Assembly: GCA_003569145.1 (NCBI GenBank)
Contig: BGOH01000008.1
Location: 1 to 64,000 of the forward strand
DNA length: 64,000 nucleotides
Source: Clavibacter sp.
Lineage (GTDB): Bacteria > Actinomycetota > Actinomycetes > Nanopelagicales > Nanopelagicaceae
Direction of reading: 5' to 3'
A program made the position numbers and the translations under genes. Of this stretch, positions 1-64,000 are shown piece after piece. Below the pieces are notes generated by a model, which was given only the letters and a program-made list of their open reading frames with translations, was not told the DNA's origin and made no database searches. Numbering within the stretch: the first letter of the stretch is position 1; every line of letters begins with the position of its first letter.

Positions 1-924
1 CTTGAGCAGATTAGCAAACAATGCGCCCTTACTATCTCTCAACTCCAAGCACTCGTTGATGAGCTGCAAGCCCATGACTTAATCGATCTAGAGCGAACCG
101 CTATCTCATACCTAAAGCGATATGACCCAAGAGTCAAAGCAATTACTCCTGTTACAGACCTTGAAGACTTTAATGAAGATCTCGCTGCTCAATCCTTTAT
201 CAAACGAATGGAGATTGAATCTGAAGCTGCATCTCTTGAAAAGGGAGATATCGATGGAGGAAGAGTGCGGTTGTAAGGCGCCGGGATTTCTCAATCCTTA
301 TCTTTGGCTATGGAAAAATTGTTAACTCGCTAGTTGGATCACTTAGCGCCTCAGGATTTACCAAGGTCTTAGTAATCAATCGGCTGCAGCAGAGATCTAG
401 CGCTTTAAAGATTTTAGAAAGTGATCTCTCTGGCGGATATATCTCAAGAGCTGATATCGGAGCATCAAGGAAAGAAGTATTGGCAAAAGCTCGAAGTTCT
501 TCCGCGCTCTTTGCTGAGGCTACGCCAAGTAATTTATCGGCCAAGGCTAATAATTAGCGTTGGTGGGCCAACACCAGATGTATTACAACGTTGGATCTCT
601 GAAGGTAGTAACCACTTAATCATTGAGCCCCATTCATCAGCCGAAGTTCGCATTGGGCCATATGTAATCCCAGGAAAAAGCCCTTGTTATCGCTGTCTAC
701 AAATATCTAGTGAAGAGAAGTTAAGTTCAGTAGAGAGAAAAGAGGTGGGATCAGCTCTTGCTCTAGCTACTGCTGCGATTACTTGTCCTGAGGTAATTAG
801 CCTTGCCTCAAGTGGGATAAGCCACTTTCTAGGAAAATCTTTGATCTACTCCAACTCAAATTTTCATAACCCAAAGTTGGAGAAGTGGTCAATTAATCCT
901 GGCTGCGGCTGCAACTGGCGCTAG
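1..924 (+). pseudogene. ThiF/E1-like (TOMM cyclodehydratase-like) protein, 5' end off window, two apparent frameshifts (~277 and ~540)
   Basis: Frame 1 reads LEQISKQCALTISQLQALVDELQ.. to 276, frame 3 continues RRDFSILIFGYGKIVNSLVGSL.., then frame 1 again ..LIISVGGPTPDVLQRW..PGKSPCYRCLQI..NPGCGCNW. The paired CxxC-type cysteines and C-terminal CGCNW resemble E1-like proteins next to ABC1 kinases in actinobacteria. Confidence 0.5.
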
Positions 925-959
925 TTCCAATTCGCGCTATATGCCAAGCTAGATAAGAA

Positions 960-2299
960 TATGCCGGTGTCGGAAGAGCTCCCGCAGGGAACCAGCAAAC
1001 GAAGCGCCAAGATGGCCAGCATCCCCTTATCTCTTGCTGGCCGCGAGCCATTGGCTTTGGTCGTCAACTAATTGGTCAATCACCAGATTTTGCCTTTGCT
1101 GATTGCAAGAAAAGACCGCAGAGCAGATCTTTAAAGTATTGGGAGAGGTTAAAGGGCGGAGCAATGAAGTTTGGCCAAGCCCTATCTGTCTTTGAGGCAG
1201 CACTTCCTGAAGATATTGCAAAGCCATATCGCGAAACGCTAGTAAAGCTGCAGGAGGCTGCTCCCCCACTTCCAGCAAGAGTGGTTCATAAAGTATTAGC
1301 AAAAGAGCTTGGCGAGCATTGGCGAGATAATTTTGCAGAATTTAATGACACCCCAGCAGCCTCAGCATCAATTGGACAAGTTCATAAAGGGATTTGAAAG
1401 ATGGCAGAGCAGTTGCAGTAAAGATTCAGTATCCCGGAGCTAAAGAGGCGTTAATTTCTGATCTCAATCAGATTCAACGCTTTGCAAAGATTTTCCAATT
1501 GCTTCTTCCTGGTGTTGAGATGAAACCACTACTAGAAGAGCTCAAGGCAAGAATTATTGAAGAAGTTGATTATCGCTATGAAGCAAGTGCGCAGAGCGCC
1601 TGCTTTGAGGCCTATAAAGGCGATAGCGATATTGCAATTCCAGAAGTGATTATGGCAACTGATCGAGTACTTGTAAGCCAGTGCTCGAGGGGAACTCCGC
1701 TATCAAAGGTAATTACCGATGGCACACAAGAAGAGCGAAATAGCGCCGGCATTCGCCTAGCTCGTTTTCACTTCACTGCTCCTATGAGAGCAGGTTGTTA
1801 CATGCAGATCCTCATCCTGGAAACTTTAGAGTGTTTAAAGATGGTCGCCTTGGAGTTCTAGATTTTGGCGCATGTAATCGTCTGCCTAATGGATTTCCAG
1901 AGCCATTTAAACGCTTACTTAAAAACGCACTTGAAGGTGATGCAATTGCTTTGTATAACGGCTTTAAAGAAGATGGCTTCATTCTCGCCGATGTTGAGGT
2001 CAGCCCTGAGTTAGTTCTCGATTATCTACTTCCGCTAGTTGAGCCGTTAAGAACTGATTATTCGCCTATAGTCGCGACTGGCTTAGAACTCAGAGCGTGC
2101 GAGTTGGGGATCCAAGAAATCCAACTGCAAAGATTGGTTTTCAATTAAATCTTCCCCAGAATATGTCTTAATTCATAGAGTCACTCTTGGAAACTACTGG
2201 AATATTTTGCCAATTAAGAGCTGAAGGAAATTTCAGAGATGAAGCTCTCCTGGTTTCCAGAGATAACCCCAAGTCATCTGCAGAAGAGTTAAGAGATTA
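960..2299 (+). pseudogene. AarF/ABC1/UbiB-family atypical kinase, broken by several apparent indels
   Basis: Hallmarks spread over frames: GGAMKFGQALS (KxGQ), PAASASIGQVHKG, VAVKIQYPG, LHADPHPGNF, LGVLDFGACNRLP, and a C-terminal PRNPTAKIGFQLNLP / EYVLIHRVTLG. Confidence 0.8.
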
Positions 2300-3030
2300 A
2301 TTCTGCTTTAGGCAGGGCGGGTTAGTTAAGATTCTTAAGGTTGCATCTTTCTCTGCTTTTGTTACCCAAAGGCCGTACTTAACTTTTACCTCAACTTGTC
2401 TTGAAACATAATCACAGCGAAATTGCTTATTCGGTGGGAAGCCAAGTTGCAGCATCACCATCACCTTTCTGGCTATTTAGCGAGCCTTTAACTGCTAGAA
2501 GATTTAGCGGGTCATTAGCAAAGTTCTTCCTAGTAGCAAGATCTGACTTAAAGATTCCCGTCTGCCAGGCATTAGATAACGCAACAACATGATCGATCTG
2601 AAACTAGTGCGCTAGTTTTTTCTCCCCTTTGAAAATTAATGCTTTCGCCAGAGAAGGGGTCTAAAAGCACTCCACTTTCCACAACACAATCTCTGGTTTT
2701 TGCTCTGAAGGTGACTTGAGTTAAATCTCTTTTAAGAATGTCGTTTCTAGTATCACAGCCATTTCTATCCACATCTGCCCAGGCAGGACCAAAGGCTGAT
2801 CTTGAATATCCCATCTTTGGCGCCCGTCCTTTCACTGCCAAAGTTTCAAGTGCCTTAATTGGATCAAACTCTGCTCCATTAGCTGAAGCAAGTTCTAGTA
2901 TTTGAATCTGATATTTCGAGCTCGGTGATACAAGAGGGAAAGAAATAAGTGCAAAGCTTGCGATTAGAACTATCAGAGTTGCTTGTGACGTAAAAGCTGC
3001 TATGTATTTCAGCTCTTTTTTTGACTTCAA
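2297..3030 (-). CDS. HNH endonuclease family protein (DUF1524-like), frameshifted at ~2595 and ~2440
   Basis: LETLAVKGRAPKMGYSRSAFGPAWADVDRNGCDTRNDILKRDL..; in other frames it continues as IDHVVALSNAWQTG..NDPLNLLAVKGSLNSQKGDGDAATWLP and NKQFRCDYVSRQVEVKVKYGLWVT. Confidence 0.8.
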
Positions 3031-3155
3031 AGGCTAAAATGGCTTTTTGCCAATTGGACTTCATGGCTTCATTCTCATCTATTTGGCTTAGAAATTGGTA
3101 TCTAAGGGCGGTACTGGTTATAGTGTGCTCCGCTTGATCACGACAAATGGTCAAC

Positions 3156-3228
3156 GGGTTGTTAGCTCAGTTGGTAGAGCAGGTGACTCTTAATCACCGG
3201 GTCGTAGGTTCGATCCCTACACAACCCA
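3156..3228 (+). tRNA. tRNA-Lys (anticodon CTT)
   Basis: Cloverleaf: acceptor GGGTTGT/ACAACCC, anticodon loop CTCTTAA, T-arm GTAGGTTCGATCCCTAC. Confidence 0.95.
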
Positions 3229-3253
3229 CTTCTGTATTGGTCACATTGAAAAA

Positions 3254-3788
3254 GTGATGAATTATCACCTCGCTCGAGGTAATTTTGAGTTTGTTTCAGA
3301 TACCCTAAAGACAGTTATGAAGCGCCTGCTAGGACTTACAAGATACGCAGTAGTTATTCCTGCCCTTGCCTCAATTCTTGGCGCATTACTTCTTATGGCT
3401 CAAGGATCCTTTGCTATGGTCTTAGCAGTTATTGATTCACTTGAGAGTCAATATGGTCTCAAGGAAACAATTGTTGAAGTCCTAACTGCAATTGATGCAT
3501 CTGCTTGGCACAGTACTTCTGGTGATTGGCTATGGTCTCTATGAACTATTTATTGATACTGATATTGATGTGCCGCTTTGGCTTCGAGTTGAAGATCTAG
3601 ATGATCTAAAATCTAAATTAATTGGCGTAGTTGTGGCAATCATTGCCGTGGTCTATGTAGGTGTATTCGTTGATTCAAACCGAGCCGATGACGTTATGGC
3701 ATACGGCGTTGGTGCAGGCGCACTGGTTGCAGGACTTGCTCTTTTTGCTTTTGCTACCGGAAAGTCGGGAAAAAAGAGTAGAGAGTAG
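3254..3788 (+). CDS. YqhA/UPF0114 family membrane protein, frameshift ~3500
   Basis: LTRYAVVIPALASILGALLL.. and LLGTVLLVIGYGLYELFIDTDIDVPLWLRVEDLDDLKSKLIGVVVAIIAVVYVGVFV; joined by restoring bases in gca(tt)tctgctt. Confidence 0.75.
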
Positions 3789-3790
3789 CT

Positions 3791-4221
3791 TTAGAAGTCT
3801 TTAATGAGCTCTAGAGCGCTTGCAAGGCGCCAGTGCATAAGATAAATAGGTCCAGCAATAATTAGAGTGGTTAGTGAATTAACGATTCCCTTAAGTGCTC
3901 GACGTTGATTATTCTCAGTCAAGTTCTCTTTAAATCTGATCAGGGCTTAAAGCTGAATCTTTAGGAACTGAGTAGGGATCAAAGTAACCAGGATCTGGCC
4001 ATAGCGCATCGACTATTCCCCGAACTACACTTACCAACGAAAATAAGCAGGTTAGTAAGGTAATTAGGCAGACCGCATAGATATAGAGTGAATACCAACC
4101 AATACGATCTTCACGCTTAGCAATCGCCGGTTCACTTTGCTTCTGTGCTGGGGAACTTGGCCTTGGAGCAACACTCTTATCGTTTTGCTACTTGCTTACT
4201 CTTTGCGCTTTTACTTGCCAT
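3791..4221 (-). CDS. Small membrane protein (DUF5671-like), frameshifted (~4180, ~3950); not in ORF track
   Basis: Manual reverse-strand reading: MASKSAKSK.. / ..EPAIAKREDRIGWYSLYIYAVCLITLLTCLFSLVSVVRGIVDALWPDPGYFDPY.. / ..NNQRRALKGIVNSLTTLIIAGPIYLMHWRLASALELIKDF*. Confidence 0.45.
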
Positions 4222-4285
4222 ACCTTGATTCTGACCCTAAATTGCGTAGTTTTCAATCTGCCGAGCCGATATTAAACTTAGAGCT

Positions 4286-5181
4286 GTGCTGCCCAAGATC
4301 ATTCTCTATTACGGCTTTGCCCCAGTTGCAGATCCTGAAGCTCTCAGACTTTGGCAAAACACCCTTGCTCAATCTCTAAATCTCAAGGGTCGTATCATTA
4401 TTAGTCGCCATGGCATTAACGGCACTTTAGGCGGTGACATGGATGACTTGAAGAAGTATGTGAGAGCTACTAAGCAATATCCAGGTTTTAAGAAGATTGA
4501 TTTTAAATGGTCACAAGGCACTGGAAATGATTTTCCAAAACTTAGCGTCAAGGTTCGAGATGAGTTGGTCACTTTTGCATACCAGAAAATCTAGAAGTAA
4601 ATGAAAAAGGCATTATTGGAGGAGGAGAACACCTCTCCCCTGAAGAAGTAAATGAGCTAGCTAAGCAATTGGGTGAGGACCTAGTTTTCTTTGATGGACG
4701 AAATGCCTATGAAGCTAAAGTGGGGCGCTTCAAAGATGCAGTGATTCCTGACATTAAGACTACAAAAGACTTTGTAGCAGAGCTAGATAGCGGCAAATAC
4801 GATTACTTGAAAGAAAAGACTGTAGTTACCTACTGCACTGGCGGAATCCGCTGTGAGATATTAACAAAAGTTATGAAGGAGCGTGGATTTGATAAGGTCT
4901 ATCAAATCGCTGGCGGGATAGTGCGCTATGGTGAGAAATATGCGGATCAGGGACTCTGGCAAGGCTCGCTATACACCTTTGATAAGCGCATGGTGATTGA
5001 TTTTTCTGAGTCCACGAAATTAATTGGTAAGTGTGAAAAGTGCAGCGAGCCAACCAAGCAATTTCATAACTGCGCAAATGTTTATTGCCATAATCTATTC
5101 CTGCTCTGCAAAGAATGTGGCAAGGATGAAAAGAATCTAATGTGTATCCACGAAGGTGTTGTTACCTCAAATAACCATTAA
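4286..5181 (+). CDS. trhO: Rhodanese-type tRNA uridine 5-oxyacetic acid/hydroxylation protein TrhO (YceA family), frameshift ~4577
   Basis: [35 protein letters not shown].., [15 protein letters not shown].., active-site [12 protein letters not shown]-terminal Cys-rich [14 protein letters not shown]. Confidence 0.8.
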
Positions 5182-5232
5182 GGGTCCCCACCGCTGCTTG
5201 AGCAAATCGCACTGGGCTGATTAGATAGCGCA

Positions 5233-6588
5233 ATGGCCAAATTCATCCCCAATCCCGCTAGAGGCAAAGAGGTCTATGACCTTGATAGAAAATATGTGTT
5301 TCACTCTTGGTCTGCTCAGGGACAAATAACGCCACTTCCAATTGCGGGTGGTAGCGGCTCATACTTTTGGGATTTTGATGGAAAAAAGTACTTGGATTTC
5401 TCCTGTCAACTAGTCTTTACCAATATTGGATTTCAACATCCAAAAGTAATTGATGCTATTAAGAGGCAAGCAGATCTACTAACAACTATTGCTCCACAAG
5501 CAGCAAATGAGGCGCGAGGAGAAGCTGCCTCCAGAATTGTCAGCCTTGCAAGCCCAAATCATGAAAAGGTTTTCTTCACTAATGGCGGAGCAGATGGCAT
5601 AGAAAATGCGATCAGAATGGCTCGCATCCATACCTCACGCCATAAAATTCTCTCCTTTTATCGCTCGTATCATGGCAACACCACCTCTGCTATTTCAGCA
5701 ACGGGTGATCCAAGAAGATGGCCAAATGAATTTGCCTATGGCCATGTCCACTTCTTTGGTCCATATCTCTATCGAAGTGCTTTCTGGGCAAAAAGCGAAG
5801 AGGAAGAATGCCAGAGAGCCCTTGAGCATCTGGAGAGCGTTATTGAATTTGAAGGACCAAAGACAATTGCAGCTATCTTGATTGAATCTGTTGTTGGCAC
5901 TGCTGGAGTCTTAATTCCACCAAAGGGATATTTAGAGGGAGTAAGGCGTCTCTGTGATAAGTATGGAATTTTATGGATAGCAGATGAAGTCATGTCAGGA
6001 TTTGGCAGAACTGGAAAGTGGTTCGCCTATCAACATTCAAATGTTCATCCAGATTTAATTGTCTTTGCTAAGGGAGTTAATTCTGGATATGTCCCACTTG
6101 GTGGGGTTGTAATCTCAAAAGAAATTGCAGAGACCTTCAAAGATCGAGTATTTCCTGGCGGCCTTACCTACTCCGGCCATCCGCTTGCTTGCGCCGCAGC
6201 AGTTGCAACTATTGATGCCATGAAAGATGAGAAGATCGTTGAAGCTGCAGCCACAATTGGCGAGAAGGTAATTGGCCCAGGTCTTCGTGATTTAGCAAGC
6301 AAGCATCCAGTCATTGGAGAAGTTAGAGGCCAAGGAACCTTCTGGGCCCTTGATTTAGTGACAGATCGCGCCAGCAGAGAGCCACTTGCCCCCTATGGCG
6401 GATCATCTCCTGCGATGAATGAGCTAGTAGGCGAATGTAAGAAGCTTGGTTTAATGCCTTTTACCAACTTTAATCGTATGCATGTAGTGCCACCTTGCAA
6501 TATCACTGAGGCAGAATTTAACGAAGGACTTGCAATACTTGATAAAGCATTTACTCAGATTGATAAGTACTACACCGGGGCAAAATAA
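5233..6588 (+). CDS. Class III PLP-dependent aminotransferase (beta-alanine/taurine-pyruvate type)
   Basis: FHSWSAQGQ N-terminus, FTNGGADGIENAIRMAR, SYHGNTTSA, WIADEVMSGFGRTGKWFA, IVFAKGVNSGYVPLGGV. Confidence 0.85.
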   Translation: MAKFIPNPARGKEVYDLDRKYVFHSWSAQGQITPLPIAGGSGSYFWDFDGKKYLDFSCQLVFTNIGFQHPKVIDAIKRQADLLTTIAPQAANEARGEAASRIVSLASPNHEKVFFTNGGADGIENAIRMARIHTSRHKILSFYRSYHGNTTSAISATGDPRRWPNEFAYGHVHFFGPYLYRSAFWAKSEEEECQRALEHLESVIEFEGPKTIAAILIESVVGTAGVLIPPKGYLEGVRRLCDKYGILWIADEVMSGFGRTGKWFAYQHSNVHPDLIVFAKGVNSGYVPLGGVVISKEIAETFKDRVFPGGLTYSGHPLACAAAVATIDAMKDEKIVEAAATIGEKVIGPGLRDLASKHPVIGEVRGQGTFWALDLVTDRASREPLAPYGGSSPAMNELVGECKKLGLMPFTNFNRMHVVPPCNITEAEFNEGLAILDKAFTQIDKYYTGAK

Positions 6589-6590
6589 AG

Positions 6591-8089
6591 ATGAGTGAAG
6601 TAAAGAGAATTACCCATCACATAAATGGCGCCTATTGGACAGAGAGCGCTACAAGAAGTGGTGATGTCTATAACCCAGCAACAGGAAGAGTTACTGCAAA
6701 GGTTGATTTTGCAACGCCGGAGCTCATTGATCATGGCGTTAAAGTTGCAAAGAAAGCTCAAGAGCAATGGGCTCAAGCATCTCTTGCTAAGAGAGTTCAA
6801 GTGCTCTTTGCTTTTAGAGAAATCTTAAATGCTCGAAAGGAAGAGGTAGCGAAGTTAATCACCGCTGAGCATGGAAAAGTCTTATCAGATGCATTAGGTG
6901 AGGTAACTAGAGGACTTGAAGTGGTGGAGTTTGCCTGCGGTATCCCCCATCTACTTAAAGGTGCATACTCTGAAGGAGCTTCTACAAACATTGATGTCTA
7001 TTCAATTCGCCAGCCACTTGGAGTTTGCGCCATTATCTCTCCCTTTAATTTTCCAGCGATGGTTCCGATGTGGTTTTTCCCAATCGCAATCGCTGCAGGA
7101 AATGCAGTATTATCAAGCCAAGTGAGAAAGATCCATCTGCTATTAATCTCGTTGCAGAATTCTGGAAAGAGGCAGGTCTTCCTGATGGAGTATTTAATGT
7201 TATCCATGGCGATAAAGTTGCAGTAGATAGCCTTCTTTCTCATCCAGACGTTGCTTCAATTTCTTTTGTGGGATCAACTCCTATTGCTCGATATATCTAT
7301 GAAAATGGCACTAAAAATGGCAAGCGAGTTCAAGCACTCGGCGGGGCGAAAAATCATATGTTGGTCCTTCCTGATGCTGATCTTGATCTAGCAGCAGATG
7401 CAGCAGTAAATGCTGGCTTTGGCTCCGCTGGTGAGCGTTGTATGGCAATCTCAGCTCTAGTTGTTGTTGAACCTGTTGCTGATGAGTTAATTAAGAAAAT
7501 TTCAGAGCGCATGACAAACCTAAAAACAGGAGATGGCAGCGCTGGTTCAGATATGGGCCCTCTTGTTACCGCAGTTCATCGCGACAAAGTTGCCTCCTAT
7601 ATCGATGCAGGAGTAAGTGCCGGAGCAAAGTTAGTTGTCGATGGTCGAAATCCAAAAGTTAATGGAGCAGCAGAGGGTTTCTGGCTTGGGCCAACTCTCT
7701 TTGATCAAGTTACCCCTGAGATGAGTATTTATAAGGATGAAATCTTTGGACCAGTTCTCTCAGTTATTCGAGTATCAAGTTATGACCAGGGCCTTGAGTT
7801 AATAAACAAGCATCAATATGGAAATGGAACTGCGATTTTTACCAATGATGGTGGAGCTGCGAGAAGATTCCAAAATGAAGTTCAGGTTGGAATGATTGGG
7901 ATTAATGTGCCAATTCCTGTGCCAACTGCTTATTACTCCTTTGGCGGCTGGAAGAACTCACTATTTGGAGACACTCACGCCCATGGAATGGAAGGCGTTC
8001 ATTTCTTTACTAGAGGCAAGGTAGTTACGAGCCGCTGGCTTGATCCAAGCCATGGCGGGATAAATCTAGGATTTCCTCAGAACAGGTAA
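6591..8089 (+). CDS. mmsA: CoA-acylating methylmalonate/malonate-semialdehyde dehydrogenase, frameshift ~7110
   Basis: ISPFNFPAMVPMWFFPIAIAAGNAV / IIKPSEKDPSAINLVAEFWKEAGLPDGVFNVIHGD, GSAGERCMAIS, YKDEIFGPVLSVIRV, RWLDPS ending. Restoring one A in gta(a)ttatc joins the frames. Confidence 0.85.
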
Positions 8090-8551
8090 TTCGCTCTTCA
8101 CTCTAAGTAAGTCAAGTGCTGCAACTGCTGAATCAAAGCCTTTATCTTCCTTGCTTCCAGTGATTCCACTTCTTGCAATTGCTTGCTCAACGGTGTCGAC
8201 GGTTAAAACTCCAAAGCCAATCGGCTTGGATCTTGTTAGAGATACTTGCATAATCCCTTGAGTCACTCCCTGACATACATAATCAAAGTGTGGAGTTTCA
8301 CCTCTTAGAACCACTCCTAGAACCACTGCAGCATCAAAGCCGCTATCAAGAGCTAATTGAGCAGCAAGAGGTAATTCAAAAGAGCCAGGGACATATATGA
8401 CTGGTTCTGGCTTAATTTTTGCCAAATCTAACGCTTTTCTAGCGCCAGCGATTAAATCAGCGCAGATCTTCTCATGCCAACTAGCAGAGATGATTGCAAC
8501 CCTATATTGGCTTAAGTCACCAAGTGATACTTTTGGAACTACACCTGACAT
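8066..8551 (-). CDS. ribH: 6,7-dimethyl-8-ribityllumazine synthase
   Basis: YRVAIISASWHEKICADLIAGA..VYVPGSFELPLAAQ..VVLGVVLRGETPHFDYVCQGVTQGIM. Confidence 0.93.
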   Translation of the reverse strand: MSGVVPKVSLGDLSQYRVAIISASWHEKICADLIAGARKALDLAKIKPEPVIYVPGSFELPLAAQLALDSGFDAAVVLGVVLRGETPHFDYVCQGVTQGIMQVSLTRSKPIGFGVLTVDTVEQAIARSGITGSKEDKGFDSAVAALDLLRVKSELPVLRKS

Positions 8552-9758
8552 TATTTATGCCCCAATCTCTCTTTTTTTGTCGCTACATATTTTTCATTAA
8601 AGGTATTGATATCTCCGGAGAGAATTTGAAGGCTTGCTTTGATGCCACTTGAAGTAAGAGTTTCTAGCTTTTCAGGGTTATTGCTCAACAAGACTACCGA
8701 ATTGATTTTCAAAGAGTTAAGGATTTCAGCTGCATCACCAAAGTCTCTTTCATCAATATTGTGACCAAGAGCTAGATTGGCATCAACGGTATCAAGGCCT
8801 TGATCTTGCAATTGATAAGCCTTGATTTTTTCGGATAGTCCAATGCCTCGCCCTCTTGATCTCTAAGATAGATGATTAACCCAGAGCCAGCGCTTTCAAT
8901 CTCATTCATGGCCCGCTCTAGTTGTGATCCACAATCACAGCGAAGTGAGCCCAGTACATCGCCAGTTAAACACTCTGAGTGAATTCGCACTAGAAGTGGT
9001 TTCTCTGAGTTTAGAATTCCAAACTTCAATAACGCATGATCAACTCCACCTCGACCCAGGAAAGTTGCAATCTGCCACTGCTTAATCTGGCCAGAACTAC
9101 TTCGTGGAAGCTCTGCCCAATTAAGATGAAATTCCTTCTGGCTATCTAATTTATTTGAACCTTCTAGGGCGCTCATAAGCTGGGCAATACTTAGGATAGG
9201 AATGCCTTGTTCGCTGGCGAATCTAGTTAGATTTTCACCACGCATCATCGAACCATCTTCATTGACTAACTCACTAATAACTCCAACTTGGTTTTCACCG
9301 ACCAACTTGCACATCTCAACGATGGCTTCGGTGTGCCCGCGTCTTGCAGCAAGACCGCCTTCATGGGCAATGAGCGGGAAGATATGGCCAGGTCTTATGA
9401 AGTCCTCTGCTGTGGAGCTTAAATCTGCTAGAGCTCGTATTGTGTTAGCGCGCTCTTTTGCGCTGATTCCAGTGGTTATCTCATGCTTAGCATCAACTGT
9501 TACGGTAAATGCAGTTCGCTTTGTATCTTGATTCTGTTTAACCATAAGTGGCAGATGCAACTGCCTTGAGCGCTCTTCAGTCATTGCTACACAGATAACA
9601 CCAGAGGTGTAGCGGATCATAAAGCCAATCTTCTCTGTTGTGGCGGCGCTAGCAAGAAGGAATAGGTCACCTTCATTTTCTCGATCTGCATCGTCAGTAA
9701 CAATTACAAAGCCGCCATCTCTAAAGGCCTCAAGTGTTTTATCTAATGAAAGAGTCAC
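8551..9758 (-). CDS. ribBA: Bifunctional 3,4-DHBP synthase / GTP cyclohydrolase II, one frameshift ~8850
   Basis: [20 protein letters not shown].., [54 protein letters not shown], and [27 protein letters not shown]. Confidence 0.92.
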
Positions 9759-10348
9759 GACTGACCTCTATTCATAAGGCGCTCAACATATTTAGCAATA
9801 ACATCAACTTCAATATTTACAATATCTCCACTAGATTTCTGGGAAAGATTTGTTCTCTCAAGAGTCTCTGGTATTAGCCAGAGTGTTAGTAAGTCATCAG
9901 ATATCTCGCCCACAGTAAGTGATACTCCATCAATTGCAATAGAGCCCTGATTCACTATGTATTTGGTTAAGTTTTTAGGAACTCTAACTACAAACTTATT
10001 CCACTTCTCACCTGGTGAGTTCTCTATAACACTGCCAATTCCATCGACATGTCCTTGAACAATATGTCCACCAAGTCTTGAATCCGCCCTAGTGGCTAGC
10101 TCAAGATTAACAAAGTCACCTTCGCTAAGTTTTCCAAGACTTGTCACCTTGAGGGTTTGAATCATCACATCGGCTTTAAAACTATTTGAGCTCAATTCAA
10201 TTGCAGTTAGGCAAGTGCCATTTATGCTCACTGAATCCCCTACCTTTATTTCAGGGGTAAGCACGCTCTCAATTTGAATTACGGCAGATTCTGCGCCTCT
10301 AGCAATTGAGATTACCTTAGCTTTATCAGCAACAAGACCTGTAAACAT
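9755..10348 (-). CDS. ribE: Riboflavin synthase, alpha subunit
   Basis: [12 protein letters not shown].., [28 protein letters not shown] duplicated lumazine-binding domains. Confidence 0.93.
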
Positions 10349-11373
10349 TATTTGCTCACCGCCAATAAATGAAGCCTTAGATTCTTTTCCTTATCTCCAA
10401 GTAAATCCGCTGAAAGAAGCTCAAGATCTAATCTTTGATTAAGGGTTTTAATCTCAAGCTGGCTAGCAAAACCAAGACCTGATCCAAGAAGAGTTGGCGC
10501 TTGATAGAGAAAAACTTCATCAAATAAGCCAGCCTTGAGAAATGCGCTAGTTAAAGTTGGGCCGGCCTCAATAAGTATCTGATTCCAGGCGCGCTCTTTT
10601 GCCAATTCCATTAACTCGCCTAGATCATTTCCCTTTATTTGAATCGTTTCAGCGCTCTTATCTAAAACCTTTGAATCAAGCGGAATCTCTCGTTTTCCAA
10701 GTATTACCCGCACGGGCTTGAACTCAAAGTTCTCACGCTTGATATTTCTAACCGTTAGAGATGGATTATCGGCAAGAACTGTTCCTGTGCCAGTAACAAT
10801 TGCATCACATTGACTGCGAAGAATTGCCACATCAGATCTTGAAATCTCACTTGTAATCCACTTTGAGCTTCCATCTAGCGCAGCAACTTTTCCATCAAGG
10901 CTTGCTGCAATCTTTATAGTTATGTAGGGATGCGAGCTCTCTATCTTTTTTAGCCATGCCCTATTGGTGAAGGCAACTTCATCCTTTAAAAGACCTTTTT
11001 CAACAATTATGCCTGCATCAGTTAGTGCTTGCGCTCCCCCATGGGCTATTGGGTTTGGATCGCTAACTGCAAAAACTACTTTCTTTATACCTGCAGAAAT
11101 TATTGCCTCAGTGCAGGGCGGCGTTTTTCCCATGTGATTACAAGGCTCTAGCGTTACAAAAAGCGTTGCACCATTTGCCCTCTGTCCAGCTCTACTAATT
11201 GCAACAACTTCAGCATGTTTTCCACCATCCTGGCTGTGATGAAAACCTTCACCAGCAATCTGGCCATCATTGCCAACAATCACTGCTCCAACAATTGGAT
11301 TAGGTGTGCTTTTGCCAAGACCTAGTTTTGAAATTTCGTTGGCACGGCGCATTGCAGATTCTGCATTTATCAT
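10348..11373 (-). CDS. ribD: Bifunctional riboflavin deaminase/reductase RibD (ORF open to 11409; start chosen at [11 protein letters not shown])
   Basis: [44 protein letters not shown] deaminase motifs and C-terminal RibD reductase. Confidence 0.93.
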
Positions 11374-11436
11374 TATCGCCACCCCCAAATAGATTTCCGG
11401 GGTGCGCAAAAGAGTGCGCGCAAGGATGCACGCAAT

Positions 11437-11560
11437 TTGTTTCCTCTCATCCGGACTTTAACCGTCGGTCTTGGAGTTTCACCAAGTCCACCGCTAGCTG
11501 GATGCAAGCGGGTCGCAGACTTTAACTGCCGGTTCGGAATTACACCGACCCCGGAAACAA
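11437..11560 (-). promoter_or_regulatory. FMN riboswitch (RFN element) upstream of ribD
   Basis: Reverse strand has ATTCCGAACCGGCAGTTAAAGTCTGCGACCCGC..GGTGGACTTGGTGAAACTCCAAGACCGACGGTTAAAGTCCGGATGAGAGGAAAC with P1 stem TTGTTTCC/GGAAACAA. Confidence 0.95.
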
Positions 11561-11581
11561 CAGGGTGATTCTAGCCGAGAA

Positions 11582-13228
11582 TTACTTTCCGTCCCAAGCG
11601 GCCATTTCAGCCTTAAATGGATCAAGACCCATTGGTCCAAGATTTAATACATAAGAGTGGAACTTCTTTAGATTAAAGGTAGCTCCAAGCCTCTTCTTTG
11701 CATCTTCCCTTGCTTCCATCATGAAGCGCTCTCCAACTTTGTAGGAAATTGCCTGTCCTGGCCAACCGAGATAGCGATCCACTTCACTTCGTGCAGAGAT
11801 TTCATCAAGCAAAGCTCTCTCATGGAGAAGTTTAAATGCAGACTCAGCGTTCCAAATCTCACCATTAAAGTCTTTATAACCACAATGCATTCCAATATCA
11901 ACAACGATGCGTGCCGCTCTTAGCCCTTGCGCAGAGAGATATCCCATCTCATAACCTGGATCTTCAAATGCACCAAGTTCATCCATCAAGCGCTCTGCAT
12001 AAAGCGCCCAACCTTCGCCATATCCTGAGACCCAGACTCTGTTGCGTTGGAAACGATTGAGACGATCGGTGTTTATCTTTGTTGTTGCAACTTGCAAGTG
12101 ATGTCCAGGAACTGCTTCGTGATACCAAGTTGAAACGATATGCCACCATCCAAAAGTCTTTCTTCCCATCGTTGGATACCAAGTTGTTCCAGGTCTTGAT
12201 AAATCCTCACTAGGTCCCATGTAATAAGCAGCAGAGGCGCCTCCCGGCGGAGCAAGGCGTGCTTCGCAGTTTCGAATTCTTGGATCGATATCAAATTCTT
12301 TTCCATCAAGTCTCTCAACAGCAGCAGCTATGAACTCCTTAAGTTTTTTAAGCAATTCTTCTTCGCCGACAACGGTGTATCTCGGATCTGCTTCAAGGCG
12401 ATCTGCAACTTCCCTAAGAGTTTTTGCATCTGGATATAGCTTCTTTGCTGCGCCCCACATCCGCTCATTAATCATCTCTAGTTGTTTGATTCCCCACTCA
12501 TAGGTATCACGCAGGTCAAGATTTGCTCCCGTGAAATGGCGAGCCCACATCTTGTATCTCTCCTCGCCTACGCCATCAACTGCTGGACATTTAGGCGCAT
12601 ACGAATCTTTCATCCAGGATGAAAGTGATGCGCAAGCCACCTCAGCGCTCTTTGCTGCAGCCAATAAAGCTTGATTATCACCTGCAGGATTGAATTTCTT
12701 TGCAACGGCAGTAAATGCACCCTTTGAAAAAGTCTCTAATTGACCAGCGGTTGCAAGAACTTGTCTGCGGGAATTGAATTTTCCTTTATCTGCAACATAT
12801 TCCAATGATGATTTCCATCCCGCAAAAGCTGACTCAATTCCATTAAGGCGCTTTGTGACATTTGAAACCGTCTCTGCTTGATCTGGCTTCATCATCTCAA
12901 AGACCTGTCGAATGCTTGTTACCGGAGATGAGATGAGATTAAAGAGAATTCGCGCCTCAAAGGTGTCATTGAGGTTTAACTCGGAGGTTAGGCGCTCTAC
13001 TGCCACATCTTTGGCGATTCGATCAAATTCATTAATCGGAGTTTCATTCTTTATTGCAGCAAGAGTCTTTCGAGTTAGCTCCGCCCGCTGTTCATTGCCT
13101 GCCATGGATAGGTCATCTAGTTGATCATCAAAACCAGGAACCCCAAGCATGGTTGCCCCAATTGGCGATAGCTTGATTCCCTCCTCTAGAAAGTTATCGA
13201 GAATCTTTGTGATCGCACTGGTTGTCAT
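11582..13228 (-). CDS. DUF885 family putative metallopeptidase
   Basis: 548 aa, STWYHEAVPGHHLQ (HExxxGHH-type), GYGEGWALYAERLMDELG, VDRYLGWPGQAISYKVG. Confidence 0.88.
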   Translation of the reverse strand: MTTSAITKILDNFLEEGIKLSPIGATMLGVPGFDDQLDDLSMAGNEQRAELTRKTLAAIKNETPINEFDRIAKDVAVERLTSELNLNDTFEARILFNLISSPVTSIRQVFEMMKPDQAETVSNVTKRLNGIESAFAGWKSSLEYVADKGKFNSRRQVLATAGQLETFSKGAFTAVAKKFNPAGDNQALLAAAKSAEVACASLSSWMKDSYAPKCPAVDGVGEERYKMWARHFTGANLDLRDTYEWGIKQLEMINERMWGAAKKLYPDAKTLREVADRLEADPRYTVVGEEELLKKLKEFIAAAVERLDGKEFDIDPRIRNCEARLAPPGGASAAYYMGPSEDLSRPGTTWYPTMGRKTFGWWHIVSTWYHEAVPGHHLQVATTKINTDRLNRFQRNRVWVSGYGEGWALYAERLMDELGAFEDPGYEMGYLSAQGLRAARIVVDIGMHCGYKDFNGEIWNAESAFKLLHERALLDEISARSEVDRYLGWPGQAISYKVGERFMMEAREDAKKRLGATFNLKKFHSYVLNLGPMGLDPFKAEMAAWDGK

Positions 13229-15780
<2,552 letters not shown>

Positions 15781-15856
15781 GCGCTCTGCCTTCCTAAAAT
15801 GAGGAAAAGTTAGAAGATAAGTCTAAGGCAGCACTTCCTTGCTATTAGCACTCTTG

Positions 15857-16201
15857 CTAATTCTTTGCGCCACGCAGCTTTCGAAGGCTAGTTCGATCAA
15901 TATCTTTGCTTCGCTCGTGGCGCTTTCGTAGTTGAAGTTCAACAGCTTCGGCCGCCTCATCAAATGCTGCTAAATCATTAAAGCCTGAACCCTCCGCTCG
16001 AAGAAGTGGTCCACTTCCACGAGAGGTGAGAATTACTCGATGAGAGCTCTTTCCAAACCTTGGGTTTGCCTCATGTTTTACATCGACATCAATTCTCTCA
16101 ATTGGAATACTAAATCTAGTTAACCTCTCTAAGCGCTCAACTGCAATCTTTTCAAAATCTATTGCTAATGAATCTCCATGGTTATGAATTATGATTTTCA
16201 T
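15857..16201 (-). CDS. Short HPF/RaiA-type ribosome-associated protein
   Basis: 114 aa; MKIIIHNHGDSLAIDFEKIAVERLERLTRFSIPIERIDVDVKHEANPRFGKSSHRVILTSRG.., EAVELQLRKRHER. Confidence 0.65.
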   Translation of the reverse strand: MKIIIHNHGDSLAIDFEKIAVERLERLTRFSIPIERIDVDVKHEANPRFGKSSHRVILTSRGSGPLLRAEGSGFNDLAAFDEAAEAVELQLRKRHERSKDIDRTSLRKLRGAKN

Positions 16202-16321
16202 CGCTCTCCTAACGATCCCTAGAGCATTATCAAGCTTGTAACTATGCCAACGTACTCCTATCTCTGCAGCGCAGGCAAGAGTAATAAGCGATAATTAACT
16301 GAGAATTAAGCCTGAATTTTT

Positions 16322-16702
16322 TTACAGCAGCAGGAGAGTAATTGCTCCAGTTAGCCCTAGCGCTAGCGCTGTTGCTTGAGCAAGGATTGAAAGTGCGGTT
16401 TTGCGATCTGCTGCTTTATCTTCTGGATTTGCGACCTTTGAAATCTGACCGAGTTTTCCCAAGTTGAAAGTTCCAGCAAGGCCATAGGCAAGACAGAATT
16501 TTCTCCTAGATTGAATGAAACCGACTGCAAAGACCATAAGTGGGGCAAAGAGAGTTAATCCTGAGGCTTGAGGAGCAGAGCTGGCAATTAAGCCGGTTGC
16601 CAGAATTAATGAAGCAACAAGACCAACAAGTGCAACTATTTGGCGGCTACGAACTTCGGCTTTGCCTAGATTACAAGTTCCAGGAATATAAGTATCGCTC
16701 AC
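16322..16702 (-). CDS. Small multi-span membrane protein of unknown function (GTG start at VSDTYIPG preferred over ORF-track start)
   Basis: VSDTYIPGTCNLGKAEVRSRQIVALVGLVASLILATGL..; internal similarity GTCNLGKAE / GTFNLGKLG. Confidence 0.6.
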   Translation of the reverse strand: MSDTYIPGTCNLGKAEVRSRQIVALVGLVASLILATGLIASSAPQASGLTLFAPLMVFAVGFIQSRRKFCLAYGLAGTFNLGKLGQISKVANPEDKAADRKTALSILAQATALALGLTGAITLLLL

Positions 16703-16851
16703 TAGAAAGCTTCTTCTAAATCCTCGTCTTCGGACCAAACTGCTTCAACATCTTCCTGCTTTTCAACCCAAGATAAGAACGAGAGAGCGCCTTTTATAGC
16801 AACAGCAATTAAAGCAACGAGCGCTGTAATTCTTCTGATTGCTTTAAACAT
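16702..16851 (-). CDS. 49-aa small protein with N-terminal hydrophobic helix; not in ORF track
   Basis: Manual reading: MFKAIRRITALVALIAVAIKGALSFLSWVEKQEDVEAVWSEDEDLEEAF*; its TAG overlaps the GTG of the next gene (TAGTG). Confidence 0.55.
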   Translation of the reverse strand: MFKAIRRITALVALIAVAIKGALSFLSWVEKQEDVEAVWSEDEDLEEAF

Positions 16852-16860
16852 AGCCTAATT

Positions 16861-18401
16861 CTATGGCAGCCTTGCTAAAGTTTCCAACGCAGCCATAGCA
16901 GCGTTATGTCCAGCAATTCCACTAACCCCGCCGCCGCGAAGCGCGCCGGCGCCGGCTATGAAAATTCGCTCTGAATTAGTTTCAACTCCCCACTTTCTAC
17001 TATCCCCATCCTGCTTCCAAGGAAATTCGAGATCGCTATGAAAGATATTGCCCCTGGGCAGTCCTAGATCTTTTTCTAACTCTTGTGGGGTCTTAACCTC
17101 AATACAGAGATTGCCGTCACTATCTTTAGCTAGATAATTCTCAATCGGCCTTTCTAGGTACTGGCTAAAACCATCCAAAATTCTCTTACTCACTTCAGCC
17201 TTAATCCGGTCATGATCGTTATCAAAGAGTGAGGCCGGCAGATGCAGGGCAAAAAGGGTCAAGCTCTGATATCCAGCAGCTATCAAATCTGGAGTAAGAA
17301 TTGTTGGATCAGTGAGGGTATGGCAGTAAAGCTCAGAGGGAATGACATCTGGAATTTGACCAAGGCTTGCCTGAGCAAAAGCCTGCTCTAATTCAAAGTA
17401 GCTCTCGTTAACATGAAATGTTCCAGCGAAGGCTACTTTTGGATCAACGCCACTTTTTAGCTTAGGAAGCTCTTTCAAGACCATATTTATCTTCACCTGC
17501 GAACCATCGCGAAGTGGTGGCGCCTTAAAGTCAGCAACTTTTTCTAAAACCTTAGGGGCGCAATTTGCTAGCGCAACTCTTGCTTCATAGCTCTGCCCAT
17601 CTACAGTCTTAATCAATAGATGCTTATCACCTTGAGTAATTGAAGTAACCTCTTGGCTGGTAGCTATTTCAACGCCTAATTGCTTGGCTCTAATTAGCAG
17701 TTGATCAACTAGAACGCCCATGCCACCTTTGGGACTCGCCACTGCCCACTTGAGTTTCCAATAACATGATAGATAAAGCACTTATTAGCCAGGTGATCAT
17801 CAGCGCTAGTAAAGGTGCCGATAAGTCCATCGGTAAGGACTACTCCTTTTACTAGATCATCAAAGAAATTATCATTTAAGCTCTGAGCTAAGGTGTTTTC
17901 AACGAGCTCTACCCAGGTAAGTGGATCTACCAGCTCCTTTATCTCTGTCTCCGTTGGCACTGGCTTTAACATAGTTGGGGCAACAACTTCAGCAAACTCT
18001 TTAATAGATTGATAGAAGCTCTCCCAAGCGATTGCTTCATCATCACCTTCTGTTAGTTCAGAGAGTGAATCTCTACTTTCTTGATCGAACTCTGAATTAA
18101 TCAATAGCCCCTTATCACTCTCACCATCAAAGTAGGGGGTATAGGAAGATACTTTTCGGCCAATAGTTTCAAAGTCAAGTGATAAATCTTTAACTATTTG
18201 ATCTGGTAGAAGTGAGACTAAATACGAATATCTAGAGAGTTTGGCATCAACTCCTTTAAAAGCTTTCACACTAGTTGTTGCTCCCCCAAGTGAGGCGCTT
18301 TTCTCCAGAACTAAAACGCTCTTTCCAGCTTTCGCTAGGTAGCAAGCTGCAACTAAGCCGTTATGACCACTGCCAATGACTATTGCGTCATAGCGCTTCA
18401 T
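16861..18401 (-). CDS. FAD-dependent oxidoreductase, phytoene-desaturase/PYROXD2-like, frameshift ~17740
   Basis: MKRYDAIVIGSGHNGLVAACYLAKAGKSVLVLEKSASLGG; QWRVPK|GGMGVLVDQL joined by one A; ends FIAGAGALRGGGVSGIAGHNAA. Confidence 0.82.
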
Positions 18402-19546
18402 AGAGATTTGAGGATGCGATCAAATGCTTCAGTAATAATCTCAGGGCTGGTTCCAAAATTAAAGCGAATATATTGCTTATGGTTTGGCCCATACATATAA
18501 CCACCTTTGAAAGCTACTTTTCCTCTCTCTAATAGGTGCTTTGCTGGGTCATCTCCTAAATTTAGAGCCGAGAGATCAAGCCAGGCCAAATAGCTAAAGT
18601 CGGGCTCTCGATAGGTAATCGAGGGAATCTTGCTATCAATTAGATTCCGGATTAGAACTTTATTCTCCTCAAGTGTTGCAATGACACCATCTAGCCAATC
18701 AATGGATTGACTAAAGCCAGCAGTTGCTGCAACTGCTCCAAATATTGAGGCTCGATAGCCAACCGATTCAGGCATAGCGTTAATTCGCTGCTTTAGCTCA
18801 TCTGATCCTGTAATGATTAGAGCGCATTTGAGTCCAGCTAGATTAAAGGCTTTTCCAGAGCCAGAGATAGTCACACATACTTCGCGGGCATCATCACTAA
18901 TGGCCATAAAGGGTTGAAAATTGCGTCCTTTATAGACAAGTGGTGCATGGATTTCATCGCTAATAATTACAACGCCATATTTTTTAGCCAATGAAGCAAG
19001 CGTTACTAGCACTTCTTTTTCAAAGATAACTCCTACTGGATTGTGCGGATGGCAGAGCAGATGAACTTTTACTCCAGCTTTATATTCTCGTTCAATACCA
19101 TCTAAATCAAGCCAGTAATTCTCTCCCTCTTGCTTTAGTGGAACATCAACTAAGGTTGCGCTAACTTCTTTGGGCCAGGTCCAGAAATTTTCATAAACTG
19201 GAGAATTAACCATCAGTTTCTCGCCGGGCTTTAATAGAGTTCGAATTACTTCAACTGCTGCAACTCCAGCATCAGTTGCGGTGCGAATATGTGCAGGATC
19301 AACTTTCCATCCCCAACGTGTATCTGCAAACTTAGAAAATGCTTCAAATAGCTCTGGCATTGGACCTAAGTAACCAGTATCAGAGCGATTAACCATGTCA
19401 TGAAGAGCTTGCTTAATTGGTTCTGCTATCGGGAAATCCATTTCAGCAACTGGCAGGGGCAGAACATCGCTAGGAAAAAATCGCCACTTAGCGCTCTTGC
19501 GGCCTCTTAGCTCATTTAGCCCAGGGGCTCTAACAACTTCGGCCAT
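18398..19546 (-). CDS. MalY/PatB-type PLP enzyme (cystathionine beta-lyase/aminotransferase)
   Basis: KWRFFPSDVLPLPVAEMDFPIAEPI, HLLCHPHNPVGVIFEKEVL, ISDEIHAPLVYKGRNFQPF, SGSGKAFNLAGLKCALI. Confidence 0.85.
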   Translation of the reverse strand: MAEVVRAPGLNELRGRKSAKWRFFPSDVLPLPVAEMDFPIAEPIKQALHDMVNRSDTGYLGPMPELFEAFSKFADTRWGWKVDPAHIRTATDAGVAAVEVIRTLLKPGEKLMVNSPVYENFWTWPKEVSATLVDVPLKQEGENYWLDLDGIEREYKAGVKVHLLCHPHNPVGVIFEKEVLVTLASLAKKYGVVIISDEIHAPLVYKGRNFQPFMAISDDAREVCVTISGSGKAFNLAGLKCALIITGSDELKQRINAMPESVGYRASIFGAVAATAGFSQSIDWLDGVIATLEENKVLIRNLIDSKIPSITYREPDFSYLAWLDLSALNLGDDPAKHLLERGKVAFKGGYMYGPNHKQYIRFNFGTSPEIITEAFDRILKSL

Positions 19547-19587
19547 GGGTAGCAGTATGCCACTGCAATCAAATTAAATAAAAGGTG

Positions 19588-20514
19588 CTATCCCTTAACA
19601 GATCCAGCGAGCAATCCGCGCACAAAATATCTCTGTAGCGCAAAGAAAACAGCTACCGGCACCAATATCGAAACGAAAGCGCCTGCTGTTAATAACTCCC
19701 AATCTCCCCCTCTAGTTCCAGTCATCTCGGCAAGTCTGACCATAAGAGGCGCAATCTCACGTTTGCCACCACCAAATGTAAGAGCAACAAGCAAATCATT
19801 CCAGACCCATAGGAATTGGAAAATTGCAAAGGAGGCAATCGCTGGAATGCTAAGTGGCAGCACTATTTGCCTAAATAGTTTGAAGTAATCTGCGCCATCA
19901 ACCCTTGCTGCCTCCATTAACTCTCTCGGCAATTGCGCAATAAAGTTATGCAGCAGAAATATCGCAAGCGGAAGTCCAAACATAGTGTGAGCTAGCCATA
20001 TTGGAATAAAGGTTCCCGTAATGCCAAAACTTGGAATTACAGTAACGCTTCCAATATGAAGTCCTCCTGAGAAGAGCTGTAGCAGAGGAATTAGAGACAT
20101 CTGAAGTGGAATTACTTGGAGAGCAAAGATTCCAAAGAAAATAAAGTTTCTTCCCTTAAAGTCAAACCAAGCGATTGCATAAGCTGCAAAGATCGCAATT
20201 GTTATTGGAATAATTGTTGACGGGATAACAATGGCAAAGGTATTAACAAAGTATTGACTCAAAGGAGGAGTTGCGCCGCGACCTTCAAATAAGACTCTGC
20301 TGTAATTCTCAAGAGTAAATTCTGGCTTGGTAAGTACAGTCCACCACCCAGATGAGTTGATTCCTGTCTGAGGTCTTAAGGAGGTAACAAATAGACCAAA
20401 GGTAGGAATCGTCCAAAGCACTGCTACCAAAATTGCTACAAAGCTTGCCCAAGGCGAACTTAAATGACTCTTAACTGCTTCTACTTTGCCTTGCTTTATC
20501 GCCTTTGCCATCAC
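19588..20514 (-). CDS. Carbohydrate ABC transporter permease (MalG type)
   Basis: Multi-span; EAA loop ELMEAARVDGADYFKLFRQIVLPLSIPAIASF. Confidence 0.88.
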   Translation of the reverse strand: MMAKAIKQGKVEAVKSHLSSPWASFVAILVAVLWTIPTFGLFVTSLRPQTGINSSGWWTVLTKPEFTLENYSRVLFEGRGATPPLSQYFVNTFAIVIPSTIIPITIAIFAAYAIAWFDFKGRNFIFFGIFALQVIPLQMSLIPLLQLFSGGLHIGSVTVIPSFGITGTFIPIWLAHTMFGLPLAIFLLHNFIAQLPRELMEAARVDGADYFKLFRQIVLPLSIPAIASFAIFQFLWVWNDLLVALTFGGGKREIAPLMVRLAEMTGTRGGDWELLTAGAFVSILVPVAVFFALQRYFVRGLLAGSVKG

Positions 20515-21515
20515 CGCTCCGATCTCTCACGTCGCAGATGCATCACGTTATAGGCAATTAGTGGAATAACTCCAAGGAATAAAATGATTGCCAGAGCGCT
20601 TCCAGTACCATAATTAAGCGCTCTAAAAGACTGGTTATACATCTCATTAGCTATAACGCTGGTTTTAAAGTTTCCACCAGTCATGGTTCTGATGATGTCA
20701 AAGACTTTAAGTGCCCCAATAGTTATAGTGCTTAGAACCACGATAATAGTTCCTCGAATCATTGGAACTGTAACTTTCCCAAATCTCTTCCAGCCACTTG
20801 CTCCATCAAGCATCGATGCTTCCAATATCTCCTCTGGAATTGCCTTGATTGCGGCAGAGAGAATCACCATGGCAAAGCCAGTTTGAATCCATACAAATAC
20901 CACGATGAGTAAGAAGGTGTTTAAGGGAGCGGTTAAAATCCAATTCGTTGGAACAAAACCCAGCCACTCAGCTATCTGACTAAGTAGGCCAATTTCAGAA
21001 ACTCGTTCATTTGGTTGAAATTGATAGACAAATTTCCAGATAATTCCAGCTCCAACAAATGAGATTGCCATTGGCATAAAGATCAATGATTTAACTAACC
21101 CAGGCCTTTTCATTCGATCTGTAAGAACTGCAATTGTTAATCCAAGAGCAGTTGAAGCAATGGGAGCTACAACCATCCAAATACCCGTATTTCGCAAAAT
21201 CTGGAGAATTTCAGGTTGGGTAAAGGCCCAGATGAAATTTTCTAAACCAACAAAACTATCTCCTCTTGCATCCCTGAAAGATAAATAGAGCGTTCTAATG
21301 GCAGGAGCTATCAATCCAATAAAGAGGAAAATTAGCGCTGGAGCAAGAAAAAGGAAGTACTTAACATATCTCTGAACGCGCTCTGAAGTTCTCTCTGCTA
21401 AGTAAAAAGCAAGGCTGACAACAATTGAAAAGACAATTACCGTAATTACAAGCCCTGTTAACTTTGAGGCAGCCTGTTCAAGTTGAGATTGGCGTGCTGC
21501 TAACTCAAGCATCAA
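20511..21515 (-). CDS. Carbohydrate ABC transporter permease (MalF type)
   Basis: Multi-span; EAA loop EEILEASMLDGASGWKRFGKVTVPMIRGTI. Confidence 0.88.
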   Translation of the reverse strand: MMLELAARQSQLEQAASKLTGLVITVIVFSIVVSLAFYLAERTSERVQRYVKYFLFLAPALIFLFIGLIAPAIRTLYLSFRDARGDSFVGLENFIWAFTQPEILQILRNTGIWMVVAPIASTALGLTIAVLTDRMKRPGLVKSLIFMPMAISFVGAGIIWKFVYQFQPNERVSEIGLLSQIAEWLGFVPTNWILTAPLNTFLLIVVFVWIQTGFAMVILSAAIKAIPEEILEASMLDGASGWKRFGKVTVPMIRGTIIVVLSTITIGALKVFDIIRTMTGGNFKTSVIANEMYNQSFRALNYGTGSALAIILFLGVIPLIAYNVMHLRRERSER

Positions 21516-21597
21516 GCCTCAACTCCCCTTAAGTAATCATTCCTTACTGAATTTCTGAGAACTTCCATAAGCATTATTGCAAAGAGCGATACTTTGC

Positions 21598-21638
21598 GTA
21601 AGGGGTGTAGCAACTTTTCTAAGTGCTACACCCCTTAC
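21598..21638 (-). promoter_or_regulatory. Strong intercistronic stem-loop between binding protein and first permease
   Basis: Perfect 15-bp inverted repeat GTAAGGGGTGTAGCA (21598-21612) / TGCTACACCCCTTAC (21624-21638); no U-tract. Confidence 0.8.
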
Positions 21639-21688
21639 AACTACTACTTCTCAGAAGCTTTTAGGCTCCTTGAGATGCCTAAAACTTT

Positions 21689-23041
21689 TTAAGACTTAGG
21701 CCAGGACTTCTCGATTGCATCAAGAACAGCCTTATCGGACTTGTTCTCTGCAACCCAAGCAGTCATTTCTTTCCAGAATGAACCGGCACCAACAGCTGCA
21801 GGCATTGCATCTGATCCATCAAAACGGAAGATGGTTGCATTCTTGAGAATTTCAACCGCATTCTTATTTACTGGATCTGCAACGTTTGCAGTATCTAGAC
21901 CCTTGTTAGCTGAGAACCAGCCACCAAGTGCTGCCTTCTTGTTATTCCATTCAGGAGATGTTAGATAAAGCTGAACTGCTCCAACTTCACCGCGATCTGA
22001 GAATGCGCCAACGAACTCTCCGCCACCAAGGGCAGGGCGTTGATCAGCAGTCACACCTGGGAAGTAGAAGGTAGTAATTCCGCCTTCAACATCAGTATCT
22101 TCTGGAGTAACAATGGTTGCGCCGTAGTCAGCAGAGAGAATTCCGCCGATAAATGAAGCCTGACGGTGCATTGCGCAGGATCCATCAACAATTCCAGCTC
22201 CACCTTCTTGGAAGGTAGTTGTGGCAATTGCTGAAACATTTCCTACGTACTTAGCGTTCTTTAGAACCTTACCGGCTTCTTTAAGAACTGCTGCGACCTT
22301 TGGATCATTGAACTTGATGGTGTGATTAACCCAAGCATCATATGTTGCTGCGTCATTAACGCGGAGCATGATGTCTTCCATCCAGTCAGTTCCAACCCAA
22401 CCTGTTGCATCGCCAGAGCCAAAGCCAACGCACCATGGTTGAACTTTGCCTTCAGCAGCGATCTTGTCAGAGAGAGCAAGTAACTCTGGCCAAGTTGTTG
22501 GAATTGTCCATCCGTTATCAGCAAATGTCTTTGGTGAATACCAGACGAATGATTTTACGTTTGCACCAAGTGGAGCGGCATAGAAGGTTCCATCAACGGT
22601 TCCATATGCCTTCCAGTCTGGTCCATAGAATTCATCTGCATTAGCTGAAACAGCGCTAGTTGCAGGGAACATCTTTCCAGTAGCAACCATTGCCTTTAGT
22701 AGACCTGGTTGTGGGAAGACTGCAAGATCTGGAGCTGTGCCACCTTCAACACGAACTGGAAGTTGTGCTTCAAATTCAGCAGTTCCATTCCAATTGATTG
22801 TGATGCCTGTGCACTCTTCAAATTCGGCAAATGATTCTTGATAAATCTCTGCCTCTGGGCTACGGATAGAGGAATAGATTTCTACCTCTGTTCCGTCATA
22901 GCCTTGATACGCTTCGTAGGCATCACAGTTTGCGCCACCAGCAGAATCATCTGAGCTGGAGCATGCGCTTAATACAAGTGATAGCGCTGCGAATAAAGAA
23001 GTCGCCAACAGAAGTCGACGACGCCGCAATGATGCGGTCAT
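21689..23041 (-). CDS. Sugar ABC transporter substrate-binding lipoprotein
   Basis: Lipobox LSLVLSACSSSDD; extracellular solute-binding family 1 features (VEIYSSIRSPEAEIYQESFAEFEECTGI..). Confidence 0.9.
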   Translation of the reverse strand: MTASLRRRRLLLATSLFAALSLVLSACSSSDDSAGGANCDAYEAYQGYDGTEVEIYSSIRSPEAEIYQESFAEFEECTGITINWNGTAEFEAQLPVRVEGGTAPDLAVFPQPGLLKAMVATGKMFPATSAVSANADEFYGPDWKAYGTVDGTFYAAPLGANVKSFVWYSPKTFADNGWTIPTTWPELLALSDKIAAEGKVQPWCVGFGSGDATGWVGTDWMEDIMLRVNDAATYDAWVNHTIKFNDPKVAAVLKEAGKVLKNAKYVGNVSAIATTTFQEGGAGIVDGSCAMHRQASFIGGILSADYGATIVTPEDTDVEGGITTFYFPGVTADQRPALGGGEFVGAFSDRGEVGAVQLYLTSPEWNNKKAALGGWFSANKGLDTANVADPVNKNAVEILKNATIFRFDGSDAMPAAVGAGSFWKEMTAWVAENKSDKAVLDAIEKSWPKS

Positions 23042-23168
23042 ATAGTTTCCCCTTTCGAAAGGACCATAGAAGTTCCACAGATTTCTCTGAGGAAGTTAGG
23101 GCCCATCTTTCTCTGGGTCCCCATACCAAGCAATAGTTAGCCCCTGTAAACGGGCGGTAAATAACTAA

Positions 23169-24832
23169 CTATTTTGTTATTTTCCCCAGCCAAACGGTGC
23201 TATCAGCGGGCAGGGTGAGCGTGTCTGACTTTAACTGAGCCTGAGCAGCTGAGGAGAGGATTATCTGGCTGTTGCTCTCAAGTTTAAGTTCAAAGCTCTG
23301 GCCTGTGGTGTTGGCATAGAGGAAAAAATCATTCCCTCGGCTAAAGGCTAGAACTCCCTTGGGGGTATCAATCCAAGTAATCGCATTTGATTGCGCTATC
23401 TGGCGCGATAAAAGTTTTCTCATATGAAGCGACTTGCGATAGAGCGTTAAGTGGCTATCGGAATCTACTTGGGCTTCAACGCATTGATCTTGCCAAGTAC
23501 TTGGAATTGGCAACCAAGGTTTTGAAGTTGTGAATCCATAATTTGGTAATTGAGAACTCCATGGAATTGGAATTCGAGCGCCATCTCGACCTTTATCAAC
23601 ACCTTTCGTTCTAAAAAATACTGGATCCTGGCGATCTTTATCTGCAAGGTCGCCATCTTCCAGCCCCAGCTCTTCGCCCTGATAGATATAGATACCACCA
23701 GGAAGGCCATGAGTTAAAAGCGCCATCGCTCTTGCTCTCTGCCTTCCTAATTGCCCACCACCCAGTCTTGTTACAAGTCTTGGAGAATCATGATTTGAAA
23801 GCACCCAAGTAGGAGAGGCGCCAACTTGCCCGACTTCAGAGAGGGTTTTATTGATTGCACTTACTAGAAATTCTGAATCCCAGGGCGCGATTAGAAAGTC
23901 AAAATTAAATATCTGATGCAATTCATCACTTCTTACATAACGCATCGCTCTTGAACTGGGATGAACCCAGGCCTCGGCAACGCTCATCTTCTGGCCTTCG
24001 TAGGAGTCAAGAATTTTTCGCCAACTGCGATAAATCTCGTGAACTCCCTCTTTATCAAAAAATGGAACATCAGCAAGAAGTGATTCACGCTCAACTCTAT
24101 CCATATCACTAACATCAAGGCGAAGGGCTCTAGTCAATCCTTCTGGATCCCTATGATCTTTAAAAATATCTTCCTTAACTAATCCATGAGCGACATCTAT
24201 GCGAAATCCATCAACACCCTTATCAAGCCAAAAACGAAGCGTCTTTTCAAAATCTTTTTTTACCTCATCGTTTTCCCAATTCAAATCAGCTTGCGTGGAA
24301 TCAAACAAATGTAGATACCACTGGCCAGGTTTGCCATCTACTTCCTTAACTCTGCTCCAGGCAGGACCTCCAAATATTGAGCACCAATTATTTGGCGGGA
24401 TCTCACCACTTTCACCTCGTCCATCATAAAAATGAAAACGTGAACGCTCTAGAGATCCAGGCAGAGATTGAAGAGCTGCCTTAAACCACTGATGCTCTGT
24501 CGAGAAGTGATTTGGAACTAAATCAACGATGATTCTTAAATCAGACTTATGCGCTGCCTTTATCAAATTAACAGCATCTTCCATGCTGCCAAATCTTGGA
24601 TCAACCGCTCTTGGATCTTCAACGTCATAGCCACCATCATTATTTGGTGAGAGATAAAAAGGACTTAGCCATATTGCATCGATGCCAAGTGATTTAAGGT
24701 AAGAAAGTCGCGAAATTACGCCAACTAAATCGCCCTCACCATCCCATTAGTATCTTGAAAGGAGCGGGGGTAAACCTGATAAATCGCAGAATTTGACCAC
24801 CAATCCAATTCTTTTTGGCTATTAATTTCTAT
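23169..24832 (-). CDS. GH13 alpha-glucosidase/alpha-amylase family, frameshift ~24750, unclear start codon
   Basis: WWSNSAIYQVYPRSFQDTNG / GEGDLVGVISRLSYLKSLGIDAIWLSPFYLSPNNDGGYDVEDPRAVDPRFGS.., VDLVPNHFS, GVDGFRIDVAHG, SNHDSPRLVTR. Confidence 0.88.
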
Positions 24833-25836
24833 GCCTCCAAGCGCCTAGTCGAATTCCTTACTACCAAGGTAGTTGGAAGAGTTAGTGAATGTGATTCGCT
24901 CTTAGGAAGCTTTAATCGTTCCATAATCGACCATGCAGCCATCTCCCCCATCAGAGAGACGGGCTGCTCAATAGTTGTTAGGTCTGAAAACTCCGCCATT
25001 TCATGGCCATCAAATCCAATAATTGAAATGTCATCGGGAACCTTTAATCCATTTCTTCTAATTGCTTGTAGCGCGCCAAGTGCCATCTCATCTGATTGGC
25101 AAAATATTGCTGTTGGCCTATCTGCTCTCGCCAATAAATCATCCATCGCTCTACTTGCACCATGCATTGTGAAGTCACCAAAGACTTCACGAGTTGGCTT
25201 AAATTCCAATCCACTCTCAGCTAGAACCTGCATAAATCCCTTGCGGCGATCTTGTGGAACACTAAAACCAAATGGGTCATCGGGCCGGCCGGAGAGAAGT
25301 GCAATCTTTTTATGGCCTAAATTAACTAAGTGCTGAGTTGCTGTCCTTGCCCCTGCAACATCATCAATAGCCACGCTAGAACACTGTGCATGATGCATTC
25401 CAACAAGTGCGATTGGAATTCCAAGGCTTAACATCGAATCAAACTCTTCCTCAGTTGGTGGAAGGCTAATAACAATTAGGGCATCTACTCGACCTTTTAG
25501 CAATTGATGTTGGAATAATCGCTCGCGCCCTTTCATCTGCGAGAAGTTATAGAGCAGCAGATCAAGACCTGCTTCTCTAAGGGCTTGCTCTGCGCCATTA
25601 ATAACTTGAGCGAAATACCATCTAGAGATAAATGGAGCCACTACTCCAACTGAATTAGTCCTTCCAAATAAAGCTTTGGCAGAGCTTTGCGGGATGGGAT
25701 AACCAAGTTTCTCTGCAGCATCAAGAATTTTCTTACGAGTTTCAGGATTAACATGATTTAAACCTCGAAGAGCTCGCGAAACGGTGGCGATAGAGACTCC
25801 AGCCTCAGTTGCGACTTCCTTAATACCGGCTGCCAT
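24829..25836 (-). CDS. LacI-family transcriptional regulator
   Basis: IKEVATEAGVSIATVSRALRGLNHVNPETRKKILDAAEKLGY HTH and periplasmic-binding-like effector domain. Confidence 0.93.
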   Translation of the reverse strand: MAAGIKEVATEAGVSIATVSRALRGLNHVNPETRKKILDAAEKLGYPIPQSSAKALFGRTNSVGVVAPFISRWYFAQVINGAEQALREAGLDLLLYNFSQMKGRERLFQHQLLKGRVDALIVISLPPTEEEFDSMLSLGIPIALVGMHHAQCSSVAIDDVAGARTATQHLVNLGHKKIALLSGRPDDPFGFSVPQDRRKGFMQVLAESGLEFKPTREVFGDFTMHGASRAMDDLLARADRPTAIFCQSDEMALGALQAIRRNGLKVPDDISIIGFDGHEMAEFSDLTTIEQPVSLMGEMAAWSIMERLKLPKSESHSLTLPTTLVVRNSTRRLEA

Positions 25837-25942
25837 GAAAACCTTTCAAAGCCCTTAATGCAAAGAGCTAAATTGAGATTGTAAAACTCTGTAAGCGGCT
25901 AAAAATAGACTGTAAAACTGAAAATGGCTACCCTGCCTTCTC

Positions 25943-26571
25943 ATGGCAATCACGCTGGCGCAATCGCGAAAAATCGCCGCGGAGATCGCAAAGAAAAACC
26001 CCAGATTTAAACCCATAATCAAGCAATCCGGACCTTGCCTCTTGGTCTTAATTCAAAGAAACCCTTGGAAAGTAATTTTTCAACTCTTGCTTCATCAATT
26101 CTCTCTCAGCAATTATCTACTAAAGCTGCCGCAACAATTATTGGAAGAGTTAAGAACCTCTCTGGAGGGCGAATTTCACCGAGTGGGATTAGTCGAATAA
26201 GTAGAAGTGATTTAAGACAAGCTGGTTGCTCAACAGCAAAGGCGAGAGCTTTAGAGGAGTTAGCTCAAGCCGCCCTTAGCTCAAAGGTCTCTATGAGCTC
26301 TCTTCATCGCCTAGATGATGAAGAAATTAGAGAGCAGCTTCTGCCACTCTTTGGAATTGGAGTCTGGACTGTTGAGATGTTTTTGATGTTTCAACTAGGC
26401 AGACAGGATGTGTGGCCGGTGGGAGATCTTGGAGTCAGGCGTGGATGGGAGAAGGTTCATCGCATGAGAGGTGAGATAAAGCCAGCTGAGCTTCTTAAAT
26501 TAGGTGAAATCTATCGCCCATATCGCAGCCATTTAGCTTGGTATTGCTGGCGCGCTACTGAAATTCTCTAA
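25943..26571 (+). CDS. DNA-3-methyladenine glycosylase (HhH-GPD), frameshift ~26035
   Basis: LSQQLSTKAAATIIGRV.., LLPLFGIGVWTVEMFLMFQLGRQDVWPVGDLGVRRG. Confidence 0.85.
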
Positions 26572-27026
26572 GAGTTTTTGGGTTCAAGCGTTAGCGCCAC
26601 TGAGTTGATACACCAACGTTGATCAGTTGGAACTGCATAACCTTCACCCTCAAAGACGTGACCAAGGTGTGAACCGCAAGAAGCGCAACGAACTTCTGTT
26701 CTGATTCGCGGAGCAAGTGAGCGATCTTCCAATAGCACTACTGCATCATCACTTTTTGGGGCATAGAAAGAAGGCCAGCCGCAGCCTGAGTGGAATTTAG
26801 TCTCACTTCGAAAGAGTTCTGCGCTGCATGCTTTGCACTTATAAACGCCAATGGTTTCACTCTCATAATACTTTCCGGTAAATGCAACTTCTGTTCCAGC
26901 TTTTCGCAATACATCATAGGAGAGTGGATCGAGGCTCTTAGCTAAACTTTCATCATCTAATTGAACTGGAAATGCCTTTCCAGTCTTGGGATTGATCTTA
27001 GGAAGTTCAGATTCGCTATAAGACAT
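26568..27026 (-). CDS. msrB: Peptide-methionine (R)-S-oxide reductase
   Basis: CKACSAELFRSETKFHSGCGWPSFYAP, RTEVRCASCGSHLGHVFEG, RWCINSVAL. Confidence 0.93.
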   Translation of the reverse strand: MSYSESELPKINPKTGKAFPVQLDDESLAKSLDPLSYDVLRKAGTEVAFTGKYYESETIGVYKCKACSAELFRSETKFHSGCGWPSFYAPKSDDAVVLLEDRSLAPRIRTEVRCASCGSHLGHVFEGEGYAVPTDQRWCINSVALTLEPKNS

Positions 27027-27036
27027 TACTTTCTCC

Positions 27037-27558
27037 TTAAGCCTTCAGAGCTGGGTATGCAATCCCAGTACTTGAGTGACAGTCATATCCATTGGGATTC
27101 TTCTCTAGATATCTTTGGTGGTATTCCTCTGCCAAGAAATATTCATGTCCATCTGCGCTTTGAATCTGAGTAACAATTTCACCAAGTCCTGCGCTCTTAA
27201 GCGCATCGTTATAAACCTGACGAGTTTTTCTGGCAAGCTCTAACTGCTCAGAAGTGGTAGTAAATATTGCGCTGCGATACTGGGTTCCAATGTCTCCACC
27301 CTGCTTATTTAGTGAAGTTGGATCATGCATCACCCAGAACTCTTCAAGAAGTCTTTGATATGAAATTTGCTCTGGATCAAAAACTACCTCAACCATTTCA
27401 GCGTGATTTGTTTTTCCAGTACAGACCTGTTGATATGTTGGTGATTTAGTATTTCCACCCATATATCCAACTGAAGTTGAGATCACTCCAGATAGATTCC
27501 AGAATCTTCGCTCTGCTCCCCAGAAGCAACCAGTTGCAAAATACGCTCGTTCTTTCAT
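27037..27558 (-). CDS. msrA: Peptide-methionine (S)-S-oxide reductase
   Basis: YFATGCFWGAERRFW, VGYMGGNTKSPTYQQVCTGKTNHAEMVEV. Confidence 0.93.
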   Translation of the reverse strand: MKERAYFATGCFWGAERRFWNLSGVISTSVGYMGGNTKSPTYQQVCTGKTNHAEMVEVVFDPEQISYQRLLEEFWVMHDPTSLNKQGGDIGTQYRSAIFTTTSEQLELARKTRQVYNDALKSAGLGEIVTQIQSADGHEYFLAEEYHQRYLEKNPNGYDCHSSTGIAYPALKA

Positions 27559-27602
27559 GGGCCAATATTGGCAGAGGAATCACTGATAATCTTTTCCAAA
27601 GC

Positions 27603-27674
27603 GCCCCCGTAGCTCAGGGGATAGAGCACCGCCCTCCGGAGGCGGGTGCACAGGTTCGAATCCTGTCGGGGGCA
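27603..27674 (+). tRNA. tRNA-Arg (anticodon CCG)
   Basis: Acceptor GCCCCCG/CGGGGGC, anticodon stem-loop CCGCC-CTCCGGA-GGCGG, T-arm ACAGGTTCGAATCCTGT. Confidence 0.94.
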
Positions 27675-27900
27675 CTTGATCTAAGAAATATTCAAATTTC
27701 AATTAATTTAAGAGCTCTAGCGCTCTATCTCACTAACTTTCTGTGAAATCGCGGGGCAAGACTCTTGAGTTAAGATGTTTTAGCGGGGATAATATGGCAG
27801 TAATCGCGCCCAAATCTGGTTCGCATTACACCCAAAGACGCAAGAATGGTCAATCTCGGTTTCCCCGAACTGCCCCTTGCCTGAAGATTGATGAGGTCTT

Positions 27901-28175
27901 ATGAGCTTGGATTGGCGCCACCGCGCTGCCTGCCGCGATATTGACCCTGAACTCTTCTTTCCTGTTGGAAATACTGGGCCTGCGATTGCTCAAATTGAAG
28001 AAGCTAAAAAGTCTGTATGCCTTGCATAGTTAGACAAGATTGTTTGCAATGGGCACTTGAAAGCGGCCAAGACTCTGGAGTCTGGGGCGGGCTATCTGAG
28101 GATGAAAGACGAGCAATGAAGCGCCGTGCTGCTAGAAATCGTGCACGTTTATCTGAAAATAACTTCGAGGAGTAA
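27901..28175 (+). CDS. whiB1: WhiB1-type iron-sulfur regulator, single frameshift in an A-run at 28006-28010
   Basis: MSLDWRHRAACRDIDPELFFPVGNTGPAIAQIEEAKK / VCMPCIVRQDCLQWALESGQDSGVWGGLSEDERRAMKRRAARNRAR; next to pdtaS as in M. tuberculosis. Confidence 0.85.
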
Positions 28176-28179
28176 TTCT

Positions 28180-29657
28180 TTAACGCTCTAGCGGAAAAGA
28201 AATCTGCACCTGAGTTCCAATATCTGGCTTAATAAACTCTATTTTTCCAGCTAACTCATTCTTAGTTAGAGTCTGCACAATCTGCAAACCAAGATTTGTA
28301 TTTGATTCAAGTGAGAAGTCACTTGGAATGCCGGCTCCATTATCCACAACTGTTACAGTCATAGATTTTCCACTTCGATCAATTCTTAGCTCTACCAAAT
28401 CACCACTTTGACTCAAACCATGCTCTAAAGCATTGTGGATCAACTCTGTTAATACCAAGGCAAGAGGCGTTGCAACCATTGAAGAGATAAGGCCGAATTC
28501 ACCGACCTTCTTTATCTGGATCTCATTTGGCCTAATATTTAACTCTGATGCACCTTGAATTATCTTGGTAATAACCTCATCAAATTGCACTAAATCCTGC
28601 GCGGTAGCAGAGAGAGTCTCGTGAACCAGGGCAATTGAAACCACCCTTCTAACCGCCTCTTCAATGGCAGCGCTAGCTTTTGGATCATCAATTCGCCTTG
28701 CTTGCAGGCGAAGCAGAGCTGAAACAGTCTGCAGATTATTCTTTACTCGATGATGAATCTCTCTAATGGTGGCATCTTTACTGATTAAAGCTCTATCTTT
28801 TCTTCTTAGCTCTGTAACGTTGTGAACAAGAACTACAGCCCCAATTCGATTATCACCTTCAGTTAATGGCATTGCTAAAAGATCCAATACCCCACCACTG
28901 TTTTCAAACTCATCTCGCCTCAATTGCTTACCACTCATAGTTATTGCCAGTTCTCCTCCCGTGGATTTAGCGGTGAAGATTGGCTAACAAGAGAATCTAA
29001 AACTCGACCAAGGTTCTGCCCTTCAAGGTCTTTATCCCAACCAATTCGATTGAATGCAGATCGAGCATTTGGACTAGCAAAGAGAACTTCTCCTGCAACA
29101 TTTAGTCTTACCAAACCATCGCCAACTCTTGGAGCAGCCTCTGCCAAATAGACATTGTCCTTAACTGGAAAGTTTCCCTCAGCAATCATTCGATAGATGT
29201 GGTTAGCAATCTCGCGATAATTTAATTCCAGCCTTGACGGCGTTCTCATCGTCTCTAGATTTCTATGACGTGAAATTACTGCTATTACTCGACCAGCAAA
29301 AAAGACTGGAATGCACTCAACCTTTATCTTTATCTCTCCAACTTGCTCAGCCCTACTATCTCTAACAATCTCACCACTTGATAGCGCTTGATCAATATCT
29401 GGTCTAGAGCCCCATGCCACCTCATTGCCAATTAAGTCTTGAGCAAAAACTGTTGCTGCAGTCATAGGGCGAATTTGGGCGATAGTGCGATGTCCCTCCG
29501 GCCAACTCTTTTCATCTTTGCGCTTTGGTATCCATAAAACTAAATCTGCAAATGAGATATCTGCAAGCAATTGCCATTCAGCAGTTAATTCACCAAGACG
29601 CAATACATCATCACTGGTTAGCGAACTCTGATCTGAGAGCAGATGGCGAAAAGGCAT
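28180..29657 (-). CDS. pdtaS: PdtaS-type sensor histidine kinase (GAF-PAS-HisKA_2-HATPase), frameshift ~28955
   Basis: GAF-like N-half; IREIHHRVKNNLQTVSALLRLQARR, VDNGAGIPSDF, LGLQIVQTL. Restoring one G gives NPRGGELAITMSGKQLRR across the break. Confidence 0.85.
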
Positions 29658-29672
29658 AGGCGAAAGAGTACT

Positions 29673-30673
29673 TCAGATTATTTTATGGAGATAAATGGCT
29701 AACTCCCGTAGCGCTCGAGAAAGGCTACTGCGAGAGTTGACTTCAGACAAAGTGGCATATCGATTGCGAGCACGCTCTAAATTGCCATACTCATAGGGCA
29801 TAAAGAAGTGAGGCTTGCCGTCGATCTTGCTTCTAAAGCTTTTGCGGAAAAGGGGGCGGCTGGAGCTACTACTCTCTTTGTTGAGTAGATAAATCACATT
29901 TAGCTTTGAAGAGAACATCTTTAAAAACTCTTCGAATTGTTCTAATTGATAGAGGGCGCGGCTATCTTGATGAATTATGTAGATTAGATGAGAACAACTA
30001 CTCAGGGCCTGCATAAAAAACTTTCCTTCTGTGCGTCGATCAGATACCGCCTGGCTCATTACCGGCGCGCTTCCGACATCAATGAAAACGCTCTCATCTT
30101 CTCTAGATTCAATCTCAGCAAGTGAAGTAATACTCTGAAGGGATAGAGCGTTATTAAGAGCGCTTCGCTGATAACTCACTCTCTCCCCCACCATCTGAGA
30201 CAGACTCTGCTGGGAAAGATCTGCATCAATGAGCAACATCTGGGCTAATTTGGAGTATTCCTGGGCGGTATTTAGCGCAAGAGTTGAAATTCCAGGGGAG
30301 CCATCAGAGCCAGTAAATAAAACCCAAGAATCTCTACGGATTGAGTTCCGGTTGGGAGAGCCTCATTACTTCCTCTTAATGCCTGATTAGCTTGTTGCAA
30401 TATCTCATCACTACTAAATCTCTTATCCAAATCAAGAATAAGAATTGAAAGATTCTCATCACTTTCTCTTCTTATCTCGCGCCAATTTAATCCAAAGTCT
30501 TTATCAGAAATTATTAAGATACGAACAGCAGAGATGCTTGAAATTAACTTTAAATCAAAATCTGATGGTGATAGTAGGCGCTTTTGGAGCTGGAAGTCAT
30601 GTTTAAGCAGAACTTCAATAACTTGGTCTTCAACTTGATGAGAGCTAAGTGCGGTGATTAAATTTATTTTCAC
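29673..30673 (-). CDS. CpaE/ParA-like ATPase-fold protein, frameshift ~30330
   Basis: N-terminal ..LDLDKRFSSDEILQQANQALRGSNEALP; frame change gives RRDSWVLFTGSDGSPGISTLALNTAQEYSKLAQMLLIDADLSQQSLSQM, VFIDVGSAPVMSQ. Confidence 0.6.
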
Positions 30674-31314
30674 CGATTTCCCACCAGAATAAAGTCGTAA
30701 TTTCCCATATCCTCAATCAGGTTTGGAATTATTGGCCTTGGGACAAGAAGTGTTATTACTAAGTCCCCTCCTAGAGTATTTGCCTGGTTATCCACTTGAT
30801 CTATGACCAAATCACTTGCAATCAAGCGACTTTTATATCTACCAGATTCAAGACTTTGAGTGCGCAATTCAGATTTAGTGATTCCATAGATATCAACTCG
30901 TTGTCCACTGCCAATATCTTTTGGTACTTGAGAAAAGGCGATAGCAATCGGAACCTGCTGGAGCTGCTCATCTACTTGGCTACTTAGTGCATAAGCTGGT
31001 ATTAATTCGTCAATTCCAATGGCTCTAACCACTGAGCTTCCAATGATGGAGACTTGCCCATCGATGTAGTTTCCGGCATTACCAGGTAATAAAACTTTGC
31101 TGATAACCACATCTTCTGCCGTAATTACCTCTCCTTTGTCAAGGTCAACCGCTGCGCTCCAAACTGTGATCATCCGACTCGATGAATTGGAGATGACTAG
31201 AGCTGAGATAAATGAGGCAGCAATTAAGCATCCGCCTAAAATCGTTTTAAGATAACTACGGATAGAGAAGTTAAAGGAATTTTTCTGAAGCTTATTGGTA
31301 TTTTTCATTGGCAA
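30670..31314 (-). CDS. SAF-domain (CpaB/RcpC-like) membrane-anchored protein
   Basis: N-terminal TM, VWSAAVDLDKGEVITAEDVVISKVLLPGNAGNYI, PKDIGSGQRVDIYGI. Confidence 0.7.
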   Translation of the reverse strand: MPMKNTNKLQKNSFNFSIRSYLKTILGGCLIAASFISALVISNSSSRMITVWSAAVDLDKGEVITAEDVVISKVLLPGNAGNYIDGQVSIIGSSVVRAIGIDELIPAYALSSQVDEQLQQVPIAIAFSQVPKDIGSGQRVDIYGITKSELRTQSLESGRYKSRLIASDLVIDQVDNQANTLGGDLVITLLVPRPIIPNLIEDMGNYDFILVGNR

Positions 31315-31442
31315 TGAATACCTAATTTCTTGCTCTCTGAGCTTCTACGTCCACAACTAAAACTCAGGTATTAACAAGCTGTGGACAATTCCTCATCCTT
31401 TTAGATGATAGTTATTTCGCATTTAATAACCATGCTCTATCT

Positions 31443-31967
31443 ATGAAAAATGAAGCAGAAATAAGAAGTAAAGGATTTGATCTTTCTGATTATGACTTAT
31501 TGGATCATCCGGCATTAGAGCTATTTGAGCAAAATAGCTTTTATTCAACTCCTCTTTTTGGAAGAGACGTAAGCCAGGAAAGCAATAAGCTCTATCTAAT
31601 TCCAACTAGCCATGGCGAGAACTATGAAGCAGATTTTGCTCCCACTCCTTCTTCTCTTGCAGAACTTCCCAATGCCACGCGCTGGACTCTGACTTATCTA
31701 ATTACCGCTCTTGAGATTATGGCTGCAAGGCGCCCAGCCTCTCAGGTTGCTCGCACTACACACCGCTACACCTATAACTCACTACTTACTCAAGTAGGAA
31801 GCTTGAAGGAGGTTCCCAAGATCAAAAGTGTTAGAAGAAGCCAGCCAATAGTTGGAGTCGTTGAACTAAACGCAACATTGATTTTCAAAGAGAGAATTAG
31901 AGCTCTCGTTGCGCGCTTTGAAGGGGTCGATCACAAATGGCTCTGTACTGAGTTAAGCCTTATATAG
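31443..31967 (+). CDS. Rv3235-family protein (unknown function)
   Basis: Position beside secA as in mycobacteria; C-terminal half RRPASQVARTTHRYTYNSLLTQVG..VVELNATLIFKERIRALVARFEG. Confidence 0.55.
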   Translation: MKNEAEIRSKGFDLSDYDLLDHPALELFEQNSFYSTPLFGRDVSQESNKLYLIPTSHGENYEADFAPTPSSLAELPNATRWTLTYLITALEIMAARRPASQVARTTHRYTYNSLLTQVGSLKEVPKIKSVRRSQPIVGVVELNATLIFKERIRALVARFEGVDHKWLCTELSLI

Positions 31968-31971
31968 AAAG

Positions 31972-34653
31972 CTATGCAGCTCCATGACAGCGTTTATATT
32001 TCTTTCCAGAACCACATGGGCAAGGTGAATTTCTAGATACTCCGCCATTTACTGCCGGTGATGAGTTTGAAGCCTGACCACTCTCACTTGGCGATGAGTA
32101 ACGAAGCTCTTGCTTAGGAGCAGCTGGAGTAACGCCCTTTGCTTCGACGTGTTCATTTTCAACCTTGACTTCAACATTAAATAAGAATCCAACAAGTTCT
32201 TCCTTAATTGCATCCATCATCGCAGAAAATAGCTCGTATCCCTCTTTTTGATATTCAACAAGTGGATCTCGCTGCGCCATCGCGCGAAGACCAATTCCTT
32301 CCTGGAGATAATCCATCTCATAGAGATGCTCGCGCCACTTTCTATCTAGGACAGAAAGGAGAATCTTTCGCTCAAGTTCGCGCAGGACTTCAGCGCCTAG
32401 ATCTTGCTCACGTTTTGCATAGGCCGCAAAGATGTCATCTAGGACTTTAGCGGTGAGGAAATCAGTATCTAAACCAGTTCTGCCACCAACTTCAGCTTCA
32501 ATTTCTTCAACTTTAAATGAGATGGGATAAGTTGCTTTCAGAGCGGTCCAAAGTTGATCTAGATCCCACTCTTCAGGAAATCCTTCATTAGTTGCTGCTC
32601 CAACATAACCGCGAATCGTATCTTCAATAAATCCTGTGACTTGCTCCTTGATATCAGCGCCCTCTAAAACTTCTCGTCTTTCGCGATAGATAACCTCGCG
32701 CTGACGGTTCATCACATCGTCATATTTAAGAACGTTCTTACGCATCTCAAAATTCTGTGATTCAACTTGAGTCTGCGCAGATTTAATGGCATTGGTGACC
32801 ATCTTTGATTCAATTGGCGTATCTTCCGGAATGCCTGCAGCGCTTAGGAAACGCTCAACAAGAGCTGAATTAAACCTACGCATCAATTCATCTTGAAGTG
32901 AGAGATAGAAACGAGATTCACCAGGATCTCCTTGGCGACCAGATCGGCCACGGAGCTGATTATCGATACGGCGGGACTCATGTCGCTCAGTTCCTAGAAC
33001 ATAAAGTCCACCAAGTGCAACAACTTCATCATGGCCTTTGGAGACGGCAGCCTTCTGTCTTTCAATTTCAGCTGGCCACATCGCTTCGTACTCTTCAGGG
33101 TTTTCAACTGGCGAGATTCCCTGACGTTGTAATTCATAATCAGCCATAAATTCTGGGTTTCCACCAAGCATGATGTCAGTTCCACGACCTGCCATATTTG
33201 TTGAAACTGTTACAGCTCCAACCGTTCCTGCTCTTGCGATAATGGCCGCTTCACGTTCATGCTGCTTAGCATTTAATACTTCATGCGGAATACCTTTGCG
33301 TCTAAGAGCGCTTGAGAGAACTTCTGACTTTTCAACGCTAACAGTTCCAACCAAAACTGGTTGTCCCCTCCGATGGCGCTGGGCAATATCGTTAGCTACA
33401 GCTTCAAATTTGGCATCCTCAGTTTTATAGACCAGATCTGATTGATCAAGTCGTTGCATGACTTTATTGGTTGGAATTGGAATTACTCCAAGCTTGTAAA
33501 TCTGCATAAATTCTGAAGCCTCAGTCATCGCTGTTCCGGTCATACCAGCTAACTTGTCGTACATGCGGAAGTAGTTCTGCAAGGTTATTGTGGCCAGAGT
33601 CTGGTTTTCATCTTTGATCTCAACCCGCTCTTTTGCTTCCAGCGCTTGATGTAGACCTTCGCTATAGCGACGGCCAGATAGAACTCGGCCGGTATGTTCA
33701 TCAACAATTAAGAGCTCTCCACTCATGATCACATAATCTTTATCGCGCTTAAATAGCTCTTTAGCCTTAAGAGCATTATTTAGATAGCCAATCATTGGAG
33801 TGTTTACTGCTTCATAGAGATTTTCAATACCTAGCAGCTCTTCTACCTTTGAAACTCCAGCATCAAGAATTCCAGTATTACGCTTCTTTTCATCAACTTC
33901 ATAATGCTCACCGCGAGTTAAGCGCGATGCAATATTGGCAAATTCTTGATACCACTTCGTTGCCTTATCAGCAGGTCCACTGATAATCAGAGGGGTTCTA
34001 GCTTCATCAATCAAGATTGAGTCAACTTCATCCACGATGGCAAAGTTATGTTCACGCTGCACGCAATCGGCCAAGTTCCAAGCCATATTGTCTCGAAGGT
34101 AATCAAAACCAAATTCATTATTTGTTCCATAGGTAATATCGCAGTTGTACTGTTCGCGGCGCTCTGCTGGGCTCATGGATGCCAGAATTACCCCGACCTT
34201 TAAACCTAAAAATCTATGGATGCGTCCCATCCACTCGCTATCACGCTCTGCTAGATAATCATTAGTGGTAACAATGTGAACCCCTAGACCAGTGAGAGCA
34301 TTTAGGTATGAAGGAAGAGTTGCTACCAAAGTCTTTCCTTCACCAGTTCGCATTTCTGCAATATTTCCGCGGTGAAGTGCGGCGCCTCCCATAATTTGAA
34401 CGTCATAGTGGCGCTGTCCCAGTGTTCGCTTTGATGCCTCTCTGACTAGAGCAAAAGCTTCTGGAAGAAGGTCATCTAAATCTTCTCCTGCTGCAAGGCG
34501 TGCTTTGAAGGTATCGGTCATTGCCCTTAGCTGCTCATCGCTCATCGCGACATAAGTTGCTTCGTGTGAGTTAACAAGATCAGCAATCTTTTCTAATTGC
34601 TTAAGTGCGCGCCCTTCTCCGGCACGCAGAATCTTGTCGAGAATTGCAACCAC
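31972..34653 (-). CDS. secA: Preprotein translocase ATPase SecA
   Basis: 893 aa; [45 protein letters not shown]-terminal [21 protein letters not shown]. Confidence 0.97.
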
Positions 34654-34684
34654 GGATCAACCTTCCACTTGATGAACTAGGGCT

Positions 34685-35386
34685 CTATCGTATTAGTAGG
34701 CGGTGGGCTGACGCACATACCGTTGCAGCGCCCAAAACTGTCAGATTTCTCTCCCTTAAAGCCCGAAAAGCGCTATCTAACGTAGCCCCGGTGGTCAATA
34801 CATCGTCTATTAGCAAGATTGGTCTTTCCCTTACTAAATCATCACTTCTAAGCCTAAAGGCTCTGGCCATATTGCTCTGGCGCGCAGTATAGGAAAGTTC
34901 GCTCTGATCTCTAACGCTCTTCTGATGAATAAGTAGTTCCTTCCAGCGCCAGCGCACTCCATTCTTTTGCTTTTGCAGCGCAACTAATTGATCAAGGATT
35001 GGGTGGAGAAACGATCCACCTCTTTTTCTTATCGCAGATTTAGTTGAAGGAATCGGAACTAGTAAGCAATGCGAAATACTTAGCGCTGGATTGTCTAATT
35101 CAAACTTCTCTAAAGCAGTACTCAGCGCTCTTGCCATCCAAAATTGTGCGACTCTATTTCTACTCTCTTTGGCTTGAATTATAATTCTAGAACTTGCTGC
35201 GTTATAAGCAAGAACTGAATTAACTGCTAAACCTTTGACATATCGCCGCTGGACAGGTGCAAGCCAGAACTGCTGACATTCTAAACAAAGTGGTGCAAAC
35301 TCAACTTGACAGTAAATACAAATTTTTGGAAAGACTAATGAAGTTAGAGCTGAGAAAATTCCTTCTTTTCTTTTATCAAAGTCCAC
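34685..35386 (-). CDS. ComF-family phosphoribosyltransferase
   Basis: N-terminal CIYCQVEFAPLCLECQ and PRPP motif ILLIDDVLTTGATLD. Confidence 0.9.
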   Translation of the reverse strand: MDFDKRKEGIFSALTSLVFPKICIYCQVEFAPLCLECQQFWLAPVQRRYVKGLAVNSVLAYNAASSRIIIQAKESRNRVAQFWMARALSTALEKFELDNPALSISHCLLVPIPSTKSAIRKRGGSFLHPILDQLVALQKQKNGVRWRWKELLIHQKSVRDQSELSYTARQSNMARAFRLRSDDLVRERPILLIDDVLTTGATLDSAFRALRERNLTVLGAATVCASAHRLLIR

Positions 35387-35433
35387 TTAGACATTTTTAG
35401 CAAAGCAGGCAAATAAACTAAGTGTTTAGAACT

Positions 35434-36972
35434 TCAATGTGTGGGTAACTCACCTATGGGAACTTCAGTTATGGGTTGACCTTGCGTCAATGGAAGAGTC
35501 AAAACAAATTGTGCGCCAGCGCCTAGTTCTGACCAGAGCTTGATATCGCCGCCATGAAGGTTTGCATCCTCTCTAGCAATTGATAGTCCAAGGCCTGTTC
35601 CACCTCTAATGCGAGAGCGCGACGGATCTGCGCGCCAGAAACGATCAAAGACTCGCTCCAGGTGATGGGTGGCAATACCAACTCCATAATCTCTAACTGC
35701 GAGTGAAACTGCGCTCGAACTAGCTTTGACTGTTAAGTCCACAGGATTTCCTTCAGCATGATCAATAGCATTTCCTAATAAATTGCGCATAATCCGCTCA
35801 ATACGTCGCGAATCCCCATCAATTAAAACTTCATCCTCTGGGACATCGATTCGAATTTTCACATCTCTTTGCTTAGCATCCATCGCCAAATCTTCTACGC
35901 AGCGATTAACTAGCTGAACCAGGTCAATTTTTGACAGAGACAAAGTGGCAACTTGAGCATCAAAGCGGCTGACCTCTAATAGGTCAGTTAACAATTCTTC
36001 GAAGCGATCAATCTGAGAGAGAAGAAGTTCAGCACTCCTTGCAATAGTTGGATCAAATCCCTCTCTAGCTGCAAAGATCACATCAGATGCCATACGAATA
36101 GTTGTTAGTGGAGTTCGTAGCTCATGCGAGACATCAGAGACAAATCTCTGCTGAAGTCTTGAGAGATTCTCTAGACGAGTAATCTGTTTGGCAAGAGTAT
36201 CTGCCATATCATTGAAAGCAGTCCCAAGTCTGGCAACTTCGTCACTTCCTTTAACTTGCATTCTCTTTAAAAGGTCGCCTGCGGAAAGTTGCTCAGCTAC
36301 TTCAGCGGCATACCTGACGGGCTTAATAACTTGCCTTAAAACTACTGAGGCAATAACCATAATCAATGCCATCAGAATAAGTCCTGTGCCCCACATCGAA
36401 CGACCAATGAGATCAATCGTTTGCTGCTGTGATGAAAAGTCAAAGAGTACATACATTTCATAGCGACCTACAGACTTAATATCTATACGATGACCAACAG
36501 CAACTCCAGCAACGCTCTCTCCATTGAAATATCGCAAGTTCGTGCGCTGCCAATGAATCTCATCATCTTCTTTAACAAGCTGCCTTAACTCATTTGGAAT
36601 TGAAGATGGCTCAAGGAAGTTTGAAGTAGATCTTGAGGGAATGCCAGCAACCCTTTTGCCAGTGCTACTAAGAAGTGCAATCTCTCGGCCCGAGGCTTTT
36701 GCGCTGACATTTGTAGACTTAACAATTTCATCGACAATTGTTTTGTAATCGGTATTTTTATTGAGGCTACCAATTAAGAAGCGATAGTCAGCATATTGAA
36801 TTGCAGCTTCACCTTCAGAAATTGCTGCCGAAATCTTCTCCTCGATAATTCCATCAGAGATACGGTTATAGAGGTTGGAGCCAAGGAAATAGATTAAAGC
36901 TATCGAGATAATGCTTGATACTGAAAATACTTTTCTAAATAAAGAGGTTCTAAAGTATTGGGTTATCTTCAC
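35434..36972 (-). CDS. mtrB: MtrB-type sensor histidine kinase
   Basis: HAMP VIKPVRYAAEVAEQLSAGDL, FVSDVSHELRTPLTTIRMA, GLGLSIAREDANLHGG; paired with mtrA. Confidence 0.9.
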   Translation of the reverse strand: MKITQYFRTSLFRKVFSVSSIISIALIYFLGSNLYNRISDGIIEEKISAAISEGEAAIQYADYRFLIGSLNKNTDYKTIVDEIVKSTNVSAKASGREIALLSSTGKRVAGIPSRSTSNFLEPSSIPNELRQLVKEDDEIHWQRTNLRYFNGESVAGVAVGHRIDIKSVGRYEMYVLFDFSSQQQTIDLIGRSMWGTGLILMALIMVIASVVLRQVIKPVRYAAEVAEQLSAGDLLKRMQVKGSDEVARLGTAFNDMADTLAKQITRLENLSRLQQRFVSDVSHELRTPLTTIRMASDVIFAAREGFDPTIARSAELLLSQIDRFEELLTDLLEVSRFDAQVATLSLSKIDLVQLVNRCVEDLAMDAKQRDVKIRIDVPEDEVLIDGDSRRIERIMRNLLGNAIDHAEGNPVDLTVKASSSAVSLAVRDYGVGIATHHLERVFDRFWRADPSRSRIRGGTGLGLSIAREDANLHGGDIKLWSELGAGAQFVLTLPLTQGQPITEVPIGELPTH

Positions 36973-36986
36973 TTTTTTCAGTGTCT

Positions 36987-37676
36987 CTAACTTCTATTAC
37001 CTAGCGCGCCTGCCTTATATCCAATGCCGCGAACCGTGCCAATGATTGTTGGATTTTCAGGGTCATGCTCAATCTTGGCGCGCAACCTTTGAATATGAAC
37101 ATTGACTAAACGGGTATCGGTTGAGTGGCGATATCCCCACACTTCACCAAGTAAAGCTTCTCGAGTAAAGACTCTTCCTGGTTCTTTCGCTAGCGATACT
37201 AAGAGATCAAATTCAAGACGCGTTAAGGGAATCTCCTTCCCTGCTCGAGTAACTGTGTGCTCCACAATATCAATGGCTAAATCACCGATAGTAAGAGTGC
37301 TGGAGATCTCTCCGCCTGTTCTACGTAGCCTGGTTCTAATTCGCGCTACTAACTCTGATGGCTTAAATGGCTTGACCATGTAGTCATCAGCGCCTGCTTC
37401 AAGCCCTCTAACAATGTCATGGGTATCACTCTTTGCAGTGAGCATCACGATTGGTACCCGCATAGAGTGTTTACGAATCTCTTTACAAACTTCTATTCCA
37501 TCAAGACCAGGAAGCATGATGTCTAGCAAAACTAAATCTGGCGGATTATTGCGAAAGACTTCAAGTACTTCATCGCCCCTGCTAACTAGGTCGACTTCAA
37601 TACCTACGCCATTTAGAACAATTCCCAACATTTCGGCAAGGTCTTGATCGTCATCAACGACCATTACCGAAGTCAT
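36987..37676 (-). CDS. mtrA: MtrA response regulator (OmpR/PhoB family)
   Basis: VMVVDDDQDLAEMLGIVL, VLLDIMLPGLDGIEVC, VMLTAKSDTHD, winged helix DTRLVNVHIQRLRAKIEHDPENPTIIGTVRGIGYKAG. Confidence 0.93.
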   Translation of the reverse strand: MTSVMVVDDDQDLAEMLGIVLNGVGIEVDLVSRGDEVLEVFRNNPPDLVLLDIMLPGLDGIEVCKEIRKHSMRVPIVMLTAKSDTHDIVRGLEAGADDYMVKPFKPSELVARIRTRLRRTGGEISSTLTIGDLAIDIVEHTVTRAGKEIPLTRLEFDLLVSLAKEPGRVFTREALLGEVWGYRHSTDTRLVNVHIQRLRAKIEHDPENPTIIGTVRGIGYKAGALGNRS

Positions 37677-38956
37677 TAGCTACCGTGCTTCCAAGAGTTT
37701 AGATATTCATTCTGAATTGGGTTCAAAGTATCAATCGTTGCACCCATTGACTTCAATTTCAGACGAGCTACTTCTTTATCAATTTCAACTGGAACCATAT
37801 GAACTCCAGCGCCAAGTCCCTTTGCGCTCTTTACCAACCACTCAGCGGTGAGAGCCTGATCAGAAAATGACATATCCATTACAACAGCAGGGTGTCCCTC
37901 TGCAGCTCCTAGATTTACTAGACGGCCTTCAGCAATTAGAAGGATTCTTCGCCCATTTCCTAGTAGGTACTCATCGGTTTGATGGCGAATTTTTGGGTTC
38001 TTCTGTGAATTCTTCTCAAGCCAGGCCACATCAATTTCAATATCAAAGTGACCAGCATTGGCCAAGATTGCTCCATCTTTCATTAATTGGAAATGCTCAG
38101 CTGCAATAACAGTGCGATTACCGGTAACAGTTATAAAGATATCTCCTACTTTTGCTGCCTCTGCCATCGGCATTACGCGATAGCCCTGCATAAGTGCATC
38201 AAGTGCTTTAGTTGGATCAATCTCAGTAATTACAACTTCGGCGCCCATTCCTCTAGCGCGCTCTGCTACTCCCTTGCCGCAATAACCAAAACCAGAAACC
38301 ACAAAAACTTTTCCAGCAATTAATTGGTTTGTAGCACGAAAGATTGCATCAATAGTTGATTGACCTGTGCCATAGCGATTATCAAACATATGCTTGGTAT
38401 CGGTGTCATTAACAGCAATCATTGGGAAAGTTAGTGCGCCATCTTTTGCCATCTGCTGAAGACGAATAACACCAGTGGTTGTCTCCTCGCATCCTCCAGT
38501 GATATTTGGAAGTAGTTCAGTTCTTGTGGTGTGTAGGGTGTTTACTAAGTCGCATCCATCATCGAAGACTTGGTGCGGAGCAATATCAAGAGCAGCATTA
38601 ATGTGTGAGTAATAGCCATCACGGTCAACAGCGTTTCTAGCAAATACGCTAATTCCATATTCATAAACCAGAGCTGCTGCTGTGTCATCTTGAGTTGAGA
38701 GTGGGTTAGAAGCACATAGCGCAAGCTCTGCCCCTCCAGCTTTTAGAGTCCTCATTAGATTGGCAGTCTCAGTTGTTACATGCATGCAGGCAGCAAAGCG
38801 AACGCCTTTAAATGGCTGCTCTTTTTCAAATCTCTCTCTGATTTGAGCAAGTACTGGCATATTGCGCTCAGCCCATTCAATCCGCTTCTTTCCTTCAGCA
38901 GCAAGTGAAGCATTGGCAATGTCATGTTTTGGCGTAGTCATAGTTGTTGGATTCAC
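37676..38956 (-). CDS. ahcY: Adenosylhomocysteinase
   Basis: [64 protein letters not shown]. Confidence 0.95.
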
Positions 38957-39009
38957 TTAAATTTCTCTCCTGATGGGTTTAGAGCTTGCCTCTGATTAGA
39001 AGGCGTAGT

Positions 39010-40398
39010 TTACCCGTTTCTTATTAACTGCAAGACCAGATCTCGCATGGAAGCCATCTGCTCTTGGGTATCGGCCTCAACATTTAGCCTTAATAACGGC
39101 TCAGTATTTGAAGACCTAAGGTTAAACCACCAATTCTTAGCGTTAACAGTGAGACCATCAAGCTCATCAAAAGTTAAACCTGGCTCATAATCTTTAAAGT
39201 GGGACTTGATCTTATTTATCGCTTTGCCCTGATCAACAACGGTTGTATTTATCTCACCGCTTAGGCTGTATCGATTAAAGCTCTGCATTAACTCAGATAG
39301 CGGAATCTGACTTTCAAGAAGTGCTGCTATTGCATGAAGGGCAGCAAGCATTCCAGAGTCGGCTGACCAAAAGTCTTTAAAATAAAAATGTCCTGAATGC
39401 TCTCCCCCAAAGACTGCGCCTTCATCTGCCATCATCTGTTTTATATATGAGTGTCCAACTCTGGAGCGAAGCGCTCTACCACCTGACTCAGCAATTACTT
39501 CAGGAACAGCTTTGGAGCTAATTAAGTTATAGATAATTGACGCACCTGGATTTTTAATAAGTTCTCGTTTTGCAATTAGCGCTGTTAGCGCAGATGGTGA
39601 GACAAGATTTCCTTTTTCATCAACTAAGAAACAGCGATCAGCATCGCCATCAAATGCCAAACCAATATCTGAGCCTTTCTCCCTTACTAGATTTTGTAGA
39701 TCAACTAAATTTTTAGGCTCGATCGGATTTGCCTCGTGATTTGGAAAACTTCCATCTAATTCAAAATAGATGCCATCAACGATTGCATTAATCTCTCGCA
39801 TAACTGCAGGCGCGGTATGCCCTCCCATCCCATTTCCCGCATCAATTGCAATCCGCAGCGGTCTTGATTGAAAATCTGGCGCAAAAGACTTCTCTGGAAA
39901 GAGTGAGAATAGAAACTTAACGTAATCGGCTAGTAAATCTTGGCTCCGCTCTTTTCCCATAGGGCGATTTGGAATGGGAAATCCTTGAGCTATTGCCGAC
40001 TTAATCCAAGCCAGCCCTGACTCTTGGCCAATTGGTTTGGCCCCGCTTCTACATAGCTTTATTCCATTGTATTGCGCTGGATTATGGCTAGCAGTAAACA
40101 TTGCTCCCGGCATATTGAGAGCCCCTGATGCAAAATAGAGTTGATCTGTAGAGCAAAGTCCAATTCGAATTACATCAAGTCCTTGTGAGGTTATGCCATC
40201 TGAAAATGCGGTAGCTAAATCAGGAGATGATGGGCGCATATCTTCTCCCACAACAATGGTTGCTGGCTCGCGCTCTCGTTCAATAAATTTAGCAAAGGCG
40301 ATTCCAAGTGCAAAGGTGAAGTCAGCGCTTATCTCTTCATCAACCAGGCCACGAATGTCATAGGCCTTAATTACTTTATCAAGCAGCTCTTGATCCAC
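39010..40398 (-). CDS. manB: Phosphomannomutase/phosphoglucomutase
   Basis: AYDIRGLVDEEI, GAMFTASHNPAQYNGIKLC, LAFDGDADRCFLVDEKG, FGGEHSGHFYF. Confidence 0.9.
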   Translation of the reverse strand: MDQELLDKVIKAYDIRGLVDEEISADFTFALGIAFAKFIEREREPATIVVGEDMRPSSPDLATAFSDGITSQGLDVIRIGLCSTDQLYFASGALNMPGAMFTASHNPAQYNGIKLCRSGAKPIGQESGLAWIKSAIAQGFPIPNRPMGKERSQDLLADYVKFLFSLFPEKSFAPDFQSRPLRIAIDAGNGMGGHTAPAVMREINAIVDGIYFELDGSFPNHEANPIEPKNLVDLQNLVREKGSDIGLAFDGDADRCFLVDEKGNLVSPSALTALIAKRELIKNPGASIIYNLISSKAVPEVIAESGGRALRSRVGHSYIKQMMADEGAVFGGEHSGHFYFKDFWSADSGMLAALHAIAALLESQIPLSELMQSFNRYSLSGEINTTVVDQGKAINKIKSHFKDYEPGLTFDELDGLTVNAKNWWFNLRSSNTEPLLRLNVEADTQEQMASMRDLVLQLIRNG

Positions 40399-40416
40399 TC
40401 TTAAATCTTAGCGGTC

Positions 40417-40803
40417 TTACTTATTATCTGGAATTGCGCGAAGATGGCCACGACGACCAACTTCAGGAGTTACTGCCTTTGGCGCTATCTCTTCAGCAAA
40501 ACTCTGGCGAATTGCATCAGCAATTGCGATTAAATCTTCTGGAGAAGGTTCAACTATTTCTCGGTCAGGATTATGTTCAATGACGCTCCAGCCTTGCGGC
40601 ACGGTTAATTTAGCTGAGTGCTCAAGACAGAGATCATAGGCATGTGGTTCTACATAGGTTGAAAGTGGTCCAATGAGCGCTGTGGAGTCAGAGTAAATAT
40701 AGGTAAGAGTTTTAATTGCATGCGCGCTACATCCAGAGCGCGTGCATCGTCTTCCAACAGCGCTAGGGCGAGAATTTGGCCTTGAGCTATTAGTTGATGA
40801 CAT
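40417..40803 (-). CDS. DUF3499 family protein
   Basis: GRRCTRSGCSAHAIKTLTYIYSDSTALIGPLSTYVEPHAYDLCLEHS. Confidence 0.8.
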   Translation of the reverse strand: MSSTNSSRPNSRPSAVGRRCTRSGCSAHAIKTLTYIYSDSTALIGPLSTYVEPHAYDLCLEHSAKLTVPQGWSVIEHNPDREIVEPSPEDLIAIADAIRQSFAEEIAPKAVTPEVGRRGHLRAIPDNK

Positions 40804-40845
40804 GGCGCGAGATTAGTCGCTTACCTCCAACTTTTATGGGATTTA

Positions 40846-42153
40846 CTAGCCGCGAGGCTGAATAACTGCAATGTCAGCAATTGGCTTTGTGGCACTCTCA
40901 AGGTTTGTACTTGGCGCAATACCAAGGCGAGCAACCCCATCACCACTTATCCAACTCATCGCTGCAACAACCGGGGTTGCGCTACTAATGGTTAACAGCC
41001 TGGCATTTGGTGGAACTCGCCAATTAACGATCTCATCACCTCGAATCAATTCACTATTGCTCTTGCCCCCTCTATCTCTCCAAACTATGGAGAGGATAAC
41101 TTTCTCCCCGACAAAGCTAATCACTGGTTCAAGGCCATAAATATTAAATGAAACGGTATTAAAGCTCTGACTTGGAGCGCTCCAAGTAAAGTCTGAAACT
41201 GATCCGCTCTTAACCTCAGATAGAACCGATGCAACTATCTCCTCAGTTGCGCTAACTTTTAGAGCAAATGCTTTGCTGCCGAAATCAACGCTGCTTAGAT
41301 CAATATCTGTAACTTCTCGAGCATTAAGTGATATCTCGCCAATTCCAACCGGAACATAGACGCCATCAGGTGAGATGATTTCAACACTTGCGCGTGCATC
41401 AACTTCTCCAACGCTCATCAGCCTCAAGGTATGTTTGATTGAACTACTAGAACCCAGTTTGACGGCAAGACCTGCAATTACTAATTCTTTACTTGCCTCT
41501 GACATTGCTGGAACAAAGTCTCCGCCAATGTTGCTTAAGCCGCGCACTCGCTCATCTAGAAGATATGAAGTGATGCGACCACTTCGAGTTTCAACCTTTA
41601 AAACTATTCGCTCAGAACCAGGTGAGAGTGAGTCGATTCGAACAACTTTCTCAGATGAGGCTTTAACTGTTACTGGAAGGCTCTGACTAGCCCCACTTTC
41701 AGAGTAAGCGGTTAGATCAATTAGGGCATCACTTAAACCACTATTGATCATAATTAACTTTGATTGACTTGTGACATTAGCTGTACCACCAACAAACCAA
41801 TTTATCGGGCCGCTAATAGTGCAGGTAGCAGCGCTACTCCACTTGCCAGATCTGGTCATAATTACATTGGTATTTGCAGGATTTCCAGCAACCAAAATTG
41901 CTCCGCGATTAAGTGGATAGCTTCCCGAGCCATTCTTCTTTAGCTCTGCACTAGGTTGATTGATATTTCTTATCTCAATATTTTTAGTCGCAAGCAGTGC
42001 AGTTGCTTTCGCTCCAGATACTCCAGCAGGACACGCCGTTGCTGGATATGACTGAGTAACAACAGAATTAGAAGAGCTCTGAGGTAGTAGGTGAGCAATA
42101 TGGGCAATTATGATAAAAATCAAAAGTGCAAAGCTGGCGCGCGTCTCTTTCAT
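40846..42153 (-). CDS. DUF5719-like secreted protein
   Basis: N-terminal TM/signal, beta-rich extracellular pattern, position between DUF3499 and membrane glycosyltransferase. Confidence 0.6.
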   Translation of the reverse strand: MKETRASFALLIFIIIAHIAHLLPQSSSNSVVTQSYPATACPAGVSGAKATALLATKNIEIRNINQPSAELKKNGSGSYPLNRGAILVAGNPANTNVIMTRSGKWSSAATCTISGPINWFVGGTANVTSQSKLIMINSGLSDALIDLTAYSESGASQSLPVTVKASSEKVVRIDSLSPGSERIVLKVETRSGRITSYLLDERVRGLSNIGGDFVPAMSEASKELVIAGLAVKLGSSSSIKHTLRLMSVGEVDARASVEIISPDGVYVPVGIGEISLNAREVTDIDLSSVDFGSKAFALKVSATEEIVASVLSEVKSGSVSDFTWSAPSQSFNTVSFNIYGLEPVISFVGEKVILSIVWRDRGGKSNSELIRGDEIVNWRVPPNARLLTISSATPVVAAMSWISGDGVARLGIAPSTNLESATKPIADIAVIQPRG

Positions 42154-45100
42154 GCCAACTCCTGCTCACTCATCTGACTTCTCCTGCGGCGAGCAGGAAG
42201 AGCGAGAATAATTAAGGTCAGAAAGGTCAATAGTTGTAGCGAGACCCAGGCTCTTCTTGAGGTGCCGTCATGGAAGATTAGGAAATCTCCCGGTTCTGAA
42301 ACATAAAACCTTGGTACTCCATTTTCAGTTTGGGTTAAAGGTAGATAGGTTCCATTAAGAAGCATCTTCCAGCGATTGTCATACTTTTCAGTAATTATTA
42401 TTACGCCAGCAGATGTAAGGGTTCCTGCTGCACCAACTTCACCACTTGGTAGGACTGAATAGCTTCCATCTTGAGATAGAAATGAGATATGGCCTAGCGC
42501 TCCTGGAACTTTCCAGGTTATTCCTTCATCAGTTGAGGCAGCTCTAGTAAATCCACCTGCGCCATCAATAGTTCTTACTAGCTCTTCATTAATCGGATTT
42601 GCTAAAAAGAGATACCGAATTCCAAACTCAGCAAAGACTTTACTGCTACTAACTCCAGATCCAGCAATTAGATCATTTATTGCCTTAGTTACTACTGGAG
42701 CAAGTCCTGTTATGACATCGGCTTGTCCCAGTTGCAGATCTTTATCTCGAGCGATGAAATATTTCACCTTTGAAGACTCTGCTCTCAAAACTAAAGTCTT
42801 ATAACGTCCCTCAGTCTGGGCGCTAGCACTTAAAAAGGCAGGAAGTGCAGATTTTGAATTGGCTTGAACTGGAGCGCTATTAGCCGATCCCAACCACCAT
42901 GTAGCTGAGGCAAGAATGGAGAGCGCAGAAATCAGGGAGGTAAAGCCAAGGAGAATATGGCGATAATCAATATTAGATTGGCTAAGGCTAGGTAGATAGT
43001 TATCAATCATTATTACTGCTGCAAGTAGCGCAGTTAAGGTTGGAATAACTAGAAGCGACCCAACCCAGAGTTGCTCTGGGGTGAAACTGCCATGGCCTGA
43101 AACCTGCCTTGAACCAAGTAGCGCTGCAATGGCGATAAAAAATAGCGCCACCTCTCCTAATCTTGCTGTCTTACTAACAAAGATAGCTATTACAGCAATA
43201 AGAAGTATCGGCGAAATAATCCAAATCGGTGGAGCTCCAACTCCACCAGGATTTCCTAGAAGCAATGAAAGGACTTCGCCTCCCGCCAGGCTTAAACCAG
43301 GATCAAGAAGGATTCTTGAAGGATGAAGAATGAATTCAATAGACCAAGGGGCGTTAACAATTAGAGGAGTAATTGTCACCGCAATACGGCGGGCATTTCT
43401 TCTATCAAAGACTAATTTATCCATCGCATTATTTTTAGAATTAAATGCAATTACATCAAAGATCACCAAAATAATCTGCCAGAGAAGAATTGACATAAAT
43501 GTCATTGGTGAGAAGGCGCAGACAAAGGTCAATAACAGCGCAATCCAGAAAGTTTTTCGCCAAGATAGATTCTCAAGTTGCTCGAGTCCAAATAGCGATC
43601 TAATCAACCAGGGTCCAATTACCACTAATACTAAGGTTCCAACTCTGCCGCTATTAATAGCGCTTAACGTGGTTGGCGAAAAGGTATAAAGCAGAGCTGC
43701 AATGAGAGCAAGAAAGTGGAGATTAGTAAATTTCTTTGCAAGTAGATATGAACCCCAAAGCGCTAGTGGAACTGCGCAAAGAAATAATCCAGTAATAAAT
43801 AGTGAGGAGTTTGCCCCAGTAAGTAATGAGCCAAATCCAATGTAGGCAACCCAAGGCGGCGCGCTAGTGCTTGAGCCAAGGCCTACGGTATGCCAAGAAT
43901 CGGAATACATTGAAAATAGTTCAAAGGCTTTTGTAGGCGTTGCTGCTAGAGCGCCACCAACTATCGCTCCAAAGCGATTACGGGAGGCAATCAAGGTCAA
44001 TAAAATAACAAGTAGTGAAACGCTAAGTATTGGTCGGCGAGTTAGCCATCTAATTGGTGATGGAGCCTGAACTAAATCAATATCAGCATTTTCTAGAGCT
44101 TCATCATTTAAATCTAGGGCCGAGCTAGTAACCCCACTTTCTTCATATATAGATGAGCGGCGCCAACTGCGAGAAATAGCAGAGCCAGCTCGCTCAATTG
44201 CTAATTGCAGCTGCGATCCTCTAGGTGGAACGAAGCGCGAGATAACTCTTGATGAAACTAAGCGATTCTTTCTGCGCTTTGCTCTAGCTCTAAATAAGTC
44301 CTGCGGCTGCAAAATAACCAGAGCAACAGCTGCAATTTCATCTAAGGCATATCCTGGAAGTTTTGCTAGCAGATAACCAATTGCGCGAAATAGAGATGCT
44401 GAAAGAAGTTGTAGGGCAATTAGCGGCAGGAGCCACCAAGATGTGTTGGCCATCAAAACATATGCCGCATGTCTGCGATCTAGAAGAAGTGGGCGATGAA
44501 GAAATGCATCTGAGACATCAATTCGCCGACGTTCATTAGAAGCTGCTTCAGCGTGATATGCAACCGCCTTTGGAACAGCGATTACTGAGTGGCCTGCAGT
44601 ATGCACGCGCCAACCAAAATCAACATCATCTCTAAATAAAGAAAGTTCTGGATCAAATCCATCTAACTCTTCAAAGACATCGCGGCGAATTAATGCGCCA
44701 GCAGTGCTAACAGCTAAAACTTCACTGACTCCATCATGCTGGCCTTGATCGGCTTCGCGATATTCAAGTCCGGTCCAGCGAGCGCCATTAGAGGCGATAC
44801 TTATCCCTAGCTCTAATAAGTGGTTTCGATCATGCCAGCCGCGCAATTTGGGCCCAGCCATTGCAACTGCTGGTCGCTCATCAAGGGCTGCTAAGAGCTC
44901 TTTTAGCGCGTATGCATCTGGTGCGCAATCATCATGAATCAGCCAGAGCCACTCTGTTTCTGATTCATCTCCTCGTTTAACTCTTGAATTACCAAGAGCT
45001 TCTTTAATTGCTGCGCCAAAACCAGTTTCTTTAGCAGTCGAGATTGTGGCAATACCAGCGCCTCGCAGTAACTTTACAGAACTATCTTCAGAGCCAGTAT

Positions 45101-45227
45101 CGATAGCAATTATTTGATCTATTGCCCGCTTCTGCTTGGCAAGAGATGCAACAACTTCAGGTAACCAGAGAGCTCCATTGTGAGAGACGATGATTGCGGT
45201 GACAAAGTTATTATCCAAAGTAGGCAT
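42150..45227 (-). CDS. Large membrane family-2 glycosyltransferase
   Basis: AIIVSHNGALWLPEVVASLAKQKRAIDQIIAIDTGSEDSS, IHDDCAPD, FRDDVDFGWRVHTAGH; then >10 hydrophobic segments (1025 aa). Confidence 0.88.
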   Translation of the reverse strand: MPTLDNNFVTAIIVSHNGALWLPEVVASLAKQKRAIDQIIAIDTGSEDSSVKLLRGAGIATISTAKETGFGAAIKEALGNSRVKRGDESETEWLWLIHDDCAPDAYALKELLAALDERPAVAMAGPKLRGWHDRNHLLELGISIASNGARWTGLEYREADQGQHDGVSEVLAVSTAGALIRRDVFEELDGFDPELSLFRDDVDFGWRVHTAGHSVIAVPKAVAYHAEAASNERRRIDVSDAFLHRPLLLDRRHAAYVLMANTSWWLLPLIALQLLSASLFRAIGYLLAKLPGYALDEIAAVALVILQPQDLFRARAKRRKNRLVSSRVISRFVPPRGSQLQLAIERAGSAISRSWRRSSIYEESGVTSSALDLNDEALENADIDLVQAPSPIRWLTRRPILSVSLLVILLTLIASRNRFGAIVGGALAATPTKAFELFSMYSDSWHTVGLGSSTSAPPWVAYIGFGSLLTGANSSLFITGLFLCAVPLALWGSYLLAKKFTNLHFLALIAALLYTFSPTTLSAINSGRVGTLVLVVIGPWLIRSLFGLEQLENLSWRKTFWIALLLTFVCAFSPMTFMSILLWQIILVIFDVIAFNSKNNAMDKLVFDRRNARRIAVTITPLIVNAPWSIEFILHPSRILLDPGLSLAGGEVLSLLLGNPGGVGAPPIWIISPILLIAVIAIFVSKTARLGEVALFFIAIAALLGSRQVSGHGSFTPEQLWVGSLLVIPTLTALLAAVIMIDNYLPSLSQSNIDYRHILLGFTSLISALSILASATWWLGSANSAPVQANSKSALPAFLSASAQTEGRYKTLVLRAESSKVKYFIARDKDLQLGQADVITGLAPVVTKAINDLIAGSGVSSSKVFAEFGIRYLFLANPINEELVRTIDGAGGFTRAASTDEGITWKVPGALGHISFLSQDGSYSVLPSGEVGAAGTLTSAGVIIITEKYDNRWKMLLNGTYLPLTQTENGVPRFYVSEPGDFLIFHDGTSRRAWVSLQLLTFLTLIILALPARRRRSQMSEQELA

Positions 45228-45314
45228 TACACCGCCTCTTGTTTAAATAAAAAGTTAGACCAGTTTTCCTTAACTCTTCTAGTTAATAACTTGGAATTCT
45301 TATTGTTATTAGAT

Positions 45315-45608
45315 TTAAGCTGGACGGCGCTTAAGGCGACGGCGTTCACGCTCTGATAGTCCGCCCCAGATTCCAAAGCGCTCATCATGTGCCAGAGCGT
45401 ATTCAAGACACTCTTGTCTGACCTCACATGAGAGACAAACTCGCTTAGCCTCACGGGTTGAACCACCTTTTTCAGGGAAGAAAGCTTCCGGATCGGTTTG
45501 GGCACATAGCGCTCGCTCTTGCCACGATAGCTCAACGATCTCGCCATTTCCCAATTGGATACTTGGACCAGGAATGAAAGTCTGCTCTATTCGACGAGCA
45601 TCAGTCAT
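45315..45608 (-). CDS. whiB2: WhiB2-type iron-sulfur regulator
   Basis: ELSWQERALCAQTDPEAFFPEKGGSTREAKRVCLSCEVRQECLEYALAHDERFGIWGGLSERERRRLKRR; synteny with manB/DUF3499 genes. Confidence 0.88.
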   Translation of the reverse strand: MTDARRIEQTFIPGPSIQLGNGEIVELSWQERALCAQTDPEAFFPEKGGSTREAKRVCLSCEVRQECLEYALAHDERFGIWGGLSERERRRLKRRPA

Positions 45609-45621
45609 CAGTTATACCCCT

Positions 45622-45651
45622 AAAAAACAGAGCCCACGCCTGATGGTGGGC
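45622..45651 (-). terminator. Terminator-like hairpin plus T6 immediately upstream of whiB2
   Basis: Minus strand: GCCCAC-CATCAGGC-GTGGGC followed by TCTGTTTTTT. Confidence 0.65.
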
Positions 45652-45664
45652 CTACTAGGACCTA

Positions 45665-45693
45665 ATTACACGCTTGTTATTCGGATGTGTCAA
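45665..45693 (-). promoter_or_regulatory. Sigma70-type promoter for whiB2
   Basis: Minus strand TTGACA (45693-45688), 17-bp spacer, TGTAAT (45670-45665). Confidence 0.65.
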
Positions 45694-45770
45694 GTTGATG
45701 GCCACTTTTTTTGGGTAGAAATTAATCCCCGATTTGTCGATTTTTCCCTTAATTTTGGGGCAAAAGTGGG

Positions 45771-46748
45771 CTAATTACTGATTATTTTCTCAAATATTTT
45801 TTCATTGCTTGCTATTGAAACATTAGGTGCGATATAGCAATTATCAATTATCGAACCATCACCAATACTCGCCCCTGCCGAAATAATTGAGCCCTTAATT
45901 TGGCAGTTCGCTCCAATTACTGCTCCAGATTCAATTGCAGAACCATCAGAAATTATTGCTGTGGCATCCACCGCTGCATCTTTAGCGATCATTACTCCAT
46001 AAACTACTCCCCTAGTTGCAGGTGATATCGCAGGATTTAAAATCAAATCTCTTGAAGCTTTGATATATGAAGCTGGGGTCCCCATGTCAATCCAATATGA
46101 GTCATCGACATATCCATATAGAGCGCCCTTGCTCTTTAAAAGTTCTGGAAAAGTCTGCCTCTCAACACTTACGACGCTATCTTGGGGGATCTGCGCAATT
46201 GCGCTTCTATTAAAAATATAACAACCAGCATTAATAGTATTAACCTTTGGCTGATCCATCTTTTCCAGAAACTCTAATACCTTGCCATCTTGATCAAGTG
46301 GAACGCAGCCATAAGCACGGGCATCATCAACTCTTACTAAGTGCAGAGTCACATCAGCGCCCTTGCTTTCATGAAACTGCGCCTGCGCTCTTAGATCATG
46401 GCCACTTAAAACATCACCATTAAAAATAAAGACAGATTCATCTTCTGCTAGGTTTAAAAACTTTGCTGCATTTGAGATTGCTCCGCCAGTTCCTAGGGGT
46501 TGCTTCTCTATTGCATACTTAATTGAAATGCCAAACTTTGAGCCATCGCCAAAGTAAGGCTCGAAAACCTCAGCTAGATATGAAGTTGCAAGGACTATCT
46601 CAGTGACTCCAGCTGCTTGAGCTCTAGCAATTTGATGCTCTGTAACTGGTGCTCCTGCAACTTTTAGCATCGGCTTTGGAGTATTTTTTGTAAGTTCTGC
46701 AAGGCGAGTTCCTCTGCCACCAACGAGCAAAATAGCCTTATTTATCAT
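45771..46748 (-). CDS. NDP-sugar pyrophosphorylase (mannose-1-phosphate guanylyltransferase-like)
   Basis: AILLVGGRGTRLAELTKNTPKPMLKVAG, VFIFNGDVLSGHDL, C-terminal hexapeptide repeats. Confidence 0.85.
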   Translation of the reverse strand: MINKAILLVGGRGTRLAELTKNTPKPMLKVAGAPVTEHQIARAQAAGVTEIVLATSYLAEVFEPYFGDGSKFGISIKYAIEKQPLGTGGAISNAAKFLNLAEDESVFIFNGDVLSGHDLRAQAQFHESKGADVTLHLVRVDDARAYGCVPLDQDGKVLEFLEKMDQPKVNTINAGCYIFNRSAIAQIPQDSVVSVERQTFPELLKSKGALYGYVDDSYWIDMGTPASYIKASRDLILNPAISPATRGVVYGVMIAKDAAVDATAIISDGSAIESGAVIGANCQIKGSIISAGASIGDGSIIDNCYIAPNVSIASNEKIFEKIISN

Positions 46749-47818
46749 CGATTTACCGCCGCGATGATACGAGAGGCTGCACTTGAAATATTCTCATCGC
46801 TAGCAGTTAGGGCGATGCGCACACATCGATCGCCTTTACTTCCATAGAAACTTCCTGGCGTAACAAGTATTCCTATTTCTGCAAACCAATTCACGCTATC
46901 CCAATCTTTTTCATCTCTGCTACACCAGATGTATAACCCAGCTTCTGAAAACTCAATTTTAAATCCTGCTGCTATTAGCGCTTTGGCAAGCACCTCTCGC
47001 CTTGCTTGATATCTTCCTGCCTGCTTATCAACATGGCTCTGATCTGAGAGCGCGATGGCCATTGACTTTTGAATCGGGAGCGGAAGCATCATCCCCATAT
47101 GTTTTCTAATCTCTAGTAATTGCGCTATCAATTTAGGATCACCAGCAACAAATGCCCCTCTATAGCCCGCCATATTTGATCGCTTTGAGAGCGAATGAAC
47201 CGCCAGCACTGAGGTGTTATCACCATTTGCGATTGCCAAAATAGATTGAGCTTTAATTCCATTGGTAAAGGGCAGATAACACTCATCGCTTGCAAGAGTT
47301 GCACCAGATTTTCTTGCCCAGGTGAGGCAGGCCTCGAGTTCTTCCCTGCTATGCACCCGACCTGTTGGATTTGATGGTGAATTAATCCAAGCTAAATCAG
47401 CTTTCTTGGGCCAGGAATTGGCATCAATTCCAACTTCAAGGACTTCTGCTCTAGCCAGTAGCGCTCCGACTTTATAAGTCGGGTAGGCAATTTCTGGAAT
47501 TAAAACTGATTTAGCCTCCAGTAGATATGCCAAAAGGGCAACTAATTCCTTTGAACCAATTGTTGGCAGCACATCAAAGTCGCCACTTGCGCCGAGTGTT
47601 TCAACGCAATATTTCTTTAGCGCCTCTCTAAGCGCTGCACTTCCAGTGGTTAATGGATAGCTTGGTGAATCACTGCTTGATTTAAGTTCTTCTTGAATGA
47701 AATCTGGGGTGGGATCAACTGGAGTTCCCTGGGAGAGATCAATGATTCCCTGGCTATGGGCTCGAGCTTTTTGCCCATATGGCGCTAGGGCATCCCAAGG
47801 AAAATCAGGGAGTTTTAT
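46745..47818 (-). CDS. dapC: Succinyldiaminopimelate transaminase (DapC-type), start codon unclear
   Basis: Frame open and coding from ATA at 47818: IKLPDFPWDALAPYGQKARAHSQGIIDLSQGTPVDPTPDFIQEEL..SYPLTTGSAALREAL..LAWINSPSNPTGRVHSREEL, SLSKRSNMAGYRGAF. Confidence 0.82.
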   Translation of the reverse strand: MKLPDFPWDALAPYGQKARAHSQGIIDLSQGTPVDPTPDFIQEELKSSSDSPSYPLTTGSAALREALKKYCVETLGASGDFDVLPTIGSKELVALLAYLLEAKSVLIPEIAYPTYKVGALLARAEVLEVGIDANSWPKKADLAWINSPSNPTGRVHSREELEACLTWARKSGATLASDECYLPFTNGIKAQSILAIANGDNTSVLAVHSLSKRSNMAGYRGAFVAGDPKLIAQLLEIRKHMGMMLPLPIQKSMAIALSDQSHVDKQAGRYQARREVLAKALIAAGFKIEFSEAGLYIWCSRDEKDWDSVNWFAEIGILVTPGSFYGSKGDRCVRIALTASDENISSAASRIIAAVNR

Positions 47819-47828
47819 CTTCGCCTAC

Positions 47829-48155
47829 TTACTCGCCTGCAGGTTTTTTCTGAATCTGCAGAAGGACTGGATGATCTTTGCCAACTCTTCCAACTTTTGC
47901 TGCCCCACCAGGTGAGCCTAATTCGTCAAAGAATTCTGCATTAACTTCCTTATATTCACTGTATTGCGCTGGAACATCATCTTCATAATAAATCGCCTCA
48001 ACGGGGCAAACTGGTTCACATGCGCCGCAATCCACACACTCATCAGGTTGGATATACATCATTCGATCGCCCTCATAGATGCAATCAACGGGGCACTCTT
48101 CAATACATGATTTATCCATTACATCTACACAGGGAAGGGCGATGATGTATGTCAC
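47829..48155 (-). CDS. fdxA: 7Fe/4Fe-4S-type ferredoxin
   Basis: YIIALPCVDVMDKSCIEECPVDCIYEGDRMMYIQPDECVDCGACEPVCPVEAIYYEDDVP. Confidence 0.92.
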   Translation of the reverse strand: MTYIIALPCVDVMDKSCIEECPVDCIYEGDRMMYIQPDECVDCGACEPVCPVEAIYYEDDVPAQYSEYKEVNAEFFDELGSPGGAAKVGRVGKDHPVLLQIQKKPAGE

Positions 48156-48211
48156 CTGAGACTCCTTTCAGAGAAAATCTAAAAGATATAAACACCGAAT
48201 TGGCATAAGCG

Positions 48212-49663
48212 ATGCTTACATTGCAGGGCCTAATCCTACAAAATAAGGGGGTGAAGCGCGAGCCAAAACCAAATAATGGGCTACATATCTATGACACTTT
48301 AGAGCGAAAAGTGCTGCCTATTACTGCAAGCGATGGCCAAGTGGTGAGAATCTACTGCTGCGGACCAACTGTTTATCGCGACGCTCACGTTGGCAATCTA
48401 AGGACTTTTTTGCTTAGTGATTTAGTCCGCAGGACTCTGGAGTTCTCTGGTTTGAAAGTCAAGATGGTACAAAACATTACCGATGTTGGCCATATGAGTG
48501 AAGATTTTGAAGAAGATAAAATGTTGGCCCAATCTAAACTTGAAAAGCGAGATCCATACTCTATTGCAAGAGAGTATGAAGAGAAGTTTCATAAAGACTT
48601 AGCAAGGCTAAACATTCTCCCAGCTCATAACTATCCCAGAGCAAGTGAGTGCATCGAAATGATGCTTGAACATATTGCGAAATTAACTGAACTTGAACTT
48701 GCCTATCAAGGTGATGATTCCTCAATTTATTTCGATAGTACTAAGTTTGATAGTTATGGCCAGTTAAGTGGAAATCGCCTAGATGCGCTCAAGCCTGGTC
48801 ATCGCTATGAATATGTTGAAGCTGGAGCAAAGAGATTTCATGCCGATTGGGCCCTTTGGAAAGCGGCCGGTAATCGTAAAGAGATGATCTGGCAGACAGC
48901 TTATGGTCCAGGATTTCCTGGCTGGCATATTGAATGTTCTGCAATGTCGCTTCATTATCTGCAAGGACATGTCGATCTACATATTGGTGGCATTGATCTT
49001 AGATTCCCCCATCATGAAAACGAGAGAGCCCAATCAAATCCTTTAGTCAAAGGTGAAGCAGTTAGTGCCTGGCTTCATGGCGAGCATCTCTTATTTGAAG
49101 GAAGAAAGATGTCAAAGAGTTCTGGAAATGTGGTTCTGCTCTCTGATGTAATCACGCGCGGGTTTGATCCACTTTCATTGCGTTTTTGCTTTCTTGAAAA
49201 CCGCTATCGCTCTCAGATGGATTTATCCTGGAACTCAATAAGCGCAGCGCACTCAACATTGCAGCGCTTGAGAGCTAAATATCAACAATGGAAATTAGCG
49301 CCTAGGGATTATTCAGATGAAGCTAGCGCATTTGTACTGGCAATTCTTGCTCACTTCCAGGCAGATTTAGATACTCCCCAAGTGATGATCAAGCTCAGAT
49401 CCCTTGAAAAGGATGATCAATTTTCAGATGGCCAGAAGGCAGCGATTTTAGAAAATCTTGAACCACTTCTTGCTCTAAAACTACTGGAAGAGATGCCGAT
49501 TAAAGAGCTGCCCGATGAAGCCAGAGTCTTGTTAGAGGCAAGACAGAGAGCGCGAGAAAACAAGGATTTTGCTTTAAGTGATCAATTGCGAGATCAACTT
49601 CTCTTACTTGGAATTGCAATAAACGATTCACCATCGGGCCAGAGCTGGAGCTGGAGGAGTTAG
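48212..49663 (+). CDS. cysS: Cysteinyl-tRNA synthetase
   Basis: YCCGPTVYRDAHVGNLRTFLLSDLVRR, GWHIECSAMSLHYL, FPHHENERAQS, KMSKSSGN. Confidence 0.88.
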   Translation: MLTLQGLILQNKGVKREPKPNNGLHIYDTLERKVLPITASDGQVVRIYCCGPTVYRDAHVGNLRTFLLSDLVRRTLEFSGLKVKMVQNITDVGHMSEDFEEDKMLAQSKLEKRDPYSIAREYEEKFHKDLARLNILPAHNYPRASECIEMMLEHIAKLTELELAYQGDDSSIYFDSTKFDSYGQLSGNRLDALKPGHRYEYVEAGAKRFHADWALWKAAGNRKEMIWQTAYGPGFPGWHIECSAMSLHYLQGHVDLHIGGIDLRFPHHENERAQSNPLVKGEAVSAWLHGEHLLFEGRKMSKSSGNVVLLSDVITRGFDPLSLRFCFLENRYRSQMDLSWNSISAAHSTLQRLRAKYQQWKLAPRDYSDEASAFVLAILAHFQADLDTPQVMIKLRSLEKDDQFSDGQKAAILENLEPLLALKLLEEMPIKELPDEARVLLEARQRARENKDFALSDQLRDQLLLLGIAINDSPSGQSWSWRS

Positions 49664-49666
49664 AAC

Positions 49667-49978
49667 TTAAATCCTCTTAAGTAGGCGCCAGGAAATAAGC
49701 GCTGCTCCCCCAAATACAAAAAGATTTCCATAAGCATTTGCTTCAATTAGAACTTCGCCGCCATTACCAAGACTTGAAGCTCTAACAATTACAAATAGCC
49801 AACCAAAGGCAAAGAGTGCGAGTGATAACTTAGAGAGATACATATTTCTAACTAATCGAAGTCCAATAAATAGCGCCAGTAATGAAACTATTAACCCAAA
49901 AGGTCTATATGCATTATGCAGAAATGTTCCAGAGACCCCAACTAAGGCTCCAAAGAGCAAACTAATCAAAGACTTCAT
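49667..49978 (-). CDS. Small membrane protein (DUF6113-like) coupled to mshB
   Basis: Four hydrophobic segments, overlaps mshB stop; mshB/DUF/fdxA/dapC order known in actinobacteria. Confidence 0.55.
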   Translation of the reverse strand: MKSLISLLFGALVGVSGTFLHNAYRPFGLIVSLLALFIGLRLVRNMYLSKLSLALFAFGWLFVIVRASSLGNGGEVLIEANAYGNLFVFGGAALISWRLLKRI

Positions 49979-50838
49979 AGCTGAATTCCTGAGAATAGAT
50001 CGGTCTCGCGTCCCTCTTCATTAAATGGTGCGCTAGCTTTTCCATAGACCAAGCGGTAATACTCTTGTCCCCAAACTTTAAAGCCTAAATTATCTGAAAG
50101 GGCAAAAAATGGTCCATCTACTGCAATTTGAGTGGGATGGGCTCGCATCGCATCCATTTTCTTTTCAACAAAGTCTTGGCCATCAATTACCGTTGTAACT
50201 AGATTGTCTGGTTGAGCAAAAGGGAAATCTTCTGCCTTCTCCACTCCCCAGAAATCACTTCCGCTGCCTTTCATTGCTTCAATTCCCTGTTCAATAATTG
50301 ATATCGGAATTGTGTTCCAATAAATCTTTTGAATCTGCCAGCCACGCTGAGCTGCCAATTCACTTGCTCGCATCGCAACTCTATGGGCTTGAATATGATC
50401 GGGATGTCCATAGCCACCGATTTCATCATAGGTAATCATTACATCAGGTTTAATCTCAAGAATTACCTCAACTAAAGATTCCGCGGCTTGATCAACGTCA
50501 GCGTTCCAAAAATTATCTTTCCTTGAATTTGGCTCTGATCCCATCATCCCGCTATCACGCCATGATTTACTTGGAGAACCAAGGAAGCGATGATCTACCA
50601 CTCCTAAAACTTTCATTGCATTTGCTAATTCGATTTCGCGAGTTGGACCAAGAGCATCTTCTTTTCCACTTGCAAGATGTTCAAGTTCTGGAACTAAAAT
50701 CTCACCCTCTTCACCTCTGGTGCAGGTAACAAGAGTTACGCCATAACCCATGGCAGCATACTTAGCCATCGTTACACCATTGTTTATAGTCTCATCATCT
50801 GGATGGGCGTGAACTAGAAGTAAGCGTGGTTTTCTCAT
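49975..50838 (-). CDS. mshB: GlcNAc-Ins deacetylase MshB (PIG-L family, mycothiol biosynthesis); start at MRKPRLLLVHAHPDDE preferred
   Basis: LLVHAHPDDETINNGVTMAKYAAMGYGVTLVTCTRGEEGEI, TYDEIGGYGHPDHIQAHRVA. Confidence 0.88.
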   Translation of the reverse strand: MRKPRLLLVHAHPDDETINNGVTMAKYAAMGYGVTLVTCTRGEEGEILVPELEHLASGKEDALGPTREIELANAMKVLGVVDHRFLGSPSKSWRDSGMMGSEPNSRKDNFWNADVDQAAESLVEVILEIKPDVMITYDEIGGYGHPDHIQAHRVAMRASELAAQRGWQIQKIYWNTIPISIIEQGIEAMKGSGSDFWGVEKAEDFPFAQPDNLVTTVIDGQDFVEKKMDAMRAHPTQIAVDGPFFALSDNLGFKVWGQEYYRLVYGKASAPFNEEGRETDLFSGIQL

Positions 50839-50894
50839 AGAGGTTAGGAAGGCTACACGAGTTCTATTAGTGAAATCTTGCCAAACCTCGTACC

Positions 50895-51521
50895 ATGACA
50901 CCGATGAGCAATAGCGAGAAAGTTGATAGTCGGGTTCGTCTTCCACGCGATGAGCGACGCGCTCTGCTCCTAAACGCCGCCCTTGAAGTCTTTACCGCCT
51001 CGGGATATCACGCAGCAGCGATGGATGAAATTGCAGATCGGGCCGGAGTTAGTAAGCCAGTTCTCTATCAACATTTTCCTTCAAAGCTAGATCTTTATCT
51101 TGCCCTTCTTGATGTTCATATCGATTCTCTGGTCTTTGCGATTCAAAAAGCTATCGCCTCAAATAAAGAGAATAAGAATCGAGTAAAGGCAACCGTTGGT
51201 GCTTATTTTGAGTTTATTGATGATGAAGGTGGCGCATTTCGTCTGCTATTTGAAAGCGATATGAGCGCAGAACCTCAAGTAAGACAGAGGCTTGATCGCA
51301 TGACCTATGACTGCGCCGTAGCAGTTAGCGCTGTTATCTCACTAGATACTGGTTTTCCTAAAGAGGAATCTATGGTGCTGGCAATTGGGCTTATTGGTTG
51401 CGCCCAAATAACCGCCCGCCACTGGCTTGAGCGGGATGGAAAAATTAATCGCTCCGAAGCAACCTCGTTAGTGACTAATCTACTCTGGCGAGGAATTTCT
51501 GGCTTCCCGCTACAAAGTTAG
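50895..51521 (+). CDS. TetR-family regulator
   Basis: LLNAALEVFTASGYHAAAMDEIADRAGVSKPVLYQHFPSKLDLYLALL. Confidence 0.92.
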   Translation: MTPMSNSEKVDSRVRLPRDERRALLLNAALEVFTASGYHAAAMDEIADRAGVSKPVLYQHFPSKLDLYLALLDVHIDSLVFAIQKAIASNKENKNRVKATVGAYFEFIDDEGGAFRLLFESDMSAEPQVRQRLDRMTYDCAVAVSAVISLDTGFPKEESMVLAIGLIGCAQITARHWLERDGKINRSEATSLVTNLLWRGISGFPLQS

Positions 51522-51577
51522 GAGAGTTTAGAAAATTTGAAGAAGCAAAATCTACTAAAACTCTTTAGGATGGGGTT

Positions 51578-51841
51578 ATGAGTACAAAAAAGAGCGGAAA
51601 ATCAGAATCTGCAAAATCAGAAGTTCGTATCTCTGTAGCTGATCAACTTCGTGAATTAACGATAGAGACTTCTCTTGATCGCGATGAAGTATTAGCGCTG
51701 GTCAATAAAGCCCTGACCTCTTCTGCCCCGCTAGTGCTAACTGACATTAGAGGTCGGCAGTTCGTGGTGCCTGCAGGAAAAATCGGTTCAATTGAGATTG
51801 GCGATATTGCTGAACGTCGTGTGGGCTTTGCTGGCGCTTAA
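51578..51841 (+). CDS. DUF3107 family protein
   Basis: VRISVADQLRELTIETSLDRDEVLALVNKAL..TDIRGRQFVVPAGKIGSIEIG..RRVGFAGA. Confidence 0.85.
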   Translation: MSTKKSGKSESAKSEVRISVADQLRELTIETSLDRDEVLALVNKALTSSAPLVLTDIRGRQFVVPAGKIGSIEIGDIAERRVGFAGA

Positions 51842-51842
51842 A

Positions 51843-52553
51843 TTAAATAAGTTCTAGTTTTTCTAAGAGTAAGTAAGTAACTTCTCGATAATCTGCAGCA
51901 ACTTCACTCTTTGTATCTTGAGTTAAGATGCTTTTGGACTGACTCTGCGATAGGCAGACTTGCGCCGATGAACGAATTGTTGGTTCAAGCAGTAAAAAAT
52001 CATCGCTAATCAGTGACTTAAACTCCTCATCAAGCTCTTGCGTTGTTTTAGTTATTAAAAGTTGAAGTTGCCCGCTATGGCCAGCGCTCTCGGCATAATC
52101 TTTGCTATTTAGCGCTCCCCGAAGCGAGAGAATTTCAGTTGTGCTGGGTAGCAGAATTAGATTTGCGACAGCCATAAAGTAGGTAGTAATTCTAGAAACT
52201 CCAGTTGGCGTATCAATTATTACTAGATCAAAGCTTTCTAGAAGCTCAGTTAGTTTTGCCTGTGAGATAACTTGATCAAAATCTAGAGCTAACAGACGAC
52301 TAGATGAGGCAATGATTGAGAAGCGCTCTCCGCTTTTTATTGTTGAGGCATCAAGTGAGAACTGGCCAGATAAGAACTCTTTTGTACTCACTCTAGGATT
52401 TTCAATTCCACATGCAAAAGTTAGCCCCGCTGATGGATCTGCATCTATTACCAAGACTTTCTTGCCATACTCACTAGCCGCTACCGATATGCAATGAGCA
52501 GATGTGCTCTTACCAACACCACCAGCGCTATTAGCAACAACAAGAACCTTCAC
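51843..52553 (-). CDS. Orphan ParA/MinD-like ATPase
   Basis: VLVVANSAGGVGKSTSAHCISVAASEYGKKVLVIDADPSAGLTFACG, VIIDTPTGVSR. Confidence 0.85.
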   Translation of the reverse strand: MKVLVVANSAGGVGKSTSAHCISVAASEYGKKVLVIDADPSAGLTFACGIENPRVSTKEFLSGQFSLDASTIKSGERFSIIASSSRLLALDFDQVISQAKLTELLESFDLVIIDTPTGVSRITTYFMAVANLILLPSTTEILSLRGALNSKDYAESAGHSGQLQLLITKTTQELDEEFKSLISDDFLLLEPTIRSSAQVCLSQSQSKSILTQDTKSEVAADYREVTYLLLEKLELI

Positions 52554-53332
52554 TTCTCTGCACCAACTTGAGCAAATGCAAACTTCATTTCAGGAGTTTG
52601 TCTTAAACTTTCAGGGACTAAGAGAAGAGCGCTTCGAAGCGATCTAAGAGCAATATTGGTGGCAACATCTTGGCCAGGAAGTGTTGGCCAGCCATATAAA
52701 GATTTAGCCCACTTAGGAAGAGAAGCTGCTGCAATGGAAGTAATGCCTCCCCATAGCGGCGCAATTGGAGTTCCAAAACGAAGAAGTGGAGGAAGTGGAG
52801 GAAGGGCGATAAATAACGCTGCTCGTTTGGCGTCATCGCTGGCAGAAAGCTCATCTTTAATATCTATGAAGTATTTATCTAGTTGAGCAACGTTTCTTGG
52901 TACTTTTTCTTCATCAATACCTACTAAGCGAGCAAATACCACCATCTCCTCTAGATATTGATCACGCTCTTTTTCGCTCAAAACAAGTCCTGAGCGAAGC
53001 GCTGTATCTAGAAAAGAATCAACCATTGCCATATGAACCCAGAGCAGAAGCCTTTGATCATCAAGTTTTAACTTCTCGTGAACACCTCTAACTCTGGCAG
53101 CTAACTTCTCAGCCTTTTCCTTGCTAGCAAAGGTAAGAGTTGCAACATAATCTCCAGTTCTCTCAAGCCTTCCCCAAGCATCTTCGCGGAAGTTGGAGTG
53201 TGCTGCCACTCCTGCCATCGCCTCCGGATGCAGCGCTTGTTGAAGTAGCGCTCTAATTCCTCCCACAAACATTGAAGGATCGGAGTGAACCCTCCAAGTT
53301 ATGGAATCAGGGGAAAAGAAACCTAAACTCAT
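52550..53332 (-). CDS. MpaB-like oxygenase family protein (DUF2236)
   Basis: SITWRVHSDPSMFVGGIRALLQQALHPEAMAGVAAHSNFREDAWGRLERTGDYVATLTF. Confidence 0.88.
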   Translation of the reverse strand: MSLGFFSPDSITWRVHSDPSMFVGGIRALLQQALHPEAMAGVAAHSNFREDAWGRLERTGDYVATLTFASKEKAEKLAARVRGVHEKLKLDDQRLLLWVHMAMVDSFLDTALRSGLVLSEKERDQYLEEMVVFARLVGIDEEKVPRNVAQLDKYFIDIKDELSASDDAKRAALFIALPPLPPLLRFGTPIAPLWGGITSIAAASLPKWAKSLYGWPTLPGQDVATNIALRSLRSALLLVPESLRQTPEMKFAFAQVGAEK

Positions 53333-53940
53333 GAGGCAAAGAGATCCTTAATTCCAGTCATCAGCATCTCAAATGCGATTGCAGCAGTTAGAAGGCCTGC
53401 AATCTTTGCAAGGAGAGCGACTCCAGATTCTTTTATAATTTTCACAATTCCAAGTGAGAACATCAAAGTTATACCAATAATCAGATGCGCTCCAAGTACA
53501 GCAAGTGAGAGTGCAAAGGTCATAGAGGTGCTAGAAACTTCTTGACTAAAGAGCATGATTGTCACAATTGCTCCAGGGCCTGCCAGTAGTGGAGTGCCAA
53601 GTGGGACTAAAGCCAAGTTCTTTGGAATCTTTCCACCGCCACTAAAGTCACTTCCCTTTAGTAAATCAAGCGATACCAATAGAAGAAGTAATCCCCCAGC
53701 TCCTCTTAGAGCTGGCATAGAAATCTCAAGGTAATCAACGATAAATTGGCCAAAGAGAGCAAAAATAGTAATCACAAATAGCGAAGTGCCGGCAGCTTGC
53801 CAGGCAAGAAGAGTTCTCTGACGTCGAGTGCGATCTCCTAGAACAGATAAGAATATTGGCGTAGCACCGGGCGGATCTAAAATCACAAGTAGGGTTACAA
53901 ATGCTTGCAGACCAAATGTAATTGTGCTGATATCACTCAT
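53329..53940 (-). CDS. MarC-family membrane protein
   Basis: FVTLLVILDPPGATPIFLSVLGDRT, LVPLGTPLLAGPGAIVTIMLF. Confidence 0.88.
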   Translation of the reverse strand: MSDISTITFGLQAFVTLLVILDPPGATPIFLSVLGDRTRRQRTLLAWQAAGTSLFVITIFALFGQFIVDYLEISMPALRGAGGLLLLLVSLDLLKGSDFSGGGKIPKNLALVPLGTPLLAGPGAIVTIMLFSQEVSSTSMTFALSLAVLGAHLIIGITLMFSLGIVKIIKESGVALLAKIAGLLTAAIAFEMLMTGIKDLFAS

Positions 53941-54794
53941 CGCTTCACAACCCTTCTCTGATTAGCTCTTAATTCAAGATGGGCCCATTGTTCAGGATTT
54001 GTGGTGAATTGCGCTAATCGATTTAATTTTCCATCTCCATGGTAATCACTTGAGCCAGTAATAACAAGATTTCGCGCAATTGCAAGGGAGACTAGCTCCG
54101 CTTTCTCACTATCTGAGTGATCTGGGTGATCAACTTCAATTCCATCAAGTCCAGCAGCAATTAAGTGATCAAAAGCTTCAATTTTAAGTGTCTTGCCACG
54201 CTTTGAAGCAAATGGATGAGCGATTACTGCAACACCTCCGGCCTGCTTGATTAGCTTTATAGCAGCCTCTGGAGTTGGCGAATAATGATTTACATAGTAT
54301 TTAGATTTATTATGTAAGAAAGTTTCAAACGCTTCTTGGCGAGATGCCACATGGCCCTTAGCAACTAAAGCATCAGCTAGATGAGGACGGCCGAGTGTGG
54401 CATCACCGGTTCGCATGGCATAAACCTCATCTAAGCTAATTTCAATTCCAGCTTCATTTAGGCGAGTAATTATCTTCTCCATACGAAATAGGCGATGCTC
54501 TCTTGTCTTATCAAGTTCATCAATGAGTGCTTGATGGCTTGAATCAAAGAGCAGGCCAAGCATGTGAATACTGAGCCCCTCTTCATCTTGGCAAGAAATT
54601 TCTGAGCCCAACACCAATTGCATTTGAGATTTAGAGGGATGATTAAGCAGAGCGCTAGATGCTTCCTGCCAGCCGCGAGTAGTGTCATGATCGGTTAGCG
54701 CCAACACCCCAATACCTGCAGCAATTGCCTTATCGATTAAACCAGAGGGCGTATCAGTCCCATCGCTTGCATTGGTATGGGTATGTAAATCAAT
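53937..54794 (-). CDS. PHP-domain phosphoesterase (RNase AM/YciV-like)
   Basis: LIDLHTHTNASDGTDTPSGLIDKAIAAGIGVLALTDHDTTRGW, VIAHPF, GSDYHGDG. Confidence 0.88.
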   Translation of the reverse strand: MDLHTHTNASDGTDTPSGLIDKAIAAGIGVLALTDHDTTRGWQEASSALLNHPSKSQMQLVLGSEISCQDEEGLSIHMLGLLFDSSHQALIDELDKTREHRLFRMEKIITRLNEAGIEISLDEVYAMRTGDATLGRPHLADALVAKGHVASRQEAFETFLHNKSKYYVNHYSPTPEAAIKLIKQAGGVAVIAHPFASKRGKTLKIEAFDHLIAAGLDGIEVDHPDHSDSEKAELVSLAIARNLVITGSSDYHGDGKLNRLAQFTTNPEQWAHLELRANQRRVVKR

Positions 54795-54810
54795 GAGCAT
54801 GAGGGTAAGG

Positions 54811-55707
54811 CTACCCTTTTTCTCCATCCTTGCTGCGCATAACAAAAATCGCACACCCTGCCAATAAAAGAATCAACCCTGGAACAGTTCCAAGTGGTGG
54901 TAATTGATCAAGCCACCAAAAGGCAAGAAGAGCGCCAACTGGAACTTCAAAGAAAACAATTAAGGAAACAATTGCTGGCGATACTCTCTTAAGTGAGAAA
55001 TTAAACATCGTGTGACCAAGAATCTGTGCTCCTAAAATTAGCGCAAGCAATAACCACCATTGCTTAGCTTCAAAACCAATTAGCTGCACTCCAGTGATAA
55101 GTGCAATCGGAAGAGCAGTTAGCGAACAAGTTAAATAACATAAAGTGGTATAGGTCGAAGTTGCAAGTGTTTGTTGTGCTTTTGAGCCGAGTAGAACATA
55201 TAGGGCAGCAAGAGCAGCGCAGATAATTGCCGCTATATCTCCAATGAAAGCTCTAGTTGAAATCTGAAAATCAACTCCAGTAATGATTAAAACTCCAATG
55301 AAGCTAATAACCATTCCAATCCAAGCTCGCCTTGGAATATGGCCGCCAAGTTTTTTAACAAAGTAAGCAGCAAAAATTGGTTGAAGAGCGGTAAGTGCAG
55401 TTCCTGCTGCCACCGTGGTGTATCTCATTGCTATAAAAAATCCAATAAAGTGAAGTGCTAGAACAAATCCTGCCGCCATTGACCAGGCAAGACCTCGACG
55501 ATTTTCACTCTTTAACCACTGACCATTTCTCAAAGCAAAGGGCGCCATGATTAGCGCTCCGCCAAGGTTTCGCCAGAAAATTAAAGTAATAATTGGCATC
55601 GCACTCAAGGCAATTACTGGTCCTGAGGTTCCAATTCCTATTACTCCAAGAAGCAATAATGGAATGTCACGACCGCTAGGCATCTGGGTGTGGTTTTGAT
55701 CGCGCAC
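54811..55707 (-). CDS. DMT/EamA-family transporter
   Basis: Two EamA repeats, ~10 TM segments. Confidence 0.88.
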   Translation of the reverse strand: MRDQNHTQMPSGRDIPLLLLGVIGIGTSGPVIALSAMPIITLIFWRNLGGALIMAPFALRNGQWLKSENRRGLAWSMAAGFVLALHFIGFFIAMRYTTVAAGTALTALQPIFAAYFVKKLGGHIPRRAWIGMVISFIGVLIITGVDFQISTRAFIGDIAAIICAALAALYVLLGSKAQQTLATSTYTTLCYLTCSLTALPIALITGVQLIGFEAKQWWLLLALILGAQILGHTMFNFSLKRVSPAIVSLIVFFEVPVGALLAFWWLDQLPPLGTVPGLILLLAGCAIFVMRSKDGEKG

Positions 55708-55752
55708 CGGCTCAACTTACTATCCGATAGCCTTGGACTATGGAGGTGCCTG

Positions 55753-56994
55753 ATGCGAACAGAGGAATTAACTCGAGTATTTTTAGCCAAGCTCGCTGGT
55801 ACTCCCGTATTTGATCCAAATGCCGATCGCGTAGGAAAAATACGCGACGCCATTGCATCAATGCGACAGGACAACCTAGCTCCTAGAATTTTAGGTTTCA
55901 TCGTCGAAGTTCCACAACGCCGCAAGATCTTCATTCCAATTACTCGAGTCACTTCGATTGATGACAGCGGGGTCTTTATTACTGGCTCTTTGAATATACG
56001 ACGCTATCAACCTAAACAGAGTGAAATTGCACTCCTTGGGGAGTTGCTTGATCATAAAACGCGACTTAGAGAAAATGGAAATGTTGTTGTTATTGAGGAT
56101 ATTGGTATGGAGCTGCGCGATAACAAAGATTGGTATGCCGAGCATGTACATGTTCAAGAAAAAACTAGATCTTTTGGGCGTCGTTCAACTCAAACACTTT
56201 CTTGGAGCAGCGTTGAAATAGAAGTTTCTTCTCACATTCCAGATTTAAGCGCGCCAACTGAAGATATAGCTCTACTTCCTGCGCAAGACATAGCCGCCGC
56301 TCTTCGCGAGCTTGATATAAGTCGTCAGAGAGAAATTGCGCATACTTTAGATGACGAGAAATTGGCTGATGTTCTGGAAGAGATGGATGATGCAGATCGC
56401 CTTGCCCTAGTTTCACTCTTAGAAGGCGAGCTTGTTGCCGATGTTTTAAGTGAGATGAATCCTGATGATGCTGCCGATGTTCTCAAAGAAGTCGGCAGTG
56501 AAAAAGCTGAGAGTCTCTTAAACCTTATGGAGGATGATGAAGCCCAAGATGTTCGTCGTCTTATGGCATACGAGGATTTCTCTGCAGGTGGCATGATGAC
56601 TACAGATCCAGTAATTCTCTCTGGTGATGCCACTGTGGCCCAAGCACTAGCAGTCCTTAGACAGAAAGACGTTTCTGCTGCATCTGCTGCACAGGTTTTT
56701 GTCTGTCGTGCACCACTTGAAACGCCCACTGGAAGACTAATCGGAGTGGTCCACATGCAGCGCTTACTGCGTGAACCTCCTGCGTTATCCCTGGCGATAG
56801 TGGCGGAGAAAGAGACAAATGCTATTTCTGCAGATACACCTCTAAATGATGTGGTTCGCCATCTTGCTAACTACAACTTACTTGCAGCTCCCGTAGTTGA
56901 TGAACATGATCGCTTACTTGGCGCTGTAACTGTTGATGATGTGCTTGATCACCTATTGCCTTCAAATTGGCGCAGAAGTGAGGCAGAAAAATGA
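55753..56994 (+). CDS. MgtE N-terminal + CBS domain protein (no TM domain); start at MRTEELTRVFLAKLAG preferred
   Basis: PRC-like N-terminus, ALRELDISRQREIAHTLDDEKLADVLEEMDDADRLALVSLLEGELVADVLSEMNPDDAADVL, paired CBS motifs. Confidence 0.82.
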   Translation: MRTEELTRVFLAKLAGTPVFDPNADRVGKIRDAIASMRQDNLAPRILGFIVEVPQRRKIFIPITRVTSIDDSGVFITGSLNIRRYQPKQSEIALLGELLDHKTRLRENGNVVVIEDIGMELRDNKDWYAEHVHVQEKTRSFGRRSTQTLSWSSVEIEVSSHIPDLSAPTEDIALLPAQDIAAALRELDISRQREIAHTLDDEKLADVLEEMDDADRLALVSLLEGELVADVLSEMNPDDAADVLKEVGSEKAESLLNLMEDDEAQDVRRLMAYEDFSAGGMMTTDPVILSGDATVAQALAVLRQKDVSAASAAQVFVCRAPLETPTGRLIGVVHMQRLLREPPALSLAIVAEKETNAISADTPLNDVVRHLANYNLLAAPVVDEHDRLLGAVTVDDVLDHLLPSNWRRSEAEK

Positions 56995-57458
56995 CAATAG
57001 CTGGTAAGTCAAAACTTGAAACTCCAAGAGAGTCTCGTCGCTCCCTGCGTCCTAATTATGATCCTGAAGTAATTGGTCGCGTATCAGAGGCCTTTGCTCG
57101 TTTTATCGGCACCGCACGTTTCTTGGTTTATATGACAGTCTTTGTCGCAACCTGGATCATTTGGAACTTTGTTGCGCCAGAAAACCTGCGCTTTGATGAA
57201 TATCCTTTTATCTTCCTGACATTTATGCTTTCACTACAAGCCTCTTACGCTGCTCCACTGATTCTGCTTGCTCAGAATAGACAAGCTGATAGAGACCGTG
57301 TTACATCTCAAGAAGATCGTGATCGCGATGAGCGCAACTTGGCTGTTACTGAATTCATGGTCAGAGAGATTGCAGCTATGCGTCAAGAACTGTTGGCCGA
57401 CATCAAAGAAATGCTTGATGAGAAATTAGGTAGCGACCCCAAGGGGAACGCCAAGTAA
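56991..57458 (+). CDS. DUF1003 family membrane protein
   Basis: RFIGTARFLVYMTVFVATWIIWNFVAPENLRFDEYPFIFLTFMLSLQASYAAPLILLAQNRQADRDR. Confidence 0.9.
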   Translation: MTIAGKSKLETPRESRRSLRPNYDPEVIGRVSEAFARFIGTARFLVYMTVFVATWIIWNFVAPENLRFDEYPFIFLTFMLSLQASYAAPLILLAQNRQADRDRVTSQEDRDRDERNLAVTEFMVREIAAMRQELLADIKEMLDEKLGSDPKGNAK

Positions 57459-58562
57459 AGATTTCTTTCGTTTTGTTAGTTGATCAATTATTGCAAAAAA
57501 GCCTTTAGCCGCATCTGATTCTGGATCCCTAAAAACAATCGGAGATCCTTCATCTCCGCCTTCACGTAGCTTGATATCAAATGAAATCTGAGCAAGTAGC
57601 GGAACATCTACTCCTACAAGTTGGCTTAATCTTTTTGCAGTTTCCTGCCCTCCACCTTGTCCAAAGAGTGCAACCTGAGCTCCGCTTACCGGATCTGTAT
57701 AAGCAGACATGTTCTCAATTACTCCGATTACATGTTGTTTTAATTGATGAGCAATACGTCCTGCTCGCTCAGCAACTTCAGCAGCCGCAATCTGCGGAGT
57801 TGTCACCACAATAATTTCTGATGCTGGAATCAGCTGCCCAAGAGATATCGCAATATCTCCGGTTCCTGGTGGCAGATCAAGGAGTAAGAAGTCTAAATCT
57901 CCCCAGTATGCATCACTTAAAAGCTGTTCTAAAACTCTATGAAGCAGTGGACCACGATAAGCAACCGGATCTGCGCGATCTGGTTTGAACATCTCAATTG
58001 AAACTACCTTGATTCCATTGGTTTCAACTGGAATAAATGTTTGATCAATAGCTGTTGGCCTCTGCCCTTCAATGCCCAAAAGCCTTGGAATTGAGTGCCC
58101 ATAGACATCAGCATCTAGAACTCCAACTTTAAAGCCGCGCTTACTAAGCGCTGCTGCAAGATTTACAGTTACTGATGACTTTCCTACCCCTCCCTTGCCA
58201 GATGAGATAGCCCAGACTCTGGTTAAGGAATCAGGTTGAGCAAATGGAATGAACTTCTCCCGACCGCCGCGGAGAAGTTTTTTAACATTATCTCTCTGAG
58301 TCTCATTCATTACGCCAAATTCAAGTTCAACCTTTTCAACCCCAGCAACTTTTGTAACCGCGCTACTAACATCACTTTTCAATTTATCTCGCATAGGACA
58401 TCCTGAGATAGTTAGCAATATCTTGATTTTTGCTATCCCACTATCAAAATCAACACTTTCAACCATTCCTAGATCTGGAAGAGGTCTGTGAAGCTCAGGG
58501 TCAGAGACAGTTGCTAGCGCGCTATGAATTTGACTTACTACTTCATCTTTTGAAAAACTCAT
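57426..58562 (-). CDS. Mrp/NBP35-type Fe-S carrier ATPase
   Basis: VWAISSGKGGVGKSSVTVNLAAALSKRGFKVGVLDADVYGHSIPRLLG, DFLLLDLPPGTGDIAISLGQ; N-terminal MIP18-like domain. Confidence 0.92.
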   Translation of the reverse strand: MSFSKDEVVSQIHSALATVSDPELHRPLPDLGMVESVDFDSGIAKIKILLTISGCPMRDKLKSDVSSAVTKVAGVEKVELEFGVMNETQRDNVKKLLRGGREKFIPFAQPDSLTRVWAISSGKGGVGKSSVTVNLAAALSKRGFKVGVLDADVYGHSIPRLLGIEGQRPTAIDQTFIPVETNGIKVVSIEMFKPDRADPVAYRGPLLHRVLEQLLSDAYWGDLDFLLLDLPPGTGDIAISLGQLIPASEIIVVTTPQIAAAEVAERAGRIAHQLKQHVIGVIENMSAYTDPVSGAQVALFGQGGGQETAKRLSQLVGVDVPLLAQISFDIKLREGGDEGSPIVFRDPESDAAKGFFAIIDQLTKRKKSLLGVPLGVAT

Positions 58563-58897
58563 AGTAGATCTGGATCTATTTTGGCAGCCTCATCAATAAC
58601 TTTTTTACTTGCTTTAGCTTGACTCTTAAGGTCATTTGCAAGTGGCTTAACATCATCTAAAGCATTTCCTAATACTTTCTGGGCTAATTTTTTAGGCGTT
58701 AAGTCCGTAACTTGAAGATCTTCGAATCCAGGTCCTAGATTTTCTTTTAATTCACGCGAAGCATAGGTTGTGAAGTTGCGAACCTTGTGAATAAATCTGG
58801 CAAAGTCTTTTGCCGCCTCCGGCAATTTATCTGGGCCAACTAGAAATAATCCTAGGATCACTAAACCTAGAAACTCGCCCATTCCAATGCCGAACAT
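58559..58897 (-). CDS. tatB: Twin-arginine translocase TatB-type protein
   Basis: MFGIGMGEFLGLVILGLFLVGPDKLPEAAKDFARFIHKVR. Confidence 0.85.
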   Translation of the reverse strand: MFGIGMGEFLGLVILGLFLVGPDKLPEAAKDFARFIHKVRNFTTYASRELKENLGPGFEDLQVTDLTPKKLAQKVLGNALDDVKPLANDLKSQAKASKKVIDEAAKIDPDLL

Positions 58898-58917
58898 GCA
58901 CCTATCCTATTCTTTAA

Positions 58918-59604
58918 TTAAATCTTCGTCGCAACCATTACGCCATCGCCAACTGGCAGCAACATTGGAAGCCAGAGGGTTGCTGAGTCCTTAATCACCT
59001 TAATAACTTCTCGATAGGCCACGCTATCTTCATCTCGCTGTGTTGGATCTGCAACCTTTCCAGAGAGAAGTGCTCTATCAATGACTAATACTCCGCCTGG
59101 GCGAAGTGAGCGGTGTGCATTCTCAATTCCATCAAGTAAATCTCCGCTCTTTCTCATAATAAAAATGTCATAGAGGCTATCGGCCAGCTTCCCTACAATT
59201 TCACGAGAGTTTCCCGTAATTAATCGATATCGAGATGAATTAATCCCCGCCTCATCAAAGGCTTGCTTTGCTAATTTAGCATTTTCAACTTCGTCATCAA
59301 TTGATGTTAATAGACCCTTTGAACTCAGCGCTTGGAAGATCCATAAACCACTAACCCCAGCCCCAGTTCCAATTTCAACTATTGAGCTAGCGCCTATTAA
59401 ATGAGTGAGATAGCGAAGTAGCGATCCCACTGCCGGAGTGGCATCGTAGGTACCAATTTCTTGCCCTCTAGCTCTAGCTTTTTGAATTATCTCTGTCTCT
59501 GGAATAAAGGTGTTTGAAAATGCCCGCATATCTCCGCGTTCAGGAAATAACTTCTCCGTAAATCCTTTTTCTCCAATGCCTGACATCACAGCGAAGCTAA
59601 CCAC
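58918..59604 (-). CDS. O-methyltransferase family 3
   Basis: SSIVEIGTGAGVSGLWIFQAL..TSIDDEVENAKLAKQAF, YDIFIMRKSGDLLDGIENAHRSLRPGGVLVIDRALLSGKVADPTQRD. Confidence 0.85.
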   Translation of the reverse strand: MVSFAVMSGIGEKGFTEKLFPERGDMRAFSNTFIPETEIIQKARARGQEIGTYDATPAVGSLLRYLTHLIGASSIVEIGTGAGVSGLWIFQALSSKGLLTSIDDEVENAKLAKQAFDEAGINSSRYRLITGNSREIVGKLADSLYDIFIMRKSGDLLDGIENAHRSLRPGGVLVIDRALLSGKVADPTQRDEDSVAYREVIKVIKDSATLWLPMLLPVGDGVMVATKI

Positions 59605-61097
59605 TGGGTCAGTAGGCGAACTCCATATCCTGTTCCACCTTTAACATTTTCTCCTGCATCAACTTCGGATCTGGCAGGACCAGCAATATCAAGATGAACC
59701 CACTTGCGCTTGCCAACAAAATTTTCCAAAAATAGCGCAGCAGTAACTGAGCCACCTTGAAACTTAAACTTATCAGCGGTGTGATTAAAGTCTGCAACAT
59801 TGCTCTCTAGCGCAATTGAATAATCATCAACTAATGGCATATGCCAGATTTGATCTCCAGTGTAATCGCCAATGTCGGCAAGCTTTCTGGCAAGTTTATT
59901 GTCTCTGGTATACATCGCTCCGTAATATCGGCTAAGACCAAGGGTGGCAGCTCCAGTTAGAGTCGCAACATCAATTAAATAATCTGGATCAAGATTCTTA
60001 TCAGCATAAGCAAGACCATCTGCTAGAACTAATCTTCCTTCAGCATCAGTGTTAATTACCTCAACTGTAGTTCCGCCATAATGAGTAATAACATCAGATG
60101 GACGAGTTGATGTGCCGGAAAGTGAGTTCTCAGCAAGCATTAGTAGCGCTGTGATTCGAACATTTAATTTTAATTCTGCCGCAGCAATTGTTGCCATTAG
60201 TACGCAAGCTGCGCCAGCCATATCGCTTTTCATTGCAGTCATTACGTCATAGGGGCGCTTGAGAGAAACTCCTCCAGTATCAAAGGTAATTCCCTTGCCA
60301 ACTAAGACCACATGTGGCGCCCTCTTTGATCCTTTTGGCTTATAACTTAACTCCACAAATCTTGGTGGGTTCTTAACACTGGAATTACCAATCGCGCTAA
60401 GCCCACCAAACTCTGCCAATTGGCGGCCAGATTTGATCTTTAGAGTGAGCGTGGAGCTCTTTGCAAGGGATTTTGCTTGAGCAGCCATCCAAGCTGGGTT
60501 TTTAATATTAGAGGGAGTCTGTATTAGATCTCTAGCTTTCCAGGTTGACTTCACTAGCACCTTTGCGCGCTCTAGCACTTCAGCAAAATCTCCTACAAGA
60601 GTAATCTCTGGAGTTAGGCTTTTTGTGCCACTTTTCTGACTCCAAATATAAGTAGCAAGGGCAGAGGAGATAAAGTGAAGTTGAGCATCACTTTCCTTTT
60701 CAACTAAGAAGGAGAGAAGCGAGGAGTTACTAGCCTTTATCTTTCGACCAATAGCTGCTGATGCTCTGCGAATGTGGGAATTAGTTGAATCTCCAACTCC
60801 AACAAGGAGAATGCGAACTACATCTCCACTTGCTTGCAGCACTGGAATATCAATTACTTCTCCAGCTTTACCAGTAACAGTTCCGCCATTTTTCTTAATC
60901 TCATCTTTAAGTGAAATTGAATAAATCTTTTCAATGCTCTGTATGATTTTTTTGCTTAAAATAATCTCTATCTCAGGTACTTCTTTTGATTCTTTTGCTT
61001 TTATTGGAAGAGCGATATGAGAAAAATCTTTAAAGAATTTCTCCGAGATTTCCCCCGGAAGTTTTACCGTTCCGAGTTTCGGAATCGGTAGGTTCAC
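59586..61097 (-). CDS. pepA: Leucyl aminopeptidase
   Basis: VLVGKGITFDTGGVSLKRPYDVMTAMKSDMAGAACVL, VINTDAEGRLVLADGLAYA, LTGAATLGL. Confidence 0.93.
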   Translation of the reverse strand: MNLPIPKLGTVKLPGEISEKFFKDFSHIALPIKAKESKEVPEIEIILSKKIIQSIEKIYSISLKDEIKKNGGTVTGKAGEVIDIPVLQASGDVVRILLVGVGDSTNSHIRRASAAIGRKIKASNSSLLSFLVEKESDAQLHFISSALATYIWSQKSGTKSLTPEITLVGDFAEVLERAKVLVKSTWKARDLIQTPSNIKNPAWMAAQAKSLAKSSTLTLKIKSGRQLAEFGGLSAIGNSSVKNPPRFVELSYKPKGSKRAPHVVLVGKGITFDTGGVSLKRPYDVMTAMKSDMAGAACVLMATIAAAELKLNVRITALLMLAENSLSGTSTRPSDVITHYGGTTVEVINTDAEGRLVLADGLAYADKNLDPDYLIDVATLTGAATLGLSRYYGAMYTRDNKLARKLADIGDYTGDQIWHMPLVDDYSIALESNVADFNHTADKFKFQGGSVTAALFLENFVGKRKWVHLDIAGPARSEVDAGENVKGGTGYGVRLLTQWLASL

Positions 61098-61273
61098 TTC
61101 TTAAGAAGGGAGATTGACGCATTTAATACGTCGGCAAGATTTCGAGCCTCTTCTTGATTTAGCTCTACTACCAAGCGGCCGCCACCCTCGAGCGGGATTC
61201 GCATCACTAGGCTCCGGGCTTCCTTGGTAACTTCCATAGGTCCATCGCCAGTGCGGGGTTTCATGGCTGCCAT
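61094..61273 (-). CDS. DUF3117 family 59-aa protein; below ORF-track cutoff
   Basis: Manual reading: MAAMKPRTGDGPMEVTKEARSLVMRIPLEGGGRLVVELNQEEARNLADVLNASISLLKK*; TGA overlaps pepA GTG (GTGA). Confidence 0.85.
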   Translation of the reverse strand: MAAMKPRTGDGPMEVTKEARSLVMRIPLEGGGRLVVELNQEEARNLADVLNASISLLKK

Positions 61274-61360
61274 CGATTAGCCTTCTCTCTAAATCAATCC
61301 TTGAAAGATCTTTTAGCCTTAAGCCCCAGCTCCAAGCTGGGAGAGGGAATTATCCCTTAT

Positions 61361-61567
61361 CTAGCTACCTTGTGGGAAATTGAAAGCCGAGCTCATTCTC
61401 ATCCGTCCAGAGGCCAATACCGCCGTGATTGCACGCTTGGGAGCCCCTATTTTCTCGGAAATTTCCTCGATGCTATATCTCTTTACGTAATAAAGGGTAA
61501 GCACGATCCGTTCTTCTTCAGGAAGAGAGTCGATGAACTCTTCTAATGTCTGGTTCTGCTTACTCAC
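61361..61567 (-). CDS. Stand-alone sigma-70 region 4-like HTH protein (68 aa)
   Basis: LEEFIDSLPEEERIVLTLYYVKRYSIEEISEKIGAPKRAITAVLASGRMRM. Confidence 0.7.
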   Translation of the reverse strand: MSKQNQTLEEFIDSLPEEERIVLTLYYVKRYSIEEISEKIGAPKRAITAVLASGRMRMSSAFNFPQGS

Positions 61568-61597
61568 AAGGCTAAGGCTACTGCCGATGGCGCCCCT

Positions 61598-62050
61598 TCA
61601 GTTGTTAAATCCTCGCGCAAACTTCGCCAAGGAGTAATTCACAGCAAGCAAGATTCCTGGTTTTATCAGGGCCAGAATCGCAGCTGGAGCATCGATTCGT
61701 TCATACCAATCAAATCTAGTTTCACCTGGCGCTATCTCTATTAGACGAAATTCTCCAATTCCTTTAATCCAACGACCATAGTGATCAACGGCGCAAAAAG
61801 TCTCTGGAATCCAAGCAGTAATTTTCATCTCATCCCAGATGCCAATTTTTCCAATTCCAGTAAATGCAGAAATTGTTGTGCCAATACCTGAGCTTCCATC
61901 TTTATCCGCACTTGAATTCACCTTTGTCAGAGCCATCCACTGACCTTGACTCTTCCAATCAACTAATTTTTCCCAAACTTCACCAATGGGCGCAGAGATA
62001 GTTACGCTGGCTCTAAAGTCCGCAAGTTTGGATTTACTATTCATGCTCAT
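61598..62050 (-). CDS. SRPBCC-family protein
   Basis: FRASVTISAPIGEVWEKLVDWKSQGQWMALTKV.., ETRFDWYERIDAP. Confidence 0.75.
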   Translation of the reverse strand: MSMNSKSKLADFRASVTISAPIGEVWEKLVDWKSQGQWMALTKVNSSADKDGSSGIGTTISAFTGIGKIGIWDEMKITAWIPETFCAVDHYGRWIKGIGEFRLIEIAPGETRFDWYERIDAPAAILALIKPGILLAVNYSLAKFARGFNN

Positions 62051-62586
62051 GAAGTCACATGCTTTATCGCGCTATCAATTGTGTTACACCAAGAAACTAA
62101 CTCATGCTGACCTGGTTTCATAAAGTTCATTGCAGTTAAGTCATCTAGCGCTAAACGAAGCGAGCCATAGACTCCACTTGGATCTAGAATTGCAATTGGC
62201 TTGTTGTGAAAACCTAAATATCTTCCCACCCAGATTTCCAATAACTCCTCGAGTGTGCCAATCCCACCAGGAAGTGCGATAAAACCATCGGCTAAGCTTT
62301 CAATTAAACCTTTTCGCTCACGCATATCTTTTACTACATGCATCTGGCTTGCATCATGGTCAATAAATTCCACACTCATTAGCCGCTCTGGAATAACTCC
62401 AATAGTTATACCGCCATTTTCTCTTGCGCCCTTGGCCACCTCGCCCATTACCGATATCGCGCCGCCTCCCCAGACCAATTCATGGCCTAATTTGGCAAGG
62501 GATGCCCCTAATTCAAAGCCAAGCTCTAGATTCTCTTTTGAAACTAAGGTCGATGATGCGCAATAAACGGCAACTTTCATAGCCAC
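62047..62586 (-). CDS. LOG-family (TIGR00730) protein
   Basis: VYCASS.., LVWGGGAISVMGEVAKGA, FIALPGGIGTLEELLEIW. Confidence 0.9.
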   Translation of the reverse strand: MAMKVAVYCASSTLVSKENLELGFELGASLAKLGHELVWGGGAISVMGEVAKGARENGGITIGVIPERLMSVEFIDHDASQMHVVKDMRERKGLIESLADGFIALPGGIGTLEELLEIWVGRYLGFHNKPIAILDPSGVYGSLRLALDDLTAMNFMKPGQHELVSWCNTIDSAIKHVTS

Positions 62587-62655
62587 ACTCTAAAGCAGTT
62601 TTTTTCTTACGCTTACTCTGGGCAAGTGCTAGCCAATAGTTGGTAGCGTTGGACG

Positions 62656-63579
62656 GTGAGCAAAGCTAGCGCGGCATATGGTTATGGGATTTCAACCATT
62701 GCAAAAGATGGATCGATACTTGATACCTATTTTCATCAACTAGGCCTAGGCGCAGCTGAAGCAAGCAGAGTTGATTTAACAAGCCTTGAAGGGGCAGATA
62801 ACGAGCGAGAGATAACGCGAGCCCTAGTAAAGACAGAAATTGAGCTAGATAAGCCGCCGGCAAGTGTTGCTGATGCCTACTTGCGACTTCATCTACTCTC
62901 TCATCGTTTAGTTAAACCACATGGGTTATCACTTGAAGGAATTTTTTCAATTCTTAACAATGTCGTTTGGACTTCCCATGGGCCCTGCGCTATTGCTGGA
63001 TTTGATCAGGTGCGTTTAAAGCTGCGTGCTAAATATGGCTATCTTGCAATTTACGGCGTAGATAAATTTCCAAGGATGCTTGATTATGTTGTTCCAGAAG
63101 GAGTGCGAATTGCGGATGCAGATCGCGTAAGACTTGGAGCTTATTTATCACCTGGAACAACGGTGATGCATGAAGGCTTTGTTAACTTCAATGCTGGAAC
63201 TCTTGGCGCATCAATGGTTGAGGGCCGAATCTCGGCAGGAGTTGTTGTCGGCGATGGTTCAGATATCGGCGGCGGAGCTTCGATTATGGGAACGCTAAGT
63301 GGCGGCGGAAAAGAAGTAATCTCTATTGGCAAGCGAACACTTCTAGGGGCCAACTCAGGACTTGGAATTTCCCTTGGTGATGATTGCGTTTTAGAAGCTG
63401 GCGTCTATTTAACTGCAGGCTCAAAAGTACTTCTACCAGATGGCAAAGTAGTCAAAGCAAGAGAGCTATCTGGCGCAAATTCACTTTTGATCCGTAGAAA
63501 TTCCCAGAGCGGTGCACTTGAAGCACTTAATAAAAGTGGAACTTGGGGCGGCTTAAATAGCGTGCTGCACTCTAATTAA
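62656..63579 (+). CDS. dapD: 2,3,4,5-tetrahydropyridine-2,6-dicarboxylate N-succinyltransferase (GTG start)
   Basis: GAYLSPGTTVMHEGFVNFNAGTLGASMVEGRISAGVVVGDGSDIGGGASIMGTLSGGGKEVISIGKRTLLGANSG. Confidence 0.93.
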   Translation: MSKASAAYGYGISTIAKDGSILDTYFHQLGLGAAEASRVDLTSLEGADNEREITRALVKTEIELDKPPASVADAYLRLHLLSHRLVKPHGLSLEGIFSILNNVVWTSHGPCAIAGFDQVRLKLRAKYGYLAIYGVDKFPRMLDYVVPEGVRIADADRVRLGAYLSPGTTVMHEGFVNFNAGTLGASMVEGRISAGVVVGDGSDIGGGASIMGTLSGGGKEVISIGKRTLLGANSGLGISLGDDCVLEAGVYLTAGSKVLLPDGKVVKARELSGANSLLIRRNSQSGALEALNKSGTWGGLNSVLHSN

Positions 63580-64000
63580 ATAAGGCAGTAGTTAGATCGT
63601 TCAACAATATCTGGCAGACACTCTTTAGCGATAAAGGGCAGCTTCACAATTGCCTTTGTGTTATGAATCCAGGTTGATGGAAGTTTTACTCTAGCTCGAA
63701 AGAGCTCTCCAGTTAGCGTTGTGGTTGCCCCAGTACTTGAAATTGCTGTAATTGAACTAATGCTTCCAGTTTGAGTTCTTGAGTTAATGGTAAATGACAC
63801 AACATTAGGTAGCAGAAAGGCTTGCGCCATAGCGCTCTGTGGCACAAACCTTGACCAAAGTGCATATCTGCGATTAATTGTTGGATCTAAGCTCCATGGA
63901 TCAGGAACTCCAGTTAGGTAAGGAAGTGGACTTCCCCAAACATCAACAACATTTTGAGTAACTCCCCCACTTGATGAAAAGTAAAAGGCTTGAATTGGTT
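63576..64000 (-). CDS. SpoIID/LytB-domain protein, 5' end beyond window
   Basis: Open to edge: PIQAFYFSSSGGVTQNVVDVWGSPLPYLTGVPDPWSLDPTINRRYALWSRFVPQSAMAQAF.. Confidence 0.75.
   Translation of the reverse strand, partial: PIQAFYFSSSGGVTQNVVDVWGSPLPYLTGVPDPWSLDPTINRRYALWSRFVPQSAMAQAFLLPNVVSFTINSRTQTGSISSITAISSTGATTTLTGELFRARVKLPSTWIHNTKAIVKLPFIAKECLPDIVERSNYCLI

What the first reader, a model, noticed from the sequence alone, without database searches (positions are those of the whole stretch)
45609..45693. whiB2 leader packs a canonical promoter and a terminator-like hairpin into ~85 bp before the start codon
On the minus strand TTGACA-17 bp-TGTAAT is followed, just after the expected start site (~45658), by GCCCAC-CATCAGGC-GTGGGC, TCTG and TTTTTT, then the whiB2 ATG at 45608. 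The hairpin/U-tract lies between promoter and gene. It is either the terminator of the upstream NDP-sugar pyrophosphorylase gene (stop at 45771) placed after the whiB2 promoter, or a 5'-UTR attenuator. Transcription attenuation is established for mycobacterial whiB7, but I know of no such description for whiB2.
Basis: partly seen in the sequence, partly recalled or inferred. Interest (0 to 1): 0.62.

Follow-up and report, generated by a model that had tools for sequence, protein, structure and literature searches.

The report
whiB2 promoter with 5'-leader hairpin
The stretch before a cell-division regulator gene (whiB2) in a freshwater-type actinobacterium is a normal promoter that carries a repressor-binding palindrome known from mycobacteria, followed by a small RNA hairpin that relatives keep without the U-run a terminator needs, so it is probably part of the mRNA leader and not a switch that stops transcription.

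Summary
In detail: TTGACA-17-TGTAAT, a GC-rich hairpin, U6 and the whiB2 ATG lie where stated, and hairpin plus U6 is rarer than chance in this window. The terminator/attenuator reading is mostly not supported. Across 23 genomes of the genus the stem is kept with compensatory changes (0/500 shuffles) and stays 10-13 nt after the -10, while the distance to the upstream gene varies from 11 to 92 nt. The U-tract occurs only in the window's own subclade (8 of 23; none between hairpin and ribosome site in 67 leaders of other genera, apart from one run of five). So the hairpin belongs to the whiB2 mRNA; most likely it is a 5'-end stem-loop affecting stability or translation (function inferred). It lies upstream of whiB2 in 74 of 80 named actinobacterial loci (at most 2 mismatches; shuffled 1/80), and the McdR orthologue is present in the genus. 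A terminator confined to the window's subclade is not excluded.

The parts
45315..45608 (-). whiB2 (97 aa, WhiB/Wbl family)
   Evidence: ORF; Whib Pfam model E 1.6e-27; orthologue in 23 of 24 genus genomes at 91-100% identity
45688..45693 (-). -35 element TTGACA
   Evidence: sequence; TTGAC kept in the family leaders read
45665..45670 (-). -10 element TGTAAT, 17-bp spacer
   Evidence: sequence; kept in the family and in Streptomyces-like relatives; in Streptomyces the mapped developmental whiB promoter -10/TSS lies in the BldO footprint with TGxAATTxCA (PMC5485038)
45664..45681 (.). McdR-type operator AATAACAAGCGTGTAATT, exact match to AATnACAnnnnTGTnATT, over spacer and -10
   Evidence: only exact match in the window, one of two in the genome; motif and repression of whiB2 from PMC9040748; 74/80 named actinobacterial whiB2 loci within 2 mismatches
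45656..45658 (-). inferred transcription start (7-9 nt after the -10)
   Evidence: inference from promoter spacing; not mapped
45631..45652 (-). leader hairpin GGCCCAC-CATCAGGC-GTGGGCT
   Evidence: covariation in the genus and in a second genus
45622..45627 (-). U6 tract, restricted to the window's subclade
45617..45621 (-). Shine-Dalgarno-like AGGGG, 8 nt before ATG
   Evidence: sequence; AGGAG or GGGAG at the same place in relatives
45771..46748 (-). upstream gene, mannose-1-phosphate guanylyltransferase-like (manB type)
   Evidence: NCBIfam NF052502 E 2.4e-122, 408 bits, below its 440 cut-off

Best explanation
This is the ordinary whiB2 promoter of a Nanopelagicales-type actinobacterium. 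Housekeeping RNA polymerase starts whiB2 at about 45656-45658 (inferred); a MerR-family repressor orthologous to mycobacterial McdR binds the palindrome over the spacer and -10 and blocks initiation (inferred by homology). The transcript begins, within a few nucleotides of its 5' end, with a short stem-loop just before the ribosome-binding site. That stem-loop is a selected RNA structure of the whiB2 mRNA (shown by covariation), most likely a 5'-end element that sets mRNA stability and/or translation (inferred); it is not the terminator of the upstream gene and not a conserved transcription attenuator. The U6 run is confined to the window's subclade.
For: Promoter and operator: exact 18-bp McdR motif; the motif mediates McdR repression of whiB2, with half-site and spacer-length mutants, in PMC9040748; the MerR protein BldO represses whiB from the same -10/TSS region in Streptomyces (PMC5485038); whiB2-wide conservation, 25 exact, 24 one-mismatch and 25 two-mismatch of 80, shuffled controls 1 of 80 at 2 or fewer; McdR orthologue in 20 of 24 genus genomes and 7 of 7 high-quality ones, 65-66% identical in mycobacteria, in the order gcvH-FHA-ftsR-nuclease-mcdR. 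Hairpin as RNA: genus stem 91% paired cells, covariation score 0.351 vs 0.172 shuffled (0/500) and at most 0.094 when slid; second genus 89.7%, 0.252 vs 0.142 (0/500); own permutation p 0.0003; leaders of 13 genera fold better than shuffles, Stouffer z -5.9; stem 10-13 nt after the -10 in the genus while the upstream stop to -35 distance varies 11-92 nt. No conserved U-tract.
Against: No transcript data of any kind; TSS, repressor binding and hairpin function are inferred. Single-leader fold z-scores are weak in many cases, and one genus (g10) has mostly lost the hairpin. The window's assembly (81% complete) lacks an mcdR match. U6 is intact in all 8 subclade genomes, and the leader there (97.6% mean identity) is more conserved than the 60 bases upstream of the -35 (84.5%), which would also fit a subclade terminator. 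The -10 lies in the right half of the palindrome here but in the left half in mycobacteria, so the geometry of repression may differ.
Confidence: 0.7

Rival explanations
1. Subclade-specific intrinsic terminator/attenuator: in the window's own lineage the ancestral leader stem-loop gained a U6 run and now ends a fraction of whiB2 transcripts, perhaps conditionally.
For: Hairpin plus U6 expected 0.08 times per window, seen once, exactly here; U6 unchanged in 8 genomes, leader more conserved than the DNA upstream; the one stem change there (L011, U to C) strengthens the pairing.
Against: Three bases (CUG) separate stem and U-run unless a bulged extension forms; stem only 6-7 bp; U6 absent from the sister L020 (GTTTATAG), from 14 others in the genus and from other genera; no supported antiterminator fold; the U-run leads straight into the SD, where an unstructured linker has its own use.
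Confidence: 0.17
2. Terminator of the upstream manB-type gene placed inside the whiB2 leader, insulating it from read-through.
For: Same strand; the genes are close (5-92 nt from stop to -35), and no other terminator-like site was found between them in the window.
Against: Position is tied to the whiB2 promoter, not to the upstream stop; it would also block whiB2; the U-tract is not conserved.
Confidence: 0.05
3. Translational switch: the CUCC(U) segment just after the -10 pairs with the Shine-Dalgarno and encloses the hairpin.
For: MFE of the longer leader pairs UCCUA with UAGGGG; complementarity visible in several genera (g1, g10, g13).
Against: The segment lies upstream of or at the expected start site; over all leaders own pairs are no better than permuted ones (p 0.46); the same TGTAATTCTCC extension occurs at the second operator site.
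Confidence: 0.06

Closest known systems
McdR/ResR (Rv1830)-whiB2 operator of mycobacteria (PMC9040748, PMC10336103)
   Same: Exact AATnACAnnnnTGTnATT motif at the whiB2 promoter; orthologous regulator present in the genus next to ftsR and an FHA gene
   Different: Here the right half-site holds the -10 and the palindrome lies over the spacer; in mycobacterial loci the left half overlaps the likely -10 and the motif reaches the start site. Binding not shown here.
BldO-whiB in Streptomyces (PMC5485038)
   Same: MerR-family repressor on the -10/TSS of whiB; same TGTAATT core
   Different: BldO's footprint is centred on another repeat (TGxAATTxCA); whether BldO and McdR are orthologues was not tested.
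whiB7/wblC uORF transcription attenuation
   Same: Wbl gene with a hairpin and U-run in the 5' leader
   Different: Leader ~48 nt, no conserved uORF, no supported alternative fold, U-run not conserved.
5'-terminal mRNA-stabilising stem-loops (ompA type; from general knowledge)
   Same: Hairpin within a few nt of the mRNA 5' end, upstream of the SD, structure kept while sequence drifts
   Different: No decay data here.

Membership tests
McdR (Rv1830)-type whiB2 operator | AATnACAnnnnTGTnATT with fixed 4-nt centre in the whiB2 promoter | tested here: met
   exact match 45681-45664
McdR (Rv1830)-type whiB2 operator | McdR orthologue in the organism | tested here: inconclusive
   20 of 24 genus genomes incl. 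all 7 high-quality ones, but not found in the window's own 81%-complete assembly
McdR (Rv1830)-type whiB2 operator | protein binds the site and represses whiB2 | not testable with these tools
   needs EMSA and reporter
Intrinsic (Rho-independent) terminator | GC-rich stem-loop followed at once by a U-run | tested here: inconclusive
   7-bp stem, 8-nt loop, then CUG, then U6
Intrinsic (Rho-independent) terminator | stem and U-run conserved together in relatives | tested here: not met
   stem conserved; U-run in 8/23 of the genus and not in other genera
whiB7-type attenuator | translated uORF in the leader | tested here: not met
   leader ~48 nt; the only start-like codon (GTG at 45637, five codons) lies in the stem without an SD and its frame is not conserved (sequence)
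whiB7-type attenuator | mutually exclusive terminator/antiterminator folds | tested here: not met
   no competing conserved helix seen; the candidate 5' pairing fails permutation
Known structured RNA family (Rfam 15) | covariance-model match | tested here: not met
   only chance-level hits far below gathering scores

The most novel reading that the evidence does not exclude
In the window's subclade the leader stem-loop has become a real transcription attenuator of whiB2, layered on McdR repression: the first attenuation described for the cell-division Wbl gene whiB2, and one built on a ~48-nt leader without a uORF.
Probability: 0.12. Interest if true: 0.6.

Novelty: new member of a known kind. 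Interest (0 to 1): 0.36.

Why it matters
whiB2 is an essential division regulator in mycobacteria and the sporulation-division switch in Streptomyces. Finding the mycobacterial McdR operator at the whiB2 promoter across actinobacteria, down to streamlined freshwater lineages, suggests that the McdR-WhiB2 circuit is old and general and not a mycobacterial peculiarity. The leader hairpin adds a possible second, RNA-level layer in one family. It also shows that the hairpin/U-run seen in one genome should not be taken for a conserved attenuator.

Tried and rejected
Rfam search of the leader: nothing. Whole-leader fold z-score: uninformative, replaced by covariation and by the TSS-to-SD region across genera. 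Anti-SD/SD pairing: looked striking by eye (CUCCU/AGGAG), but own pairs equal permuted pairs, and CTCC is shared with the second operator site. MtrA and WhiA sites were considered from memory for the conserved spacer and dropped once the exact McdR motif was found. Literature searches for whiB2 term-seq or attenuation found no description (the last discusses whiB7 and ilvB1). The manB identity figures are distorted by ungapped comparison and are not used. The MAFFT alignment misplaces two rows (L017, L019); hand-paired arms give the same answer.

Full report
What was checked. The leader was read on the minus strand. The gene is whiB2 (Whib model E 1.6e-27), and the gene upstream is a mannose-1-phosphate guanylyltransferase-like gene ending at 45771. 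A perfect GC-rich stem followed within 4 nt by at least six T is found once in the 64 kb against 0.08 expected, so the coincidence is real even though the loose terminator pattern is not enriched.

Comparison within the genus. The whiB2 protein was found in 23 of 24 genus genomes, and the DNA upstream was read in all 23. They share TTGAC, a spacer ending in ACANG(A/C)G, TGTAAT and, 10-13 nt later, a stem-loop. The stem sequence changes a great deal: GGCCCAC/GTGGGCT in the window, GGCCCGC/GTGGGCC, GGTCCCG/CGGGGCC, GCCGGCC/GGTCGGC, GGTGGCT/AGCGACC, GCCGAC/GTCGGC elsewhere, mostly with matched changes on both arms. On the MAFFT alignment 91.2% of cells pair; the covariation score 0.351 is reached by none of 500 shuffles and falls to at most 0.094 when the arms are slid. 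A permutation on the nine distinct arm pairs gives p 0.0003. The shuffle controls do not correct for relatedness; the slid controls keep it, and agree.

Comparison within the family. Leaders of 12 further genera were read. Nearly all place a stem-loop just after the expected start site, with unrelated sequences; a second genus with 14 alignable leaders shows covariation of its own (0.252 vs 0.142, 0/500). Taking one mean z per genus, leaders fold better than dinucleotide shuffles (Stouffer -5.9). One genus (g10) has short leaders with little structure. A structure that persists while sequence, loop length and stem composition drift is what selection on RNA folding gives; a protein operator would keep sequence and spacing.

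The U-tract. A run of six T between stem and ribosome-binding site is present in 8 of 23 genus leaders, all in the window's subclade; its sister L020 reads GTTTATAG and the others ACTGTCTTAGGAG or similar. In 67 leaders of other genera no such run is found there (one run of five, in L081; a run of six in L058 lies after the SD). The stem is therefore widespread and the U-run local. Within the subclade the leader is 97.6% identical on average against 84.5% for the 60 bases upstream of the -35, so the U-run may have some use there; it could act as an unstructured linker before the SD as well as a terminator.

Not the upstream gene's terminator. The distance from the upstream stop to the -35 varies from 11 to 92 nt in the genus and is as small as 5 nt in another genus, while the hairpin keeps its distance to the whiB2 -10. 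Almost no other gene in the window ends in a comparable hairpin with U-run.

Spacer and -10 together read AATAACAAGCGTGTAATT, an exact copy of AATnACAnnnnTGTnATT. In mycobacteria this is the operator through which McdR (Rv1830, MerR family) represses whiB2; half-site or spacer-length changes abolish the effect (PMC9040748; binding to the M. tuberculosis whiB2 promoter also in PMC10336103). In Streptomyces another MerR-family protein, BldO, represses whiB from a footprint over the -10 and start site (PMC5485038). Of 80 named whiB2 loci, nearly all actinobacterial, 74 have the motif within two mismatches upstream of the gene, against 1 of 80 mononucleotide-shuffled sequences; mycobacterial and most Nocardia loci are exact. 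Two arrangements exist: with the -10 in the right half (Nanopelagicales, Micrococcales, others) or in the left half (mycobacteria, Nocardia, Amycolatopsis). The McdR orthologue lies in the genus in the order gcvH-FHA-ftsR-nuclease-mcdR, in 20 of 24 genomes and all 7 high-quality ones, 65-66% identical to the mycobacterial proteins. It was not found in the window's own assembly, which is 81% complete.

How it most likely works. Shown by sequence comparison: promoter, operator and stem-loop are conserved; the U-run is not. Inferred: polymerase starts at about 45656-45658; McdR blocks initiation; the mRNA carries a hairpin within a few nucleotides of its 5' end, in front of the SD. Of the known roles of such hairpins, protection of the 5' end and tuning of translation fit best. 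A pairing of the CUCC segment with the SD was tested and rejected, and the segment lies upstream of or at the expected start; the same TGTAATTCTCC extension at the second operator site suggests that it is part of the promoter/operator element.

Verdict. Observation confirmed; interpretation partly supported. The leader is an instance of known kinds (a McdR-type operator and a structured 5' leader) in a lineage where neither has been described in the papers searched. A subclade attenuator is possible, at roughly one in six, and easily tested.

Noticed in passing
G000:C4:88865-88882 (L172 1501-1518); same neighbourhood in L173, L175, L184, L186, L187, L188, L180: Each of six genus genomes searched has exactly two perfect AATnACAnnnnTGTnATT sites: whiB2 and one beside a crgA-like division gene, next to TTATCCAC-type DnaA-box-like sequences; the reversed-pattern control gives none. 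The same operator may thus link whiB2 to a division gene, perhaps near the replication origin.
   Followed up: partly
whiB2 loci L106-L120 and L201-L268: The operator sits in two registers relative to the -10 (right half or left half holds the -10), and Streptomyces-type promoters appear to carry two overlapping imperfect copies.
   Followed up: partly
window 27913-28133, + strand: A second WhiB-like reading frame in the window is broken: two overlapping Whib matches in different frames, one with a TGA and a TAA inside. A similar paralogue is an open frame of about 93-130 aa in most relatives, so this is a pseudogene or an assembly error.
   Followed up: no
L079: One relative's whiB2 leader contains a tandem array of about eight copies of an 11-bp unit (AAGGCACCAAT) between promoter and SD.
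   Followed up: no
window 1-64000: Almost no gene in the window ends in a canonical hairpin/U-run terminator, so termination here may mostly be of another kind, such as Rho-dependent.
   Followed up: partly
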